64,000 bases of DNA from Isoetes taiwanensis (taxonomy: Eukaryota; Streptophyta; Lycopodiopsida; Isoetales; Isoetaceae): assembly GCA_021234155.1 (NCBI GenBank), contig JAJEKV010000163.1, positions 585,215 through 649,214 of the forward strand, read 5' to 3'. Of the stretch, positions 1 through 64,000 are shown in pieces; within the stretch, counting starts at the first letter, position 1, and each line of letters opens with the position of its first letter. A program made the translations under genes and the position numbers. The notes beneath the pieces were generated by a model that was not told where the DNA came from, did not search any database, and saw nothing but the letters and a program-made list of their open reading frames with translations.

Positions 1-2325
1 AGCCAAGCACAATTAAAGATTGGAGGCCTATCACACTCCTGCATTTTACAAAATCATAGCCAAGGCTATGGCAGAGAAGATCAAACCAATTTTAGCGGAA
101 GGTATCTCACAAGCCCAATCTGGCTTCTTACCGGGTAGGAGTGTTCTGAGCAATGTGGCAGCAGCTTTTGAAGGGTTGCACTGGGCCAGAAAAACAGGAC
201 AAAAAGTAGCCTATCTAAAGCTAGATTTCACCAAGGCATATGACAGCATTAGATGGAGTTTTCTGCATAAAATGATGCTCAAGCTGGGTTATGGGGATAT
301 TTTTACAGAAGGGGTAATGAAACTATTGAGATCAGCTCGAGCCTCAGTCTTATTTCAAGGTGAATCATCTCCTATATTTGAGATTAAGAGGGGCATCGGG
401 CAAGGTTGTCCCTGGCTCCCCTTCCTCTTCAATATAGCGTGAAGCTCTCTCACGATTATTCACGCAAGCATCTCAGCAGACGGTCTCATTCGGGGACTAG
501 AAATGTGGGGCGGTTCTCAACAAATCTGTAATCATTATGCGGGCGACTCACTCATTTTATCGAGGCAGAGGAAAACAATATGTCATGTGCGGGGACAACC
601 ATGGCCACCTTCTCGGTAGCTTCGGGTTGCCTCATAAATTGGAAAAAATGCTCGTCAAATGGCCTTTGGAGAAACAGGCATCCCATATGTTTGGAAAGCT
701 TACCATGGAAAATTATCCCCCGAGGGTGAACACTCCAGCTTGTTAGGAATCCCGGTGGGCATTAACATCACTAGTGCGAATATGGGATGAAATGCTACTA
801 GGCCTACATAAACACCTAAATTGGTGGAAGGTAGCAAAGTTATCCCTTGCGGGGGAGGATTCTTGTGGCAAAACATGTGCTAAGTAATACTTATGTATAC
901 ATATCATCAATTCTACTTGCTCCGAGGGAGAAGGTGCAGGAGTTAGAAGGGCTGATTCGAAACTTCGTCTGGGGAGGTAATGAAGAAGGTGCAATGATCA
1001 AAATTGCTTGGTGGAAGTGCAAGAGGGACAAAGCAGAAGGGGGAATTGGTATGTTTGACATAGTCTTACAGAGCAAAGTATTAATAGCCAAATTCATATG
1101 GATGATTCTTCAGGAAAAGGTGAAGTCTCCAGGTTTGCACCTCATCAACCAAGCTCTATTATATTCTTGTAAGCATAGTAAGCCCTCCGTCAAGGTCTCG
1201 CTTCCATGGTCTCTCTTTTTTTATCTCAAGCCATGTAAAGAAGCCTCCCCCTTCCTGAAGGGTCTTATTTCGGCTTGGAATGCCATAAAGAAACTATTCA
1301 CGCTTGATATCAGCAAATTTAAAGTGGGTACCCGGTGGAATTGCACAATAAACAAGGCCCATTAGGGTATAGTGGCTGACGCGAGGATTGTGAAGAGATG
1401 GAAAAAGCGTGGTATACATTCTTGTGCTCGGTGGTATATGGGAGAGCACCCGGCGGTTGGAAAGCATTTCAAGCCCTGCTTTTTGGTTTAAAGGAGGCGA
1501 CAAGATAATTTGGGAATGTGTGGCTTCCGTACTCCCCAAACACAATAAATAGAGGTGATCAAAGTCCATGGGTCGCATATACATCCCTCGACTGACCAAA
1601 CAAGTTTGTGAAGTCATGCTACAATGGTTTGAAGACTAAGGGACTTCTTCAGTATCTCCCAAGTGGGAGCTAGTGATCACGGGAGGACATCCTTAAAAAA
1701 CATCCGGAGAAACGCTTGGCTGAAATTCCTCCCTCCACGAATCAAGCGCCTTTCTTTGGCAAGTGATCCACAGGGGTCCCAAGGGTCAATCATCTAGTCT
1801 CCAAATGGGACAATAAGCGTGAGCCCACTTTTGCCCTATGTGTGAAGAGGAAGAAGAATCCATAGAACATTTATGCGGTGGAATGTGGGATGTTGCATGA
1901 AGTATGGGCCTGGAGTCCGGATAGGTTCGAATACCCCTTAGGAACCAAAGAATTGCTGCTAGGAATTCTCCCTCCGAATGGTGTCGATAGCCGGGGCCTG
2001 GGACGATCGGGTCAATATGGAAAAGGAGGAATGCCGAGTCTTGGCCGAGAATGGGAGGTATTCATATCATCAACTCAGCTACTTCACCTGGTACTTGAAA
2101 GACTTCAAAAATTTAGGCTAGTTTTTAAATGTGAAGAAGAGGTAAAGGAAGAAATATGGGGCACCTATTTTAATCTGGTCTAGATCGGGAAAGAGAATAG
2201 TACAAATTTGGAGCCTACGTAGCTACCCCCATCTCATATTCGTGGATGGGTGCACCTCTGCCATGTGGCTTTGTATCATTCTCTCTAAGTAAATAAAATC
2301 TTTTTTATCCCTCAAAAAAAAAAAA
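1..2325 (+). mobile_element. L1-type LINE, 3' part of ORF2, decayed
   Basis: This is the C-terminal part of a non-LTR retrotransposon ORF2, spread over several frames. The first 440 bases carry reverse transcriptase motifs: AQSGFLPGRSV, the palm motif LDFTKAYDSIRWSFL, and IGQGCPWLPFLF (a variant of QGCPL.PFLF). A frameshift lies near position 40. The catalytic YADD motif reads YAGD near 535-550, so the copy is dead. At 790-1130 come the L1-type segments LNWWKVAKLSL, GRILVAKHVLSNTYVY and FVWGGNEEGAMIKIAWWKCKR (read across frames). A zinc-knuckle-like CPMCEEEEESIEHL lies at about 1835-1880. The element ends in a 12-A tail at 2314-2325. The 5' part lies outside the window. The motifs and poly(A) tail fit the plant L1 clade. 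Confidence 0.9.
2314..2325 (+). other. Poly(A) tail of the L1 copy
   Basis: A run of 12 A follows AATAAA-like sequence (AAATAAAATC at 2290-2299). It marks the 3' end of the L1 copy, as expected for target-primed reverse transcription. Confidence 0.75.
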
Positions 2326-2486
2326 GCAATCGAAGTTGATAAGTTGCATGTATGAGTTGCTTCTCTTTCCGAAGCTTCTATAGCCTTTTGTTGAGCAACA
2401 CGAAGTTGAAATTGTGCCTTTCCCAACTATGAAAAGTCTATTTTTTTCCATAAAGCATATTCAATTAGCTTTTTTAAACATATTCT

Positions 2487-2738
<252 letters not shown>

Positions 2739-3836
2739 ATGAGCACAAAGTGGTTGGATATGGCTGTTGTAGACACATGACAAATTGGCTGTTGTTGTAG
2801 ACACGTGACAAATAAAAACACTCTATTACCGAATGAACCTCCAAATGAAGAAGTCTATGCTGGATGTAATGTACCTCCTATAAAGAAAATAGTAACCATA
2901 AGTTTTGAGCCTGAACCTCAGAGTGTGCATCCACATTTCAAACATGCAATGCAATTGTACTTGGAACATATAAATAAACAGATACTTACCTTCACATTGG
3001 GATAATCCCCTGGCTGGAACTCCATGACCTCAAAACCTCTGGTTAGAACTCCATGACCTCAAACACATGACAGAAATTTGACAAATAAGAATTCAATACG
3101 AAGGGCAATAGTATATCAATTTTATGGGACAATGGCAGCAAAGACAAATATCCGAAGCCTAGCATGAAAGCATGCTTCAATTGTATGCTGCTCGAAATTA
3201 TGTGATATATATAGTGTTGTGAATCTGAATAATCCAAGAAAACTCATGTGAATTTATGGATTATGCCTACTCCAAACATACACCTGCATGCAAACATCTA
3301 ATAGGTGTTGATGTCTAATAGGTGTTGTTTCTTGAAAGTCCTTGCAAAACATCTCATTGTATAGGATACTGCATGTGCAAAGGATTTGAAGTGAAATAGA
3401 AAACTGGGGCTTCATGCTCGAGCAAGAACGCAGCTGCAAAGACCAAGAATAGCGGCAAAGATCCCCTTAAAATTATTTGCTAAAAGATCTAAAATGTACT
3501 CAATCTGGCTTAACGACCCAGCAAGAAACCCAGCTGCAAAGGCCATAAATAGTTGCAAATATCTCCTTGAAATGTTCTAATAAACATTTGAAAAGCAAAG
3601 GTAGAAGTCGAAAATGATGGGGCTCCCATGGTTAAAAGGGTTAAACCGTGGCTTCATGGCTCAGTTCAAAATTTACACACCCTGGTATGCTTCGCGGCGA
3701 ACTCCTCCTTAACCTTAATTCCTTCTTGCCCCAGGAAGGATAATAGAGCAGAGATAAAGCTAAAAAATCCAAGGTTTACCATACCTTAGCTGAGCTTGGA
3801 ATAGACACCATCTCATTGTCGTATACAACATAGGCA
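2739..3836. other. Intergenic, no feature recognised
   Basis: No reading frame with family resemblance is visible. The only structure is short local duplications such as CTAATAGGTGTTG repeated at 3299-3328 and two related AACCCAGCTGCAAAG-type blocks at about 3425-3550. Confidence 0.6.
3832..3836. other. Target-site duplication, left copy (AGGCA)
   Basis: AGGCA immediately precedes TGTTGG and is repeated exactly at 4374-4378 after the terminal CA. Five bp is the usual LTR-retrotransposon duplication length. Confidence 0.85.
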
Positions 3837-4005
3837 TGTTGGAGTATGTGTAATGGGCACACATGAAAAATGACTCAGTGGAAGAGTGCCGAAAGCCCAT
3901 CAATGGGCGGTAGCTTCGATGGTAGAGAGTACTTTGCTTGCAAGCAAGAGGTCCAGGTTCAATCCCGGCCTGTCCACCCAATCATAGAAAGCTCATTTCC
4001 CAACA
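3837..4005 (+). repeat. TRIM 5' LTR (169 bp)
   Basis: The repeat runs from TGTTGGAGTATG to TTTCCCAACA. It contains a perfect short hairpin (GCCCAT-CA-ATGGGC, 3895-3908) overlapping the start of the tRNA-like sequence. It lacks a few bases compared with the 3' LTR. Confidence 0.92.
3905..3976 (+). tRNA. tRNA-Ala(TGC)-like sequence in 5' LTR, degenerate
   Basis: It has the same layout as the copy at 4271-4344, with a TGC anticodon in a CTTGCAA loop and a B-box-like GGTTCAATCCC. It carries more damage: one acceptor base is missing, there are two mismatches in the anticodon stem, and the T stem is altered. It is a component of the retrotransposon LTR, not a free-standing tRNA gene. Confidence 0.6.
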
Positions 4006-4018
4006 TGGTATCAGAGCC
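4006..4018 (+). promoter_or_regulatory. Primer-binding site (initiator tRNA-Met) of TRIM
   Basis: TGGTATCAGAGCC begins immediately after the LTR terminal CA. It matches the complement of the 3' end of plant initiator tRNA-Met, the commonest primer of plant LTR retrotransposons. Confidence 0.92.
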
Positions 4019-4192
4019 ATGGTCCCACGTAAAGGGTGCTTAACCGCATCGGGATAGTCCCCAGTTGTGTAGGGGTGAGAATGAGCAAAGCTTTGCTGAT
4101 GGAAAGCCCAACTCCTCAAGAATGGTGGAGTTGCCCCGAGGAGGGGAGCATGTGGATTGTGGTGAAGGCTGGAATGGATTGGTGTGCCCATT

Positions 4193-4200
4193 AAGGGGAA
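4193..4200 (+). promoter_or_regulatory. Polypurine tract of TRIM
   Basis: AAGGGGAA lies directly before the 3' LTR, where plus-strand synthesis is primed. Confidence 0.8.
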
Positions 4201-4373
4201 TGTTGGAGTATGTGTAATGGGCACACATGAAAAAAATGACTTCAGTGGAAGAGTGCCAAAGCCCATCAATGGGCCGGTAGCTTTCGATGGTAGAGTACTT
4301 GGCTTGCAAGCAAGAGGTCCTGGGTTCGATCCCCAGCCTGTCCACCCAATCATAGAAAGCTCATTTCCCAACA
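4201..4373 (+). repeat. TRIM 3' LTR (173 bp)
   Basis: This is the near-identical partner of 3837-4005. Its tRNA-like part is better preserved than in the 5' LTR: the T arm reads CTGGG-TTCGATC-CCCAG. Confidence 0.92.
4271..4344 (+). tRNA. tRNA-Ala(TGC)-like sequence in 3' LTR
   Basis: These 74 bases can be folded as a tRNA. Acceptor GGGCCGG pairs with CCTGTCC with one mismatch, a G3:U70 wobble and A73. The D arm is GCTT/GAGT around TCGATGGTA, the anticodon loop is CTTGCAA (TGC), and the T arm is CTGGG/CCCAG around TTCGATC. G3:U70, A73 and TGC are the known identity features of tRNA-Ala. GGTTCGATCCC is a near-consensus polymerase III B box, and TAGCTTTCGATGG is a plausible A box. One G-G mismatch in the anticodon stem argues against it being a working tRNA. 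Lying inside an LTR, it probably acts, if at all, as an internal promoter. Confidence 0.7.
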
Positions 4374-4378
4374 AGGCA
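4374..4378. other. Target-site duplication, right copy (AGGCA)
   Basis: AGGCA follows the 3' LTR end AACA and matches 3832-3836. It fixes the right boundary of the TRIM. Confidence 0.85.
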
Positions 4379-5560
4379 TGGTCTGCATTTGGTCGAGCAT
4401 CCTCAATATTCTACGATGGAAATTTCTTAGATTGGAAATCATAATAGCCCGGAGTAAAGACATCTCTGAGGCTACAAGACACAGCAGGCTGGAATAGTAT
4501 GGAGATAGGGGAAGCACTTAAACCAATGATAGATGCCATAGTTTCTGTAGCCTACGAATCCCTCTTCGTTTAAAAAGATTCATATAATTTTTGGGTATTT
4601 GATGCATGCGAACTTGCCATTCATGCTTCCCAAACCTGCAGATGATTGCAACCGGGCCGTGCTCATTCCTGTTCAACAACAGGATTCTCGCATTCAACAG
4701 ACTTTGATCTAGCGCATTGCCATTGAACCCTAAAAATTACGCAAACTGTCCGATCTCGGCCTGAAAGATCTGAGCCCTTTGATCTAGGGCTGGAAACTGA
4801 GTTTTCATAAAGGTCTCAAAGGATTTTAGGGAACTTACAGGCATCGCTGAATAAAGGGAAAAAAGTATGATCGGGAGTTCAATGGTAGAAGGATTTCGGC
4901 ATAGCAGCTTGCAAAAGCTACAAATAGTAGATTCTCAGGTCCATTTCCTTCACATATTGCATAGCTGGAGAGGGCATCAATCCGACATATCTGCATGAGA
5001 ATAGATATTAGAATGGATACCAAAGAAAGCAGGGGAATATGTCTTATCTTCCATCGCCTTAAGCTGCAATTCAGTCTTGGGCGATCACATACAATACATG
5101 AATTCTGATATGCTCGATTTTTCTTTCAACTTTGGATCTGTGCATTGGCTCGAAGAAGTTGATGCTTGAGTAACTCGGAATCAAAATAAGAGCTCGAAGC
5201 TTGGGCACAATCCGGATCCTGTATAGCGGCCATATTAGAAGGATTTCATCCGAGATCTTAATGCGAAATTTTTTAATTAATACCTTCGTGGCATCATCTA
5301 CATCATTGGGTAGATCAATCCGGACCGTTTAAATTAGGGCGTGATCCATTACATAATATAGGATGAGTTTTGGATTAGTTTAGCTAAATGCTAGAAAGTA
5401 TAAGAGGAAAAATGTATATAGTTTAGCTAAATCACAACAAGTTTTGGGATTAGTTTCAAGCAAGTTTAGCTAAAGACATTCTGGCTAATCAAAAACGTGT
5501 AATTAGTAATTTATTCCCTGTTGTTGACCGACCAGCAGCTATATTCGATTGTGGAATTTG
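4379..5560. other. Intergenic, no gene recognised
   Basis: Mixed-composition sequence without a reading frame of recognisable family. A short repeated phrase (GTTTAGCTAAAT / AGTTTAGCTAAA with TTTTGGATTAGTTT) occurs at about 5370-5475. Confidence 0.55.
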
Positions 5561-6481
5561 TGCCTCCAGAGCAGCTCAATCAATGCCAACCTACAATGAA
5601 ATCTATAGACGGAGGCAGTTGAGTTTGGACAGGCAACTATCAAGATCTTGCATATAAGGCACTGCCTCAACAAAAGTTAGAAAAGTACAGGCACTTGTGC
5701 TCATAATGTACATCTCTAGAGTGCAGGATACTAGTGATGTCGTGCCAGAGATGGATTTACGTTTTAGTAGTCCAGGCCAACCCCAAGAATATGCACCCCT
5801 ATCTGTGTAACACAGACGAGGTCCTGAAGAAGATGCCGGATGTCAAGTGCAAACTAGGCATGTACAAAGACTAAACCGCCCCTCATATTTTGCCCAAATT
5901 GGTGCCACCCAATTTGTGGCTAGATATGATGTTTTGTAAGGTTAATTGGGCCTAGTGCAACAAATTGGGCAATCGCCCAATTTGATGCATTTCTTCAAGG
6001 GAAACATCCGCCTAGACCCCGATGATTTTGTGAAATTGGATGACTGCCCAATTAAGTCGTCAAGTCGTCTTCATGACAGTGCGTTTTTTATATTTCAGGT
6101 TGCTGGTTCTATCGTCCATGGGAAGAAAAGAGGTGCTTCTTGGATGGGCGCCCTGCTGCTAACCCAGCTTGATACCAAGACCTGCACTACATCACAAGAA
6201 TGCTTATGTTGGAGGGTTGCAAGGTCCTAGACTTCTTCTTGGGTGGAGCTTTTAGCAGGGATGCACTGTGTGAAGGCTACAAAGCTTTTTCTTTTGAAAC
6301 AGAGCAAAAGTTCTACACTAAGCTACCACAGTTCTTTGAGCAATTTGAGATCATGCTCGATGAAAAGAGAACGCACGCCTTGAAGTTGCGGAAGATTGCC
6401 CATCAGAAAGCCAAACCCGGGATCTTGAAGAGCAAAGAGCACCTCAACAATAGCCTCATCCCTACTCTGCCGAGGAGGTAA
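5560..6481 (+). pseudogene. Unrecognised, frame-broken coding-like region
   Basis: Two overlapping plus-strand frames look coding-like without matching a family I know. One runs over 5946-6230 with no ATG start. The other is at 6200-6481 (ATG start, 93 codons, containing VLDFFLGGAFSRDALCEGYK and a charged, probably helical second half). They are in different frames, so either a frameshift or an intron separates them. The second frame ends at AGGAG/GTAAGTAA, a good splice-donor consensus at about 6478. The motif CAAATTGGGCA (or its complement) recurs several times between 5890 and 7110 and may mark a repeat family. Function unknown. Confidence 0.3.
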
Positions 6482-6536
6482 GTAACTTGCAATCTGCATT
6501 GCAACTCAGTAGAGTAAACCTCCTGGAGAATTTGGC

Positions 6537-6950
6537 ATGTCAGGAATGGGTGGGCTAGATGCGGAAGATGTAGAGGCTCTTAGGAGAAGAAAGGATGGGA
6601 TCAATACCCTTGTGGACAAGGATGTGGTTTCAACGCATGATATGGTTGATGCTAGCCAGAGATTTAAGCAGCCTAGTGGTGCCTCAAATTTTGGTGATAG
6701 ACATCCCGTGACGCCAAGGGAGGAGGAAACCTATGATGAACAAAGGGATGAAAAGCATGAAGAAGAGGAACAAAAGAGAGAAGAGGAGAAAAATACCTCC
6801 TTGAGATCTAAGGAGTTCACGACACATGTGGAAGCTTCCCTTAATGGTGGCCAAAAAAACACTAATGATGAAACCCAATCGAAGGAGGGGCAGCCCACAC
6901 GTAAGATTTGCTTCAACGAGATTCTCAAATTGGGCAGGCACCTAATTTGA
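6537..6950 (+). CDS. Hypothetical charged protein, 137 aa
   Basis: A plus-strand frame with an ATG start. The product is hydrophilic and low in complexity, with a Glu/Lys/Arg-rich central stretch (about residues 60-90) that could form a coiled coil or be disordered. I see no signal peptide, membrane segment or known motif. It lies 55 bases after the preceding frame, which ends at a splice-donor-like site. I tried to join the two through the acceptor-like TTTGGCATGTCAG but the phase does not fit. It may be the tail of a decayed transposon or gene-fragment protein. Confidence 0.25.
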   Translation: MSGMGGLDAEDVEALRRRKDGINTLVDKDVVSTHDMVDASQRFKQPSGASNFGDRHPVTPREEETYDEQRDEKHEEEEQKREEEKNTSLRSKEFTTHVEASLNGGQKNTNDETQSKEGQPTRKICFNEILKLGRHLI

Positions 6951-7504
6951 GATTGTGACAATGTTCCTATGTTGTATTATATGATCAAATTGTATAATCT
7001 GTTTTACTTACAATTTTCTTGGCCACTAGTGCTCAGTTCAATCATTCAGTATCTGATTTGCTCTACAACTTACTAACAGCCCTAACAAATTGGGCAAAAG
7101 CTCAATTTGACTTGACCAAGAACCACATTCATGTATATATACACTACTGGCAAAACCAGAGACTTGTGTGTCCAAACGACATACTGTAGCAACTTCGTGG
7201 ACATTTGGAAACAAAATGGACCAATTCAAAATCCACATATAATGAAATAGTGCTTTTGATAACAAGAGCCCCCTTAATAGAGGCAATCTGATGTGAAAAC
7301 TAGTTCATTATAATACATCAAAACACCTCTTCTAAATGATGGGCACAATTTGTGGGATATGGTAACGTCTTTGAGTATGCGTAAAAGCATGATCAAGATG
7401 TTAAAGTATCCCACAAAATTCTCTTTCCAGATAAGATAACGAGCTTATAAGAACTTCCAATTAGAACTTCCATTAGAACTTTAAGAGAAAGGCAAGACAT
7501 TGAT

Positions 7505-7565
7505 TTTACAAAAGCAATTGCTTTTGCATACCTTAATTTTGCAAAAGCAATTGCCTTTGCATATG
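7505..7565. repeat. Duplicated perfect palindrome
   Basis: GCAAAAGCAATTGCTTTTGC is a perfect 20-base palindrome. It is followed about 15 bases later by a second copy with one change (GCAAAAGCAATTGCCTTTGC). Confidence 0.8.
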
Positions 7566-10500
7566 TTTGGAACAGTATCATCCTGCCTACAAGTTGCACG
7601 AAGTTTGCTCAACTTCGCTGAATAGTCAGAAGGAACACTGCAAATTGTATAATCAAGGTAAAAAGTGCACACTTTCTCCAAGAATCGATTGGTAGTGGTA
7701 AGCATACTCTTGAGCGGTCTCCACTTAGTTATTGCAATAGCCAACCTCCTGGGTGACCTATCTTACAAGAATTGAATTAAAGGAATTGAATTATAAGAGA
7801 ATTGAATTATAACCAAAGCAACAAATGCCATACTTGAATATATAACTTGATAGATATACGCATATGGCTCTCCTTTAGAAGCATGTAGTTTAGATCTCAT
7901 CACAGCCGTTTTACCTGCAATTTCTATAAATTTTGCCAGAGTTGCAAAGGAGAACAAGCAGGATATACTATGTGACAATCCGATTCAATGCATTTGACAG
8001 CATAAATAAGAAAGTTCAGGTATTGACAAGAGGGTTTGTGCTCTATGAATTTTATGTACATGGTCCATCAAAAATAAACAACATTATGTTTCAAGAATGA
8101 AGAATAAAGGCATAACTTGAAATAGGTTTAGGTTATTTTGATCTAAAAAAAAGAACAAAAGCAATCACAATCAATGATCCTTCAAGTAGAGGATAGTGCA
8201 TCCTATCTGGAGTTCGGGCGTCTGCTGTCCAGAAATAAGGCATTCAGTAACTTACTAGTCTAATTCATCCGCAAATAAGGTGTCCAATAACTTACTAGTC
8301 CGATTCATCCAACTTTTAAACTCAAAAATAGGGTAAGAAGACCATGCGTATTTGAACCCAAAATCTGGACATGGCTGTGCATGAATCAATCTTGGACATC
8401 ATGTAGCTTAGAGCAAACAATAAGCAGATATGTTGTGGCCAAGATCTACACCAAGATTGAACTTGAAGAACCAGCAAGTTCTGACTTTTGGCATGCATTG
8501 CAATACTTACATGAAGCTGAAGAATGAAGAAAAAGGCCCATGTTTCTAATCCGAGAGCTTTGCTTTTGTAAAAGCTACGGTTTAACAAATCTAAAGGTAT
8601 TTTTGCAACAAACACTTTGTTGCATAATTCGGAAGCTTTATTGCTCCATACTTTTGCCAATGTAAATACCATTTCAAACAACTTCAATATCTAGCAAATA
8701 CTCTAAGCAACCAGATCTCGTTCTCTTAGTATAAAAAATCAATGGCCAAGAAAGGGGTGCACTCTAGAAATACTATTCAGTACATCCATGCAAATACATC
8801 AACCAAATCATAGGAAACCATATTAAAAAACGTAAAATTTTATAAAAGCAACCCCCTGTTATTATACTAGATATTGCAATGCTTGATGCTCGTTATTGAG
8901 GAATTGTTTTTGTGTCCTATCTTACGTGGCTAGGAGAGTGTTCGTTGTTATCTTTGAATAGCATCTACCTAAGATCGTATTTGATGGTACTACAACAGGA
9001 CATATCAAAACATCAAACAATTTAAAGCATGTGTGACAAATAAAATATAGTCTTAATGGATTGGAGTTGTTAAAAGATGGGGAGCATAAAACATGTCCCA
9101 TATTAGCAAAATGATCCTACAATGAAGCATTCATAGCTACACCCTACCAGTAATGTTTTGTAGGGTTTTGTTTTGAGGTAGTGCATCTGTTGACTTGATG
9201 AGGTCTAATTTTGTTATAATGGAAACTTGGTAGAGCTAACAAGAGGCATCTGCTAGAATTAATCGTAACTGATGTTGGGGTTCCAACTTAGCTAAGTTGT
9301 GCCAAATCTCCAACTTGTATATTATATAATTGTCTGAACATCCAATTTGCTTTTTTTTGTAACACATTCACACTACCCAATGTCCATCGGAACTTTGAGC
9401 TTGAAAGCACCTTGAAAGCTCTTGGAACAAAGAAACCTCTGCTTAGAAAACTAAAACAGGTGTAGGCATAACACATCAAGTTAGCACAATAACCTACAAA
9501 TATATCCTTCTAGATGGCGTAAAATTAAGAACCACATTCGACTTGCTAATCTTTTTCATTGCAGCAGACTTCGGCCATTATTTCCTTCAACTTTTGGTAG
9601 TAGCAGTTTTAGTTTGTGCATCTTTTCTCAGAATATCAAATTTATTTGTAATATTTGCATCTTAAGGTATGCTCCTTTTTCTTCGGATAGGTAATATCAG
9701 TCTTTTCGATAAAATGCATACTCTATACCCCTTGTGCATCTATTATGCCCACACATAGATGAGCATGTGCATAATAGACTGTCTCCTTGTTGAATAACAA
9801 GCCCTTCAAACTTCATCCAACCATCTGCGAGATAAATCTTCTTTTGACCTTTAAGAACTTGCACATTATGATATCCACCTTTTGACCCTTGAATAACCAG
9901 AGAAGCACAAAACAATACTTCAAGGACTGTAGAAATCCTGCTTTGGTATCTACTGCATTCCTCTCCACTTCTATAACACCATGGCAATAAAATGACATAG
10001 GCATAAAATTAGAAGAATCCTGGCAAACTTAGTCACATTTTCCATTGCTACAATTGTCGATATTAATATGGTGAGATCCAGCAAGAGGTGGAACCTGCCT
10101 TAGAGATAGAAAAATTAACAAAATAGATATATACATTGTATTAAAGATATAAGAATTTAGATGTGGCATGAAGATGCTCTCTGTAAAAAGTAATACTCTT
10201 TTCATAAAGCAGAAGATCTGAAGTTTGATGCCCTCGTAGATATTTTCTAGTCAGATTATGTATACTTCTTATATGTCGTACACAAAAGGCTAGCCATTCA
10301 TATATTTGTTTCTACAAGCATAGTGGACATGATTTTCTATAGCAGCTGGTAGTCTGTAGCTTGTACACCATTTATTGTGTTGAAATGGGGCATTAAGATA
10401 TCGACTACATATAATATATACAAGATGTCCCATTGGAACCAGGCTAGATGTGCACTTATATTCTGCAGCCATAATGAAGATAGTGAAAATCTATACTTAA

Positions 10501-12603
10501 TTAAACTAACCAAGACGGTCATGCTCCAATGAACCAGCATGGCTGTATGCATAAAGAACACTGACAAATGTAATTTTATTAGAGCTCACACCCTCTAGAA
10601 ACATTGGTTGTAGAAGTTGAAGGCATCAGTACCACATCCATGCTGTGCATATGCTACAATCATAGCAATCCATAAAATGATATTTCAGTCATTCATGCTA
10701 TAGAATAGCCTTCTCGATATGCAAAGACATCCACATTTTCATACAAGTTAACACAAATCTATATTCCGAAATTTTGGAGAATGGGATTTACCAAAAATCT
10801 ATATTTTTTGGCAAACTCGTGAACTACTATACCCTTTTCTATTGTACATGCATTAAGAAGAGTGATGAACGTGCAATACTTGGTCTTATTAGCTGGATCT
10901 GCATTCTATCAAATAATTATAGGGCTCCATAAAACTGTCCATTTTGAGAAGAGGCCGCCATCATTGCATTCCATACATATTAAAAAGTGCATTGCCTACA
11001 ACTATTCCTAATTTAGGTCCTTTAAAAATTCCACATGCATGAATCATTTTACCTTCTGCTAGATCTTTTGAACAACTCTGGAAAGTTATTCATTATGCTT
11101 ATTGGGCTCCCCTAAGCATGTATAAATACTGCAACATATTCAACTAACTTGGCAAGCTCAATCTAGATTTATTAAGACAAACAAGAAATAAATTGATTTT
11201 CAATCTGTGAATTTGGAGTACAAAAATCGGGATAAACGGTGGAGGATAAATGGCATAAACACGCACAAAGGGCACATAAGTGCCACATAAATGCCACTTG
11301 TGCACAGTAATTTGTGCCATTTATACCTACATCAGGAAAATATCAGGAGTTGCAGCCCACTGTCTGACACAATGTCTAGCAAACAACTTGGAAAATTGTG
11401 CCACTCAACATTAAGATATTGAAACTATCATATTTGTAAAGATTTCACTCTAAAGTATTATATCTATTTGATCCCTAAGAACACACAACCCCCTCGAGTA
11501 GCACAATAAGGCCATGCCTTAGAGTAATATGAAGTTTCTTGAATAGGTAATGGACAACAAGATCGGTTCGGGTTGCCCCACAAAGATCATCAAATTGTTT
11601 GCCATTAGTTTTGTTAGAGTCGTGAATGCTTTGAACACTAGCATACAACCCACAAAAATGATCTATCAACAAATTGTTTGGCACTAGTTTTGCTGGAGTT
11701 GTAATTGCCTGGAACACTAGTTATGCGAGGACAAAAGTTATGAAATGAAACTAACCATTCACAAGGACAAACTTGCAATATTCAGACTTAGGAATGGCTC
11801 AAAGCCTACAACTCAATCTGCATAAAAACAAGCTAAAGCTTAATACGAAATATTCAATTAGAGCACTGAAACATTTGTTTGGGCCAAAATATTAGACAAT
11901 GCAAAATCGGCCAATGCTTCAGAGCTTGAAAATTTCCAACGGATCCAGAATATACCTTTGCAAAGAAAGAGGTCGAAGAAGAAATTCCGCCACGATTAAG
12001 TAAACACCACGCTCCATAACGAACTTTCATTTTTTCCTCTATTTTTCATGTCCGTCATTGTAATCTAACGGTAGAAACATCATCTACATGCTAAAAAACC
12101 TACCTGGCTGCAACATGGATATCCTCAAAATGCATCGTACCCTGGACTTGCGTTTGTGCAAAAGTACTAAGACAAGAAAAGAGAAAAAAAGGGGGTGTGA
12201 CGTCATACATGCAAATTCAGAGTATCATAGATGTTTCATGAGTTGAAGAGAAGCTACTTTTCTTAATTGAAGATGCACACACACTATACATGATGAGACT
12301 TACAGTCACCCACTTCTCCCAACCAATAGTAGCCAGCAAGGACACCCCAACCCAAAGGCCTTACCACTGCGATGGTCATACAAGTTCACAGTCAATTGTG
12401 AAGTCATGATTCCCTTTAAGATTATAGTCAAGGATTGTCCATTTTGTAGCAATAAAAGAACTTCTATTGGAATTCCTATGATATTACACCATTAATAAAT
12501 CATGTAACATTATACCACTATCACATGCATGTAATTTCGACAACAAGCCATTTTAAGTTTTATAAAATTGAATTGAATGATTTTATCATCTACGAAAACC
12601 AAT

Positions 12604-12713
12604 CGGCCTTTGTGGACTTTTACCCCGCCCTATAAAGGGGAGTGCAAGACCACAACCCAAATCTTGCACTGCCAGAATCTTACACCCCCCTTAAAAGGGC
12701 ATAAAAGCCCATA
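12604..12713. mobile_element. Small foldback (MITE-like) sequence
   Basis: Two arms of about 45 bases (GCCTTTGTGGACTTTTACCC..., and the complement of ...AAAAGCCCATAGAGGC) are imperfect inverted repeats closing on a short centre. Both arms include AAGGGG and TGCAAGA-type blocks. No clear target duplication is seen. Confidence 0.4.
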
Positions 12714-13116
12714 GAGGCATTTTATACAATACATATACAAAGCAATATATGACTAAGAACACAAATTGTCCATATAAGTGTTGGAAACATGAAAGGTTCA
12801 TCTACTCCAGATGTTGTTGGATGCTAAGCCAACTTTTATGTTTATAAAGAGCCAAATAATGCTTTCCAATTTTACAGCTTTGTACGATTATACATAGCCT
12901 AACCTCCTTTTCTCTGTCTTTTGTGCATGCATTCCATGCGACAAGTTCCTCCCAGAATTTTCTTCTATAGAGGACAGTCTAAATGCATAGCATTTGAATC
13001 AACACATAGTTGATTACTCTCTTTACAAACTCATCTTGCTGGACATTATCTTTTTGTCATATAATGTCTCAATTGCAGGACTGATTTGAGCCCTGATATA
13101 CAGTATTTACAACCTA

Positions 13117-16100
13117 TTACCCATTTGCTTTTTGAGTTCTAGATTGAATTGAAGCAGACATGAGTCTCAACTCGCTTGCTATTTCTGAAAATGATGGTCT
13201 AGCTTTTGGATCTGTCGACCAACATCGTTCCATCAAAGATTTCCAAGATGGTTCACACCATGCTGGTACAAGCGGACGTAATTTGCCACTGACAAGACCA
13301 CCTACAAGCTGGACTTCAGGCACATTTACTCGAAGAAGAGCAAATTGAGAGAAAACAAAACAAAGAGCAGGAGGAGCAGATTTAGTGGGGAAGGAAAAGG
13401 AATTAAGGAAACGAACAAACTGGCTCACCTATCACAGCACCTTGATGCATATCAGCATAGGGTTCTTCACCAGTAAGAAGCTCCCACATCATTATCCCAA
13501 AAGAGAAAACGTCAACCTGAAAGTGCAAAGTTGGTCATCAATAGGAAATTTAAGGAAATCATCATTAAGCAACAAATCTATCATTCTATGCAAGGATAAA
13601 TAAGCAAAAAGGAAAAAGCAGGGGCCAAATGAGCTTCTATCAACCATTTCAATCTTCATGGCCCAATTCAATATTACACACAACACGAAAATTCTTCAAT
13701 GATAAATGGATACATTCACTGGCATAAAATTTGCTCTTACAATCAAAAATTTCTTATTCTTTCTTCCCAATGTTAAGATATCAGATAAATTTTATTATCT
13801 TTTAAATACATCCGAACCTTTACTATCATTCAAAGTGGCAGTAATAAAAATTGAGAGACCTGCAACATTGCATCTCTTAATAATCTGGCAAAGTGTTATT
13901 GTTCCCATGTCTAACAATTTTATAAGTATATGCCTAAAATGGATTACATAGGCTTGAGCTTCTTCAGTTTAAGATAATAATTCAGGATGAAGTTTTGTGG
14001 AGATCTAGGAGTGATCACTAAGAAACCCGATGGGAAAATAACAACAGCTTAGCAAACGAAAAATAGATTTCTTCATTCGAAAAGCCTGCCAGATCAAAAA
14101 ATAACAAAATACCTTCTCAGTGACCATGCTATTGGGACTCAATAACTCGGCGCCATCCATGGCAGTGTCCCTCGAAGCGCCACCAGAAACCATTGTTTTA
14201 TGTTTAACTTTTGACAGACCAAGATCTGCAACCTGTGGTCCAGGGCCAAATTAAGAAATGACTACTCCCAGAGACATGTGCGAGTAAATAATGAACGGAC
14301 CTTACAAACGGGACGCTGAGGGTCTCTCATGTTGACGAGCAAGTTTTCACACTTTAAATCGAAATGGACAATGTTCTTTCCATGTAAATATTCCATTCCA
14401 AAGGCTGCATCCATTGCAATCAGCAAACGTTTTCGCCGATCAATTGTCCTGTCCATAATATTAATCCGGATAATTAGCATCATGTTAAAAGTACCTTGGT
14501 ATTTAGTAGACCTATTATCTCCAGAAAAGATTACCGCTTTCACATATTCTAAGTGATATATTGAAGGCCAATTCAAGTTCACAAACTGCACTAAGGAACC
14601 AGGCTATATGCATGCTAAAGGTAGAAACCAACTTCCCACCTGTCCTTCCTTTGCAAAACTTGTTTGAGAGACCCATTCACCATGTATTCTGTCACAGTTG
14701 CAAGCGTCCCACCAGGGCCATCAGGAGCTACTCCATAAAATGCCACCACATTTGGATGATGCAACTGAGCTAACAAATAAGCTTCCTTCCAGAAATCTGC
14801 TATCTGGACCAAGAAAGGATAGAATATTCATTCAGAACCTCCCCGCAGCATGAATAATCATTCCACATATTCCTTACAAGACGTTCACGCTCCGATGGAC
14901 GCCCATCAAAACAGCTTGACTTTATTCTTTTTATGGCAACATCTGAGCCCCTCCACTTCCCATAATACACAGTGCCATATGTCCCAGAACCCAATGCTTT
15001 AATTTCTTCAAGGTCAGCATTTTTTATAATCTGAGACGTCATGTGAGTAGGTATATGAGAAGGGAATGTTGCATGCAAGAATATCAATCACAGAAAAACA
15101 TACCTGAAAACCGTGAGCAATAGCTTCTGCCTCTGTAACTGCAGAGGGAATCTCCAAGTTGTTTTCAATAATAGTACTGGCCATGGTAGGAACCTGACAA
15201 AAACAAGATGTACTTATACTCCACCACAAGGGACATCATAAGAATAAACAGCAAAACCTGTTATCATACCTGAGCATCTCCACCACCTTTGGTCTGGTTA
15301 TCTTCAATTGTTTTGACAACCTTCCCTTGATCTGCTCCCTTCTCATCTGAATTTACGATAACAGATGCATGCTTTCCTTCTGATGGGATAGCTGAGTGCA
15401 CATTGAAGTCTGAGATCACATTATCCTGAAGGTCCTTATCATCTGTCTCCGCAGCAAAGGTATTCATGTGGCCCAAGGGCTCTCCATTCAAACTACTGTT
15501 TGCAGCGACAGAAGCATTATTAGTTATTGATAATTTGCCCATGTTCGGCGCCAAGGAGCCATTACTTGAGGGTGTTATATTTAAGGAACTTGTCACATGC
15601 ACATCACATGTTTCCACCTTTCTATCTGTTGCCCCAATTTCAGTTTCTAGCTGCACATCCCCACTAGCTTCTACAACTGGTGTGGAGGTTGTGTAATTTA
15701 GATCATTAGTGCTCTTAGCTGATTGCATAATGCAGATGCTCGTATCCTTTGTAACCATGGAATTTGAGCAAAGTTTTCCCACTAAAGAATCATCACATGT
15801 CCTTTCAGATATCATTGAATGGGTGTCCTCCTTAACTAAGCCCTTATCTCTCTCAATCAATCCAGATGCAAGATCACATGGCGCTAGATCCCCTACTTCC
15901 GAAGCTGATTCTTCCATTTTAGGTATCTTACAGCCCTCAAGCTCAGCAGTCTTATCCACTCTGGCCTCACTTGGTAATATGGTTTCTTGATGAGAGATAG
16001 AAGACCCAAATATCATACCTTTGTTCAATTCTACTCCTGGTCTCGGCATGACAGAAGCCTCACTTGACCTTTCTAATGATTGTTTTAATGGAGGTAACGT

Positions 16101-18352
16101 GTGCACTACATGATTATATGAGCCATCTGAAGCCCTTGGTGATACCGATGTTTGGCCACGAGGATGACCAACCAAATATTCATTCTGTTGCATCCTTGTG
16201 TTCTGGTCTCTTGGTGAAAAATAGATGCACGATCCATGACTAATGTCACAAACAGAATCATTATGGCACCCTGCATGTTCAAATGGAGAAGAAATTGGCC
16301 TGTCCGTAGCTTCCCTTAATGCTTGCATTTGAGACTGGCAATCATTATATTCCTTTGTGGGTTCCATTATCATATCATTACCCCCAGAAACTAAATTTTT
16401 AGTTCCACTTCCGTGCACGGTCTTGTATGAAATAGGCATTTCTGAAAATGCGGTAAACGGTAAACAAAATCAGCCTGTAAATAAAATGTTGTACAAACAT
16501 GCTAAGAGAGAAGTACCTTGCACCACTTCTACATTACATGCATTGGGTAGCTCCCTATGCCGTGATAAAGCATTCTCTGTTCGGAAATAGCTGCTCGTTG
16601 GCTGCATTGGCATCATGCAGTGGCTACAATCATGAAACGCCCTACCATGGTGTATCTCACTCCTTGGTCTAGCACTCATCAATGGATTTGTTGCAAAGAC
16701 CTGCTGCTGCTGCATTACAGGACACGCGCCATGATGTGAAGTCTCTGATAAAACGTGATATGGTGTTGTGGATGGACCTGTTTGGCATGCATGAGATGCT
16801 ATAGCAGCGTGATGCAGATCACAGCTTACTGATGGGACTTCTGACAATACCTTCTGGTGCTGTATGAATCCGCCCACATGATTTCCTTGATAAGTTGATA
16901 ATTGGCATTGTCCCTCAACTGCCCACAATACTCTATTGGATAGGGCAGGCGGACTCTGTGCCAAAGAAGGATGAAGCTGTGGTTCAATGCATGATACATC
17001 CAAACAGCTTGAACCCAATCCGATCCCATGTACTGGCCTTGCTCTTATAGCTCCGCATTCTCTGCCTTGTCCTTGTAAAGGAACCATGTTAAACAGCTCC
17101 TCAGAAGTCGTAGGATCATTGGTACCTGGGAATGAAGAGTTTGCACAACCATATTGACAACACAAAGCTCTATGTGCAAGAGAATCATCCTTCTGATAGA
17201 CACTTTCATCACTAAAAGACTGGTCATGCCATGGGAGAAGATCTGCAGCAATGTGATCCTGCGTATTAGGGCCTAACAAGTATGGGACTGGCTTCAAATT
17301 ATGCAGATCACGTCCCCAGTCTTCAGGAAAAACATATTTGGGATATGATACTTGGGACATGATACCACTTGAAAGGAGGGAGCTTGGCGGAAGTACGTTT
17401 AACCCCACTTTGAGTTCTGCAGTTGCATTTCGAGTATGTTTTGTAAAAACCACATCAGGAATTTCATTAACAGCATCAACGAATTGTTGTTCAGAGTGTT
17501 TGGAACTCTCAAGGGTGTCATAAAATTCTTTTGGTTCATGTTCACTTGCAGCTGCAAAAAACAAGAATATACGAAGCCTTGCAGACCCATCTTTACTAAC
17601 TTCTAGTCTATCATACTCTTCCATCATGTTCTCAACATCTTCGTCTGTTGTCACAGATACTAATGAATCAAGGTCTTCCTCTGGCAGCTGATACTTCACA
17701 ATAAGAGGTTGCTCACAAAGATCTAGCATTTTGTTCCTGAGATCCATATATTTAATGTTCCGATTTACATTTATAATCCTGGTATCACCTCCTACATACC
17801 TGAGTTTTCCATCAGATGGCCTAGGCAAAATCTTACCCCCAAAACTGCACATAAGCCTAATTTTACAACATGAAATTGCTTCAAATGACTCCTGTGTATA
17901 ACCAGACACCACTGAGCTAGTTTCTAGCGCATGGCTTGTGATGCTACCTGCACAAAAAGGTCAATCAAAGGTACAGTTCACATAACCAAATAATAACTTA
18001 AAATACCTTCGTCCGAAGCGTTTCCTGAAGCTTGGTATAAGACCGTGCTTGCGTTCGAGGGAGCTTCTTGTACGATATTGAAGCCTAGGTCATTATCAAC
18101 CGGGCATAACACAGAGCTGACCAATTGTATATCTTCTTTTGGCTGAATGGAATCTAGATCCTGAGCAGGCAATAACATGCTTGTTGTTTCTAAATGAACA
18201 TCCTCTCTTGGTGAATACAAAATCAAAGGGTTCAATGGGCTATCTAAATATGAGCTTCCAATTAGTGCAACAGGATCAGGACGTGAAATGTAAGGCCAAG
18301 TTACCGGAATATTACTTGCCACCTCGGGATCAGCACGAGCAATTTGATCCAT
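13117..18352 (-). CDS. PB1-domain Raf-like protein kinase (plant group B4 type), 10 exons
   Basis: Predicted CDS, complement of 13117-13301, 13429-13516, 14113-14232, 14301-14448, 14640-14803, 14878-15030, 15104-15193, 15270-16441, 16517-17947, 18007-18352. All introns are GT-AG, most 59-191 bases, one 596; phases agree and give 1298 residues. Residues 144-245 form a PB1 domain ([20 protein letters not shown], acidic loop [16 protein letters not shown]). About 245-1010 is probably disordered. The kinase domain is about 1020-1285: Gly loop [17 protein letters not shown] lysine 1047, HFDLK catalytic loop (D1149), ADLGLSK (D1171) and [20 protein letters not shown]. Related plant Raf-like MAPKKKs act in cytosolic stress and osmotic signalling. 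HFDLK and DLG are normal for the group. The activation segment is not: residues 1187-1196 are out of frame with the family consensus. MDQIAR was chosen as start; an in-frame extension to 18481 is open. Confidence 0.9.
14147..14180 (-). other. Double compensating frameshift in kinase activation segment
   Basis: The family motif here is [15 protein letters not shown]. The gene reads [15 protein letters not shown]. Shifting the frame by one base inside the segment recovers RGTLPWMAP exactly, so one base appears inserted near 14174-14178 and one lost near 14146-14150. As written, the P+1 loop and APE motif are lost while the rest of the kinase stays in frame. Confidence 0.8.
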
Positions 18353-18605
18353 AGCTATGCTTTTACGAATTGTTGGGCTGCTAAACGAAAGGAAGATGAT
18401 GGTATAAATGCCATGAAAACGCTGCTTACAATACAAGCTCGACAACACCGACCGAAATGCAAGAACTTGCTTCCCGCCCACGAATTTTTCCTACCGTTAG
18501 CAAATACAGGTGTCGATTTCAGACGCAAACCCAAACACCATCCCCCGCCATCAATTTATCTAGCACCAGCTCAATTTGAAATAATTTGCGGGTGCGCGAA
18601 GCCCT
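18353..18605 (-). promoter_or_regulatory. Probable 5' UTR and proximal promoter of the kinase
   Basis: This is the sequence directly upstream of the chosen ATG. It stays open in the kinase frame up to 18481, which is compatible with either a 5' UTR or an N-terminal extension. I see no confident TATA box. Confidence 0.35.
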
Positions 18606-19740
18606 AATTCTGATCATAATTTAGACATGTCTGTATACATCAAACCTGAAGGTTTGCTTGATTGTAGTCATCCAAATCCGAAGGTGAAAAGTTGCAAAAA
18701 TAAAATAATTATATTAACTTATAATAATAAAATATAATTAATAGTATTTTAAATAATAAATAATAACATCATATGTTATTATCCGCCCGTACGAGTCTAC
18801 CATATTTAAGGGAAGATTTTGTTTAAGGCTGACACGTGGACCTGGGCTTCAGATTTGGGAATACAAGCTTGGCCAAGGTGACCTAGCAAAGTTAATCCCA
18901 TTCTCTCATTCGATTGTAAGAGGTCTGAAAACCTGCATTGCAATACATGCAATCGAAGGGATTCCGAAGCATATGGTGGTAAAAAGTGGTGCATATTTTT
19001 CTTGATTTAAGTTAAAACTCTTGAATGGTCAGGAATTGCAGTGTATGTTTCCTAAAGTAGACATTAAGGCATTGATAATTCTTGGGCATTATATGTACTG
19101 AAAAAGAGCAATGAGTAATAAGGCATAGGAAGGTTAGGGTCTTGTGATACAACAAGGCCCTTCTCTCCTTGTTGTCATCAAAAGATTATCACAACCCATC
19201 TGACCTACAGTAGGAGGCAGGATTTTTTATTAACATTTGGATGCAGATAAGCAACATGGACGGGGACCTAGGCAAAGCAAGATACAAGGGTTAACAAGGT
19301 GTTGTGCACAGAGGGTTGCCCTCCATGGCTGGAGGGTGAAGTGGCTTAAATGATACTTCAAAGTCATGTTTTACAATCAATCAAAATTGCTACTTCAAAA
19401 CAATAGAGTACTTGATACTATGACTTTATGAAGATTGGCCTAAAGAGATCTTTGGTGCTCGGCATGGAACAAGGATGGCAGAAGGATAAGGACAAGTCTA
19501 ATACAGGAGAGAATGGAAATACATGTTTTATGAGCATAGAAATGAGAGAACTCCTTCAAGACCTCTGATCGGTTTTTTGTCACGGAGGGCTTCAAACATC
19601 TGAGGAGCAGGTTTTGTAGAGGAATAAAACTTTGACGCATAGCCTAACTCCAAACCTCGCAAGAAAAAGTAAAACCCAATAATCGCGGACTCGAAAAATG
19701 CAAGGTCTACGCAACGCACAAACCAAGAATCCTCTGTCTC
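18606..19740. other. Intergenic, no gene recognised
   Basis: It includes a strongly AT-rich stretch (about 18700-18785, AATAATAAAATATAATTAATAG type). The rest has no recognisable coding sequence. Confidence 0.55.
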
Positions 19741-19756
19741 TATAGCTAAATGAAGA

Positions 19757-19816
19757 TCTCTCTCTCACTCCCTCCCTCCCTCTCCCCTCTCCTCCCCCTC
19801 TTCCTCTCTCTCTCGG
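19757..19816. repeat. CT/CCCT-rich simple repeat
   Basis: A polypyrimidine stretch of TCTC, CTCCCTCC and CCTCTT units about 60 bases long. Confidence 0.85.
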
Positions 19817-19979
19817 GCAACCGGAGGGTGGCTGTGGGAAGATATTTGTTGTGTGAAGGCTCTTGTGCGACTATGATGGCAAAAAAAAGAAGTTGGATAA
19901 ACTTGGCGGCTCTAAGATTGGTTGTGCCACTGCTGCTGATGTCGACAAGAAATGATTTTTTTAAGGAAACCTAATATGG

Positions 19980-21679
19980 CCGATTCCAAAGAAAAAAAAA
20001 TTGATGTGGGGGCATCGGATGGGCGGGACTACGATCTTTGAGCTCTGTGATTCCATCAACTCTGAAGCATTCGATTCAAAGGAAGAGGTGGTCTGCAGAG
20101 ATAGAAACAAAAAAAGGAGGAGAGGTTGTCACAAAGATAGAAACGAAAAAAGGAGGAGAGGCTGCGGGATCAGGAGATGTCGTGCCTGCATTCGTGGCTC
20201 TTAACACCTCTCTTTGCTGATTTTCGCCTGCTGATAAACAAAAAGGAGAGTATCAGATACCATATTATGAACTCTGAAATAGCAGGAGCTATCAGAGATA
20301 CGAAGTCTGAAATAACAGGAGTTATCAGAGATAATTCACATCTGTCAATAGGAGGAGTTACCAGAGACGATCTACAACTGGCAGCAGGGCAAATGCGACA
20401 AGCAATGGAACAATCGATGCTGACAATGAAAATGGCAATGGAATTCTCTGTGCAAGTTATGGTGAATGATCTCAAATCCTTTCTTATTGCTCAAGTTCAG
20501 ATAGAGATGATAAATGTAAAAATCAACTGACGCAAGAAGTGGATCACTTTAAGAGGAGCATGAAAGAAGAATTTGAGTTGTTTGAGATAGGATTTAGTGC
20601 CTCAGGGGAGCAATCTGGTGACATCTATAGCGGAGATAAGGAAAAAGGAGATAAGGAAAGTGATATGGCAGATGTAAAATCGCAGCTTATAGCTTATATT
20701 GAGGAACAAGAAAATAAGGAAAAAGCTTTGCATATTAGAATTATGGGTCGTGGAAAGGTTGTAGTTAATGAAGGAATCGCTAGGTATTTGACACCACCAG
20801 GATACTATGCTGGAAGATAAATAGCTTAAATGCAACAAAAGTAGAAATGATGGGAGATATTTTAGAGCATGTAGATTTAGTTTTTTTCCTGAAGACATGT
20901 GAGAATGAAGAACATGGGGCTATAGATATAACATGATTTGATTTGGTATACTCTATATGGAACTATAAGCATTAGAGATTGAAAGGCCACGGTGGCATTG
21001 CATGTTATGTGAGACAAGAAATGAAACATATGGTGGAGTGGGTACAGGGAATTAGGTCTAAGCAATATATTTGGGCTGAAATACCTGGGCAAGCAGGAAA
21101 GATTTTTATAGCAGGTTGCTACTTTCCACCACGTGAATCCCCAGTTTATAACGGGGGAGTGCTGGACAGAGATGATCCATTTTTTAATTTAGAGCAAGAT
21201 GTGCTTAAATTGCTGCCTCATGGTGAAACACTCCTTGTAAGAGATTTTAAAGGTCGTATTGGGAACAACAGACAAGCAGCAATTGCTAGTGCTGATGATG
21301 AGCCAATATGGCTAGAAATGATTGATGCTGATGAACTAATGCAATGCGGGCGGAGTAGAGTTTCTGCGGATAAAATAAAATGGCCTACGCCTCAATGTAA
21401 TCATCTTTTGAATATGTGCACATGTTTGGACCTGGTAATTTATAATGGTATAAATAGGTTTCCAAATTCAGGGAAACTCACATGCAGAGGTGCTAGTGTG
21501 GTGGATTTGATGATAGCGCGGCCACAGTTTGTGGAACAGGTTGTAAGCTTTGAGATTGCTGATGAAAGACCTAAGTCTGATCATGCATGATCTTTATTTC
21601 TTTCTTAGTAGGCCGATATGATATGATATTGAACTATGATCGATTGCTTTAGAATTGTCATGCGTTTTATAAGGCGAAT
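19980..21679 (+). mobile_element. LINE C, 5' part (ORF1 and endonuclease)
   Basis: Plus-strand non-LTR retrotransposon, left fragment. Frames at about 20001-20530 and 20539-20820 resemble an ORF1: a charged, probably coiled-coil region, then ENKEKALHIRIMG, reminiscent of the RRM-like start of L1-type ORF1 proteins. ORF2 starts near 20979 with an apurinic/exonuclease-endonuclease-phosphatase domain: GHGGIACYVR, IFIAGCYFPPRE, LVRDFKGRIGN and PKSDHA at 21580. The usual GDFNARIG motif reads RDFKGRIG, so the catalytic Asn is replaced by Lys and the copy is probably inactive. No RT follows. Sequence stops at the (ACA)n tract at 21680. The matching downstream part appears at about 32696-33481, so this copy seems split by another LINE. 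Confidence 0.7.
20979..21590 (+). pseudogene. LINE C apurinic-type endonuclease domain
   Basis: About 204 codons open. Motifs run in order: GGIACYVR (start of domain), YFPPRES, a damaged VGDFNAR site (LVRDFKGRIGN), a D.M central part (VVDLMIARP) and the terminal SDH. The stop directly follows SDHA. Confidence 0.75.

Positions 21680-21747
<68 letters not shown>
21680..21747. repeat. (ACA)n microsatellite, probable 3' tail of LINE B
   Basis: About 22 ACA units. Read on the minus strand it is (TTG)n directly after the 3' end of a minus-strand LINE, as in elements that end in short tandem repeats rather than poly(A). It also marks the point where LINE C stops. Confidence 0.85.
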
Positions 21748-21748
<1 letters not shown>

Positions 21749-22945
21749 AATAAATTCAATGCCCTCTGGGGCCTTGAAGGCCATGGAGCCTGAATACACT
21801 GTTATCTTTTACAATTTCAATATGAATGTACAATGCTCTTCTCTTTGCTTTTATATATGAACCTATTTTAACCAAATCTAAAGTAAATAGAGATAAAAAT
21901 TCTCCACATGGATACGAAATTATCCCCGATAGCCTTATATCAAAGTCAGCATAGAAAAAACATGATCTTCATCCTCAATGTTGTTTGTGTTGCAGAGTTT
22001 ACAAAGCCGATTTTCTGCTGGAATCTTGGACCGCCTACTGTTTCACACTCTAACACGTGAGAGGCAATTCCGATATCTTGCTATAATTTGCCCTGAGCCT
22101 CTTGGCATGTTTGTGGAGAGATACATTTGGTCACCATAATGTTCCATCGATTGTGATAGCCTATAGTGTGACATCCGCTCCCTTGTTTTGCCCATATGAC
22201 TGGATTGCAAGCCGCTCTTGCCATTGCTCGAGTCTCCTCCTTGTCTACTGGCTAGTTCGCCTCTGTCACTCCCCAACGGCTTGCCCATTCTTTCATATCA
22301 TGAAACCACCCCTGATTGGTTGATGCCAATAAAGCTTGATGTGATAACCTGTTGTTTGGCTGCCCTCGAACTCTATTGACAAAACTAATTGTCTGATAGA
22401 GAGCTTATAATTCAAGAGGAAATATTCTCGTCTTGGCCAGCATTATTGCATATGGTATGGTATTCTTAATACCCAGCTCTCCACAGAAGAAGAGCTTCTG
22501 GACTAATTCAATCTGTCCCCATCGCTTGTGCGAAATACTGGGCCCCCAAACGGGTGGGCCATACAAAATCACTGTCTGAACCAAGGTTTTATACAAGTGT
22601 TTCTTCAGTTGCCAGTCATTGAGGAACAATCTTGAGCACTTTGAAAGCATGGCATATAAAACGGATTTCCCTCCTGTTACCCGCCTTCTTATGCACTTCT
22701 TCCAGCTATATTTAGAAGCAAAATCAATGCCTAAGTATTTGAAACATTCCAATTGTCTCGATCTCTTGTCCCTTATATTGAAAACTTGGCCTGTCCCCTG
22801 GTTCCAAAAACCATGACTTTTGTCTTTGCCACATTCACTCTCATTTGTTTCTTTGTACAAAATTGTTTCCAACTGTCTAAATGAGCTTAAACTGCTTTCT
22901 TATTAGCTAGTAAAACCACATCATCCGCATATAATAACAATTGTA
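21748..22945 (-). mobile_element. LINE B, 3' part (RT active site to 3' tail)
   Basis: Minus-strand LINE fragment. At its upstream edge (22920-22940) it encodes IQLLLYADDVVLLANKK, an intact RT active-site box. The thumb region follows (CFKYLGIDF, TLVQTVILYGPPVWGPS at 22405-22872). Near 21945-22010 is a C-terminal zinc-knuckle-like RLCKLCNTNNIEDEDHVF. The 3' end runs into (TTG)n. The part encoding the endonuclease and first half of RT is at 30846-32695, in the right order and orientation, with LINE A between. Confidence 0.75.
22405..22872 (-). pseudogene. LINE B RT thumb / connection region
   Basis: An open frame of about 155 codons downstream of the YADD box, containing FKYLGIDFASKYSWKKCIRR and LYKTLVQTVILYGPPVWG, typical of the region after the LINE RT palm. 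A frameshift separates it from the YADD frame. Confidence 0.75.
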
Positions 22946-22971
22946 TGAATAGAATAGAATAGAATAGAATA
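22946..22971. repeat. (GAATA)n microsatellite, probable 3' tail of LINE A
   Basis: Five AGAAT/GAATA units. On the minus strand they read (TATTC)n at the end of LINE A and abut the interrupted LINE B coding sequence. Confidence 0.8.
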
Positions 22972-24171
22972 CATTTATGTCCTTTGTCTTGCCGTAAGGC
23001 CCCGGACTGTGTAGCATGGGCGAAGCTCCCTACAAGGGTGCTACTAGCACATCACTTATTTGTTTTAATGTAGCCTTTTCCGAAGGCTGACTTTTTTTCC
23101 TTTAATACCGGCACCGCTTTACCTCGGCTTCTTGGCCGTGCGGTGATCGTCGTTATCAATCAGCTTTTAGGCGAGCAATTTGTGTGGGGCTATATGACCC
23201 GTGTTATGCTGATCATATTACAAGCCCTCTTTCACCGTGTACCTCTACGTATGCGGTCATCATTCTTTGGATCGCATCTGCCCGGATCCGTGAACGATTC
23301 CGTCATCTTCATCATCCGTGGATTGGTTCCCCACTTTATATTTCCATATCGTCCCACGATGTCCCCATAGATTGGGCGATCGTTAATCATATGGTTTCAT
23401 CCTCTATTCCCCCCCATCACATATTCGCATATCCTATCCTCCTTGTCTATCCCTCTCCATCCATCCTTTTCGATTCTTAGATCGTGGCTTCCCATCCTGA
23501 ATCGACCGGTATGTCCCTACGTTTCTTCCCCAATATGTTATCCGGTATTTTGGTGTCCCATCTGTTGGTCGGATTAAAACTTGCATGAGCCGATCTGTCT
23601 TGGGTCTGTATGTCTCTGCTGACCATGCTCCGCGTCGCTATGTCGTCCAATCCTCATTCCTTTGCTCTTCTTCTATCGGGTTACTCGAGGGTTTAGTCCC
23701 ATCTTCACGGTCCATGTTGCCACCTCTCTGAACCATCCGGTGCCTTCAAGGATGTGTGACTTTGCTGATTCGGTGATTGCAATCTTTGGGCCGGTTTCCT
23801 TGGATGTCTCTCGGCGTTGTCTCGGCGGGTATCTTATGGTTCTCTCCCATGCTCTCACTTCCATTGGCCTTTGCCCCTGTTTAGAGGACCATGATTGTCG
23901 ATTGGCGTGTTTGTCCTTACCACAATTCAATACGTGCCATTGTCTAAAAATTCCTTCCTGCTTTTCCCGGTTTCTTTTACATAAGCTTTGGCCCCATGCT
24001 TACTCCTTTTATAAGCTGGGTGGTGGCTACCGCTGCACTAAATAGGTAGCATTTGATGTCCCAATCGGTTATTCGACTTACATTACTGAAGTTTTTTCAT
24101 GTTAAAGTAACTTCCTATAGCTGATTGGAATCTGGCGTTAGCTCCTTTGCCCACTTCCTGTGCCATGTGCA

Positions 24172-25307
24172 TCATAAACCTAGATATCGTGATACATTTG
24201 CTTCCTCTATCTCCTTCTCTTTATATCTGAAAGGTTTATGCCTGTTCCTGTGTCCAAAGATCACTATCTTTGTTTTTGCTAGGTTCACTGTTAGCCCTGT
24301 ATCTTCACAAAATTGTTCGAATTTTTGAGCAATCATGCATTCCTTTGTTTTTGTGCCATCATACCAAGATCGTCGCATATAGCATTATTGGTACCTTAGT
24401 GTCTCCCGGTGTGGGGGCATACTCGCCCCCTTGTTGATCTGTTATGTATCCTCAGTGGTGCATCTATGTATATTCCAAGCGAGTTGGGGATAACGGGCAT
24501 CCCGCTTCACACCCGTGTCACATATTATTATCGGTGTCCTTCTGTTCCATCTTTGCATACACCTTGTGGTACAGGTCTTGCGATCGATCCTACCATGCTT
24601 CTCGGGGCTTGCATATCCATTAGTCTTTTTAGACTTCTCTCTCGGGATTTGATGAGCGCTTTTACGAAATCTACAAAGCGGCCAGTTATTTTCCTTCCAT
24701 GCGCTTTGTTACGCTCTATTAGTATCAGAAGGGTCACGAGATGATCGTGGTTGAGTGCTGCAGTGCGAACCCGGCCCCGCCCTTGCGCTCTCACATTTCC
24801 TTCCTCACGCCCATTTCTTTAGTTTGTTATCCAAGTACCTTTCCAAACCATTTTATGAAAATCGAGCTTACCATTATCGTCCTATAGTTCCTGGATCTTT
24901 TCTATTCCTGCCTTATGTAGGGGTATGACTCTGTTGTATGTCCATGCAATGCGGGAGCCCTGTATGTATGATCCGTTAAAATGTACATTACACCATGTGC
25001 TAATTTCTGTCTCGGCGCATTTCAGCAATTCCACGGTCAGGCCGTATAAATCTGGTGCTTTGTGATTAGCCATTTTGTTTAGGGCTAGCATTACTTCCAA
25101 CATATTGAAGCATGGTTTGTCCGGGTCATGCTGTATTGGTATTGGTACCGGTGGCGCCCCTATCTTATATAATTTGTCCAGATATGTCTCCCATCCCTCG
25201 GTTCCAATGTCATCTTGTTCGTCCCTTGCTTTTACATTGCTACCCCCTCCTTTGTTTTTGAATCCTTTCCAGAATCTTCGGGGCTGTTTTCTCAGCAGTT
25301 TTCCCAT
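24172..25307 (-). pseudogene. LINE A reverse transcriptase, frame-broken
   Basis: Three frames together cover the RT. The N-terminal part has MANHKAPDLYGLTVELLK and NRVIPLHKAG (25307-24882). The fingers/palm part has NHDHLVTLLILIERN and FVDFVKAL (24794-24528). The post-active-site part has FCEDTGLTVNLAKTKIVIFG and YLGL (24378-24172). The YADD box at about 24370 has lost one base. Confidence 0.75.
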
Positions 25308-25813
25308 GTACCATTGGTGCTGTAGCAGGTTATTGTATCTTTTCTTCTTTAGTAACCTTATGTATGCTGCCTTCTCTTCTCGGTATGTCTCCCTCCTTAT
25401 GCTTTCTTAATTTCCTCTTGTGTTCTCTTGACTCGTCATCATACCATCTTTGAAGCTCTGAATGCCCGTTCTTCCTAATTTTGATCCTTCTCCCAAACAC
25501 ATCTTTGCTACCCTTATCATTATGTCATTGAGGGTATTCCCATTGTCAATTGCATTGTGTTCCCCAGTCCCATTTTCCCATTTCATCCTTGATCATTTGG
25601 GTAAAAGGTTTTGCGTACCTTTCACGGAATTGAATTCTTACCACATCTTTGTTATCCTTCTTTATTTTACGTGCCATCCTTTTGTGGCGTCTCATCCAAT
25701 CTAAATGTTAGTTTGATCGGTCTATGGCTTTCCCTTTTCCCGATCGGCCATTCACGTAGCATTAGCCCTTCTACCTTTTTGCCTTGCTTGGTCGCTCAAA
25801 ATTATATAATCCA

Positions 25814-26398
25814 CTATGCTCTTACCATGTGAGTTTTTGGCTCGTAAAACCTCGATCCCCTCCATCTTTTCGTGCCATTAGCTATGATCACCCCATTGCC
25901 GTGCGGACTTTCCGACAATAGCTCACCCCTAAGCGTTGACCTCGGCCTTATCTTACAGTATCCCTCTTGCCATTCCTGTGTCCTCGCCGTGTACACTATC
26001 TGACCATCTTTCTCATCCGCATGCGTAATTTGTGCTTGTTCCTGTCTGGTTCTGGCATTTAGATCTCCTACTATAATCATTGGTCCTTGTCCCTTCCATT
26101 TCGTTATGTTTTCTCCCAGTTCCAACAATTCCCGACTTATCATTTTGTTTGGCGGGTAATATGCAATTATCAGAACTACCTCTTGTTTGTTTTTCAATTG
26201 AATATTCAAAACCATATATCTTTTATTGATATCTGAATGTAACATACATGCATTGTGAGCCGCACTATTCTTTATATAACAAGCCAGACCTGCACTCCCT
26301 CTCCCTTTCTTGAAATCCCTGTCTTTCCAACATGTAAACAGCTGGTACCCTTCCTCCTCTGGTAGCCTTTTAGTGTTATGCTCCCATGTCTCTGCCAA
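25814..26398 (-). pseudogene. LINE A apurinic-type endonuclease domain
   Basis: About 194 codons open. It contains GYQLFTCWKDRDFKKGRGSA, LACYIKNS, VVLIIAYYPPNK and MIIVGDLNARTRQ (variant of GDFNAR). The C-terminal SDH is not within this frame. Confidence 0.75.
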
Positions 26399-26815
26399 AC
26401 ATATTATGTCACAGCCGTGGGCACCTTCCAGTCTTTCTCCATCATCCCATGGGTACAGTGCAGTTCAGTACCATAATGTCGGCGTCTTTTTCCCGAGGTT
26501 GCTCCGCCGGGGTCTCCATGTTTTCCGTGCCATTCCCCATTCTCCTTGGCCTCCCCACAGGTTTTCATTGTCGGGGTTGGCCCTTGAGAATACACTTGAT
26601 TTGTTCGCTCTTCGTTTCCCCCGTTTCCGCTTCCTCCTATTGCTCTGTTCTGGCTCCCATCTATCGTGATTGCTCTTAGTGCCTCTCTCTGCGTTCTGTT
26701 CTCCTGCATCTGTTGCATGGGTTTCACGAGATGTGAATTTTCCTTCTCTGCTCCCGTTGGTTTTGCTACCCCCCCAACCCTTCCGTACGCTCCTGCGGTT
26801 GAGTCCCTTGCTCTC

Positions 26816-27244
26816 TTACCCTTTTGTGTATGTATACCTTGCCATTCTTGACCCTGCTTGTATCCCTCGCTTGGTTCGGTTCCACGGCTTTGGCCAATTC
26901 CAATGTAGCCCTGTCTGCATCATCATTAATGCCTCCTGTGCTTTGATTCCATTCCTCAATCCCCGGATCCCATCCGTAAGATCCTCTCCTTGGTTGCCAT
27001 GTCCCTCAATGTCGGGGTTTATGTGCCTCGATCTCCCCCTCCATTGGCCCGTCGGAGGGCTTTGACGATAGCGCCCACATGTTCCTTGAACACCGTCTCT
27101 ATCACTTCGCAGTAACTTTCGATATATATCCTCATTAGGCCTCTCTGCTATCCCAATTAGCCTAACATCATGTTTAATCTTATTACGCTCCTCATATTCC
27201 AATAAATGTGGTTTTATCCTATCATATGACTCCCATGCATCCAC
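26816..27244 (-). pseudogene. LINE A ORF1-like frame
   Basis: 142 codons. KHDVRLIGIAERPNEDIYRK resembles the RRM-like part of L1-type ORF1 proteins. The rest has weak character. It lies just upstream of the endonuclease, as expected for ORF1. Confidence 0.45.
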
Positions 27245-29490
27245 TCAACATTTTATTTCTCTAATTCAACCAACTTTTGCGGGATCTTTGCTTTCTCCTC
27301 TTGATCTCGGGTCCATCTGCTATTTGCATTTCCTCGTTCATCTTCTCCACCCCTCCTACTCTCACGTCCATGCTAGTGATGGCTGCTTTATTCTTTGTTA
27401 CAAGTCTCGACCAATGCGTTGAGTGCATCCGGGTTCGGGATCTTTGCCTCTAGCCGTTTATCCATTTGTGCCAAAAGTCCCTAAGGTCTTGTTGGCTCCA
27501 CCCGGAGAACTCTTGCCGCCTCAATCTCCTCTGCTGGCTGCAGTTGATGCTATCGGCCATCGCCCTCGTTTGCAAGAGAATCCTGTGCAGAAAGACTCTA
27601 AGCAGTGCGTTCGTGCTAGACTCTTGCTTGTGGAATAACCGTCGTTTTCCCCTAAGACTATATATATTTCTTGCTTCTAAGCGGTATTTTTTTATTGGCG
27701 ATTACCGATTCTGATTTGAATTTCAAATTTTAAAATTCAAAATTCAAAAGGCCCTAATTAGTTTAAATCAGTCCTTTTATTGTCCTCGGTTCTTTTCCGT
27801 AGTTGCCCAAGGTTGATCCTCTCGGTTTTCGAGTCCAGGTGGTTGGGTAGATGCTTATCCTGTATTGATTGCGCTAGTATTTTTGTGGTTACGTGTTCCT
27901 GTATTTACATGCATGTATCGTTACATTTGTCTTTGTGCTCGTGCTCCTTAGTGTGGTGGGGTAAGCCCCCTTGTCCATACTTTTCCCAGATCCTGGTGTC
28001 GACAGTTTTATCCTCTGGGGTATTCTTCATACATATATTGTCTGAATTAGTTATATTGAGTTTTTAGTGGTCCGGGTTACGGTTGGTGGGTCTTGCCCTC
28101 GCTATCCTCGGTGTCTGGCGGAGGCTTGGCCTCACCAGTCCGTATCTTGTTCCGTCCACCTTTTACTCTGTGTTGCCATACATCCGTAATTGATGGTGGT
28201 ATTCTTCATACCCATTATTACAAGTCATATGCCGTTCTCCATGTGTTGATGAGTTTATGGTGGTCGGGTTACAGTTGGTGGGTCTAGCCCTCGCTATCAC
28301 TGGTGTCTGGCATAAGGCATAACCTCTCCTTTTACTCCATTTTGTTCTCTTGCCCGTGTCCTTTTCATCGGTCTCCCCTCTTCACGGGGCTTATTATCTC
28401 TGTCAAATTATTCTTGTTCCCTTTCTATACATCACTTACATTGTCACCCATTATTTTGTATTTCCCTTATTTTTGAGTGTTTTCGTCACCCTTCTCCTTA
28501 ATATCTTTCTTAATATCTCACAACCTCGATGCATCCTTAGCGTCATCTATATATTATACTTTACATACTTTACATTCGACCTTCCATACCCCTTATTATA
28601 TTACTATACTTCTATTATTATTATATTTCTATAGTTTCGTGCCTCTGTGTGGGCCCATGTCCGGGGGTCGGGGGTCGTTACCACCTTACTCACATGTCCT
28701 CCTTTATCTTCAATCGTGTTTTACGCCAACCTTTGCTTATATGCTTCTTCATGATGATTAGCTAAATTGTTGTGTATCATCAATATGTTCTTCGTGTCCT
28801 TCAAAACATGTCTGCGGGCATCCTCGTTTACATTTGTTATCTCGCTAGTTTAGCTACATCATATTAGTTCACTTAAATCTGAGTTATGTTGTCACGTCTC
28901 TTTTGCTTTAGGGAAAGAATAAATCATAATAGGGCCCTTAAAGTTACTATGGATATCATCCGATTTTATATCTTTTGGAAAAAGTCTACATTAAGAGGAG
29001 AGTTCTTCTCTCACGACCATTGTTTGTCTTTTTTCAGCCATTCTTACACAAATTTTTACATGCGGACATACAAACAATCGGTTGTTTCCCATACATATCA
29101 TCTAAAAGTCGATGTCGTTCGAACTGAACCTGATTCGCGTTTTGAACAAAGGGCTGTTTTTGAGCAGACAATAGAAAGCGTAAAAGCGAGCGTAAAAACG
29201 AGAATTTGAAGAGGGCAAGCAGGTATAGAAGATAAAAGGATAAACGGCGGAAGATAAAAAAGAAAAGAAAGAAAGAAGGAAAGAAAGTGGCACAAAAAGG
29301 AAAGCATGGCTTGCCAATGCTCGGTCCTCCCCGCTTCATACTTATCCGATTTCTTCCACCCATAACTAATGCTTTAGCTTCTTGTCCTCGATGGTTCCCG
29401 ATCTTTTTAACTTTTTGAGATTCCTCCCCATATACCGCATAAAAATCGGCGGGATTCTTCTCTGTTGATAAAATCTGAGACCTTGCAAAA

Positions 29491-29910
29491 TCACACACAC
29501 GGAAGATTGTCTTTGGTAGCTCGGCGACCTTTGTATGGCGGGCGTGAACTCGGCGATCTATTGAAGCATTGCATTGTGCGATCCATGTCTTGGCGCCTCA
29601 TCAATCGTTTTTGTCGCCTAAAACTCCGAAGTACTTCAAGCAACCCTAGAGTATCTTGGCTATCGCATGGGTGAGCATGATGAATTTCATCCACAGTGCA
29701 TGGACAGTGCACTCGGCGCGGTGATGCATGAAGGCAAGCCCCTGCCGAGCACATACAACCGCCGGGCGAGCGGATACACCACGGGTTGAGCTCCTCCAGC
29801 TCCGGATTGAATGGCACTGTCAAGTTTCCTGGGGTGCCGGAGTTGGGACGCTTTTTGCCAATTTTCTGCTCCCCATCTACATTCACGAGAACCTTTTTCC
29901 CCTTATCCAT
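29491..29910 (-). pseudogene. Unrecognised frame in the LINE A 5' region
   Basis: 139 codons with an ATG start (MDKGKKVLVNVDGEQKIGKK). No family recognised. Its position within LINE A and its Lys-rich start make an ORF1 N-terminus possible. A host gene fragment is the alternative. Confidence 0.3.
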
Positions 29911-31122
29911 ATTTGCTTCTGATCTGTGACGAGTGCTAGGACTTGTTGGCGCTTCTTTGCCCGGCCGAATTTCCAGCGCCTCAGGATTAGGCGCTCAAGC
30001 GGACCGGAGAGACTAATTTCTAAATTCTAAATTCTAAAGGGGCGCCTTCACTATCACTCTTCTCCTCGTTATCACCGTTATATATAGGGTTTTAGGATAT
30101 TTAGGGTTTACTTAAATTATGTGCGATTTCCGCCTCTTGAATTCCGGTAAATTCGTCTTAAATGCCAGTCTTGTCCTATCCTGTCCCAAGATTTTTCGTC
30201 TGTTAATCTCCGCCGCATATCCTTGGCCCTATACCTGACATGTGTACCTTTCCTATTCTCTCTATATTACTCATTATTATGGCTATCTGTAGCTGTCATG
30301 ATCATTTCTACCCTGTTCGTTGGTTTACGACCCTCCTTTTTTTTTTTTTTTTTTTTTTTTACTCCTATTTCCCTCTTTCCCGTGCCCTATTCTTTGCCGT
30401 TAGTTAAGTGTCGCCTCGATGTTATTCCTCCGCTTTGCCACGTTTCGCCCCCGTTGTTTCTAAATTCATTAATTAATTTTCCCATTTTTGATTTATTTTA
30501 TTCTATGAATATTCTTGTTTCTCAACGGCTCCGAGATTTTGAATCATCTGTCGTCGAACCTTTGAGCTCCTCTTCCCGGTGTCCTCCTGTATTCTACAGT
30601 TGTGCCTGTTTGTGCGTTCGTTACCATTCCTTTATCTACCTTGAATTCCAATTTATCTATAGTAACGATCTGTCCTAGTCTAATATTGTTGTGTCATGCT
30701 CATGCACCGATTTCTATCTGTTTCTTTTTCGTCCAGATCAATCATACATTTGAATACTACATAGTTTATAATTTATTTCATAAAAGGTATGAACATAGTA
30801 TATTTCTGACTATTTTTGAGAAGCTAATGTGTAAGAATCAGGAGAGATGGGAGATATGCACTTAGCTGGATATACAGCTGGGCCCGTCCGATCGTTCCCT
30901 CCCCCCGTCCAACCCCCCAAGCAATGTACCTGATAGAACATGTGCACGCAACCATTCGTCAAGTTCATCGATGAAGAGCCCGAACAAAGTAGGTGACAAC
31001 GGGCAGCCTTGGTGGACCCCAATGGTATTTCTGACCAATGTGCTCATATCCCTGGTTAATGTCTCCAAAACTTCAGAGTATAACTGAGATATCGCTTCTT
31101 TGAGTTCATCAGAGACACCTAA

Positions 31123-31584
31123 TCATGTCATTCTCTCACCTAAACCCTTCCTGGGAACCGTATCAAATGCTTTCGCAAAATCAACGAAAGCAACGTATAG
31201 AGCTTTATTCGGTTCCTTCGCCCGTTCTATCAAGACACGGAGCGTTAGTGCATGATCTAAAGTATTGTGCCCTCTCATAAAACTAGCTTGGTACTGAGAA
31301 CGCTTGCCCTGTTCTTCAGCCCATATGCTCAATTTACTCTTCAGCAGCGTACCCAAAAGCTTGGTGAAAGTGCTCCCAATTAAAACGGTTCTATAGTTTT
31401 GTGCCAATTTCTTGTCTCCTGTTTTATAAATTGGATGTACTCGATTCACCCTCCAACTATTTGGAAGCCCATATCTGAGGCTTTGATTTAACAAACGTGT
31501 CAGAATGGTAAGGGTCTGATGGCCTCCCCATTTAAACAATTCAATGCACAAGCCATCTACATCGTGTGCCTTATTGTTATCCAT
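31123..31584 (-). pseudogene. LINE B reverse transcriptase, N-terminal half
   Basis: 153 codons with KAHDVDGLCIELFKWGG, WRVNRVHPIYKTGDKK and the palm motif YVAFVDFAKAFDTVPRK. The palm motif FVDFAKAFDTVPR differs from plant L1 (DF.KAYD.V.W). The next RT block (GCPLSPTLFG) continues at 31068-30862 after a frameshift. Confidence 0.8.
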
Positions 31585-32130
31585 TTCCTCGATAATGTCT
31601 CCCCGACCGCCGCCTCAAGAAATATATTTATATTGGTGGCGAAAATTGCATGTTTTTCTGTCTCTTCAATAGCATAGATACTTTTTAACTAAACTTAGGA
31701 GCTCATCAAGATCCAGATTAGGGCGTAGATTGGACTTCCTTGTAATGCTCTCAAAAGGTCTTTGGAGATTCCATAAGTTTGATCTGTTAATTTTAGTTGC
31801 CGGGTTCGAAAAAGGCTCGCTTTTGTCTTACCAATGCTTTATACCACTTTTGGCTTCCTCGGTGTGATGCGGTTTTGCGTGCGACTTTGCTCGTCTTCTG
31901 CCGACAATCAATATCCCACCATGCATTGATAGGTCTACCAAGTGGGTGTTTCTGGTGTAGCCTAACGTGCGCTCTCTCGCGACGGAGTAACCGCTTTGGG
32001 AGGTGCAGAAAGCATCTTGCCTCGAAGTTCCCCTTTCCATGTCATGGAGGACATCAACCTCTCCACTTGGCTTTCATATATTCCGTTAAGTGCATATTGA
32101 ACCTTACACCTCGGTTGGAACGCGCAGGTG

Positions 32131-32445
32131 TCATTCGCCACTTGTGGTGCATGCCACCCTTATTTCTACAAATAAAAGCTTATGATCTGACTCGGGTAGT
32201 TTCTTACCTAGTCTAAAATCTTGAATTACATCACCATTTCTTGCTAATAGATAGTCTATGGCTTTGGATCGATCCAAAGATGGTTGCTGCATGTAAAATC
32301 TCCGAAAGCACTCAAACATGCTTGTATCATTCGTAATTTTCAAAATTGGATTGTACACATCTCTAGGAGCATTTCGCCCATGAAATTCTTGGTGGTATCT
32401 TGATGTCCTCAAACAATGGTTCTTCCACCTCCTGTAGTCGGACAT
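32131..32445 (-). pseudogene. LINE B endonuclease, C-terminal half
   Basis: About 104 codons ending in the conserved catalytic SDH context (LPESDHKLLFVEI). The upstream half lies in the next frame to about 32695 and includes GDFNARIGN. Confidence 0.75.
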
Positions 32446-32695
32446 CTATGATATTTTCGAATTTTATAGATTGCTTGTTACCTATTCTTGCATTGAAGTC
32501 TCCCAACAGAAAAAACTTCTCCATTTTACCATGCTTCAAAGCTTACATACAAAGTGCTTGGAATGGATCTGATTTATCAAATTGATAGGGGCAAAATAGC
32601 AAAATAAGTACCCGGTCTTTTTGTGAACTGTAAGTATCAAAAACAATTTGGCTAGATAATGCATAGGACATCGGGTAATGCTTAGTTATTTGGTA

Positions 32696-33481
32696 CTAGA
32701 TCGCTAAGAAGTGCTATGTATCCCTGGAGAAAGATGAGGGGTGCGCCATGCAATAATTGGTTTGACACAGAGTGTAAAAGGAAGAGACAGAGTTTAAAGC
32801 GACTAAGGGGTTCAAAAAGAAGTCGGGTCGGACGGGAATACATGAAATTGGTGAAAACTAAGAAAAAACAAATTTGTATGATAAACATTTGCAAATAATG
32901 GATGAGCCGCTAAAGAGCCAAAAAATTTCGGAGCGAATCAAGCCAAAACTAAAGCACTTTGCGTGTGTTAGATAGGGATGAGCTACTAAAATACATACAC
33001 AGTTTGTATCATATTCCAGATGTAGTAGATAATACGTTGGTGCAGTATGTAACGGGGGGTGAGTGGGAGTTCACGCCAGAAGATATTCAGTTTGGCTTAC
33101 AATCATTGGCGAATGGTAAGGCTGCAGAACCACGCCGGGATTGGTAAGCGAGATGTTTAAATGGGCAGGTTCAAAAAACTCGGGGAGGTTCTTTGGAAAT
33201 TAATGAATGCGGTTCAGAGATCGGTTCCCACGCAGTTGGCAGGTAAACAAGGTTATCCCCTTACATAAAACAGGAGACGAGAAGGATCCAAATAATTATA
33301 GAATGATAATGGTTAGTAACCACTGCGAAACTCTTTGCCACCATGGTAAATAGAAAGATTAATGGGTGGGCTGGAGGTAAATAATGTCGGGGCAATCAGG
33401 CAGGTGGGCTTTTAGGCCTAAGAAGTCAACAATGGACCATTTGATTACCTTCGCGGTGATGATTGATTTACAGGAACCGGA
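32696..33481 (+). mobile_element. LINE C, downstream part (linker and RT start)
   Basis: Plus-strand LINE sequence in several frames: NNWFDTECKRKRQSLKRL (post-endonuclease linker), EWEFTPEDIQFGLQSLANGK, MFKWAG, WQVNKVIPLHKTGDEK-like blocks and WAFRPKKSTMDHLITFAVMI (RT). Strand and domain order make it the natural continuation of 19980-21679. It is cut off at 33482 by an inverted LTR. Confidence 0.6.
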
Positions 33482-34246
33482 TGAAATGCTCCTAAGGCAT
33501 TTAACACTTGAAAAATCAAATAGAGAAGTAATTGGAACTAAAAATAATATATATAACTTTCTTTTATTATGAGGTAACAATGGTCCTTTTTTGACACTCA
33601 AAATCGAGTTTCCAACTACTCATAGTCTTTAGAGAACCTATGCCTTGACATCTCGGCTATTATCACGCGGCTGGCCGCGAAAAACTCACTTAGCTACTAA
33701 CTCGCATGCCGTAAAGGAAGAAAGAAGGTGGGGTTAGTCCTAGGAAGGACTAAGTGGGTAAACCATTGCCTTAACCGAGGTGAATCGTTAGTCATACGCA
33801 CAATAGGCACACAAATGTTAGTCACGATAGAACGCCTTCTTTAATAACTTGTCGCGGATTGTGGATGATCAATCCCTCATTCGGTTCACACGTATATCGT
33901 TTCGGACATGACTATATCGTCCACATACCAATCACCGGATATGCCGCGTTTTTTTACCTTCCAGACCCTTCGGGCAACATAAAGGGGGGTCCTTTCATCT
34001 GAGTTCATTATTTAATGTTTTATTATATTTGCAAACACAAATACAAAGTATCAATAACAAAATAAAACATATGTAAGTTTTTCGACAAACTACTAAACAA
34101 AAGAAAAGATAACTCGAAACCAACAGAAACTCCAAAGATCCGGCTCCGGCTACCCACCAAAGGATCTTCCACGTGTAGTCTTATTTGACCCCTGTCCACC
34201 TTTTCTGCGATATCTCTCTAACCGTAAGGAGGTATGAGAGGTGCCA
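33482..34246 (-). repeat. Inverted solo LTR (765 bp)
   Basis: The reverse complement of this segment matches the LTRs at 35188, 36757, 38325 and 39901 end to end. On the plus strand it reads TG...CA (TGAAATGCTCC to GAGGTGCCA). Flanking 5-mers (CCGGA, CCTCA) do not match, so it probably arose by rearrangement. It ends LINE C in mid-RT. Confidence 0.85.
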
Positions 34247-34378
34247 CCTCATAATAAAAGTCCATTTTGAGTGTCAAGGACCATTGTTACCTCATAATAA
34301 AAGAAAGTTATATATTATTTTACTTCCATTTACTTCTCTGTTTGATTTTCAAGTATTAAACGCCTTAGGAGCGTTCCA
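34247..34378 (+). repeat. Array LTR 1, 5'-truncated
   Basis: Only the 3' 120-130 bases of the LTR are present. A stray CCTCATAATAAAAG lies at the join to the inverted LTR. PBS TGGTATCAGAGCC starts at 34381. Confidence 0.8.
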
Positions 34379-35187
34379 TTTGGTATCAGAGCCTAGGTTT
34401 CCGATTATTAACCATAGTTGGTTATTGTGACAAAGACAATGAGAAGTCATCAATATTGAAATTATGGGAAACCAAGAAGGAAGTAACTTCTTGGGGAAGT
34501 TATGCAGCCGAGACATCTAGCCGTGGCCAACAACGGGAAAAGGTCAAAATTTAGTTTTCACATTCTAAACCTAGTACCTAACTGTGAAGTCCCCAAACAT
34601 TAGTAGTCATCCAAATTAATCTTAAATGTTGTAGTGACAAGTGTAGTCAACCTCGAAGGGTGTATGGAGTGGAACATAGTTTTAGATATGTCTTGTACCT
34701 TGGATATCTTGGTTCATCTACAAAAATTAATGACTTTGCAAGGAATTTACAGATTATCCCCATGAGGACATGGGTAAATTTTTAGTATGAGAGAAAATGT
34801 AACACACCTAAGGGATTGAAGGATAAGTAAATAATTTTTATTCTTAACCTCAGATCATGAATATTGAAAAGAATTGCAACGGTTGGGAAACAAGTTAAAT
34901 ACGGATGTCTATACTAAGGTACGGTAGGTATCTGACGAAAACAATGGTAATATCTGAACTAAAATAGTGAAGCTATGATTAGAGAAGATAAACTAGATAA
35001 GAATTTGTAAGAATAGAAAGATATTTTCTATTATTGGAAAGGAGAGGATATTGCTATAATTTTAGAAAAGGCAGATAGTATTAAAAAATGGTAAACTTTA
35101 AAACATGATAACTCGGTGACCGATTATTTAAATGGAGCAATCTTAAGCATTCTGCAAAGCCCTCGGAGTCTAGTTTCAGAATTGGGG

Positions 35188-35950
35188 TGGCACCTCTCAT
35201 AAATCCTTACGGTTAGAGAGATATCTTGAGAAAAGGTGGACATGGATCAAATAAGACTACGGTGGAAGATCCTTTGGTGGGTAGCCGGAGCCGGATCTTT
35301 GGAGTTTCTGTTGGTTTGGAGTTATCTTTTCTTTTGTTTAGTAGTTTGTCGAAAAACTTACATGATTTATTTTGTTATTGATTCTTTGTGTTTGTGTTTG
35401 CAAATATAATAAAACATAAAATAATGAACACATATGAAAGGACCACGCCCCTTTGTCGTTCTTAGAAGGGCTAGGCGGTAAAGCAACGTGCATATCAGGT
35501 GATTGGTATGTGGATATAGTCATGTCGAAAGGAGCGATATCGTGTGAACCCGGGTGAGGGATTGATCATCCCTGAATCACAGTAAGTTATAAGAAGACGT
35601 TCTATGCGTGACTAACATTTGTGTGACTATTGTTTGTATGACTAACGATTCACCTCAGGTTAAGGTAATGGTTTACCCACTTAGTCCTTCCTAGGACTAA
35701 CCCCACCTTCTCTTCTTCCTTCTTACATGAGTTAGTAGCTAAGTGAGTTTTCTTGCTTCAGCTAAGCGTGGGATAATAGCCCCGAGATGTCAAGGCATAG
35801 GTTCTCTAAAGACTATGAGTAGTTGGAGCTTCGGATTTTAAGTGTCAAGGACCATTGTTACCTCATAATAAAAAGAAAGTTATATATTATTTTAGTTCCA
35901 TTTACTTCTCTGTTTGATTTTCAATTATTAAACGCCTTAGGAGCGTTCCA
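35188..35950 (+). repeat. Array LTR 2 (763 bp)
   Basis: TGGCACCTCTC to GCGTTCCA. Preceded by AATTGGGG, followed by TT and the PBS at 35953. Confidence 0.9.
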
Positions 35951-35952
35951 TT

Positions 35953-35965
35953 TGGTATCAGAGCC
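35953..35965 (+). promoter_or_regulatory. Primer-binding site, array element (one of five)
   Basis: TGGTATCAGAGCC, initiator tRNA-Met type, two bases after the LTR end. The same site occurs at 34381, 37520, 39097 and 40639. Confidence 0.9.
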
Positions 35966-36756
35966 TAGGTTTCCGATTATTAACCATAGTTGGTTATTGT
36001 GACAAAGACAATGAGAAGTCATCAATATTGAAATTATGGGAAACCAGGAAGGAAGAAACTTCTTGGGGAAGTTATGCAGCCGAGACATCTAGCCGTGGCC
36101 AGCAACGAGAAAAGGTCAAAATTTAGTTTTCACATTCTAAACCTAGTACCTAACTGTGAAGTCCCCAAACATTAGTAGTCATCCAAAATAATCTTAAATG
36201 TTGTAGTGGCAAGTGTAGTCAACCTCGAAGGTGTATGGAGTGGAACATAGTTTTAGATATGTCTTGTACCTTGGATATCTTGGTTCATCTACATAAATTA
36301 ATGACTTTGCAAGGAATTTACAGATTATCCCCATGAGGACATGGGTAAATTTTTAGTATGAGAGAAAATGTAACACACCTAAGGGGTTGAAGGATAAGTA
36401 AATAATTTTTATTCTTAACCTCAGATCAGGAATATTTAAAAGAATTGCAACGGTTGGGAAACAAGTTAAATACGGGTGTCTATACTAAGGTACGGTAGGT
36501 ATCTGAGGAAAACAAAGGTAATATCTGAACTAAAATAGTGAAGCTATGATTAGAGGAGATAAACTAGATAAGAATCTATAGAATAGAAAGATATTTTCTA
36601 TTATTGGAAAGAGAGGATATTGCTCTAATTTTAGAAAAGGCAGATAGTATTAAAAAAGGGCAAAATTTAAAATACGATAACTCGGCGAGCGATTATCAAA
36701 ATGGAGCAATCTTAAGCATTCTGGAAAGCCCTCGGAGTCTAGTTTCAGAATTAGGG

Positions 36757-37517
36757 TGGCACGTCTCATACCTCCTTACGGTTAGAGAGATATCACAGAA
36801 AAGGTGGACAGGGGTCAAATAAGACTACACGTGGAAGATCCTTTGGTGGGTAGCCGGAGCCGGATCTTTGGAGTTTCTGTTGGTTTGGAGTTATCTTTTC
36901 TTTTGTTTAATAGTTTATCGAAAAACTTACATGTTTTATTTTGTTATTGATTCTTTGTATTTGTGTTTGTAAATATAGTAAAACATTAAATAATGAACCT
37001 GTATGAAAGGACCCGCCCTTTGTCGCGTTCTTAGAAAGAGGGGCGGTAAAGCAACGTGCATATCAGGTGATTGGTATGTGGACGTATAGTCATGTCCGGA
37101 ACGATATACGTGTGAACCCGGGTGAGGGATTGATCATCCCTGAATCACAGTAAGTTATAAGAAGACGTTCTATGCGTGACTAACATTTGTGTGCCTATTG
37201 TCTGTATGACTAACGATTCGCCTCTCGAGTTAAGGTAATGGTTTACCCACTTAGTCCTTCCTAGGACTAACCCCACCTTTCTCTTCTTCCTTCTTACGCA
37301 TGAGTTAGTAGCTAAGTGAGTTTTTCTTGTGAGCGTGGGATAATAGCCTTAGAGATGTCAAGGCATAGGTTCTCTAAAGACTATGAGTAGTTGGAAACTC
37401 GGATTTTGAGTGTCAAGGACCATTGTTACCTCATAATAAAAGAAAGTTATATATTATTTTAGTTCCATTTACTTCTCTGTTTGATTTTCAAGTATTAAAC
37501 GCCTTAGGAGCGTTCCA
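36757..37517 (+). repeat. Array LTR 3 (761 bp)
   Basis: TGGCACGTCTC to GCGTTCCA. Preceded by AATTAGGG, followed by TT and the PBS at 37520. Confidence 0.9.
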
Positions 37518-38324
37518 TTTGGTATCAGAGCCTAGGTTTCCGATTATTAACCATAGTTGGTTATTGTGACAAAGACAATGAGAAGTCATCAATATTGAAA
37601 TTATGGGAAACCAAGAAGGAAGAAACTTCTTGGGGAAGTTATGCAGCCGAGACATCTAGCCGTGGCCAGCAACGAGAAAAGGTCAAAATTTAGTTTTCAC
37701 ATTCTAAACCTAGTACCTAACTGTGAAGTCCCCAAACATTAGTAGTCATCCAAAATAATCTTAAATGTTGTAGTGGCAAGTGTAGTCAACCTCGAAGGTG
37801 TATGGAGTGGAACATAGTTTTAGATATGTCTTGTACCTTGGATATCTTGGTTCATCTACAAAAATTAATGACTTTGCAAGGAATTTACAGATTATCCCCA
37901 TGAGGACATGGGTAAATTTTTAGTATGAGAGAAAATATAACACACCTAAGGGGTTGAAGGATAAGTAAATAATTTTTATTCTTAACCTCAGATCATGAAT
38001 ATTTAAAAGAATTGCAACGGTTGGGAAACAAGTTAAATACGGATGTCTATACTAAGGTACGGTAGGTATCTGACGAAAACAATGGTAATATCTGAACTAA
38101 AATAGTGAAGCTATGATTAGAGAAGATAAACTAGATAAGAATTTGTAAGAATAGAAAGATATTTTCTATTATTGGAAAGGAGAGGATATTGCTCTAATTT
38201 TAGAAAAGGCAGATAGTATTAAAAAATGGCAAACTTTAAAACATGATAACTCGGTGAGCGATTATCTAAATGGAGCGATCTTAAGCATTCTGCAAAGCCC
38301 TCGGAGTCTAGTTTCAGAATTGGG

Positions 38325-39094
38325 TGGCACCTCTCATAAATCCTTACGGTTAGAGAGATATCGCAGAAAAGGTGGACATGGATCAAATAAGACTACAGGT
38401 GGAAGATCCTTTGGTGGGTAGCCGGAGCCGGATCTTTGGAGTTTCTGTTGGTTTGGAGTTATCTTTTCTTTTGTTTAGTAGTTTGTCGAAAAACTTACAT
38501 GTTTTATTTTGTTATTGATTCTTTGTGTTTGTGTTTGCAAATATAATAAAACATAAAATAATGAACCTGTATGAAAGGACACGCCCCTTTGTCATTGCCG
38601 AAGGGCTGGGCGGTAAAGCAACGTGCATATCAGGTGATTGGTATGTGGACGTACAGTCATATCCGGAACGATATACGTGTGAACCCGGGTGAGGGATTGA
38701 TCATCCCTGAATCACAGTAAGTTATAAGAAGATGTTCTATGCGTGACTAACATTTGTGTGACTATTGTTTGTATGACTAACGATTCGCCTCAGGTTAAGG
38801 TAATGGTTTACCCACTTAGTCCTTCCTAGGACTAACCCCACCTTTCTCTTCTTCCTTCTTACAGACAGAGTTAGTAGCTAAGTGAGTTCAAGGTTTTACA
38901 ATAAAAAGAGCGTGGGATAATAGCCAGAGATGTCAAGGCATAGGTTCTCTAAAGACTATGAGTAGTTGGAAACTTCGGATTTTTGAGTGTCAAGGACCAT
39001 TGTTACCTCATAATAAAAGAAAGTTATATATTATTTTAGTTCCATTTACTTCTCTGTTTGATTTTCAAGTATTAAACGCCTTAGGAGCGTTCCA
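38325..39094 (+). repeat. Array LTR 4 (770 bp)
   Basis: TGGCACCTCTC to GCGTTCCA. Preceded by AATTGGG, followed by TT and the PBS at 39097. Confidence 0.9.
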
Positions 39095-39900
39095 TTTGGT
39101 ATCAGAGCCTAGGTTTCCGATTATTAACCATAGTTGGTTATTGTGACAAAGACAATGAGAAGTCATCAATATTGAAATTATGGGAAACCAAGAAGGAAGA
39201 AACTTCTTGGGGAAGTTATCGCAAAAGAGACATCTAGCCAGTCAAAAAGAACGAGAAAAGGTCAAAATTTAGTTTTCACATTCTAAACCTAGTACCTAAC
39301 TGTGAAGTCCCCAAACATTAGTAGTCATCCAAAATAATCTTAAATGTTGTAGTGGCAAGTGTAGTCAACCTCGAAGGGTGTATGGAGTGGAACATAGTTT
39401 TAGATATGTCTTGTACCTTGGATATCTTGGTTCATCTACAGAAATTAATGACTTTGCAAGGAATTTACAGATTATCCCCATGAGGACATGGGTAAATTTT
39501 TAGTATGAGAGAAAATGTAACACACCTAAGGGGTTGAAGGATAAGTAAATAATTTTTATTCTTAACCTCAGATCATGAATATTTAAAAGAATTGCAACAG
39601 TTGGGAAACAAGTTAAATACGGGATACTAAGTTACGGTAGGTATCTGAGGAAAACAATGGTAATATCTGAACTAAAATAGTGAAGCTATGATTAGAGAAG
39701 ATAAACTAGATAAGAATTTGTAAGAATAGAAAGATATTTTCTATTATTGGAAAGGAGAGGATATTGCTCTAATTTTAGAAAAGGCAGATAGTATTAAAAA
39801 ATGGCAAACTTTAAAACATGATAACTCGGTGAGCGATTATCAAAATGGAGCGATCTTAAGCATTCTGGAAAGCCCTCGGAGTCTAGTTTCAGAATTGGGA

Positions 39901-40636
39901 TGGCACCTCTCATAAATCCTTACGGTTAGAGAGATATCGCAAAAAAGGTGGACACGGATCAAATAAGACTACACGTGGAAGATCCTTTGGTGGGTAGCCG
40001 GAGCTGGATCTTTGGAGTTTCTGTTGGTTTGGAGTTATCTTTTCTCTTACATGTTTTATTTTGTTATTGATTCTTTGTGTTTGTGTTTGCAAATATAATA
40101 AAACATTAAATAATGAACCTGTATGAAAGGACCCGCCCCTTTGTCGTTGCCGAAGGGCTGGGCGGTAAAGCAACGTGCATATCAGGTGATTGGTATGTGG
40201 ACGTATAGTCATGTCCGGAACGATATACGTGTGAACCCGGGTGAGGGATTGATCATCCCTGAATCACAGTAAGTTATAAGAAGACGTTCTATACGTGACT
40301 AACATTTGTGTACCTATTGTCTGTATGACTAACGATTCGCCTCAGGTTAAGGTAATGGTTTACCCACTTAGTCCTTCCTAGGACTAACCCCACCTTTCTC
40401 TTCTTCCTTCTTACAGACAGAGTTAGTAGCTAAGTGAGTTTTGCGCAGCGCGAAGCGTGGGATAATAGCCGAGATGTCAAGGCATAGGTTCTCTAAAGAC
40501 TATGAGTAGTTGGAAACTCGGATTTTGAGTGTCAAGGACCATTGTTACCTCATAATAAAAGAAAGTTATATATTATTTTAGTTCCATTTACTTCTCTGTT
40601 TGATTTTCAAGTATTAAACGCCTTAGGAGCGTTCCA
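39901..40636 (+). repeat. Array LTR 5 (736 bp)
   Basis: TGGCACCTCTC to GCGTTCCA. Compared with the other LTRs it lacks about 20 bases after GTTATCTTTTCT near 40046. The PBS is at 40639. Confidence 0.9.
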
Positions 40637-41219
40637 TTTGGTATCAGAGCCTAGGTTTCCGATTATTAACCATAGTTGGTTATTGTGACAAAGACAATGA
40701 GAAGTCATCAATATTGAAATTATGGGAAACCAAGAAGGAAGAAACTTCTTGGGGAAGTTATGCAGCTGAGACATCTAGCCGTGGCCAGCAACGAGAAAAG
40801 GTCAAAATTTAGTTTTCACATTCTAAACCTAGTACCTAACTGTGAAGTCCCCAAACATTAGTAGTCATCCAAAATAATCTTAAATGTTGTAGTGGCAAGT
40901 GTAGTCAACCTCGAAGGTGTATGGAGTGGAACATAGTTTTAGATATGTCTTGTACCTTGGATATCTTGGTTCATCTACAAAAATTAATGACTTTGCTGAT
41001 ACAATGTAGGACTTGAAAATGGCATACCAGAATTTGAAACCACTAAATAGATGTGTCAATAAGTAGTAGCTACTTAGCACAAGCACAGGAATCGTATAGT
41101 GAATAGCGCGGGCGCACCATTTGATACAATGTAGGGCTTGCAAATAAGCACAATTTCATTAAAATGGGAAAATAGCAGGAAAACTGGACTAGATTTGCAA
41201 ATCATACATTAGACATACA

Positions 41220-41345
41220 TACCTTCCACACCCACACATGTATACACACACATGCATATAGACATGTCTACACACACATGTCTACACACACATGCGTATA
41301 GACATGTCTACACACGCATGTGTATATACACACACATGTGTGTCT
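41220..41345. repeat. CACACATGTCTA-type simple repeat
   Basis: Imperfect repeats of CACACACATG and ATAGACATGTCTA units, strongly palindromic (ACATGT cores), about 125 bases. Confidence 0.85.
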
Positions 41346-41411
41346 AACATAGACATGTCCATTGCAATTCTGGAAGTGGCAAGTCATATGAGCAAGTTCT
41401 GGAAAAAAAAA

Positions 41412-41640
41412 GGGATGGTCTATAAGGCGGTTTCATTGGAAAAAAAAAAAGATTTGTATTTTGTACAAATGGAGCGATTTTTTGACATCAACGCACTATT
41501 TGTTATTGCTTTAGATGTACGGTCCAAATGACGCGGCAATTTTGGGTCAATTTCCGCGGCATTTGGACCGTACATCTAAATACATAAAGAGTGGCACGTT
41601 TATGTACGAAAATCGCTCCATTTGCCTGATAAACCATCCC
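41412..41640. mobile_element. Foldback MITE (229 bp)
   Basis: Ends GGGATGGT..TATA.GG and the complement of CCTGATAAACCATCCC are inverted repeats. Inner arms also pair: AAATGGAGCGATTTT with AAAATCGCTCCATTT, and TTTAGATGTACGGTCCAAAT with its complement at 41560-41580. Nearly the whole element can fold into one long hairpin. No clear target duplication is seen because of the A-runs on the left. Confidence 0.7.
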
Positions 41641-42242
41641 TGCTAATTCAGTCGCAAGAAGTAAAGTGTAACCACTGTAACATCATTAGGACAAAGGGTA
41701 GGGTAGAGACAAATAGCGCGGCCGCACCATTTAATTTTAAATAGGCGGCCACGCTACTTGAAAGTAACTAACTATATTAAAAAAATAAGTAAACCATGCG
41801 ACGGAAACATGATGTATTGTATTAGAAAAAAATAGTATATTAGAATTTACAAATTAAATGGCGCCGCCACTCCATTTGATCTCAAAGATACTTCATACGT
41901 AATATAAACCAACCTACTTACATATGCAGCTATTTATAGAATTTACAAATTAAGTGGCGCCGCCGCTCCATTTGATCTCAAAGATACTTCATATTTAATA
42001 TGACTTGAAACCACGAGCGACAACTTCACCATGCATAAGGAGATTTAAAAATTTTGACATCTACACAGAAAATCAACAAAATTTAGATTTGAAAAATGAA
42101 ATGGCGCCGGCGCTCCATTTGATCACAAAGATAGTTAATATTACACAAACTTACATATGCCACTCTATACATAATATTATTTATGTATATTTCGCATAGG
42201 AACATCATCCACAGTGGTTATGAACCTCACTTCAAAGCTTAC

Positions 42243-42267
42243 AAGTCGTATTTAATTAAAGTGGGAC
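42243..42267 (+). repeat. 25-bp inverted repeat, left copy
   Basis: AAGTCGTATTTAATTAAAGT followed by GGGAC is the exact reverse complement of 46118-46142. Confidence 0.85.
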
Positions 42268-42399
42268 AAATCTCGAATTTTGGGACTCGAACTGAAAATG
42301 GGACTCATGCAAAAAAAAAAAAAGTAAGTTGCGATTGAATCATTATTAGATTTTTCCTTGATAAAATAAGAATAACATTTACAGACGACAATCCGAGAA

Positions 42400-42730
42400 G
42401 ATGAAGGGGGTGGTGGAGAAAGAAGAGTAGGAAGGAAGGGAGACAGGGGAAGGAGGGAGGGAGGGAGGAGGGAAAGGCAAAGGAGCACGAGGAGGGCAAA
42501 AGGGCAAAGAGGAGGGGTCGAGCAAATGGGAGGGGAGGGGAAGTGGAGAAGGGGAAGGGGCAAAGGGAAGGGAAGGGGGTGGTCTCTTGGGGAAGGAGAG
42601 AGGGGGGAGGGCAAAGGGAGGGAGGGTCTCTTGGGGAAGGGGGAGGGGAAGGGCAAAGGAGAGGGGAGGGCAGGGTCTCTTGGGGAAGGGGAGGAGGGGA
42701 AGGGCAAAGAAAAGGGGAGGGGCAAAGGTT
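42400..42730 (+). repeat. Purine-rich minisatellite-like tract
   Basis: About 330 bases that are overwhelmingly G and A on the plus strand, with GTCTCTTGGGGAAGG recurring at about 42582, 42626 and 42674. All reading frames over it are low-complexity artefacts. Confidence 0.85.
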
Positions 42731-42837
42731 AAAAAAAAAAAAATAAAAAGGATTAATTAGATACCCTAAATAATATAATTAATTAACTATTTAATTAGAA
42801 AATAAAAAATTAAACAATTTAGACAATTTGAGAAGTT

Positions 42838-42861
42838 TTTCTCGCCTCACGAGGCGAGAAA
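42838..42861. repeat. Isolated hairpin related to the 65-bp array
   Basis: TTTCTCGCCTC-AC-GAGGCGAGAAA is a perfect 11-bp stem with a two-base loop. It shares the TTTCTCG...CGAGAAA ends with the array at 44847-45385. A weaker relative (CCTTCCCGACT...AGTCGAGAAGG) is at 43013-43038. Confidence 0.75.
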
Positions 42862-43442
42862 GGGCATGATTCCCCCCTTCTGTGCTCCCCAAGCCTTCAG
42901 CAGAAGCCCCATTCGCGGATGGCCAGGGGTAAGAAACGGGCACCAAATATTTGGGCGCCCATTGAACCTTATACAAAATAAAAATAAAACTAAAAGAATT
43001 TAACATTATAATCCTTCCCGACTGCCGAGTCGAGAAGGGAGGGATGGGAGATGGATCAGAGTATGCACATGACGTCCCAAAACAAAGAAGTCAAAAGGAT
43101 TTTTCCTTTCGCGCTTTAAAAAATGTTGACGCCAAATAATGACATTTGGAAAGGTTCGAATATAAAGAGGATCAACCCTAATGGCGGTAAGCGGATCGGG
43201 TCTTGAAGCCGCCACGGGAGGGAAGGGGAAAAGTGATGGGAGGAAGAAGAAAAGGAAGGGATTGAAGATGTAGAGGGAAACGGGTAATGGGCATCCGAAG
43301 ATAGGGATGAGGAAGATGGTGGGGCTCAGGGTATTTGTGGCCTAAGGGCTTATAGACTAGGATTACTCCCCCAGGTATTAAACTACCACCTTAGAACCCT
43401 TTGTGAATTATTGATTATGTGGACCTAGAGCAAGATGAATTA

Positions 43443-43820
43443 TTAGGGAAATAGAAGCATATCGAGGGAGAAGATGGGCAAGATAAACGGGAGCAAAGAA
43501 GCAAGAGATGTTGGGCTCTTATTATTCAGAAATTCGGATTGCCTTCTTCTTTCTAATCCGCTTCTTTTGCGGCGCTTCATTATATCCTCAAATAAATCGC
43601 CAGGAAACAAAGCTTTTCTAACTCTATACCCCTCAAACCATAAACCCCTTTTCCGGCCCTTCTTTTTCAGCTCCTTTTTTTCTTCTTCTTCTTCAGGATT
43701 TGCTAATCTGCTTCTTTTTCTAACTCTTCTTCTTGGATCTTCTTCAAATCGCCTTTTCTTCGACCAAAATTCTACCGGTAGTGAGTTTCTTTTGCATGAG
43801 TTGGCTTCTCCGACTGCCAT
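43443..43820 (-). CDS. Hypothetical very basic protein, 125 aa
   Basis: ATG-started minus-strand frame. It is rich in Lys, Arg and Glu (residues about 20-90 include RRRVRKRSR and EEEEEKKELKKKGRKRG), then ends in a hydrophobic stretch. No family recognised. The strand is purine-rich here, so chance is a serious alternative. A short duplication (AGAGTTTATGCTTCTCCGAC) lies just upstream at 43838-43910. Confidence 0.2.
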   Translation of the reverse strand: MAVGEANSCKRNSLPVEFWSKKRRFEEDPRRRVRKRSRLANPEEEEEKKELKKKGRKRGLWFEGYRVRKALFPGDLFEDIMKRRKRSGLERRRQSEFLNNKSPTSLASLLPFILPIFSLDMLLFP

Positions 43821-44399
43821 GCCCTCAAATCCGACCAGAGTTTATGCTTCTCCGACACCAGAGTTTATGCTTCTCCGACTGCCTCTCCCGCCTACACGAC
43901 ACCAGAGTTTATGCATGGCTTCTCCTTTATGCTGTCGATTCTAAGCCCTCTTGAAGCCCAAAACATCCGTCGACCTCCTTTCTTGCTGGTTTATCCGGCG
44001 CCCTTTCTTCGTGAACGAGCTTTTTCCTATGAGCTTTTTTTCCTTCTTTGTGTGCCTTTCCTATGAGCTTTTTTTCCTTCTTCGTGCTTCAATAAGTGCC
44101 ATCACCGATTTGATCTGTCATTCCCTTTTGCGGATTCGTGGTTGCAGATCTGTCGGAAACCGGGTTCTCCTTTCCAAGTGGTACAAGAAGGATTTGCGGC
44201 ACAAAGGTGTGTACCAAATTTCAAAATTCAAATATTGGGGGGGAAAAAAAGCGGGGTATAAAAAATAATTAAATAAATATTGAAAATAAGCCATGTAAAG
44301 TGCTTGAAGTTGTCATAATATAATATTTATATAGTGCAATATTAGTTGTAAACGTAAGTAAGTAGATAGGGTAATTATTTTTCAGTTGTTATAATGTGC

Positions 44400-44820
44400 A
44401 TTATAGGTGCATATCGTATCCATTACATAATACATGGGGAGGGTCTATTTATCATAGAAAATACATAGGAAATTTATGGGGAGAGTATTCTTTCATAGAA
44501 AATACATAGGATATTGTGTTTATAGAAAAATACATAGTATAGTATAGTGTCTTATTAGAAAATACATTGTATATAATGTCCCATTTAAAAAGGCTATCTT
44601 TTTTTTTTTTTTTGAAGAAAAAAAGGCTATCTTTGAATAAAGCTATGGGTAAACATTGACATATTAAAAAAACATATATTGCTTTGTATGGACAGTGTGC
44701 TAGTATACTAATGCGTGTATTATGAAATTGTGGTAGTATAAAGTACTAATGTGTGCTAATTGCTAATGTGTGCTAGTATAAAAACAATTGTTAAATACTA
44801 ATGTGTGCTCTCTGACCCTT
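44400..44820. repeat. AT-rich short tandem motifs
   Basis: TAGAAAATACATAGGA-type units recur at about 44455-44570, and TACTAATGTGTGCTA units at about 44735-44810. No coding sequence is seen. Confidence 0.65.
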
Positions 44821-44846
44821 GAAATTGCCTTTTTTTACTCTGAGCT

Positions 44847-45385
44847 GCCTTTCTCGACTCCAAGTCGAGAAAGGCCCTCAAGCTTTGTGTTTTTCGCTTT
44901 GGTACGCCTTTCTCGACTCGCGAGTCGAGAAGGCCTTTGACCCCTAAAACCTGCTGTTTTTGGCTTTGGTACCTTTCTCGACTTCGCGAAGTTGAGAAAG
45001 GCCCGACCCCTAAAACACGTGTTTTTCGCTTTGCCGCCTTTCTCATTTCAGCGAGTCGAGAAAGGCCTTCGACCCCTAAAACCTGGGCGTTTTTAAGCTT
45101 CTTTCGACTCGCGAGTCGAAAGGCCTTTCACCCTAAAACGCCGCGTTTTTTTGCTTTGAGCCGCTTTCCTTTCTCCTCGCGAAGTCGAGAAAGGCCTCTC
45201 ACCCTAAAACCCGCGGTTTTTCGCTTTGGCCGCTTTTCACTTCGCGAAGTCGAAAGGCCTTCCACCCCTGGGAAAACTTGTGTTTTTTTTAAACTTTTGC
45301 CTTTCACTCGGCGAAGTCGAGAAAGGCCTTCTAACAATGTTGTTTTTCCCTCTTCGAAGCCGCTTTCACTCCGAAGTCGAAAGAA
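44847..45385. repeat. Nine-unit, 65-bp tandem array of hairpins
   Basis: Each unit has a palindrome of the form CTTTCTCGACT-CGCG-AGTCGAGAAAGG. The second, at 44906-44935, is perfect. Between them lies a spacer ACCCCTAAAAC...GTTTTTCGCTTTGG, itself a weaker inverted repeat. Palindromes start at about 44847, 44906, 44972, 45036, 45101, 45166, 45233, 45299 and 45360. Copies diverge by substitutions and small gaps, but stems are mostly retained. Confidence 0.9.
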
Positions 45386-46117
45386 ACCGGCTATCAGCCC
45401 GTATTTTCCAAAATGGCCCTAAGAACCGTGTTTTATTTTATTTTATTTGCTCAGCCAGCATCACTTGACTAACTTGATTTTGTCTTTTGGTCCTTATCTT
45501 GACCGGATAGTACATGCTTGGGAGCAATGAAAAGACCGATTCATTGAAGAAAGGTCCGAGAAGAGGGTGGTGACATCAGTTGGACATACAAGCAGCGTGG
45601 CCCATGAAGGAACTCCTCATACAAATTTCTATCATCCGTAAGTTGCTCCGTGATTTGGAGAGCTCCACCTTGGATTTGCACTAGGTGGTTCATGTGTGAA
45701 GAGGGTGTAATCATTGTGATAATCGACCACTATGGTCTCTTCACTAATTGTAATATATATTGTAATGAGCCCATTTATAAATATAAGGTATCTCAAAACT
45801 AGTATTTTTTGGTGATTAAGTAAACAATTTGCTTAATTTTTGTTGGAATTTGTGATCTCTTGTCTACCCACCTAAGAAAATAGAGCCAAAATTTTCAACT
45901 AAGAATCTTTTTCAACTAGAACTTTGGTTTCATTTTGTAATGAAATTCCTATGTTTGAGTTGCATTGTTCTTGTTCTCGACTCGCTATCCAAGAAAACTG
46001 GAAGAAAGCTTGGATGCACACTAACAGAAAAAATTTGAATTATGGACAGTTTTTGGGTCGGGGTGCTCCTTTTTGTGTAAAATAACAGGGTTCCGAAAAA
46101 AAGTGGGAATGGAATGA

Positions 46118-46142
46118 GTCCCACTTTAATTAAATACGACTT
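46118..46142 (-). repeat. 25-bp inverted repeat, right copy
   Basis: Exact reverse complement of 42243-42267; together they bracket about 3.9 kb. On both sides GGGACTCAT also occurs nearby, suggesting a slightly longer, disrupted relationship. Confidence 0.85.
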
Positions 46143-46281
46143 TTACACCAAAAATGGACAACCTGTCCGAGTAACCATGGATCCTAGGACTGAGCCAAAG
46201 GAGGCTATAACATTAGACAAACAAGAACATGAAGCTTAAGTCCTAAATCTTTCTTTGTAGAGAAGAGTGTCTAGAGGTTTG

Positions 46282-46806
46282 TCAGGTCCCTAGCTGTGCC
46301 GAGCCAACGTTCCTTCTTGTGTTCCTCCTTACAAGAAGGGCCATGCATCGGAACTCAGTTGGATCTAGATCCCCACATGCTAAGCACACCCTGAAGCGGT
46401 CCGTAAACGTCAACTCATGCTCATAGTTTGGGTGATTGCAGATTTGAGTGAATTTATTCAAAGCTCCCTTAGCATTTTTTTTGACCTTTTTTGCATCCAT
46501 GTCCTGCACCCTCTTATCCTCAGCTAGCACACCCGTTCCTTTCATTACATTTAGATGATACCCGTGGTCCCACATCTCCTGTGCATGGTGCGGTTTATTG
46601 CAGTTGAAGCAATGCACCCTCCCGCATTCTCTGCACTCCGGAATGTCCTTGCCCAAATAGATACATTTCTCGAAGCAAACACACCATAGATAGTGGCGCC
46701 CATCTAATGCCATGTTAAAGGGGACGTAAAAGCCTCCCTCTGGCTCATCTGCCTTCCTTTTTCTTCCCCTGCCATCTCCATCTCCCTGTCCCTGTAAAAG
46801 ATCCAT
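46282..46806 (-). CDS. Hypothetical cysteine-rich protein, about 174 aa
   Basis: Minus-strand frame. I chose the first in-frame ATG at 46806; the frame is open 5' of it to a stop near 46878, without another ATG. A basic, acidic-flanked N-terminus (RGRKRKADE) looks like a nuclear signal. Next comes a Cys/His-rich block, residues about 40-80: WCVCFEKC, PECRECGRVHCFNCNKPHH. A Lys-rich middle and a second pair, CLACGDLDPTEFRC, follow. This suggests one or two zinc-binding modules, but spacing fits no family I can name. A transposon-derived protein or a truncated gene is possible. It lies just outside the 25-bp inverted repeat at 46118. Confidence 0.45.
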   Translation of the reverse strand: MDLLQGQGDGDGRGRKRKADEPEGGFYVPFNMALDGRHYLWCVCFEKCIYLGKDIPECRECGRVHCFNCNKPHHAQEMWDHGYHLNVMKGTGVLAEDKRVQDMDAKKVKKNAKGALNKFTQICNHPNYEHELTFTDRFRVCLACGDLDPTEFRCMALLVRRNTRRNVGSAQLGT

Positions 46807-46859
46807 CTCTACCTCCTCCACGATCCCTTTGCCCTTCAAATCCGCACCCCCCACAAGCT

Positions 46860-49800
46860 GCCATCTACGTCGCGGCTAAAAACTGGAATACTCAATGAGA
46901 TGGTCCCCGCCGGGCGCCACATAAACACAAGCAAAGGAAAGTAAGGCGCCCTAAAAGAAATCCACAAACCTCTTTATAGACGATCCTGCATGCAATTCGT
47001 ATCTTCGGGAATACGAAAAGAATTCGTATCCTCGGTTGGTTACAACAAATTTAGCGCATATAAGGCATTGCCATGCGAGCATTTCCGAAATTGCGTGTCA
47101 TGCCCACGTGAGATTCGGTTTATGCGCCGCCTCACCGGGGTATGCCGCTGCGGGTAGTTTACCAGCTAGATAGATTGACTAGGCTAGGGGTAGATAGGAA
47201 TTTTTTTTTTTTTAAAATGGCACAAAAACCAAGAAATGGATTTAAAGGCTAAAGAAGAGGGCTATTTTAGAAATTCAAAAGCCTAGGTAGCATATTGTTT
47301 TATGTCCCATGCACCTAGAGCCTATAGGGATGAAGATCTGGCCTAGGTCAAAGTTTTTGACTCAAGATTTGATGATATAGCTAGGGTACATCACAAGGCA
47401 CCCAAAATTATAACACTGCATGGTTTTTCCCACGGTTGTGACTAGAAAACTATTCTAGAAAACCAATGCATGTTTGTGGGTTGATATCATTAAAAACCAT
47501 ATGTGACTAAACTAATGGATTCTCTTGCAAGGTTTGTTATGATGGTAATTGCAAATAGTTTCTTTGTAGAGTTTGTCAAAGTGGTATTACATGTTGGTAT
47601 ATTATAGTGTTTTAAGGGTATGGCTTGTGCATGTGGAATAACAAGATGGTTGTGGATGTGGTTTAATATAGTGCTCTATTTATGTGATTTTATAAAGTGG
47701 TTGATTGTTGTGGTATACTAGCATGGCTAAATGTCATGGTAAATGCACATGGTTCGCAATGTATTAGATGCAAATTATGATTATTTATAGTAATTGTTTG
47801 TCTTAAATGTGTATGGTTTTATTATGTATTAGCTTCATGGTTATCATTAATAAACGAGTATGATAACCAACAATATTTTGTTGTTTGAAGCATTTCATGA
47901 TTAATAATGATAGCTAACAACGTTTTGTTGTTTGAAGCATTTCACGTTTAGTAAACTAAAACTATTAAAGACTGTGAATGGTTTCTTTTATATATTGTAG
48001 TACGTATTGCAGCTATGTCACTATATTTGCTTGCAGCTACAGCTATGTCACTATATTTGCTTTCCTCAACTGCTCCTCAATAGCAACACAAATCAGGGAG
48101 CAAGGGGATTTGAACCCCAATTATTCCAAAACTCATATAAACAAAACAATGACAAATCTATTTTCTAAAAGAAATATGTACAATGTAAATTTATATCAAA
48201 TAGCAAACATCCAGCATAGGATTGCATTTGTATTTAAGTACTTAAACATCAAACATATATTAATACAGCTTAAATGGATCACATACTTCCAACTTAAACA
48301 GATCACGTCTAGTTGGATCACCTCTAGTTCCCTGTGGTGATGCGACACGGCCCCGCAGATTACATCTACTGTATTCAACGTGGAGACCCTTGATGCAGGC
48401 GGTGTTTGCCTATTGCTGGAAGAGTAGAAAAGAGAAAAAATAGTGTGTCAAAAAACAATGGTCTGGCTTAGTGTTGAAGTAGCAAAATAGGGCATCAAGT
48501 GTGCCCCAACATTGGTAAAACCAATTAAAAAAGTGACTTTTTTGTTTCCTCTCTATATGATGCTCATCATCAAAGATGATAAGCTCAAAGGATGATACAC
48601 AAGGCTTGATCCCTTCCATTCCAAGGGCAATTAAATATAATGAGATATAAAGAACCATAATTGGCGGATGTTGCTTTTTGCAACCTGTTGTTGTCGAAGG
48701 TGCACTCTAGAGGTTTTAATGATGGGAGACATCTTAAATAGCGTTAGGGGAAACTAAACCTGCACACAACTCCAAACTATTTAGCGGCAATACTTCAGCC
48801 AAAGCGAGTTATAAGTAATCCTTACAATAATATGTCCAGCAAATGCAACAATTGTAAAGAATCGCCCCAAATAAGCATCATCAATGAATGCTTCCAAAAG
48901 TGGAGTTAAATAGCCCGTGCACGCCCATCTCGCCACATTTTTAGCTTTTGCTTTGCATTGCCTTGTTGAACAATGTAGTTAAGTATGTTATCAGTTGGTG
49001 CGGCTTGGTAAAATGCCGACCTCTCATTTTCGGTTCTAGGACGAGTTGAGTTATGAGATAAAAGGAAGAAGAATGTGTAATATGGGACTCACAAGTAAAC
49101 TTTTATGTCCAGTACTTACCTAGAATGAAAACGCATGTCTTCCGACCACCGTTTTTTGGTCTTCTTGTAGGTCGGCCATATAGATCATGAGACCCATCGT
49201 GTGTGTATATATCATCGAATGGAAACCGGATGTGCTTCTTGCCTAATAAGAGCTTAAAAGTTAGATGTGTTGATATAAATAAATGAATTAGCGGATATAA
49301 AACAACCAAAACCCAAAAGATAAGATAAAATCGGTGAGACAAGTTCACACTTTGTTGTAAGAAGATCAAGGAAATACTATAAAACCTTTGGCGTTAGAGC
49401 TCCTATAGGCAAATTGTACCTTTCACTAAAAGGGGGCTTTACGATTGCTATCTATCATTGTTATAAGCGCAATTACATCTTCTAATGAACAAGCATAATG
49501 TTTGGTGAAACTTGACCCCTCAACATCGACTTGTTAAGTAGGGCCGGCTCCGGATAAGCCAAGATCTCCTACATAACAAACAAAGCAACCACAACTTATA
49601 AACATGAGCTAAATAAATGGCATAACAAAGACCTAGACTTGGAATGTCCTACCGCCACAACGGCCACGAGTTTCCATTCGCCTAGGCATTAGTTTCACAA
49701 GTTGGTCTTTGGATTTCCTTCTTATACCTCTACAATATAAAAAAGAGCCAGTAAAAGGAAAATAAAAGGGAAGAACCAAATAGCAAGAGCAGTAAGGATA

Positions 49801-51215
49801 ACCTCAAGGTAAAGTTGCAGATCGATTTAGCAAGCCCAAAGTAGCTGCATCACAAAATGAGGCCCATTTACAGTTGGATGTATTCGCCGAAGCTGAGGAG
49901 AAAACTTGTTCTAATTCTAAATCATAGCCAGAGGACAATTAAACCTAGATAACATTACCTTATTGAAACGAAATCCCTGCTCCAATCTAATCCCGATGAA
50001 AACAAGACTCGACATATTTGACATATTTGCCGCAAAAAAAAATTCACCGTACAGCCGCATGCATGTAAGCAGCCTCCAACCTTAGTGATGATTTGTGCCA
50101 AGCTTGACTTAAGGCCATCCATCTTCTGGAGCCTGTCAATATAACATTTTAGCAGCTAGCAGCAACATCGCCGGATCCTCTCATCTATCTGCAGATGCAT
50201 TCTAAGAAGAACAAGAAAAAGCTCCATACCATCATGGTTTGAAAATAGGGGAGTTCCTCCCCTAAAAATCCGCCTACTTGTGTTAAATTCTGGTCATCTT
50301 GAAAAATTTCCGGCAATTTTCCGGCAAGAAAATAAGAAATTTCCTGCATATTACACTAGAAAATGTACTAACATATATTTTTTCCGGAAGCCTCGAATAC
50401 CCAGCGGCATTTTTACTGGCTAGATACATTGCTATTTTCGAGCCCTGCATACCATAGATTATCTCCGGTCGCTATGGCGATGGCGTTGGTTGTAGAGTCT
50501 GTTGCCGGTAGATTCCTCTTCCTCTCCTTCCGGTTCCCGCCAGCATCCATCCGTTGCATTTTCCGCCCACATGCATTAATGATCGAATCAAAAATTACAA
50601 ATACGATTTTTTTGGCTAATTGCTTGCTTTTGATTTTTTGCCATACCCAAATACCCATTCTTTGGATTTTCGTGATAGAGACTAAACTATACTATATGTA
50701 TATTAATAATAGAATAATAAAAACTAAAATATTGTAAATAATTAAATGACGGAAAAGGGCCTTAACAAAATTTTAAGGGTTTTTTGAAATCTTACCCTTA
50801 TCTATAATGGTATATTTATTTTTGCCCTTTCCATGGTGAAGGGCATTTTTATTTTTTACCCTTAAAAATAATGTCTTTTACAAAAATTCCCTTATTTGGA
50901 AGGGTCATGGGGCATTTTAAAAGGTGGGCAACGTTGCAAAGTTGATCACTGGTCTAGGCTCCCAGCTGTTACACATTAAACTCAACCTCTCAATATAATG
51001 ATGCCTCTCCTGCATTGCCGCCAAAAAAGAAAAAAATAAAGGATCGATACATAATTTTAATTTTTACCGGTTGGGTTTTTTCCATTGTCTCTCGTGTGTA
51101 TACTAAGTGGAGGTATGAGTCCAAATAAGGTTCGCAAATTATCTCTTGAGTATGATTTTGGTAATGGTTGCGCGAAAAATAGGGGTTAGGGTTTTCAAAA
51201 AATAGTTTAGGGCTG
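46860..51215. other. Intergenic, no gene recognised
   Basis: No supported gene. Small tandem duplications include TTTTGTTGTTTGAAGCATTTCA at 47875-47943 (two units, motif abridged) and CAGCTATGTCACTATATTTG at 48010-48060 (two units). The stretch 47395-47960 resembles the complement of 54590-55175. Confidence 0.55.
47395..47960 (-). repeat. Dispersed AT-rich repeat, copy 1
   Basis: It begins CACAAGGCACCCAAAATTATAAC, the approximate complement of the end of 54590-55175, and is rich in AACCA/TGGTT units. Boundaries are approximate and similarity is patchy. Confidence 0.35.
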
Positions 51216-51223
51216 ACAATAGA

Positions 51224-51663
51224 CTTACCCTGGTTTGGGTTGATCTTGCCCTCTAGGATCTCCAAATGGGATCCTCTCCTCCAGGATCCCCACGCGAGAT
51301 CCCCTCCCCCGGGATCAAACATTTAACTGCGCAGTTAACGCCTTACTACGAAGTTTCGGCTATTTTTTTGGCCGGATTGGAGGGAGGCCTGTGCAGTGGC
51401 ACTCGCCCTGCTTCCCCCTCCACATCTACCTGGTCCCCTTGCCCTCCCAATTCGACCCGGCTACAAACCCGTCGATGTGATTTGATTGCGGATCGAGAGA
51501 GAGAAAATCCACGACAAGTTTGCTTCAAAAAATCCCTCGAAGGGCGAGGATTTTTTTGCAGATGGTCTTAGCGATAGAACGGGATCTCGTCCTCCGGGAT
51601 CACACCCTTTGGGGATCCCATCCTTTGGTATCACCCCTCCGGGATCCCCAAAACCAGGGTAAG
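51224..51663. mobile_element. GATC-rich inverted-repeat element (440 bp)
   Basis: The left end CTTACCCTGGTTTGGG and the complement of the right end CCAAAACCAGGGTAAG form terminal inverted repeats. GGATC/GATCC motifs occur about a dozen times, clustered within 90 bases of each end. Flanking octamers ACAATAGA and ACAATCCC share their first five bases, a possible decayed 8-bp duplication as in hAT elements. Confidence 0.6.
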
Positions 51664-51671
51664 ACAATCCC

Positions 51672-53460
51672 GCGCTGAGCTTTAAATGCAAGAGTCTTGA
51701 ATCGTCATTCTTGTGGCCGCGAAGTCAATAAAACAATCACCCATGCCATTGCCTAGCACACTAACATGATCTACGGTATAAGTAACAGGGTAAATTTTAA
51801 ATAATTTGAATCCCTTACAATTGCAATTGGTTAAACTAATGAAATTCTAAAAGGGCATGTGATTTAGTATGGCCAAGCATGGATAAATAAAATCCTATAT
51901 TATCTTCTAATTTGGCTAAAGTCATAACTTTTTCTTACAATCACAATTTTTTTGTGGTGAATTGAAGTTAAAAAAAACAACAATCAAGAATTTTTATCAT
52001 ATTTGTATCATGGTTAAGCTTGGACTATGTACCATTCCATTCTAATTTAGCACCACATGGAATTACATATTTAGATTTACGCCTTCATTATAATAAGAGA
52101 GACATCTTCAGTTCAAGGCTTTCAACATCTCTATGTCCTTTTATGACCCAGAGCTCCAACTGTAACAAGTGTTTGCCATCTTAAAAAAGATAAATTGTAC
52201 CTGCAAAAGTAAGACCTACAAATTCTTAACATCTTAAGTTTATAACATTTGCCTAGTTCTTTCCATTTAAAAATTGATGCGATAAAATAAGTAGCCTTCC
52301 ATGATAGCCATATCAACAATGAAGATGCTTACTACGATCAGGAACAGTGCCGTGTTATGAATGAAGTTGCTCCAACTTCAAACAAAATGTAGCAATAAAC
52401 ATCATTCCAGTTCTCAAAGTAATAGTGAAGGATCATGGAATATTAAAGACATTTCTACAAGTCATAGACTTCTATTCATTGTTTCATATTTGGATGGATG
52501 CCAAATTAAAAGAAAAGGATATGGATGTTCAACGTTTACCCAGATTTTGTCACTATGTAACAGTAATGTTTGCCAATGTTTTCCTATGCCATGACTTGCT
52601 CTTTTGTACATCTATACCCATGCCTCGTGCCAGGAAAAGTTGAATGCCAAGATTTTCAAATGCTGCGTGGCAATGACATGCATCTATAGATATTCTGCCA
52701 CCATAAGGAAGGAAGGAAGGAAGGAAGTTTATTTTAACGTCCATGGAGGCCAGAGGCCTATGAGACGGCACCGAACAGGCAAAAAAGCCAAAAACCCCAA
52801 CACCAAAAACAAACAATGTAATCAGACAAGAGAACCCTACTACGGGATGAAAAACCCCCACTTGGGAGGAAAAACCCTAACAGTAGGCTCTCAAATACCA
52901 TGCCCCATAAGATAGATAGCTTAGGATGGAGCAATTTATCCACACCCATTGCCAGACTGCTTTTTGATGATGCACAATCATAATTAAAGGCCATTTTGGC
53001 AATGGAGAGAACACTTCAAAATGAAACAGGCTTTTCTGAAATATGTGCCAAGGACTTGAGGTTGCACTTTGATCAGAGTTTTCACGAAGAAAAAACATAT
53101 ATCTTCCTTTGTGTTTTCCTCTGGATTCAACATAAGACTCTACGGACAGTGTTCCTGAAATGCAATAATTACATTCCATTCTCTAAGCTTCCAAAAAACA
53201 TATAAGTGTGCCATTTTTAAAATGGAAGAGAGATATATCAATGTTTATATAATCAACAACTTTTGGAACTGTTACCACAATGCGCTGAACAAATATTTTG
53301 GCGTAGTCAAAAGTAATGCTTCAACCTGGTTAAACTTCTGAATCAATCTATATTACCACATCTACTTGCAAATGTGCCTGAAAAAGAAAGAAATGTCAAA
53401 CAAAAGACTTCTTTTGCAAAGATGAACAAACATGTGTCTTCTAGAAAGAGTTTGAACCAT
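51672..53460. other. Intergenic, no gene recognised
   Basis: AT-rich sequence without a recognisable gene. A short (GGAA)n run is at about 52707-52727. Confidence 0.55.
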
Positions 53461-53491
53461 GAATCGCATCGATCCGAGACATCGGATCGCC

Positions 53492-53815
53492 ATTCTAGAA
53501 TGGGACGAGCATGCATGTCATGCATGCATCGCTGTTCGCTTTATGCCGTTTGGGTTGGGAGTTCGCTATTTCAGCATTTGCATCATCGTCTCATCGGCTT
53601 CCTCTTCTCTCGGTAGAACCTTATTCTCTTTGAATTATTTCGAGGCGGGGGGAGGGCTTTTTCTGCTGGTTTAGCCAATTTGGCGTATCTTTCTTACTAT
53701 CCTTTATCGGCCTTTGGCCTCGTCCCCGTGACCTCGTCCTTGATCCCTGGATTTGTAAGGAAGTTCTCCGGTAGTCAGGCGGTTTGTTGGTTTCTTGCGA
53801 GTCCCATTCTAGAAT
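53492..53815. mobile_element. Inverted-repeat element 1 (ATTCTAGAATGGGAC ends)
   Basis: ATTCTAGAATGGGAC at 53492 and its exact complement GTCCCATTCTAGAAT at 53801-53815 bound 324 bases with no coding capacity. Inside the left end is a CATGCATGTCATGCATGC palindrome cluster. Related to 53847-54489. Confidence 0.6.
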
Positions 53816-53846
53816 CGCATCGATCCGGGAGAGACATCGGATCGCC

Positions 53847-54489
53847 ATTCTAAAATGAGACATGCATGTATGTCATGCATGCATGCCAGCGCGCATGCGT
53901 TTAGGTTGGGAGTTCGCTATTTAGCGTTTACGCATCCGCGTCTCGCCCGGCTTCCTCTTCTCTGTGATACCTTATTCTCTTTGAACCCACCCCCCCCTTC
54001 TTTGTTTATTATATTTTGTACAAGTTACGTTTATCATGTTTTTCCACCGGTGGTGATGCTTTTCCACCATTTGGGTGATGCTATTTCTGGTATGTTTCTC
54101 GTTTTTGTGTTGGTGATGTGCGTGTACGGGTTGGCGGCGGCATCCGTTTCCGACTTCTCCCATGCGGGGTTTTGGGGGCGATTCTATGCCTTATGTTTGT
54201 CTAAGCCCCTTGCAAAGGCTTATCACTAGGGTTTTCCTCGAAAACCCGAAAAGGCGAGGTTTTAATCCACGGTGATAAGCTTTTCGGCAGTACATCAACC
54301 ACTCATCTATTAGCATTGTATTTGTTTTGGGGTCCAAATGATATAATGGATTTTCCCTTTATTTTTTAGGTGGGTAGTTCGTGATGCGCGCTTACCCACA
54401 ATCCCACCATAATAGAAAATCTGCTGAGATGAATGAGAAGCCTATCTATCGGGCGGTTTGTTGGTTTCTTGCGAGTCCCATTCTAGAAT
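53847..54489. mobile_element. Inverted-repeat element 2 (same family, 643 bp)
   Basis: The left end ATTCTAAAATGAGAC is a two-mismatch copy; the right end GTCCCATTCTAGAAT at 54475-54489 is exact. Left and right subterminal parts (CATGCATGC, GGCGGTTTGTTGGTTTCTTG) match element 1; the centre is about 320 bases longer. A 31-base spacer between the elements repeats the sequence left of element 1. Confidence 0.6.
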
Positions 54490-54589
54490 TACAAATTACA
54501 AATTGCAAAAGACACCTTTTGTATTTTCTCACGAACTCGTTTGCTTGATATTTGAAAAAAGTCTAACGTGCTTCAGAGGCTTCGGAAAA

Positions 54590-55175
54590 CAAAAATTACA
54601 AAAGATCATATCTATTGTGGTTTGATAGTGGTTAATTAAGACAATTTTTGGATGCTTATGAGTAACTCTTTTAGGTGATATCTATGAGAACGACGACAAT
54701 TAACTCGATAGTGAAACTATGCTATAAACCACAACCATTTTATAGAATACACTGTGATAATCGAAAACTAGCATAAATAACCATCATAGCATTTAAATTG
54801 GCATAGAAAAGCATGTCATAAACTAATTCAACTTTGTGGCAATAGAAAATCAACTAAACAACCATTGCTGTCTTTATTGTGGTGTTGTAAAACCATGCCA
54901 CAAACCATTGTCCATTTAATAACCCTTCTCGAACCCTTCTATATTAGAAAACAAACATGAATGACCACTACTTTTTGCTAGAAATCATGTGATAAACTAA
55001 TATGGGTTCTAATAAACCACGCTATGCCAAAAAATCAGCATGAATAACCATGTACTAGATATTAAAACCACTATGTTATGTGGTTTTGATTAAGAATGAA
55101 ATTTTTGGCATAAAAAATCACATGTATAGTGGTTTTTCAGTGGTTTATTATAGTGGTTAAAGTTTTGGGTGCCTT
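54590..55175 (+). repeat. Dispersed AT-rich repeat, copy 2
   Basis: Many AACCACTA/TAGTGGTT units. It ends AGTTTTGGGTGCCTTGTG, the approximate complement of the start of 47395-47960. Probably a non-autonomous transposon family; ends not fixed. Confidence 0.35.
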
Positions 55176-55299
55176 GTGCATGTGGACATAGGTTTTTTGA
55201 ATAGGACAACTAGTGTAAGGGTCTTGAAGCACATTTCCCAAGGTTGTTGGAGCAACATGTTGACCAAATTTTGACTGGGTCAACAAACATTTTGCCTTG

Positions 55300-55390
55300 A
55301 CTTGATGAAGTGAACTTGACTTTGATGAGGTGGATTTGACTTGGTGATGTGGACTTTGACTTGATGATGTGGACTTTGATGAGTGGTCAA
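55300..55390. repeat. GACTTGATGATGTG-type minisatellite
   Basis: About five imperfect units of TTGACTTGATGATGTGGACT, 18-21 bases each. Confidence 0.75.
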
Positions 55391-55651
55391 AAGGAGATGA
55401 TGATGTAACCAAGGTAGCTCATGGGCCTAGTCATCATGACATAATTTTGCCTAGCTCTTTTTTCTCTTTTTTTTCTTTTTTTTTGAGCTATCATTTGAGC
55501 ATCCTCGCTCTTGCTACCATGGCTATGAAGTGTGTGAGATGATGAATGAAGATGAGATTTGACATGACTATGGTGGATTGACAAAACATTTCAAAAGGCA
55601 ACTTCCTTGGGATGTGTGCTTAAGGTAAGAAATGGACTACAAAGATCAAAG

Positions 55652-57050
55652 CTAAGGATGTGTATGGAGATTTGTTGAAGAATGCAAGGAGAAAAGTGAA
55701 TGGCAATGGAATGGAAAGGCTAAATCAAGAGATGTTTGATCCAAGAAACATATGAAACCAAGTGAACTGCTCAAAATACCATTAGAAGCTCTTCCAAACT
55801 TTGTGGGGGTCTTCATGCTTGCTTGAACATCCTCTAAAGTCCATTCATTCTTGATTTCTATCTCAATGTCCTCATTTGGTCTTCTGCAAATGATGTCTGC
55901 TAATCTTGATTGCAATGGTTAGAACTCTTCTATGTTGCCCGCCATATCTTTGGCAACACTTGAGTTCTTGGATCGGAAAGTGACAAGGTAGGAGTCCCCT
56001 CATATTCGAATAGGTCACCCTTGTTGGATGAACTGATGCCTTTTTCCCTCACGGGCATCTGAAAAATTATTGGAGCAGCTCAATGGAAATAGCTCAATTG
56101 GAGGGCTAAATATATGAAGTTGGAGGGCATTATTTGGCTATCAAATGTGGGAATGAACTAGATACATTTGCATCTTCAAATAATTATATAAAACCCATAT
56201 GATCATGATGGATGAATTAATCTTCAATGTTTGTGACCCAAAAATCGTTAGATCCATCTACATGTGCTGATATGTTGGTCTTGGTGGGGTGTATACTAGA
56301 TGAGGCAGAAAAATGAGGAGAGGGATGTGGAGGTGTTTGGATTGAGCCACGGAACTTTGAGGCCGACACCAAAGTGGAAGAAGTGATCTCGTTTTAGCTC
56401 TGAAATTTTACGGTGCCTTGTGATGGCATAGTCATTATGGATCAAACTTTGTCCCTCCGGTGATTTTGAAGAAAGCATCAGTCCCCGAGTTCGTGGTGCG
56501 GGTATGTTGCCAAAAGGATTATAAAGCGGACACTTATCCTCATCGTTCATTTGCGGTTGGGAGCATTGTAGATCCCAACCAGTGCCACTGTGATTACCAA
56601 GATATCAAGACTATGCTATTAGCCATGAATATATAGGCACCCATGGAGACTCGAACTCGAGACCTGCTCTGATACCAATTGTAACGTTCCTAACCGACAT
56701 GCCCTTAACCAAGCTGGACAAAACCGTCTGGAGCGTTTATGAGTAGTCGATTCTACCCATTTATGCGGTGTCTGGGAGCCCCCACAGGCACATTTCAAGG
56801 TTCGAATACTCGGCGGTCTACCATGGGCCCATTCTGGACTCGGTGGTGGTTTATTTTGGCGGTTTTTGAAGGTAAGGGAGAGCTGGAGTACAAGCCAGTT
56901 TTGGAGTTACATGTGGGGCGTTAGGGGGGTGGCCATTGGTCACAAGGGTCCCACGTATGACGTGGAAATTACCCTCTGCGGGCGTGGAAAAATGTTAAAC
57001 GCAGCGTGGAAAATGCGGTCGCGGAAGTGGAAAATGCTAAATGCAAATTC
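55652..57050 (-). mobile_element. LTR retrotransposon remnant (PBS and 5' internal region)
   Basis: On the minus strand TTGGTATCAGAGCAGG (complement of 56666-56677 and neighbours) is an initiator-tRNA-Met primer-binding site. An LTR end ...GGAACGTTACA lies just upstream (plus-strand 56680 onwards). Downstream, an ATG frame at 56550-56296 (MNDEDKCPLYNPFGNIPAP) could be a gag start. A further frame at 55915-55652 contains RPNEDIEIEIKNEWTLEDVQ. The far LTR boundary is not resolved. A rearranged relative is at 63660-63770. Confidence 0.55.
56666..56677 (-). promoter_or_regulatory. Primer-binding site (initiator tRNA-Met), minus strand
   Basis: GCTCTGATACCA is the complement of TGGTATCAGAGC. Two bases separate it from the probable LTR end at 56680. 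Confidence 0.8.
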
Positions 57051-57278
57051 TTAGATGAAGCTCACTACCGCGCTACTGGACCACACATCGGCTGCTTGCT
57101 CGTTTCAGCTGCTATTTGGATGATCTGGAGTGTTGCCGGATGATGGAGGTCCGCATTCTTTGACAAATAATCTGTGCTATTAAAAAATGGTGATCTTCTG
57201 TAACCATTTTCATGAATTAACTCTTGTCCAGATTTAGTTTCTCTCAAGATAAATCTCACATTACTCGGTTTGGAGTCT

Positions 57279-57999
57279 ACATTTAGTTTTAGAGTCTATA
57301 AACACGAATATGCGATGGTAATACAAGATATAATGCCCTTTTATACATCAAGCAACTATGCATCACCAACCATGCATTCAATACATATCTGAGAATCGAT
57401 GGAGATATGCATCAAAAGTAAAACATAGGTTTAACACATGTGGAGCAATATTGCTTGCAACACTTAATCATCATGGAAAATATTGGTAGAAATAATAAGG
57501 TTGGCTAAATTGTTTACACATGGACTTCTAAATTGTTTACACATGGAATTCTTAGCAATTGGTTTCGAACAAGTAGGAACAAATGAGAGAAGTGTAGACA
57601 ATGAGGAATATACATTTCATTTTAGAGTCTATAAACAGGAATGTACGATGGTAATACAAGATATAATGCCCTTTTATACATCAAGCAACTATGCATCACC
57701 AACCATGCATTCAATACATATACAGAATCAGTCAGATATGCATCAAAGTATTTTTTTTTGTCGTCCTTCCAAAAAAAAAAAAAAAAAAAAAGATATGCAT
57801 CAAAGTAAAACATAAGTTTAACACATGTGGAGCAATATCGCTTGCAACACTTAATCATCATGGAAAATATTGGTAAAAATAATAAGGTTGGCTAAACTGT
57901 TTACACATGGAATTCTAAATTGTTTACACATGGAATTCTTAGCAATTGGTTTCGAACAAGTAAGAACAAATGAGAGAAGTGTAGACAATGAGGAATAAG
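57279..57999 (+). repeat. Tandem duplication (about 333-bp unit, two copies)
   Basis: Unit 1 (57279-57611) and unit 2 (57612-57999) both start ACATTT..TTTTAGAGTCTATAAAC and end GACAATGAGGAATA. Unit 2 is longer because of a small poly(A) insertion at 57751-57790. Confidence 0.88.
57751..57790 (+). mobile_element. Minimal poly(A) retroinsertion with 17-bp target duplication
   Basis: The insert is nine T, GTCGTCCTTCC and 20 A. It is flanked by AGATATGCATCAAAGTA at 57734-57750 and 57791-57807. Unit 1 of the surrounding duplication lacks it and shows the near-original site. This is the signature of LINE-type target-primed reverse transcription with almost no body. Confidence 0.8.
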
Positions 58000-58983
58000 G
58001 GTAAATAATAAGGAAAGAAATGGATTTGAATATATGCAGCACCTCGGTTTGTTTGAAGTTCAGCCTCTAGCTTGCAAGACCAAGGCTTTAATCAAGGACC
58101 CAAGGTGTAATTTTAAAAAACAGAGCATCTATCAAGTCATTGGTCAAAGAAAAAGGGTTACTTTTCAGCCAAGCAGGGCCAGAATAATAGGGTTCTTGAC
58201 CAAACCAAAGTGACCAAGAACATGGTCGAATGCGTGTGGACAGTGTAAGCAGAGCCGGAAATGATTAAGGTAGCAAGTTTTTGCAATTTAGGTTAAGGCA
58301 ACAAGCCTTGGCAAGGATAGATTTGGTTTGAATCCGACCAATGCATTCTTATGGCTAGATCCAACAACAAGAGTCATATCTTTGGGTCAAGGCCTAGTTA
58401 CATGGCCCGATTCTGAGCAAAGGCTCTACTTTTGGAGTAAAGCTCCCGTCTCTAGGACAAGCTGCAGGTTTTTCAAGAACTGGACTGAGAATTAACATTC
58501 AAATTTAATAGGTAACCATTTCGAAGGCAACAATGCTAAATTACGCAAGGAAGAGACTAGATCAGGATGATGCTGGTGATGTCTTCTCTATCAGTTATTG
58601 ATTTCTTACTTCTTTTGTACAAAAGAATTACAGGACTGCTAAAGTCATCCTATCCTTAGAATGATATGAAGCAGGCTAGGGGGAGTGATCCAAAATAAAA
58701 GGGCTAAGGCAATACAAGGGGTGATAACATCTCAATGGTTGACAAAGGGTTCAAGCAAACAAATAAACAACCATTAAAGGGGGCTTTTACAAACATATGT
58801 TAATACCAAAAAGATGGGGTCGTGGTTTAAAATGGGGAATGCACTAAAATATCCTCAACGTGGCAAAATAAGGAAATAGGAATGCATCGAATCGAAACAC
58901 TTGGAGAACGTCTAATTTTGCTCGATTAATCTACTTATTTAAAAAGTTTTTGGAGGTGGGTGTCCCTCTTTTTCCGGCCCGTG
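58000..58983. other. Intergenic, no gene recognised
   Basis: No reading frame of recognisable family on either strand and no clear repeat. Confidence 0.5.
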
Positions 58984-59247
58984 CTAGCAGCCGTAACACT
59001 CCATTTTCCGGCCAAAAGCGTGATTTTGGAATCGGGGAAAAGTTTTGCATAACCTAGCGTTTTTTCTCCGCGACCGTTTTTCTCGCTCATTTCTTTCTTC
59101 ACGGCCGTTTTCATTGCTCATTATTTTCTCGAGAGGAGTTAGGCCATATACCGGTTTAGGAAAATAGCTAACGTTGGGATCTACATCGATCCACCTCAAG
59201 AAGCACCCGCATCGCCGGAAACCGTGTACATCGTCCTCAATCTTCAT
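58984..59247 (-). CDS. Hypothetical protein, 87 aa, weak GRF-zinc-finger resemblance
   Basis: ATG-started minus-strand frame. RRCGCFLRWIDVDPN near the N-terminus resembles the last part of a GRF-type zinc finger (CGFF.W.D), but the other expected Cys/His ligands are missing. The rest is charged (REERNEREKRSRRKN). It is divergent from the plus-strand frame at 59477, with 230 bases between. It may be a fragment or chance. Confidence 0.25.
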   Translation of the reverse strand: MKIEDDVHGFRRCGCFLRWIDVDPNVSYFPKPVYGLTPLEKIMSNENGREERNEREKRSRRKNARLCKTFPRFQNHAFGRKMECYGC

Positions 59248-59476
59248 TTTCTTGATGTTTAGGAATGAATTAGTTAGAGGCAGCTTAGTGCAAGGGCTTA
59301 GAGCAGGGGCTTAGAGCAGATTATTATTTTTGTTCTTTTTCTGTTCAAACCCTACTGCACATGTACAGTTTTTGGCAAATTTTTACTCCGTTACTCATTT
59401 CGTTTCAAGCCTCCGCCATTACTTTTTTTTTTTACGTGGTGAGCATTACTATTAGGGTTCTTGGTTTGATTGAAAA

Positions 59477-59803
59477 ATGAGGAAAAGGCTTTTGATGAGC
59501 GATCATTTGGTTTGTAGAAATATTATTCGTGAGATGAAGAGAGAAACTGCGGTAAAAGAAGAAAAGGCTCAGGATTTGCATCTTCTCATGGCTTGGCGAA
59601 TAGCTATACATAAACTATGCCAGTTTAGGAGAATCTATTTGAGGCATTTATTTTGTAAGTGGAGATCCGTGGGTCTTTCTCTTCTTCCGTTCAAACTGTT
59701 GTACAGTTTCAAAAGTGGGCAATTGAATTATAGATTTTATGCAGGTCGTTGTTCGGGCAATGAAATGTTCTGCAACCACATGTATGCACTGAAATCTTTG
59801 TAA
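59477..59803 (+). CDS. Hypothetical protein, 108 aa
   Basis: ATG-started plus-strand frame, basic, with a helical-looking middle (HLLMAWRIAIHKLCQFRRIYLRHLFCKW, shown only in part by its key residues W, C and R). No family recognised. It may be a real small gene or the first exon of one: GTAAGTTC directly at the stop (about 59801) resembles a splice donor. Confidence 0.25.
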   Translation: MRKRLLMSDHLVCRNIIREMKRETAVKEEKAQDLHLLMAWRIAIHKLCQFRRIYLRHLFCKWRSVGLSLLPFKLLYSFKSGQLNYRFYAGRCSGNEMFCNHMYALKSL

Positions 59804-59809
59804 GTTCTA

Positions 59810-62320
59810 AATTTCTGTAAGCAGTCATTTCTGGCAGTATGACATTTATCGTTTAAGGTTTATTGCGGTGGAGCTTGGCGACTATGGGCTGAACCTAGGA
59901 GCACATGAAGGCTACCGCTATGGATATGGCCGGCGGATCTCCTTCGCTTTCCATCATTAGGGTAAATCGGTGGTGCTTGAATTATAGGGGTTGGAGCTTT
60001 CACTTGCAGCTTGGAGGTGGAACTTTTTACTTGGAGGTTTGGAACTACGAGGGCATCACAGAGTGTGCAAAATCGGAAGGTACGTTGATTTACGGTTGAA
60101 TTTCTCCTGTATTATAGGAAAAAGATCCGAGACAATTGCATTCAGTTTTAGCTTAAGCCGGGACCCATTTAATGAGAGCTCAAGGCCATTTTCCTTTTCC
60201 CATTGGGTACCCATCTCTTGTTCCTCCGCCCAAAGGGACACACATTACTCTCCTGCTTGGCGGGGACTTAGAAGCTTGGTGTTGGGAAACAAATCTTCTT
60301 CACGCAAAGACGAAAGCAAAGAACGTAAAAGTAAATCTTCTCTCTCTGCTCCATCTTTTGTTGCATTGCACCATTGCTAACATTGCTTTTTATGAAGGAG
60401 ATGAAGAATAAAATCAGAAACTTGCAGGACTTAAGGGCCTAGACTTGCATAAATCTTCTTCACAAATAGCAAGCTGCAGCACTTATGAAAGCAAGCAAAT
60501 TGGATTCACATAAATCAAGGTGAAAAGAAAATGTTCTTGATGCAATATATCTTGCTCTGCTTATGCACGTGGTTGGAGTACAAAGTATAGAGACTGACCA
60601 GAACGCCAAATATGATTAATTAGAAATGGCAGCCCAGCACAAGTAAGTACCCAGATTAAGCTCTGTTAGCATTTTGATTGGTTGTGGCAAGTTTAAGTAT
60701 TACATTCAACGTTGGTAGAAGGACTCTTATCATATAGCCAGGATTAAAGGTATCTGAGAGAACTAAAATGGGTCTTAAATGAACTACAAGGATGCCAAGG
60801 CATCAGCCTATTTCAAAACAAGATATAGCATGACAATGGTCATTTGATTGTCTAACTCATTGTCTGGAACTAACTGGTGGCCATGGCAGCTCTATTTTCA
60901 TTTTTGTTCACCGCAATTCAAGATGTAAAAACTATCCTCTTTTTAATTTTATGTTTTCTCTTTATGGAGGCATATACAACGTTACTGGTCCATCTCAGAG
61001 TTTATTAGCTTCACGATCTGTTACAAGGAAACATCTAACAATATTAAATGCAATGGCACAAATGATAATGCATTCAAGGAGAAAATGTTTGGCACCTTGC
61101 CATTGTTTACATCTAAAAAGCTATTCACATTTATCATCTTGAATCCACCGACCAAATCATTTTTAGCCGATGCATCCATAAGCTCTAACAAAATTTATTT
61201 AGATGATGGTCAATGTTGGTTGCGAGGGGATCCGTCGGTGTGGTGGAAGGCTAACTTTTGGATCACAGAATCGAAGCGGCTAAGCGTGAATATTTTGTTT
61301 TGTGACATCTAACTACCTCTTAGATCATGAGGTTTCCTACCCCTTAGCTTTGTTGTACTTTTGATAAGCGTCAATGCGGGATGACTTAAGATTTAAAATG
61401 GAATATGCCCATCTCTTTTGGATACATATGCAACTACCATATCTTTAGAGATAGAAGTGTATGCAATTATAGAATTACATTTAAGATGGAAAGTAAAAGG
61501 AAGTTTAAGATGGGAAGTAAAAGGAAGTATACTAACGCTAATGCTGTCAATAATTCTCTCAATGTATGACTACGATTAGTCTATTATTATGTATGTATTG
61601 CAAGAAATACAAGTATTTAATTTATAGTAAAGAAATTTTTGTGAGGTTTATTATAATTTGGATTCCTGTCTGAGAGGTGTCATTAGGATGATTCTCATAT
61701 GTAGGTGAAACCAATTGAAGGTACAATCTTTTAATGGTATAGATATGTTATCGGGGAGACTTCATGCATCAACTTTTTTGGTTTGGGCCAACATGAATTG
61801 ATGCGAAGAAGGATTGTCTTTGTGAAACAACTGTTAATCATGTGACATATGAAAATAGGATAGTATGAAGCATCACAAATTTATAGTTAATACATTTATA
61901 GTTAACACAACACATAATGAAAATTGCCATGTCAAATGGTTCATAGTTATGAATGTAACCATGTGTAATAGGTTCGCAACTTATATAAGAAACCTTCATA
62001 TTCATGAAGTGTTGGCACCCACCTTATTATGGGTGCATTAGACGTGTTATAGATGCGCAGAGATTGTTAGTGGAAAATTTTTTATGCACGACGGTCTTCA
62101 AGAGCCCAACACAATTCTAATCAAGTTTCTTTCTTTGTGGCTCTTTCCTTTTGGAGAGGTAGCATGATCTGGAACAAATTCTGTTATGTTCTATTCTGTT
62201 CAGGTGGAACACTTTTCTTTCATGACTTGATGTGGCACATTGTAAGGCATCTGCATCTTTTCACTTTTATTTTGCCCTTTTAAACTAATATCTGTTTGAT
62301 TATTTAAACTATGAGCGAGA
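59810..62320. other. Intergenic, no gene recognised
   Basis: AT-rich with no supported coding sequence. A short duplication of AGATGGGAAGTAAAAGGAAGT type lies at 61483-61530. Part of this could belong to a Helitron ending at 62403. Confidence 0.5.
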
Positions 62321-62403
62321 AGTTGCACATATATATGGATATTAAAGACCAAGTAAAATACACGCCAGGACATTAGCCCAGAACGGCACACGCGTTTAGT
62401 AGT
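62321..62403 (+). mobile_element. Helitron-like 3' end, degenerate copy
   Basis: About 83 bases matching the block before 63374 (AGTTGCACATA.ATGGAT, CGCCAGGACATTAGCCC). The terminal hairpin is damaged (GCCCAGAACGGC), and the end reads TTTAGTAGT instead of TTTACTAGT. Confidence 0.45.
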
Positions 62404-63291
62404 ATGCTAAAGAACAGAACTTAGTTCTAGGATTAATAGACTGGATCTTTTAAGGAAATTTGGACTGAGATTGCTTCCACTTTTGAAGGTTGATTTTTGT
62501 GCATTGCCTATACATCAAGCGATCTTGACACTATTTATTCAAGATTGCTTACAAATTTTAAAGGGTGGTTTTATAATATTCAATTATAGCTTTTAAGAAT
62601 GGTTTTATAATCTTCAATTATTTGTCTCTTTTATGAGATAACAAAGCGACACATGCATTAGCAAATTGGCGTTTAGTAGTAAAAAGCTCAAATGTGTTGG
62701 AATATATAATGGAGCTCATTTTAGGGTCTATAAATCGTTTGGTGGGAGGCGATATTTGATTCGCAAAGATATGAGCCTACTTGCGAGATAAGTTATCTCA
62801 CGTGCTTGATAGTCATGAGACATAAGTAGGCAATTCGAATCAATGACTCACACGTGCATTTATCGGTTTACCCCTCCCAATATGTTTATGCAGAGGGAGA
62901 AGAGAAGAAAATATGGGAGTATTCAAAAAGTACAACATTAGGTTGATGATGTGCACCATGTGGAGATGTATATATTTAGAGTTCCATCATGAACTAAAAA
63001 TACGTCAATGAAATAGGACAAATTTTTGTGTTTTGCACATACGTACTTATTTTTTTATTGATGGACTTAACTACTTCTAAGGGTGACATTTTTGAGCATG
63101 TTTTGGATCTGTGTTTTAAATTTTGAACATAAGTTTTGTTTTATGTTTTGAGCATTTTTTTTCTCATCTGAAATCTATAAACTCAAAGTTAATGCATTGA
63201 TGATGCTGTCATTGGACAATTTCAATAACATAAATATTTAGAAATGCAAATAATGCCCATTCTTGCCAATAGGAACATGTGCTGTTGTCGA

Positions 63292-63374
63292 AAGTTGCAC
63301 ATATGGATGTTAAAAGCCGAGCAAAAACACATGCCAGGACATTAGCCCGGCAACGCCGGGCACACGTTTACTAG
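63292..63374 (+). mobile_element. Helitron-like 3' end
   Basis: A GC hairpin GCCCGGC-AAC-GCCGGGC (63345-63361), nine bases, then CTAG followed by T. A short hairpin roughly ten bases before a CTRR terminus facing T is the classic 3' end of Helitrons. The 5' TC end was not found. Confidence 0.55.
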
Positions 63375-63659
63375 TTGGGTTTAAGAAGAGACACCGGCTC
63401 TTGCCATACCTCCTTAGGGAAATTTGCCTTAGTTTTGGATCCGGTTGGGCGGATAAACTGCTGCTTCATACTCTACTGTGAAAACTCTGTATTGTGGCTT
63501 ATGTGTTGAGCGATTCTTAAAGATTATTCTAAGTCTTAATCTTTGTTTGTGATCTTGTTTGACTCCCTGACGACGGACTTTAGGCTGTAACTCATTTACT
63601 CCAGAGTTGTCACCTACAGTATAGGAAAGAGTTAGCTGACTGAAGCAGCCGCATTCTCC

Positions 63660-63770
63660 GCAACTTTGGGGCCGACACCTCAGTGGAAGAAGTGATCTCT
63701 TTTTTAGCTATGAAATTTACGGTGCCTTGTGATGACATGGTCATTATGGACGTTACATGTGGGACGTTAT
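63660..63770 (-). mobile_element. Rearranged fragment of the 56-kb LTR element
   Basis: GCCGACACC..AGTGGAAGAAGTGATCTC and the following 60 bases match 56360-56445. GTTACATGTGGGACGTTA then matches about 56907-56925, so an internal piece is missing. Confidence 0.6.
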
Positions 63771-64000
63771 GCATGGAAAGTGCAACTACTTTTTCCCATC
63801 CAGACCTCCAGGAGAGGAATGCACAGATTGGAGCTTTAAATCTCTGTTTTTAAAAAATAAGCTACCTAACAAAGTGATTTTAATTGTGGACGAGGCTGAT
63901 TCTTTGTTGAACGCCTCAAATGTTTGCCTTGATGAATTTTTTAGCACAATAAAAGAGTTGAAGAGTGGGATTGATGAATACAATCTGGCAGGGTTTTTGT
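63769..64000 (+). CDS. Partial protein with Walker-B-like ATPase motif, runs off the window
   Basis: Plus-strand frame open from an ATG at 63769 to the window end (77 codons). After a GKCNYFFPSRPPGEEC stretch it reads NKVILIVDEADSLLNAS and DEFFSTIKELK. Hydrophobic strand then DEAD is a Walker B motif. The helix-rich continuation resembles AAA-type or related P-loop ATPases seen in large repetitive families of some eukaryotes. The Walker A should lie upstream but is not seen, and the frame starts right after a retroelement fragment, so this may be an exon or a truncated copy. Confidence 0.4.
   Translation, partial: MHGKCNYFFPSRPPGEECTDWSFKSLFLKNKLPNKVILIVDEADSLLNASNVCLDEFFSTIKELKSGIDEYNLAGFL

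Follow-up and report, generated by a model that had tools for sequence, protein, structure and literature searches.

The genome of Isoetes taiwanensis contains a genuine and recently active family of miniature LTR retrotransposons (TRIMs) whose LTRs bear a tRNA-Ala-like sequence. It looks like a new family of the Helenus type in a second lycophyte, matched to Helenus by its described features. We consider it probable that, in this Helenus-type family, the LTR module is an RNA polymerase III (Pol III) promoter, reverse transcription is primed by initiator-Met tRNA and a Copia element acts as helper. Under this reading, the tRNA-Ala(TGC)-like module of ~72 nt, with its boxes A and B, would most likely serve as an internal Pol III promoter; the RNA would begin a short way ahead of the tRNA part of the 5' LTR and then run through the whole element; initiator-Met tRNA would prime reverse transcription at the primer binding site (PBS); and the proteins of an autonomous Copia element would copy and integrate the TRIM, giving rise to the 5-bp target site duplications (TSDs).

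One copy lies in the stretch of DNA that was analysed as a whole (64 kb, hereafter the window). Read from this stretch, the copy is a TRIM of 537 bp at 3837-4373; it and its features given below are on the + strand unless stated otherwise. Two copies of the TSD AGGCA (3832-3836 and 4374-4378) flank a 5' LTR of 169 bp (3837-4005, TGTTGG...CCCAACA) and a 3' LTR of 173 bp (4201-4373, TG...CA). The PBS TGGTATCAGAGCC (4006-4018), which presumably pairs with the 3' end of plant initiator-Met tRNA, adjoins the 5' LTR, and this exact LTR-PBS junction was detected by pattern in 30 of 40 family copies. The internal region (4006-4200, 195 bp) contains no frame of 120 aa or more on the + strand, and on the - strand it is overlapped by a stop-to-stop frame of 142 aa (3982-4410). 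At its end, a polypurine tract (PPT), AAGGGGAA (4193-4200), abuts the 3' LTR; tract and LTR start were found together by pattern in 33 of the 40 copies. The junction between the PPT and the 3' LTR sits in the loop of a hairpin formed by a 12-bp inverted repeat (4182-4226) with the arms GTGTGCCCATTA (4182-4193) and TAATGGGCACAC (4215-4226), both of which were recognized by pattern in 29 of the 40 copies. The complete TRIM of the original prediction, with its TSD, TG...CA LTRs, initiator-Met PBS and polypurine tract, was recovered in full and in place. When its LTRs are aligned over 166 columns, they show 14 substitutions; of the counts for 39 LTR pairs this is the fifth highest, so this copy is among the older ones of a recently active family.

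The 3' LTR contains a tRNA-Ala-like sequence with a full cloverleaf (4271-4344), detected both with the Rfam tRNA model (RF00005, 46.8 bits, E 7.8e-07) and with ARAGORN as Ala(tgc). It is the sole match at gathering level to any Rfam family, and the sole ARAGORN tRNA call, in the whole 64-kb window. The box A region reads TAGCTTTCGATGG (4278-4290), where the commonest version in the family is TAGCTCAGTGG; the anticodon TGC lies at 4305-4307, as read from the sequence and by ARAGORN, and box B, GGTTCGATCCC, at 4323-4333 is identical to that of the commonest family tRNA. The anticodon TGC is consistent with G3:U70 and A73, which are tRNA-Ala identity features, and all of these, together with box B, are readable in the 3' LTR. 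The 5' LTR had been predicted to carry the same sequence and features, and this part of the claim fared less well: its tRNA-like sequence (3905-3976) is decayed, scoring 23.9 bits (E 0.013) against a gathering score of 29 bits for RF00005, and its box B reads GGTTCAATCCC. No 5S rRNA family was present among the six Rfam matches to the window element up to E 10.

A search of the genome (1,658,258,908 bases in 1110 sequences) with a 547-bp query gave 45 matches and at least 40 near-complete copies, including that of the window, with 86–100% identity; these 40 are the best-scoring of 357 candidates, a set biased towards complete and similar copies. The other 39 were taken with their flanks for tests of TSDs, LTRs and the tRNA part. 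An exact 5-bp TSD surrounds 27 of them, and 29 have one with at most one mismatch, while in 2000 shufflings of the right flanks the number of exact TSDs averaged 0.79 and never exceeded 5. In 33 of the 39 copies, the LTR starts 8 bp further out than in the window copy, with TGTTGGAATGTTGGAG (at most two mismatches); the window copy belongs to the short-start minority, as does L024, which has an exact TSD. Element length is 536–557 bp in 24 of the 27 copies with an exact TSD and 678–988 bp in the three arrayed ones; family LTRs measure 169–177 bp and the internal region ~193 bp. The LTRs are identical in 10 of 39 pairs (the window copy counted) and their median difference is 2.4%, from which it follows that the family has moved recently. 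Three of the 30 places inspected for an exact tRNA core (described below) are solo LTRs with perfect TSDs: L081 (GCATC), L086 (CCCTC) and L090, whose ATAAG was identified by eye behind a short start. Tandem units of LTR plus internal region of the TRIM family occur at L014, L020, L029, L037 and L041.

The tRNA module is a property of the family. RF00005 matched at least one LTR at each of the 39 other loci, with 77 matches in total, of which 36 had the commonest score of 62.3 bits and the lowest had 31.9; ARAGORN made 66 calls over 37 of the 39 loci (all but L044 and L046), every one of them Ala(tgc). Among 55 tRNA segments extracted by motif, 31 are one identical stretch of 82 nt, and the genome holds 66 exact copies of a 67-nt tRNA core, against 0 for the reversed control. 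The commonest tRNA carries box A TAGCTCAGTGG and box B GGTTCGATCCC and keeps the anticodon TGC, G3:U70, A73 and a full T arm; it has two mismatched pairs, C5-U68 and G31-G39. The TSD-flanked, tRNA-keeping copies that the original prediction expected a genome search to return are there, and the two findings named as fatal to it, family members without the tRNA part and an LTR tRNA without a covariance-model score, are contradicted by the matches at 39 of 39 loci and by the 62.3 bits of the commonest sequence.

These copies also dispose of the idea that the tRNA part is a tRNA gene or SINE that happened to insert into a single member of an ordinary TRIM family. A single window copy, taken by itself, is all that would speak for such an event, and the tRNA matches in 39 of 39 other copies rule it out, leaving it with practically no probability. 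All 30 of the exact-core places inspected (of 66) lie inside family LTRs, and some of these places are paired LTRs from a single element. The opening 100 bases of the internal region, used as a query, returned, among the best 40 of 222 candidates, 15 places outside both the 40-copy and the exact-core lists; the six with the highest identity were examined, and their absence from the exact-core list makes them lean towards damaged tRNAs. Even so, family LTR sequence was present at all six, with an ARAGORN tRNA call at four (three Ala, one Val through an anticodon change) and a tRNA partly lost by deletion or truncation at the other two.

The best host match to the commonest family tRNA is Ala AGC (score 35, 56 of 72 positions identical), followed by Ala TGC (34, 54/72) and then by Ile and Ala CGC (both 28, 55), in a comparison set of 132 ARAGORN calls that counts overlapping loci repeatedly and holds few isotypes. 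Separate host tRNA-Ala genes are present as well: a canonical core has 156 matches across the genome, and among the first 100 places many are arrayed. The reading in which the family disperses functional tRNA-Ala(UGC) genes, with the LTR tRNA charged and used in translation, would fit the agreement of the anticodon with the identity features, the 66 identical cores and the score of 62.3 bits, which falls inside the range (43.7–72.6) of the 63 best-scored tRNA matches in the genome (63 of 99,846 first-look candidates were scored, and some are themselves family LTRs). Against it stand the C5-U68 and G31-G39 mismatches of the commonest sequence, the identity of just 54–56 of 72 positions to host tRNA-Ala, the absence of a downstream T4 run and the 156 canonical core matches that the host already has, and we regard this reading as very unlikely. 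Dense groups of host tRNA genes were observed on C66, C232, C926, C1101 and C1079, with Ala, Ile, Arg, Thr and Ser among the tRNAs called.

Raised conservation of the tRNA part was considered as a sign of selection and rejected, given that the differences are not significant. At non-CpG sites, the values were 0.027 for the tRNA part and 0.044 for the rest of the LTR (p=0.35), and shared alleles numbered 10 in 72 columns of the tRNA part and 14 in 97 columns of the rest (p=1.0). The tRNA part has the higher density of rare alleles (1.29 vs 0.87 per column), and its most variable stretch is box A (0.064), possibly through alignment noise at indels.

As to transcription, Pol III is the likely polymerase of the TRIM, judging from its sequence: the commonest tRNA has both a box A and a box B, which argues for it, and TATA[AT]A and AATAAA, the only two Pol II motifs searched for, are absent from all 81 LTR pieces. 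Nor does a T4 run follow the tRNA in any of the 81; a Pol III RNA would therefore traverse the element, as the proposed cycle requires. By the same token, the 3' LTR lacks a T-run terminator, and Pol III termination inside it is unexplained. The control for terminators is weak, comprising 84 distinct host tRNA loci that are largely arrayed, just 18 of which have a T4 within 30 nt. The missing T4 run also speaks for another reading, in which Pol II would transcribe the element, as it does ordinary TRIMs, and the tRNA fold would act in the RNA, be it through cuts by RNase P or tRNase Z that set the ends or as a signal for packaging or RNA movement. The tRNA score points in the same direction, as it reflects the entire cloverleaf and not just boxes A and B, with 36 of the 77 matches reaching 62.3 bits. 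Such a fold is expected from descent anyway, however, neither of the Pol II motifs searched for is present, and the analogous Cassandra is described with a Pol III promoter (PMC10853983); we hold this Pol II alternative to be unlikely. Less probable again, and offered as speculation, is a combination in which an ancient lycophyte lineage of tRNA-type TRIMs would keep the whole tRNA-Ala module because the fold is used besides the promoter: tRNA processing enzymes would cleave a Pol III transcript that reads through the element, and the R ends would thereby be set without a T-run terminator.

Two further patterns were rejected as evidence for Pol III. The sense strand is free of T4 runs in 39 of 40 elements, and 50 family-wide shuffles reached at most 29 of 40; the copies are related, and shuffles of L010 only were without T4 in 66% of cases. 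The motif CATCAA[AT]GGG abuts the tRNA in 71 of 81 LTR pieces. A CAA upstream has a role in plant tRNA genes, but it was found within 20 nt upstream in just 26 of the 84 host tRNA loci.

Pol III drive from an LTR-borne tRNA, our preferred reading, is compatible with more than one origin of the module. It may have come from a SINE that entered an ancestral LTR, an origin proposed for Helenus (Kojima 2024, PMC10886601). We regard this as possible but less likely than not: the tRNA lies only 29 nt from the end of the LTR, a space into which a SINE body would hardly fit, and not one of the 30 exact-core places inspected (of 66) lay outside family LTRs, so that neither a free tRNA gene nor a SINE was found among them as source of the exact core. 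An origin directly from a tRNA gene or from a retropseudogene is just as plausible.

The original prediction had set the tRNA-bearing LTR apart from Cassandra as an analogous but distinct design, and here it was overtaken: TRIMs with tRNA-derived LTR sequence were published in 2024 as Helenus, from fungi, animals and one plant, Selaginella moellendorffii (Kojima 2024, PMC10886601). The Isoetes family shares with Helenus the short two-LTR TRIM structure with tRNA-derived LTR sequence, a PBS and PPT between the LTRs, the 5-bp TSD of plant and fungal members (seen in the window copy and in 27 of the other 39) and an overall size, 537 bp in the window element, inside the reported range of 311–1263 bp (PMC10886601). 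Tandem arrays have been reported for LTR-11_DR (PMC10886601). Helenus-1_SMo of Selaginella has an LTR of 120 bp, an internal region of 85 bp and a 5-bp TSD (PMC10886601); the corresponding LTR and internal region are longer in Isoetes (169–177 bp and ~193 bp). The Isoetes PBS fits a tRNA 3' end, unlike that of most fungal Helenus, and the tRNA module is near a canonical tRNA-Ala, with anticodon and identity features in agreement. The host is new as well: with S. moellendorffii the sole plant listed (PMC10886601), Isoetes appears, on the evidence seen, to be the second plant genus for Helenus. We found no prior report of the Isoetes TRIM family in the literature covered, which included the available parts of PMC12859917 and PMC10541799 and had most subscription papers and bioRxiv preprints outside its scope.

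Helenus, Ajax and Cassandra have been brought together under the name TRIMp3 (PMC10886601). Like Cassandra, the Isoetes family is a plant TRIM with promoter sequence of a small-RNA gene in its LTRs; in Cassandra this part derives from 5S rRNA, whereas here it derives from a tRNA, and identity with Cassandra was rejected for want of a 5S match in the window element. Ajax has the general TRIMp3 design and a 5-bp TSD in common with our family but is 5S-derived and comes from two nemertean worms (PMC10886601). SINE2 elements are likewise short and non-coding, with a tRNA-derived, presumed Pol III promoter; the LTRs, PBS, PPT and 5-bp TSD of the Isoetes family distinguish it from them and indicate LTR-type replication. 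Among TRIMp3 elements, Pol III transcription has been validated for Cassandra only, and Pol III drive of tRNA-type LTRs was left open (PMC10886601). With the Isoetes family, a design of which one plant example was listed in 2024 (PMC10886601) gains a clear plant case with recent activity, and the family, having 10 LTR pairs without differences and 66 tRNA cores of one sequence, offers usable material for a test of such drive. Counts of tRNA genes in genomes of this kind include LTR copies and call for caution.

A Copia helper has been inferred for fungal Helenus (PMC10886601), and Copia genes are abundant in the Isoetes genome: an RVT_2 profile search gave 13,950 candidates, the best 150 of which score 269–294 bits and have open frames of up to 1480 aa. 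Junctions between TRIM and Copia sequence were found at a few loci. At four of the six extra loci recovered through the internal region (L119, L120, L121 and L123), something other than the family LTR precedes the PBS, and the remaining two lack a family 3' LTR. At L120, a Copia LTR is joined to the TRIM at the PBS; the Copia family of this LTR has several copies paired ~3.8 kb apart, and a sample copy of it (L125) matches GAG-pre-integrase, integrase and RVT_2 and has a PBS that starts with the same 12 nt. Beyond these 12 nt, the LTR and internal region of the TRIM showed no similarity to L125, the single Copia copy compared. At L121, a Copia reverse transcriptase frame (RVT_2, E 1.4e-11) runs into the TRIM at TGGTAT; a TRIM LTR predicted upstream of this Copia part was not found within 4 kb. 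At L027, the 3' LTR of the TRIM is joined to an LTR of the Copia family seen at L120. These three joined loci, two of them joined at the PBS, hint at a Copia helper. The joints may have arisen by template switching between co-packaged RNAs, and later rearrangement is also a possible source. An LTR of the same Copia family as at L120 and L027 begins 5 bp past the TRIM at L044, and the upstream sequences of L119 and L123 resemble LTR ends by eye.

Other features of the window include a long tandem repeat at 34264-40996, with shifts of ~1.57 kb and ~95% identity, and an inverted partial copy of it at 33481-34248. A frame on the - strand at 16470-17960 contains a PB1 domain (E 1.7e-20) and is probably part of a plant gene. 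Reverse transcriptase fragments lie at 17-442 and 31123-31614, the latter just under the Pfam cut-off, and an endonuclease/exonuclease/phosphatase fragment at 25814-26464; all three are probably remnants of non-LTR retrotransposons.
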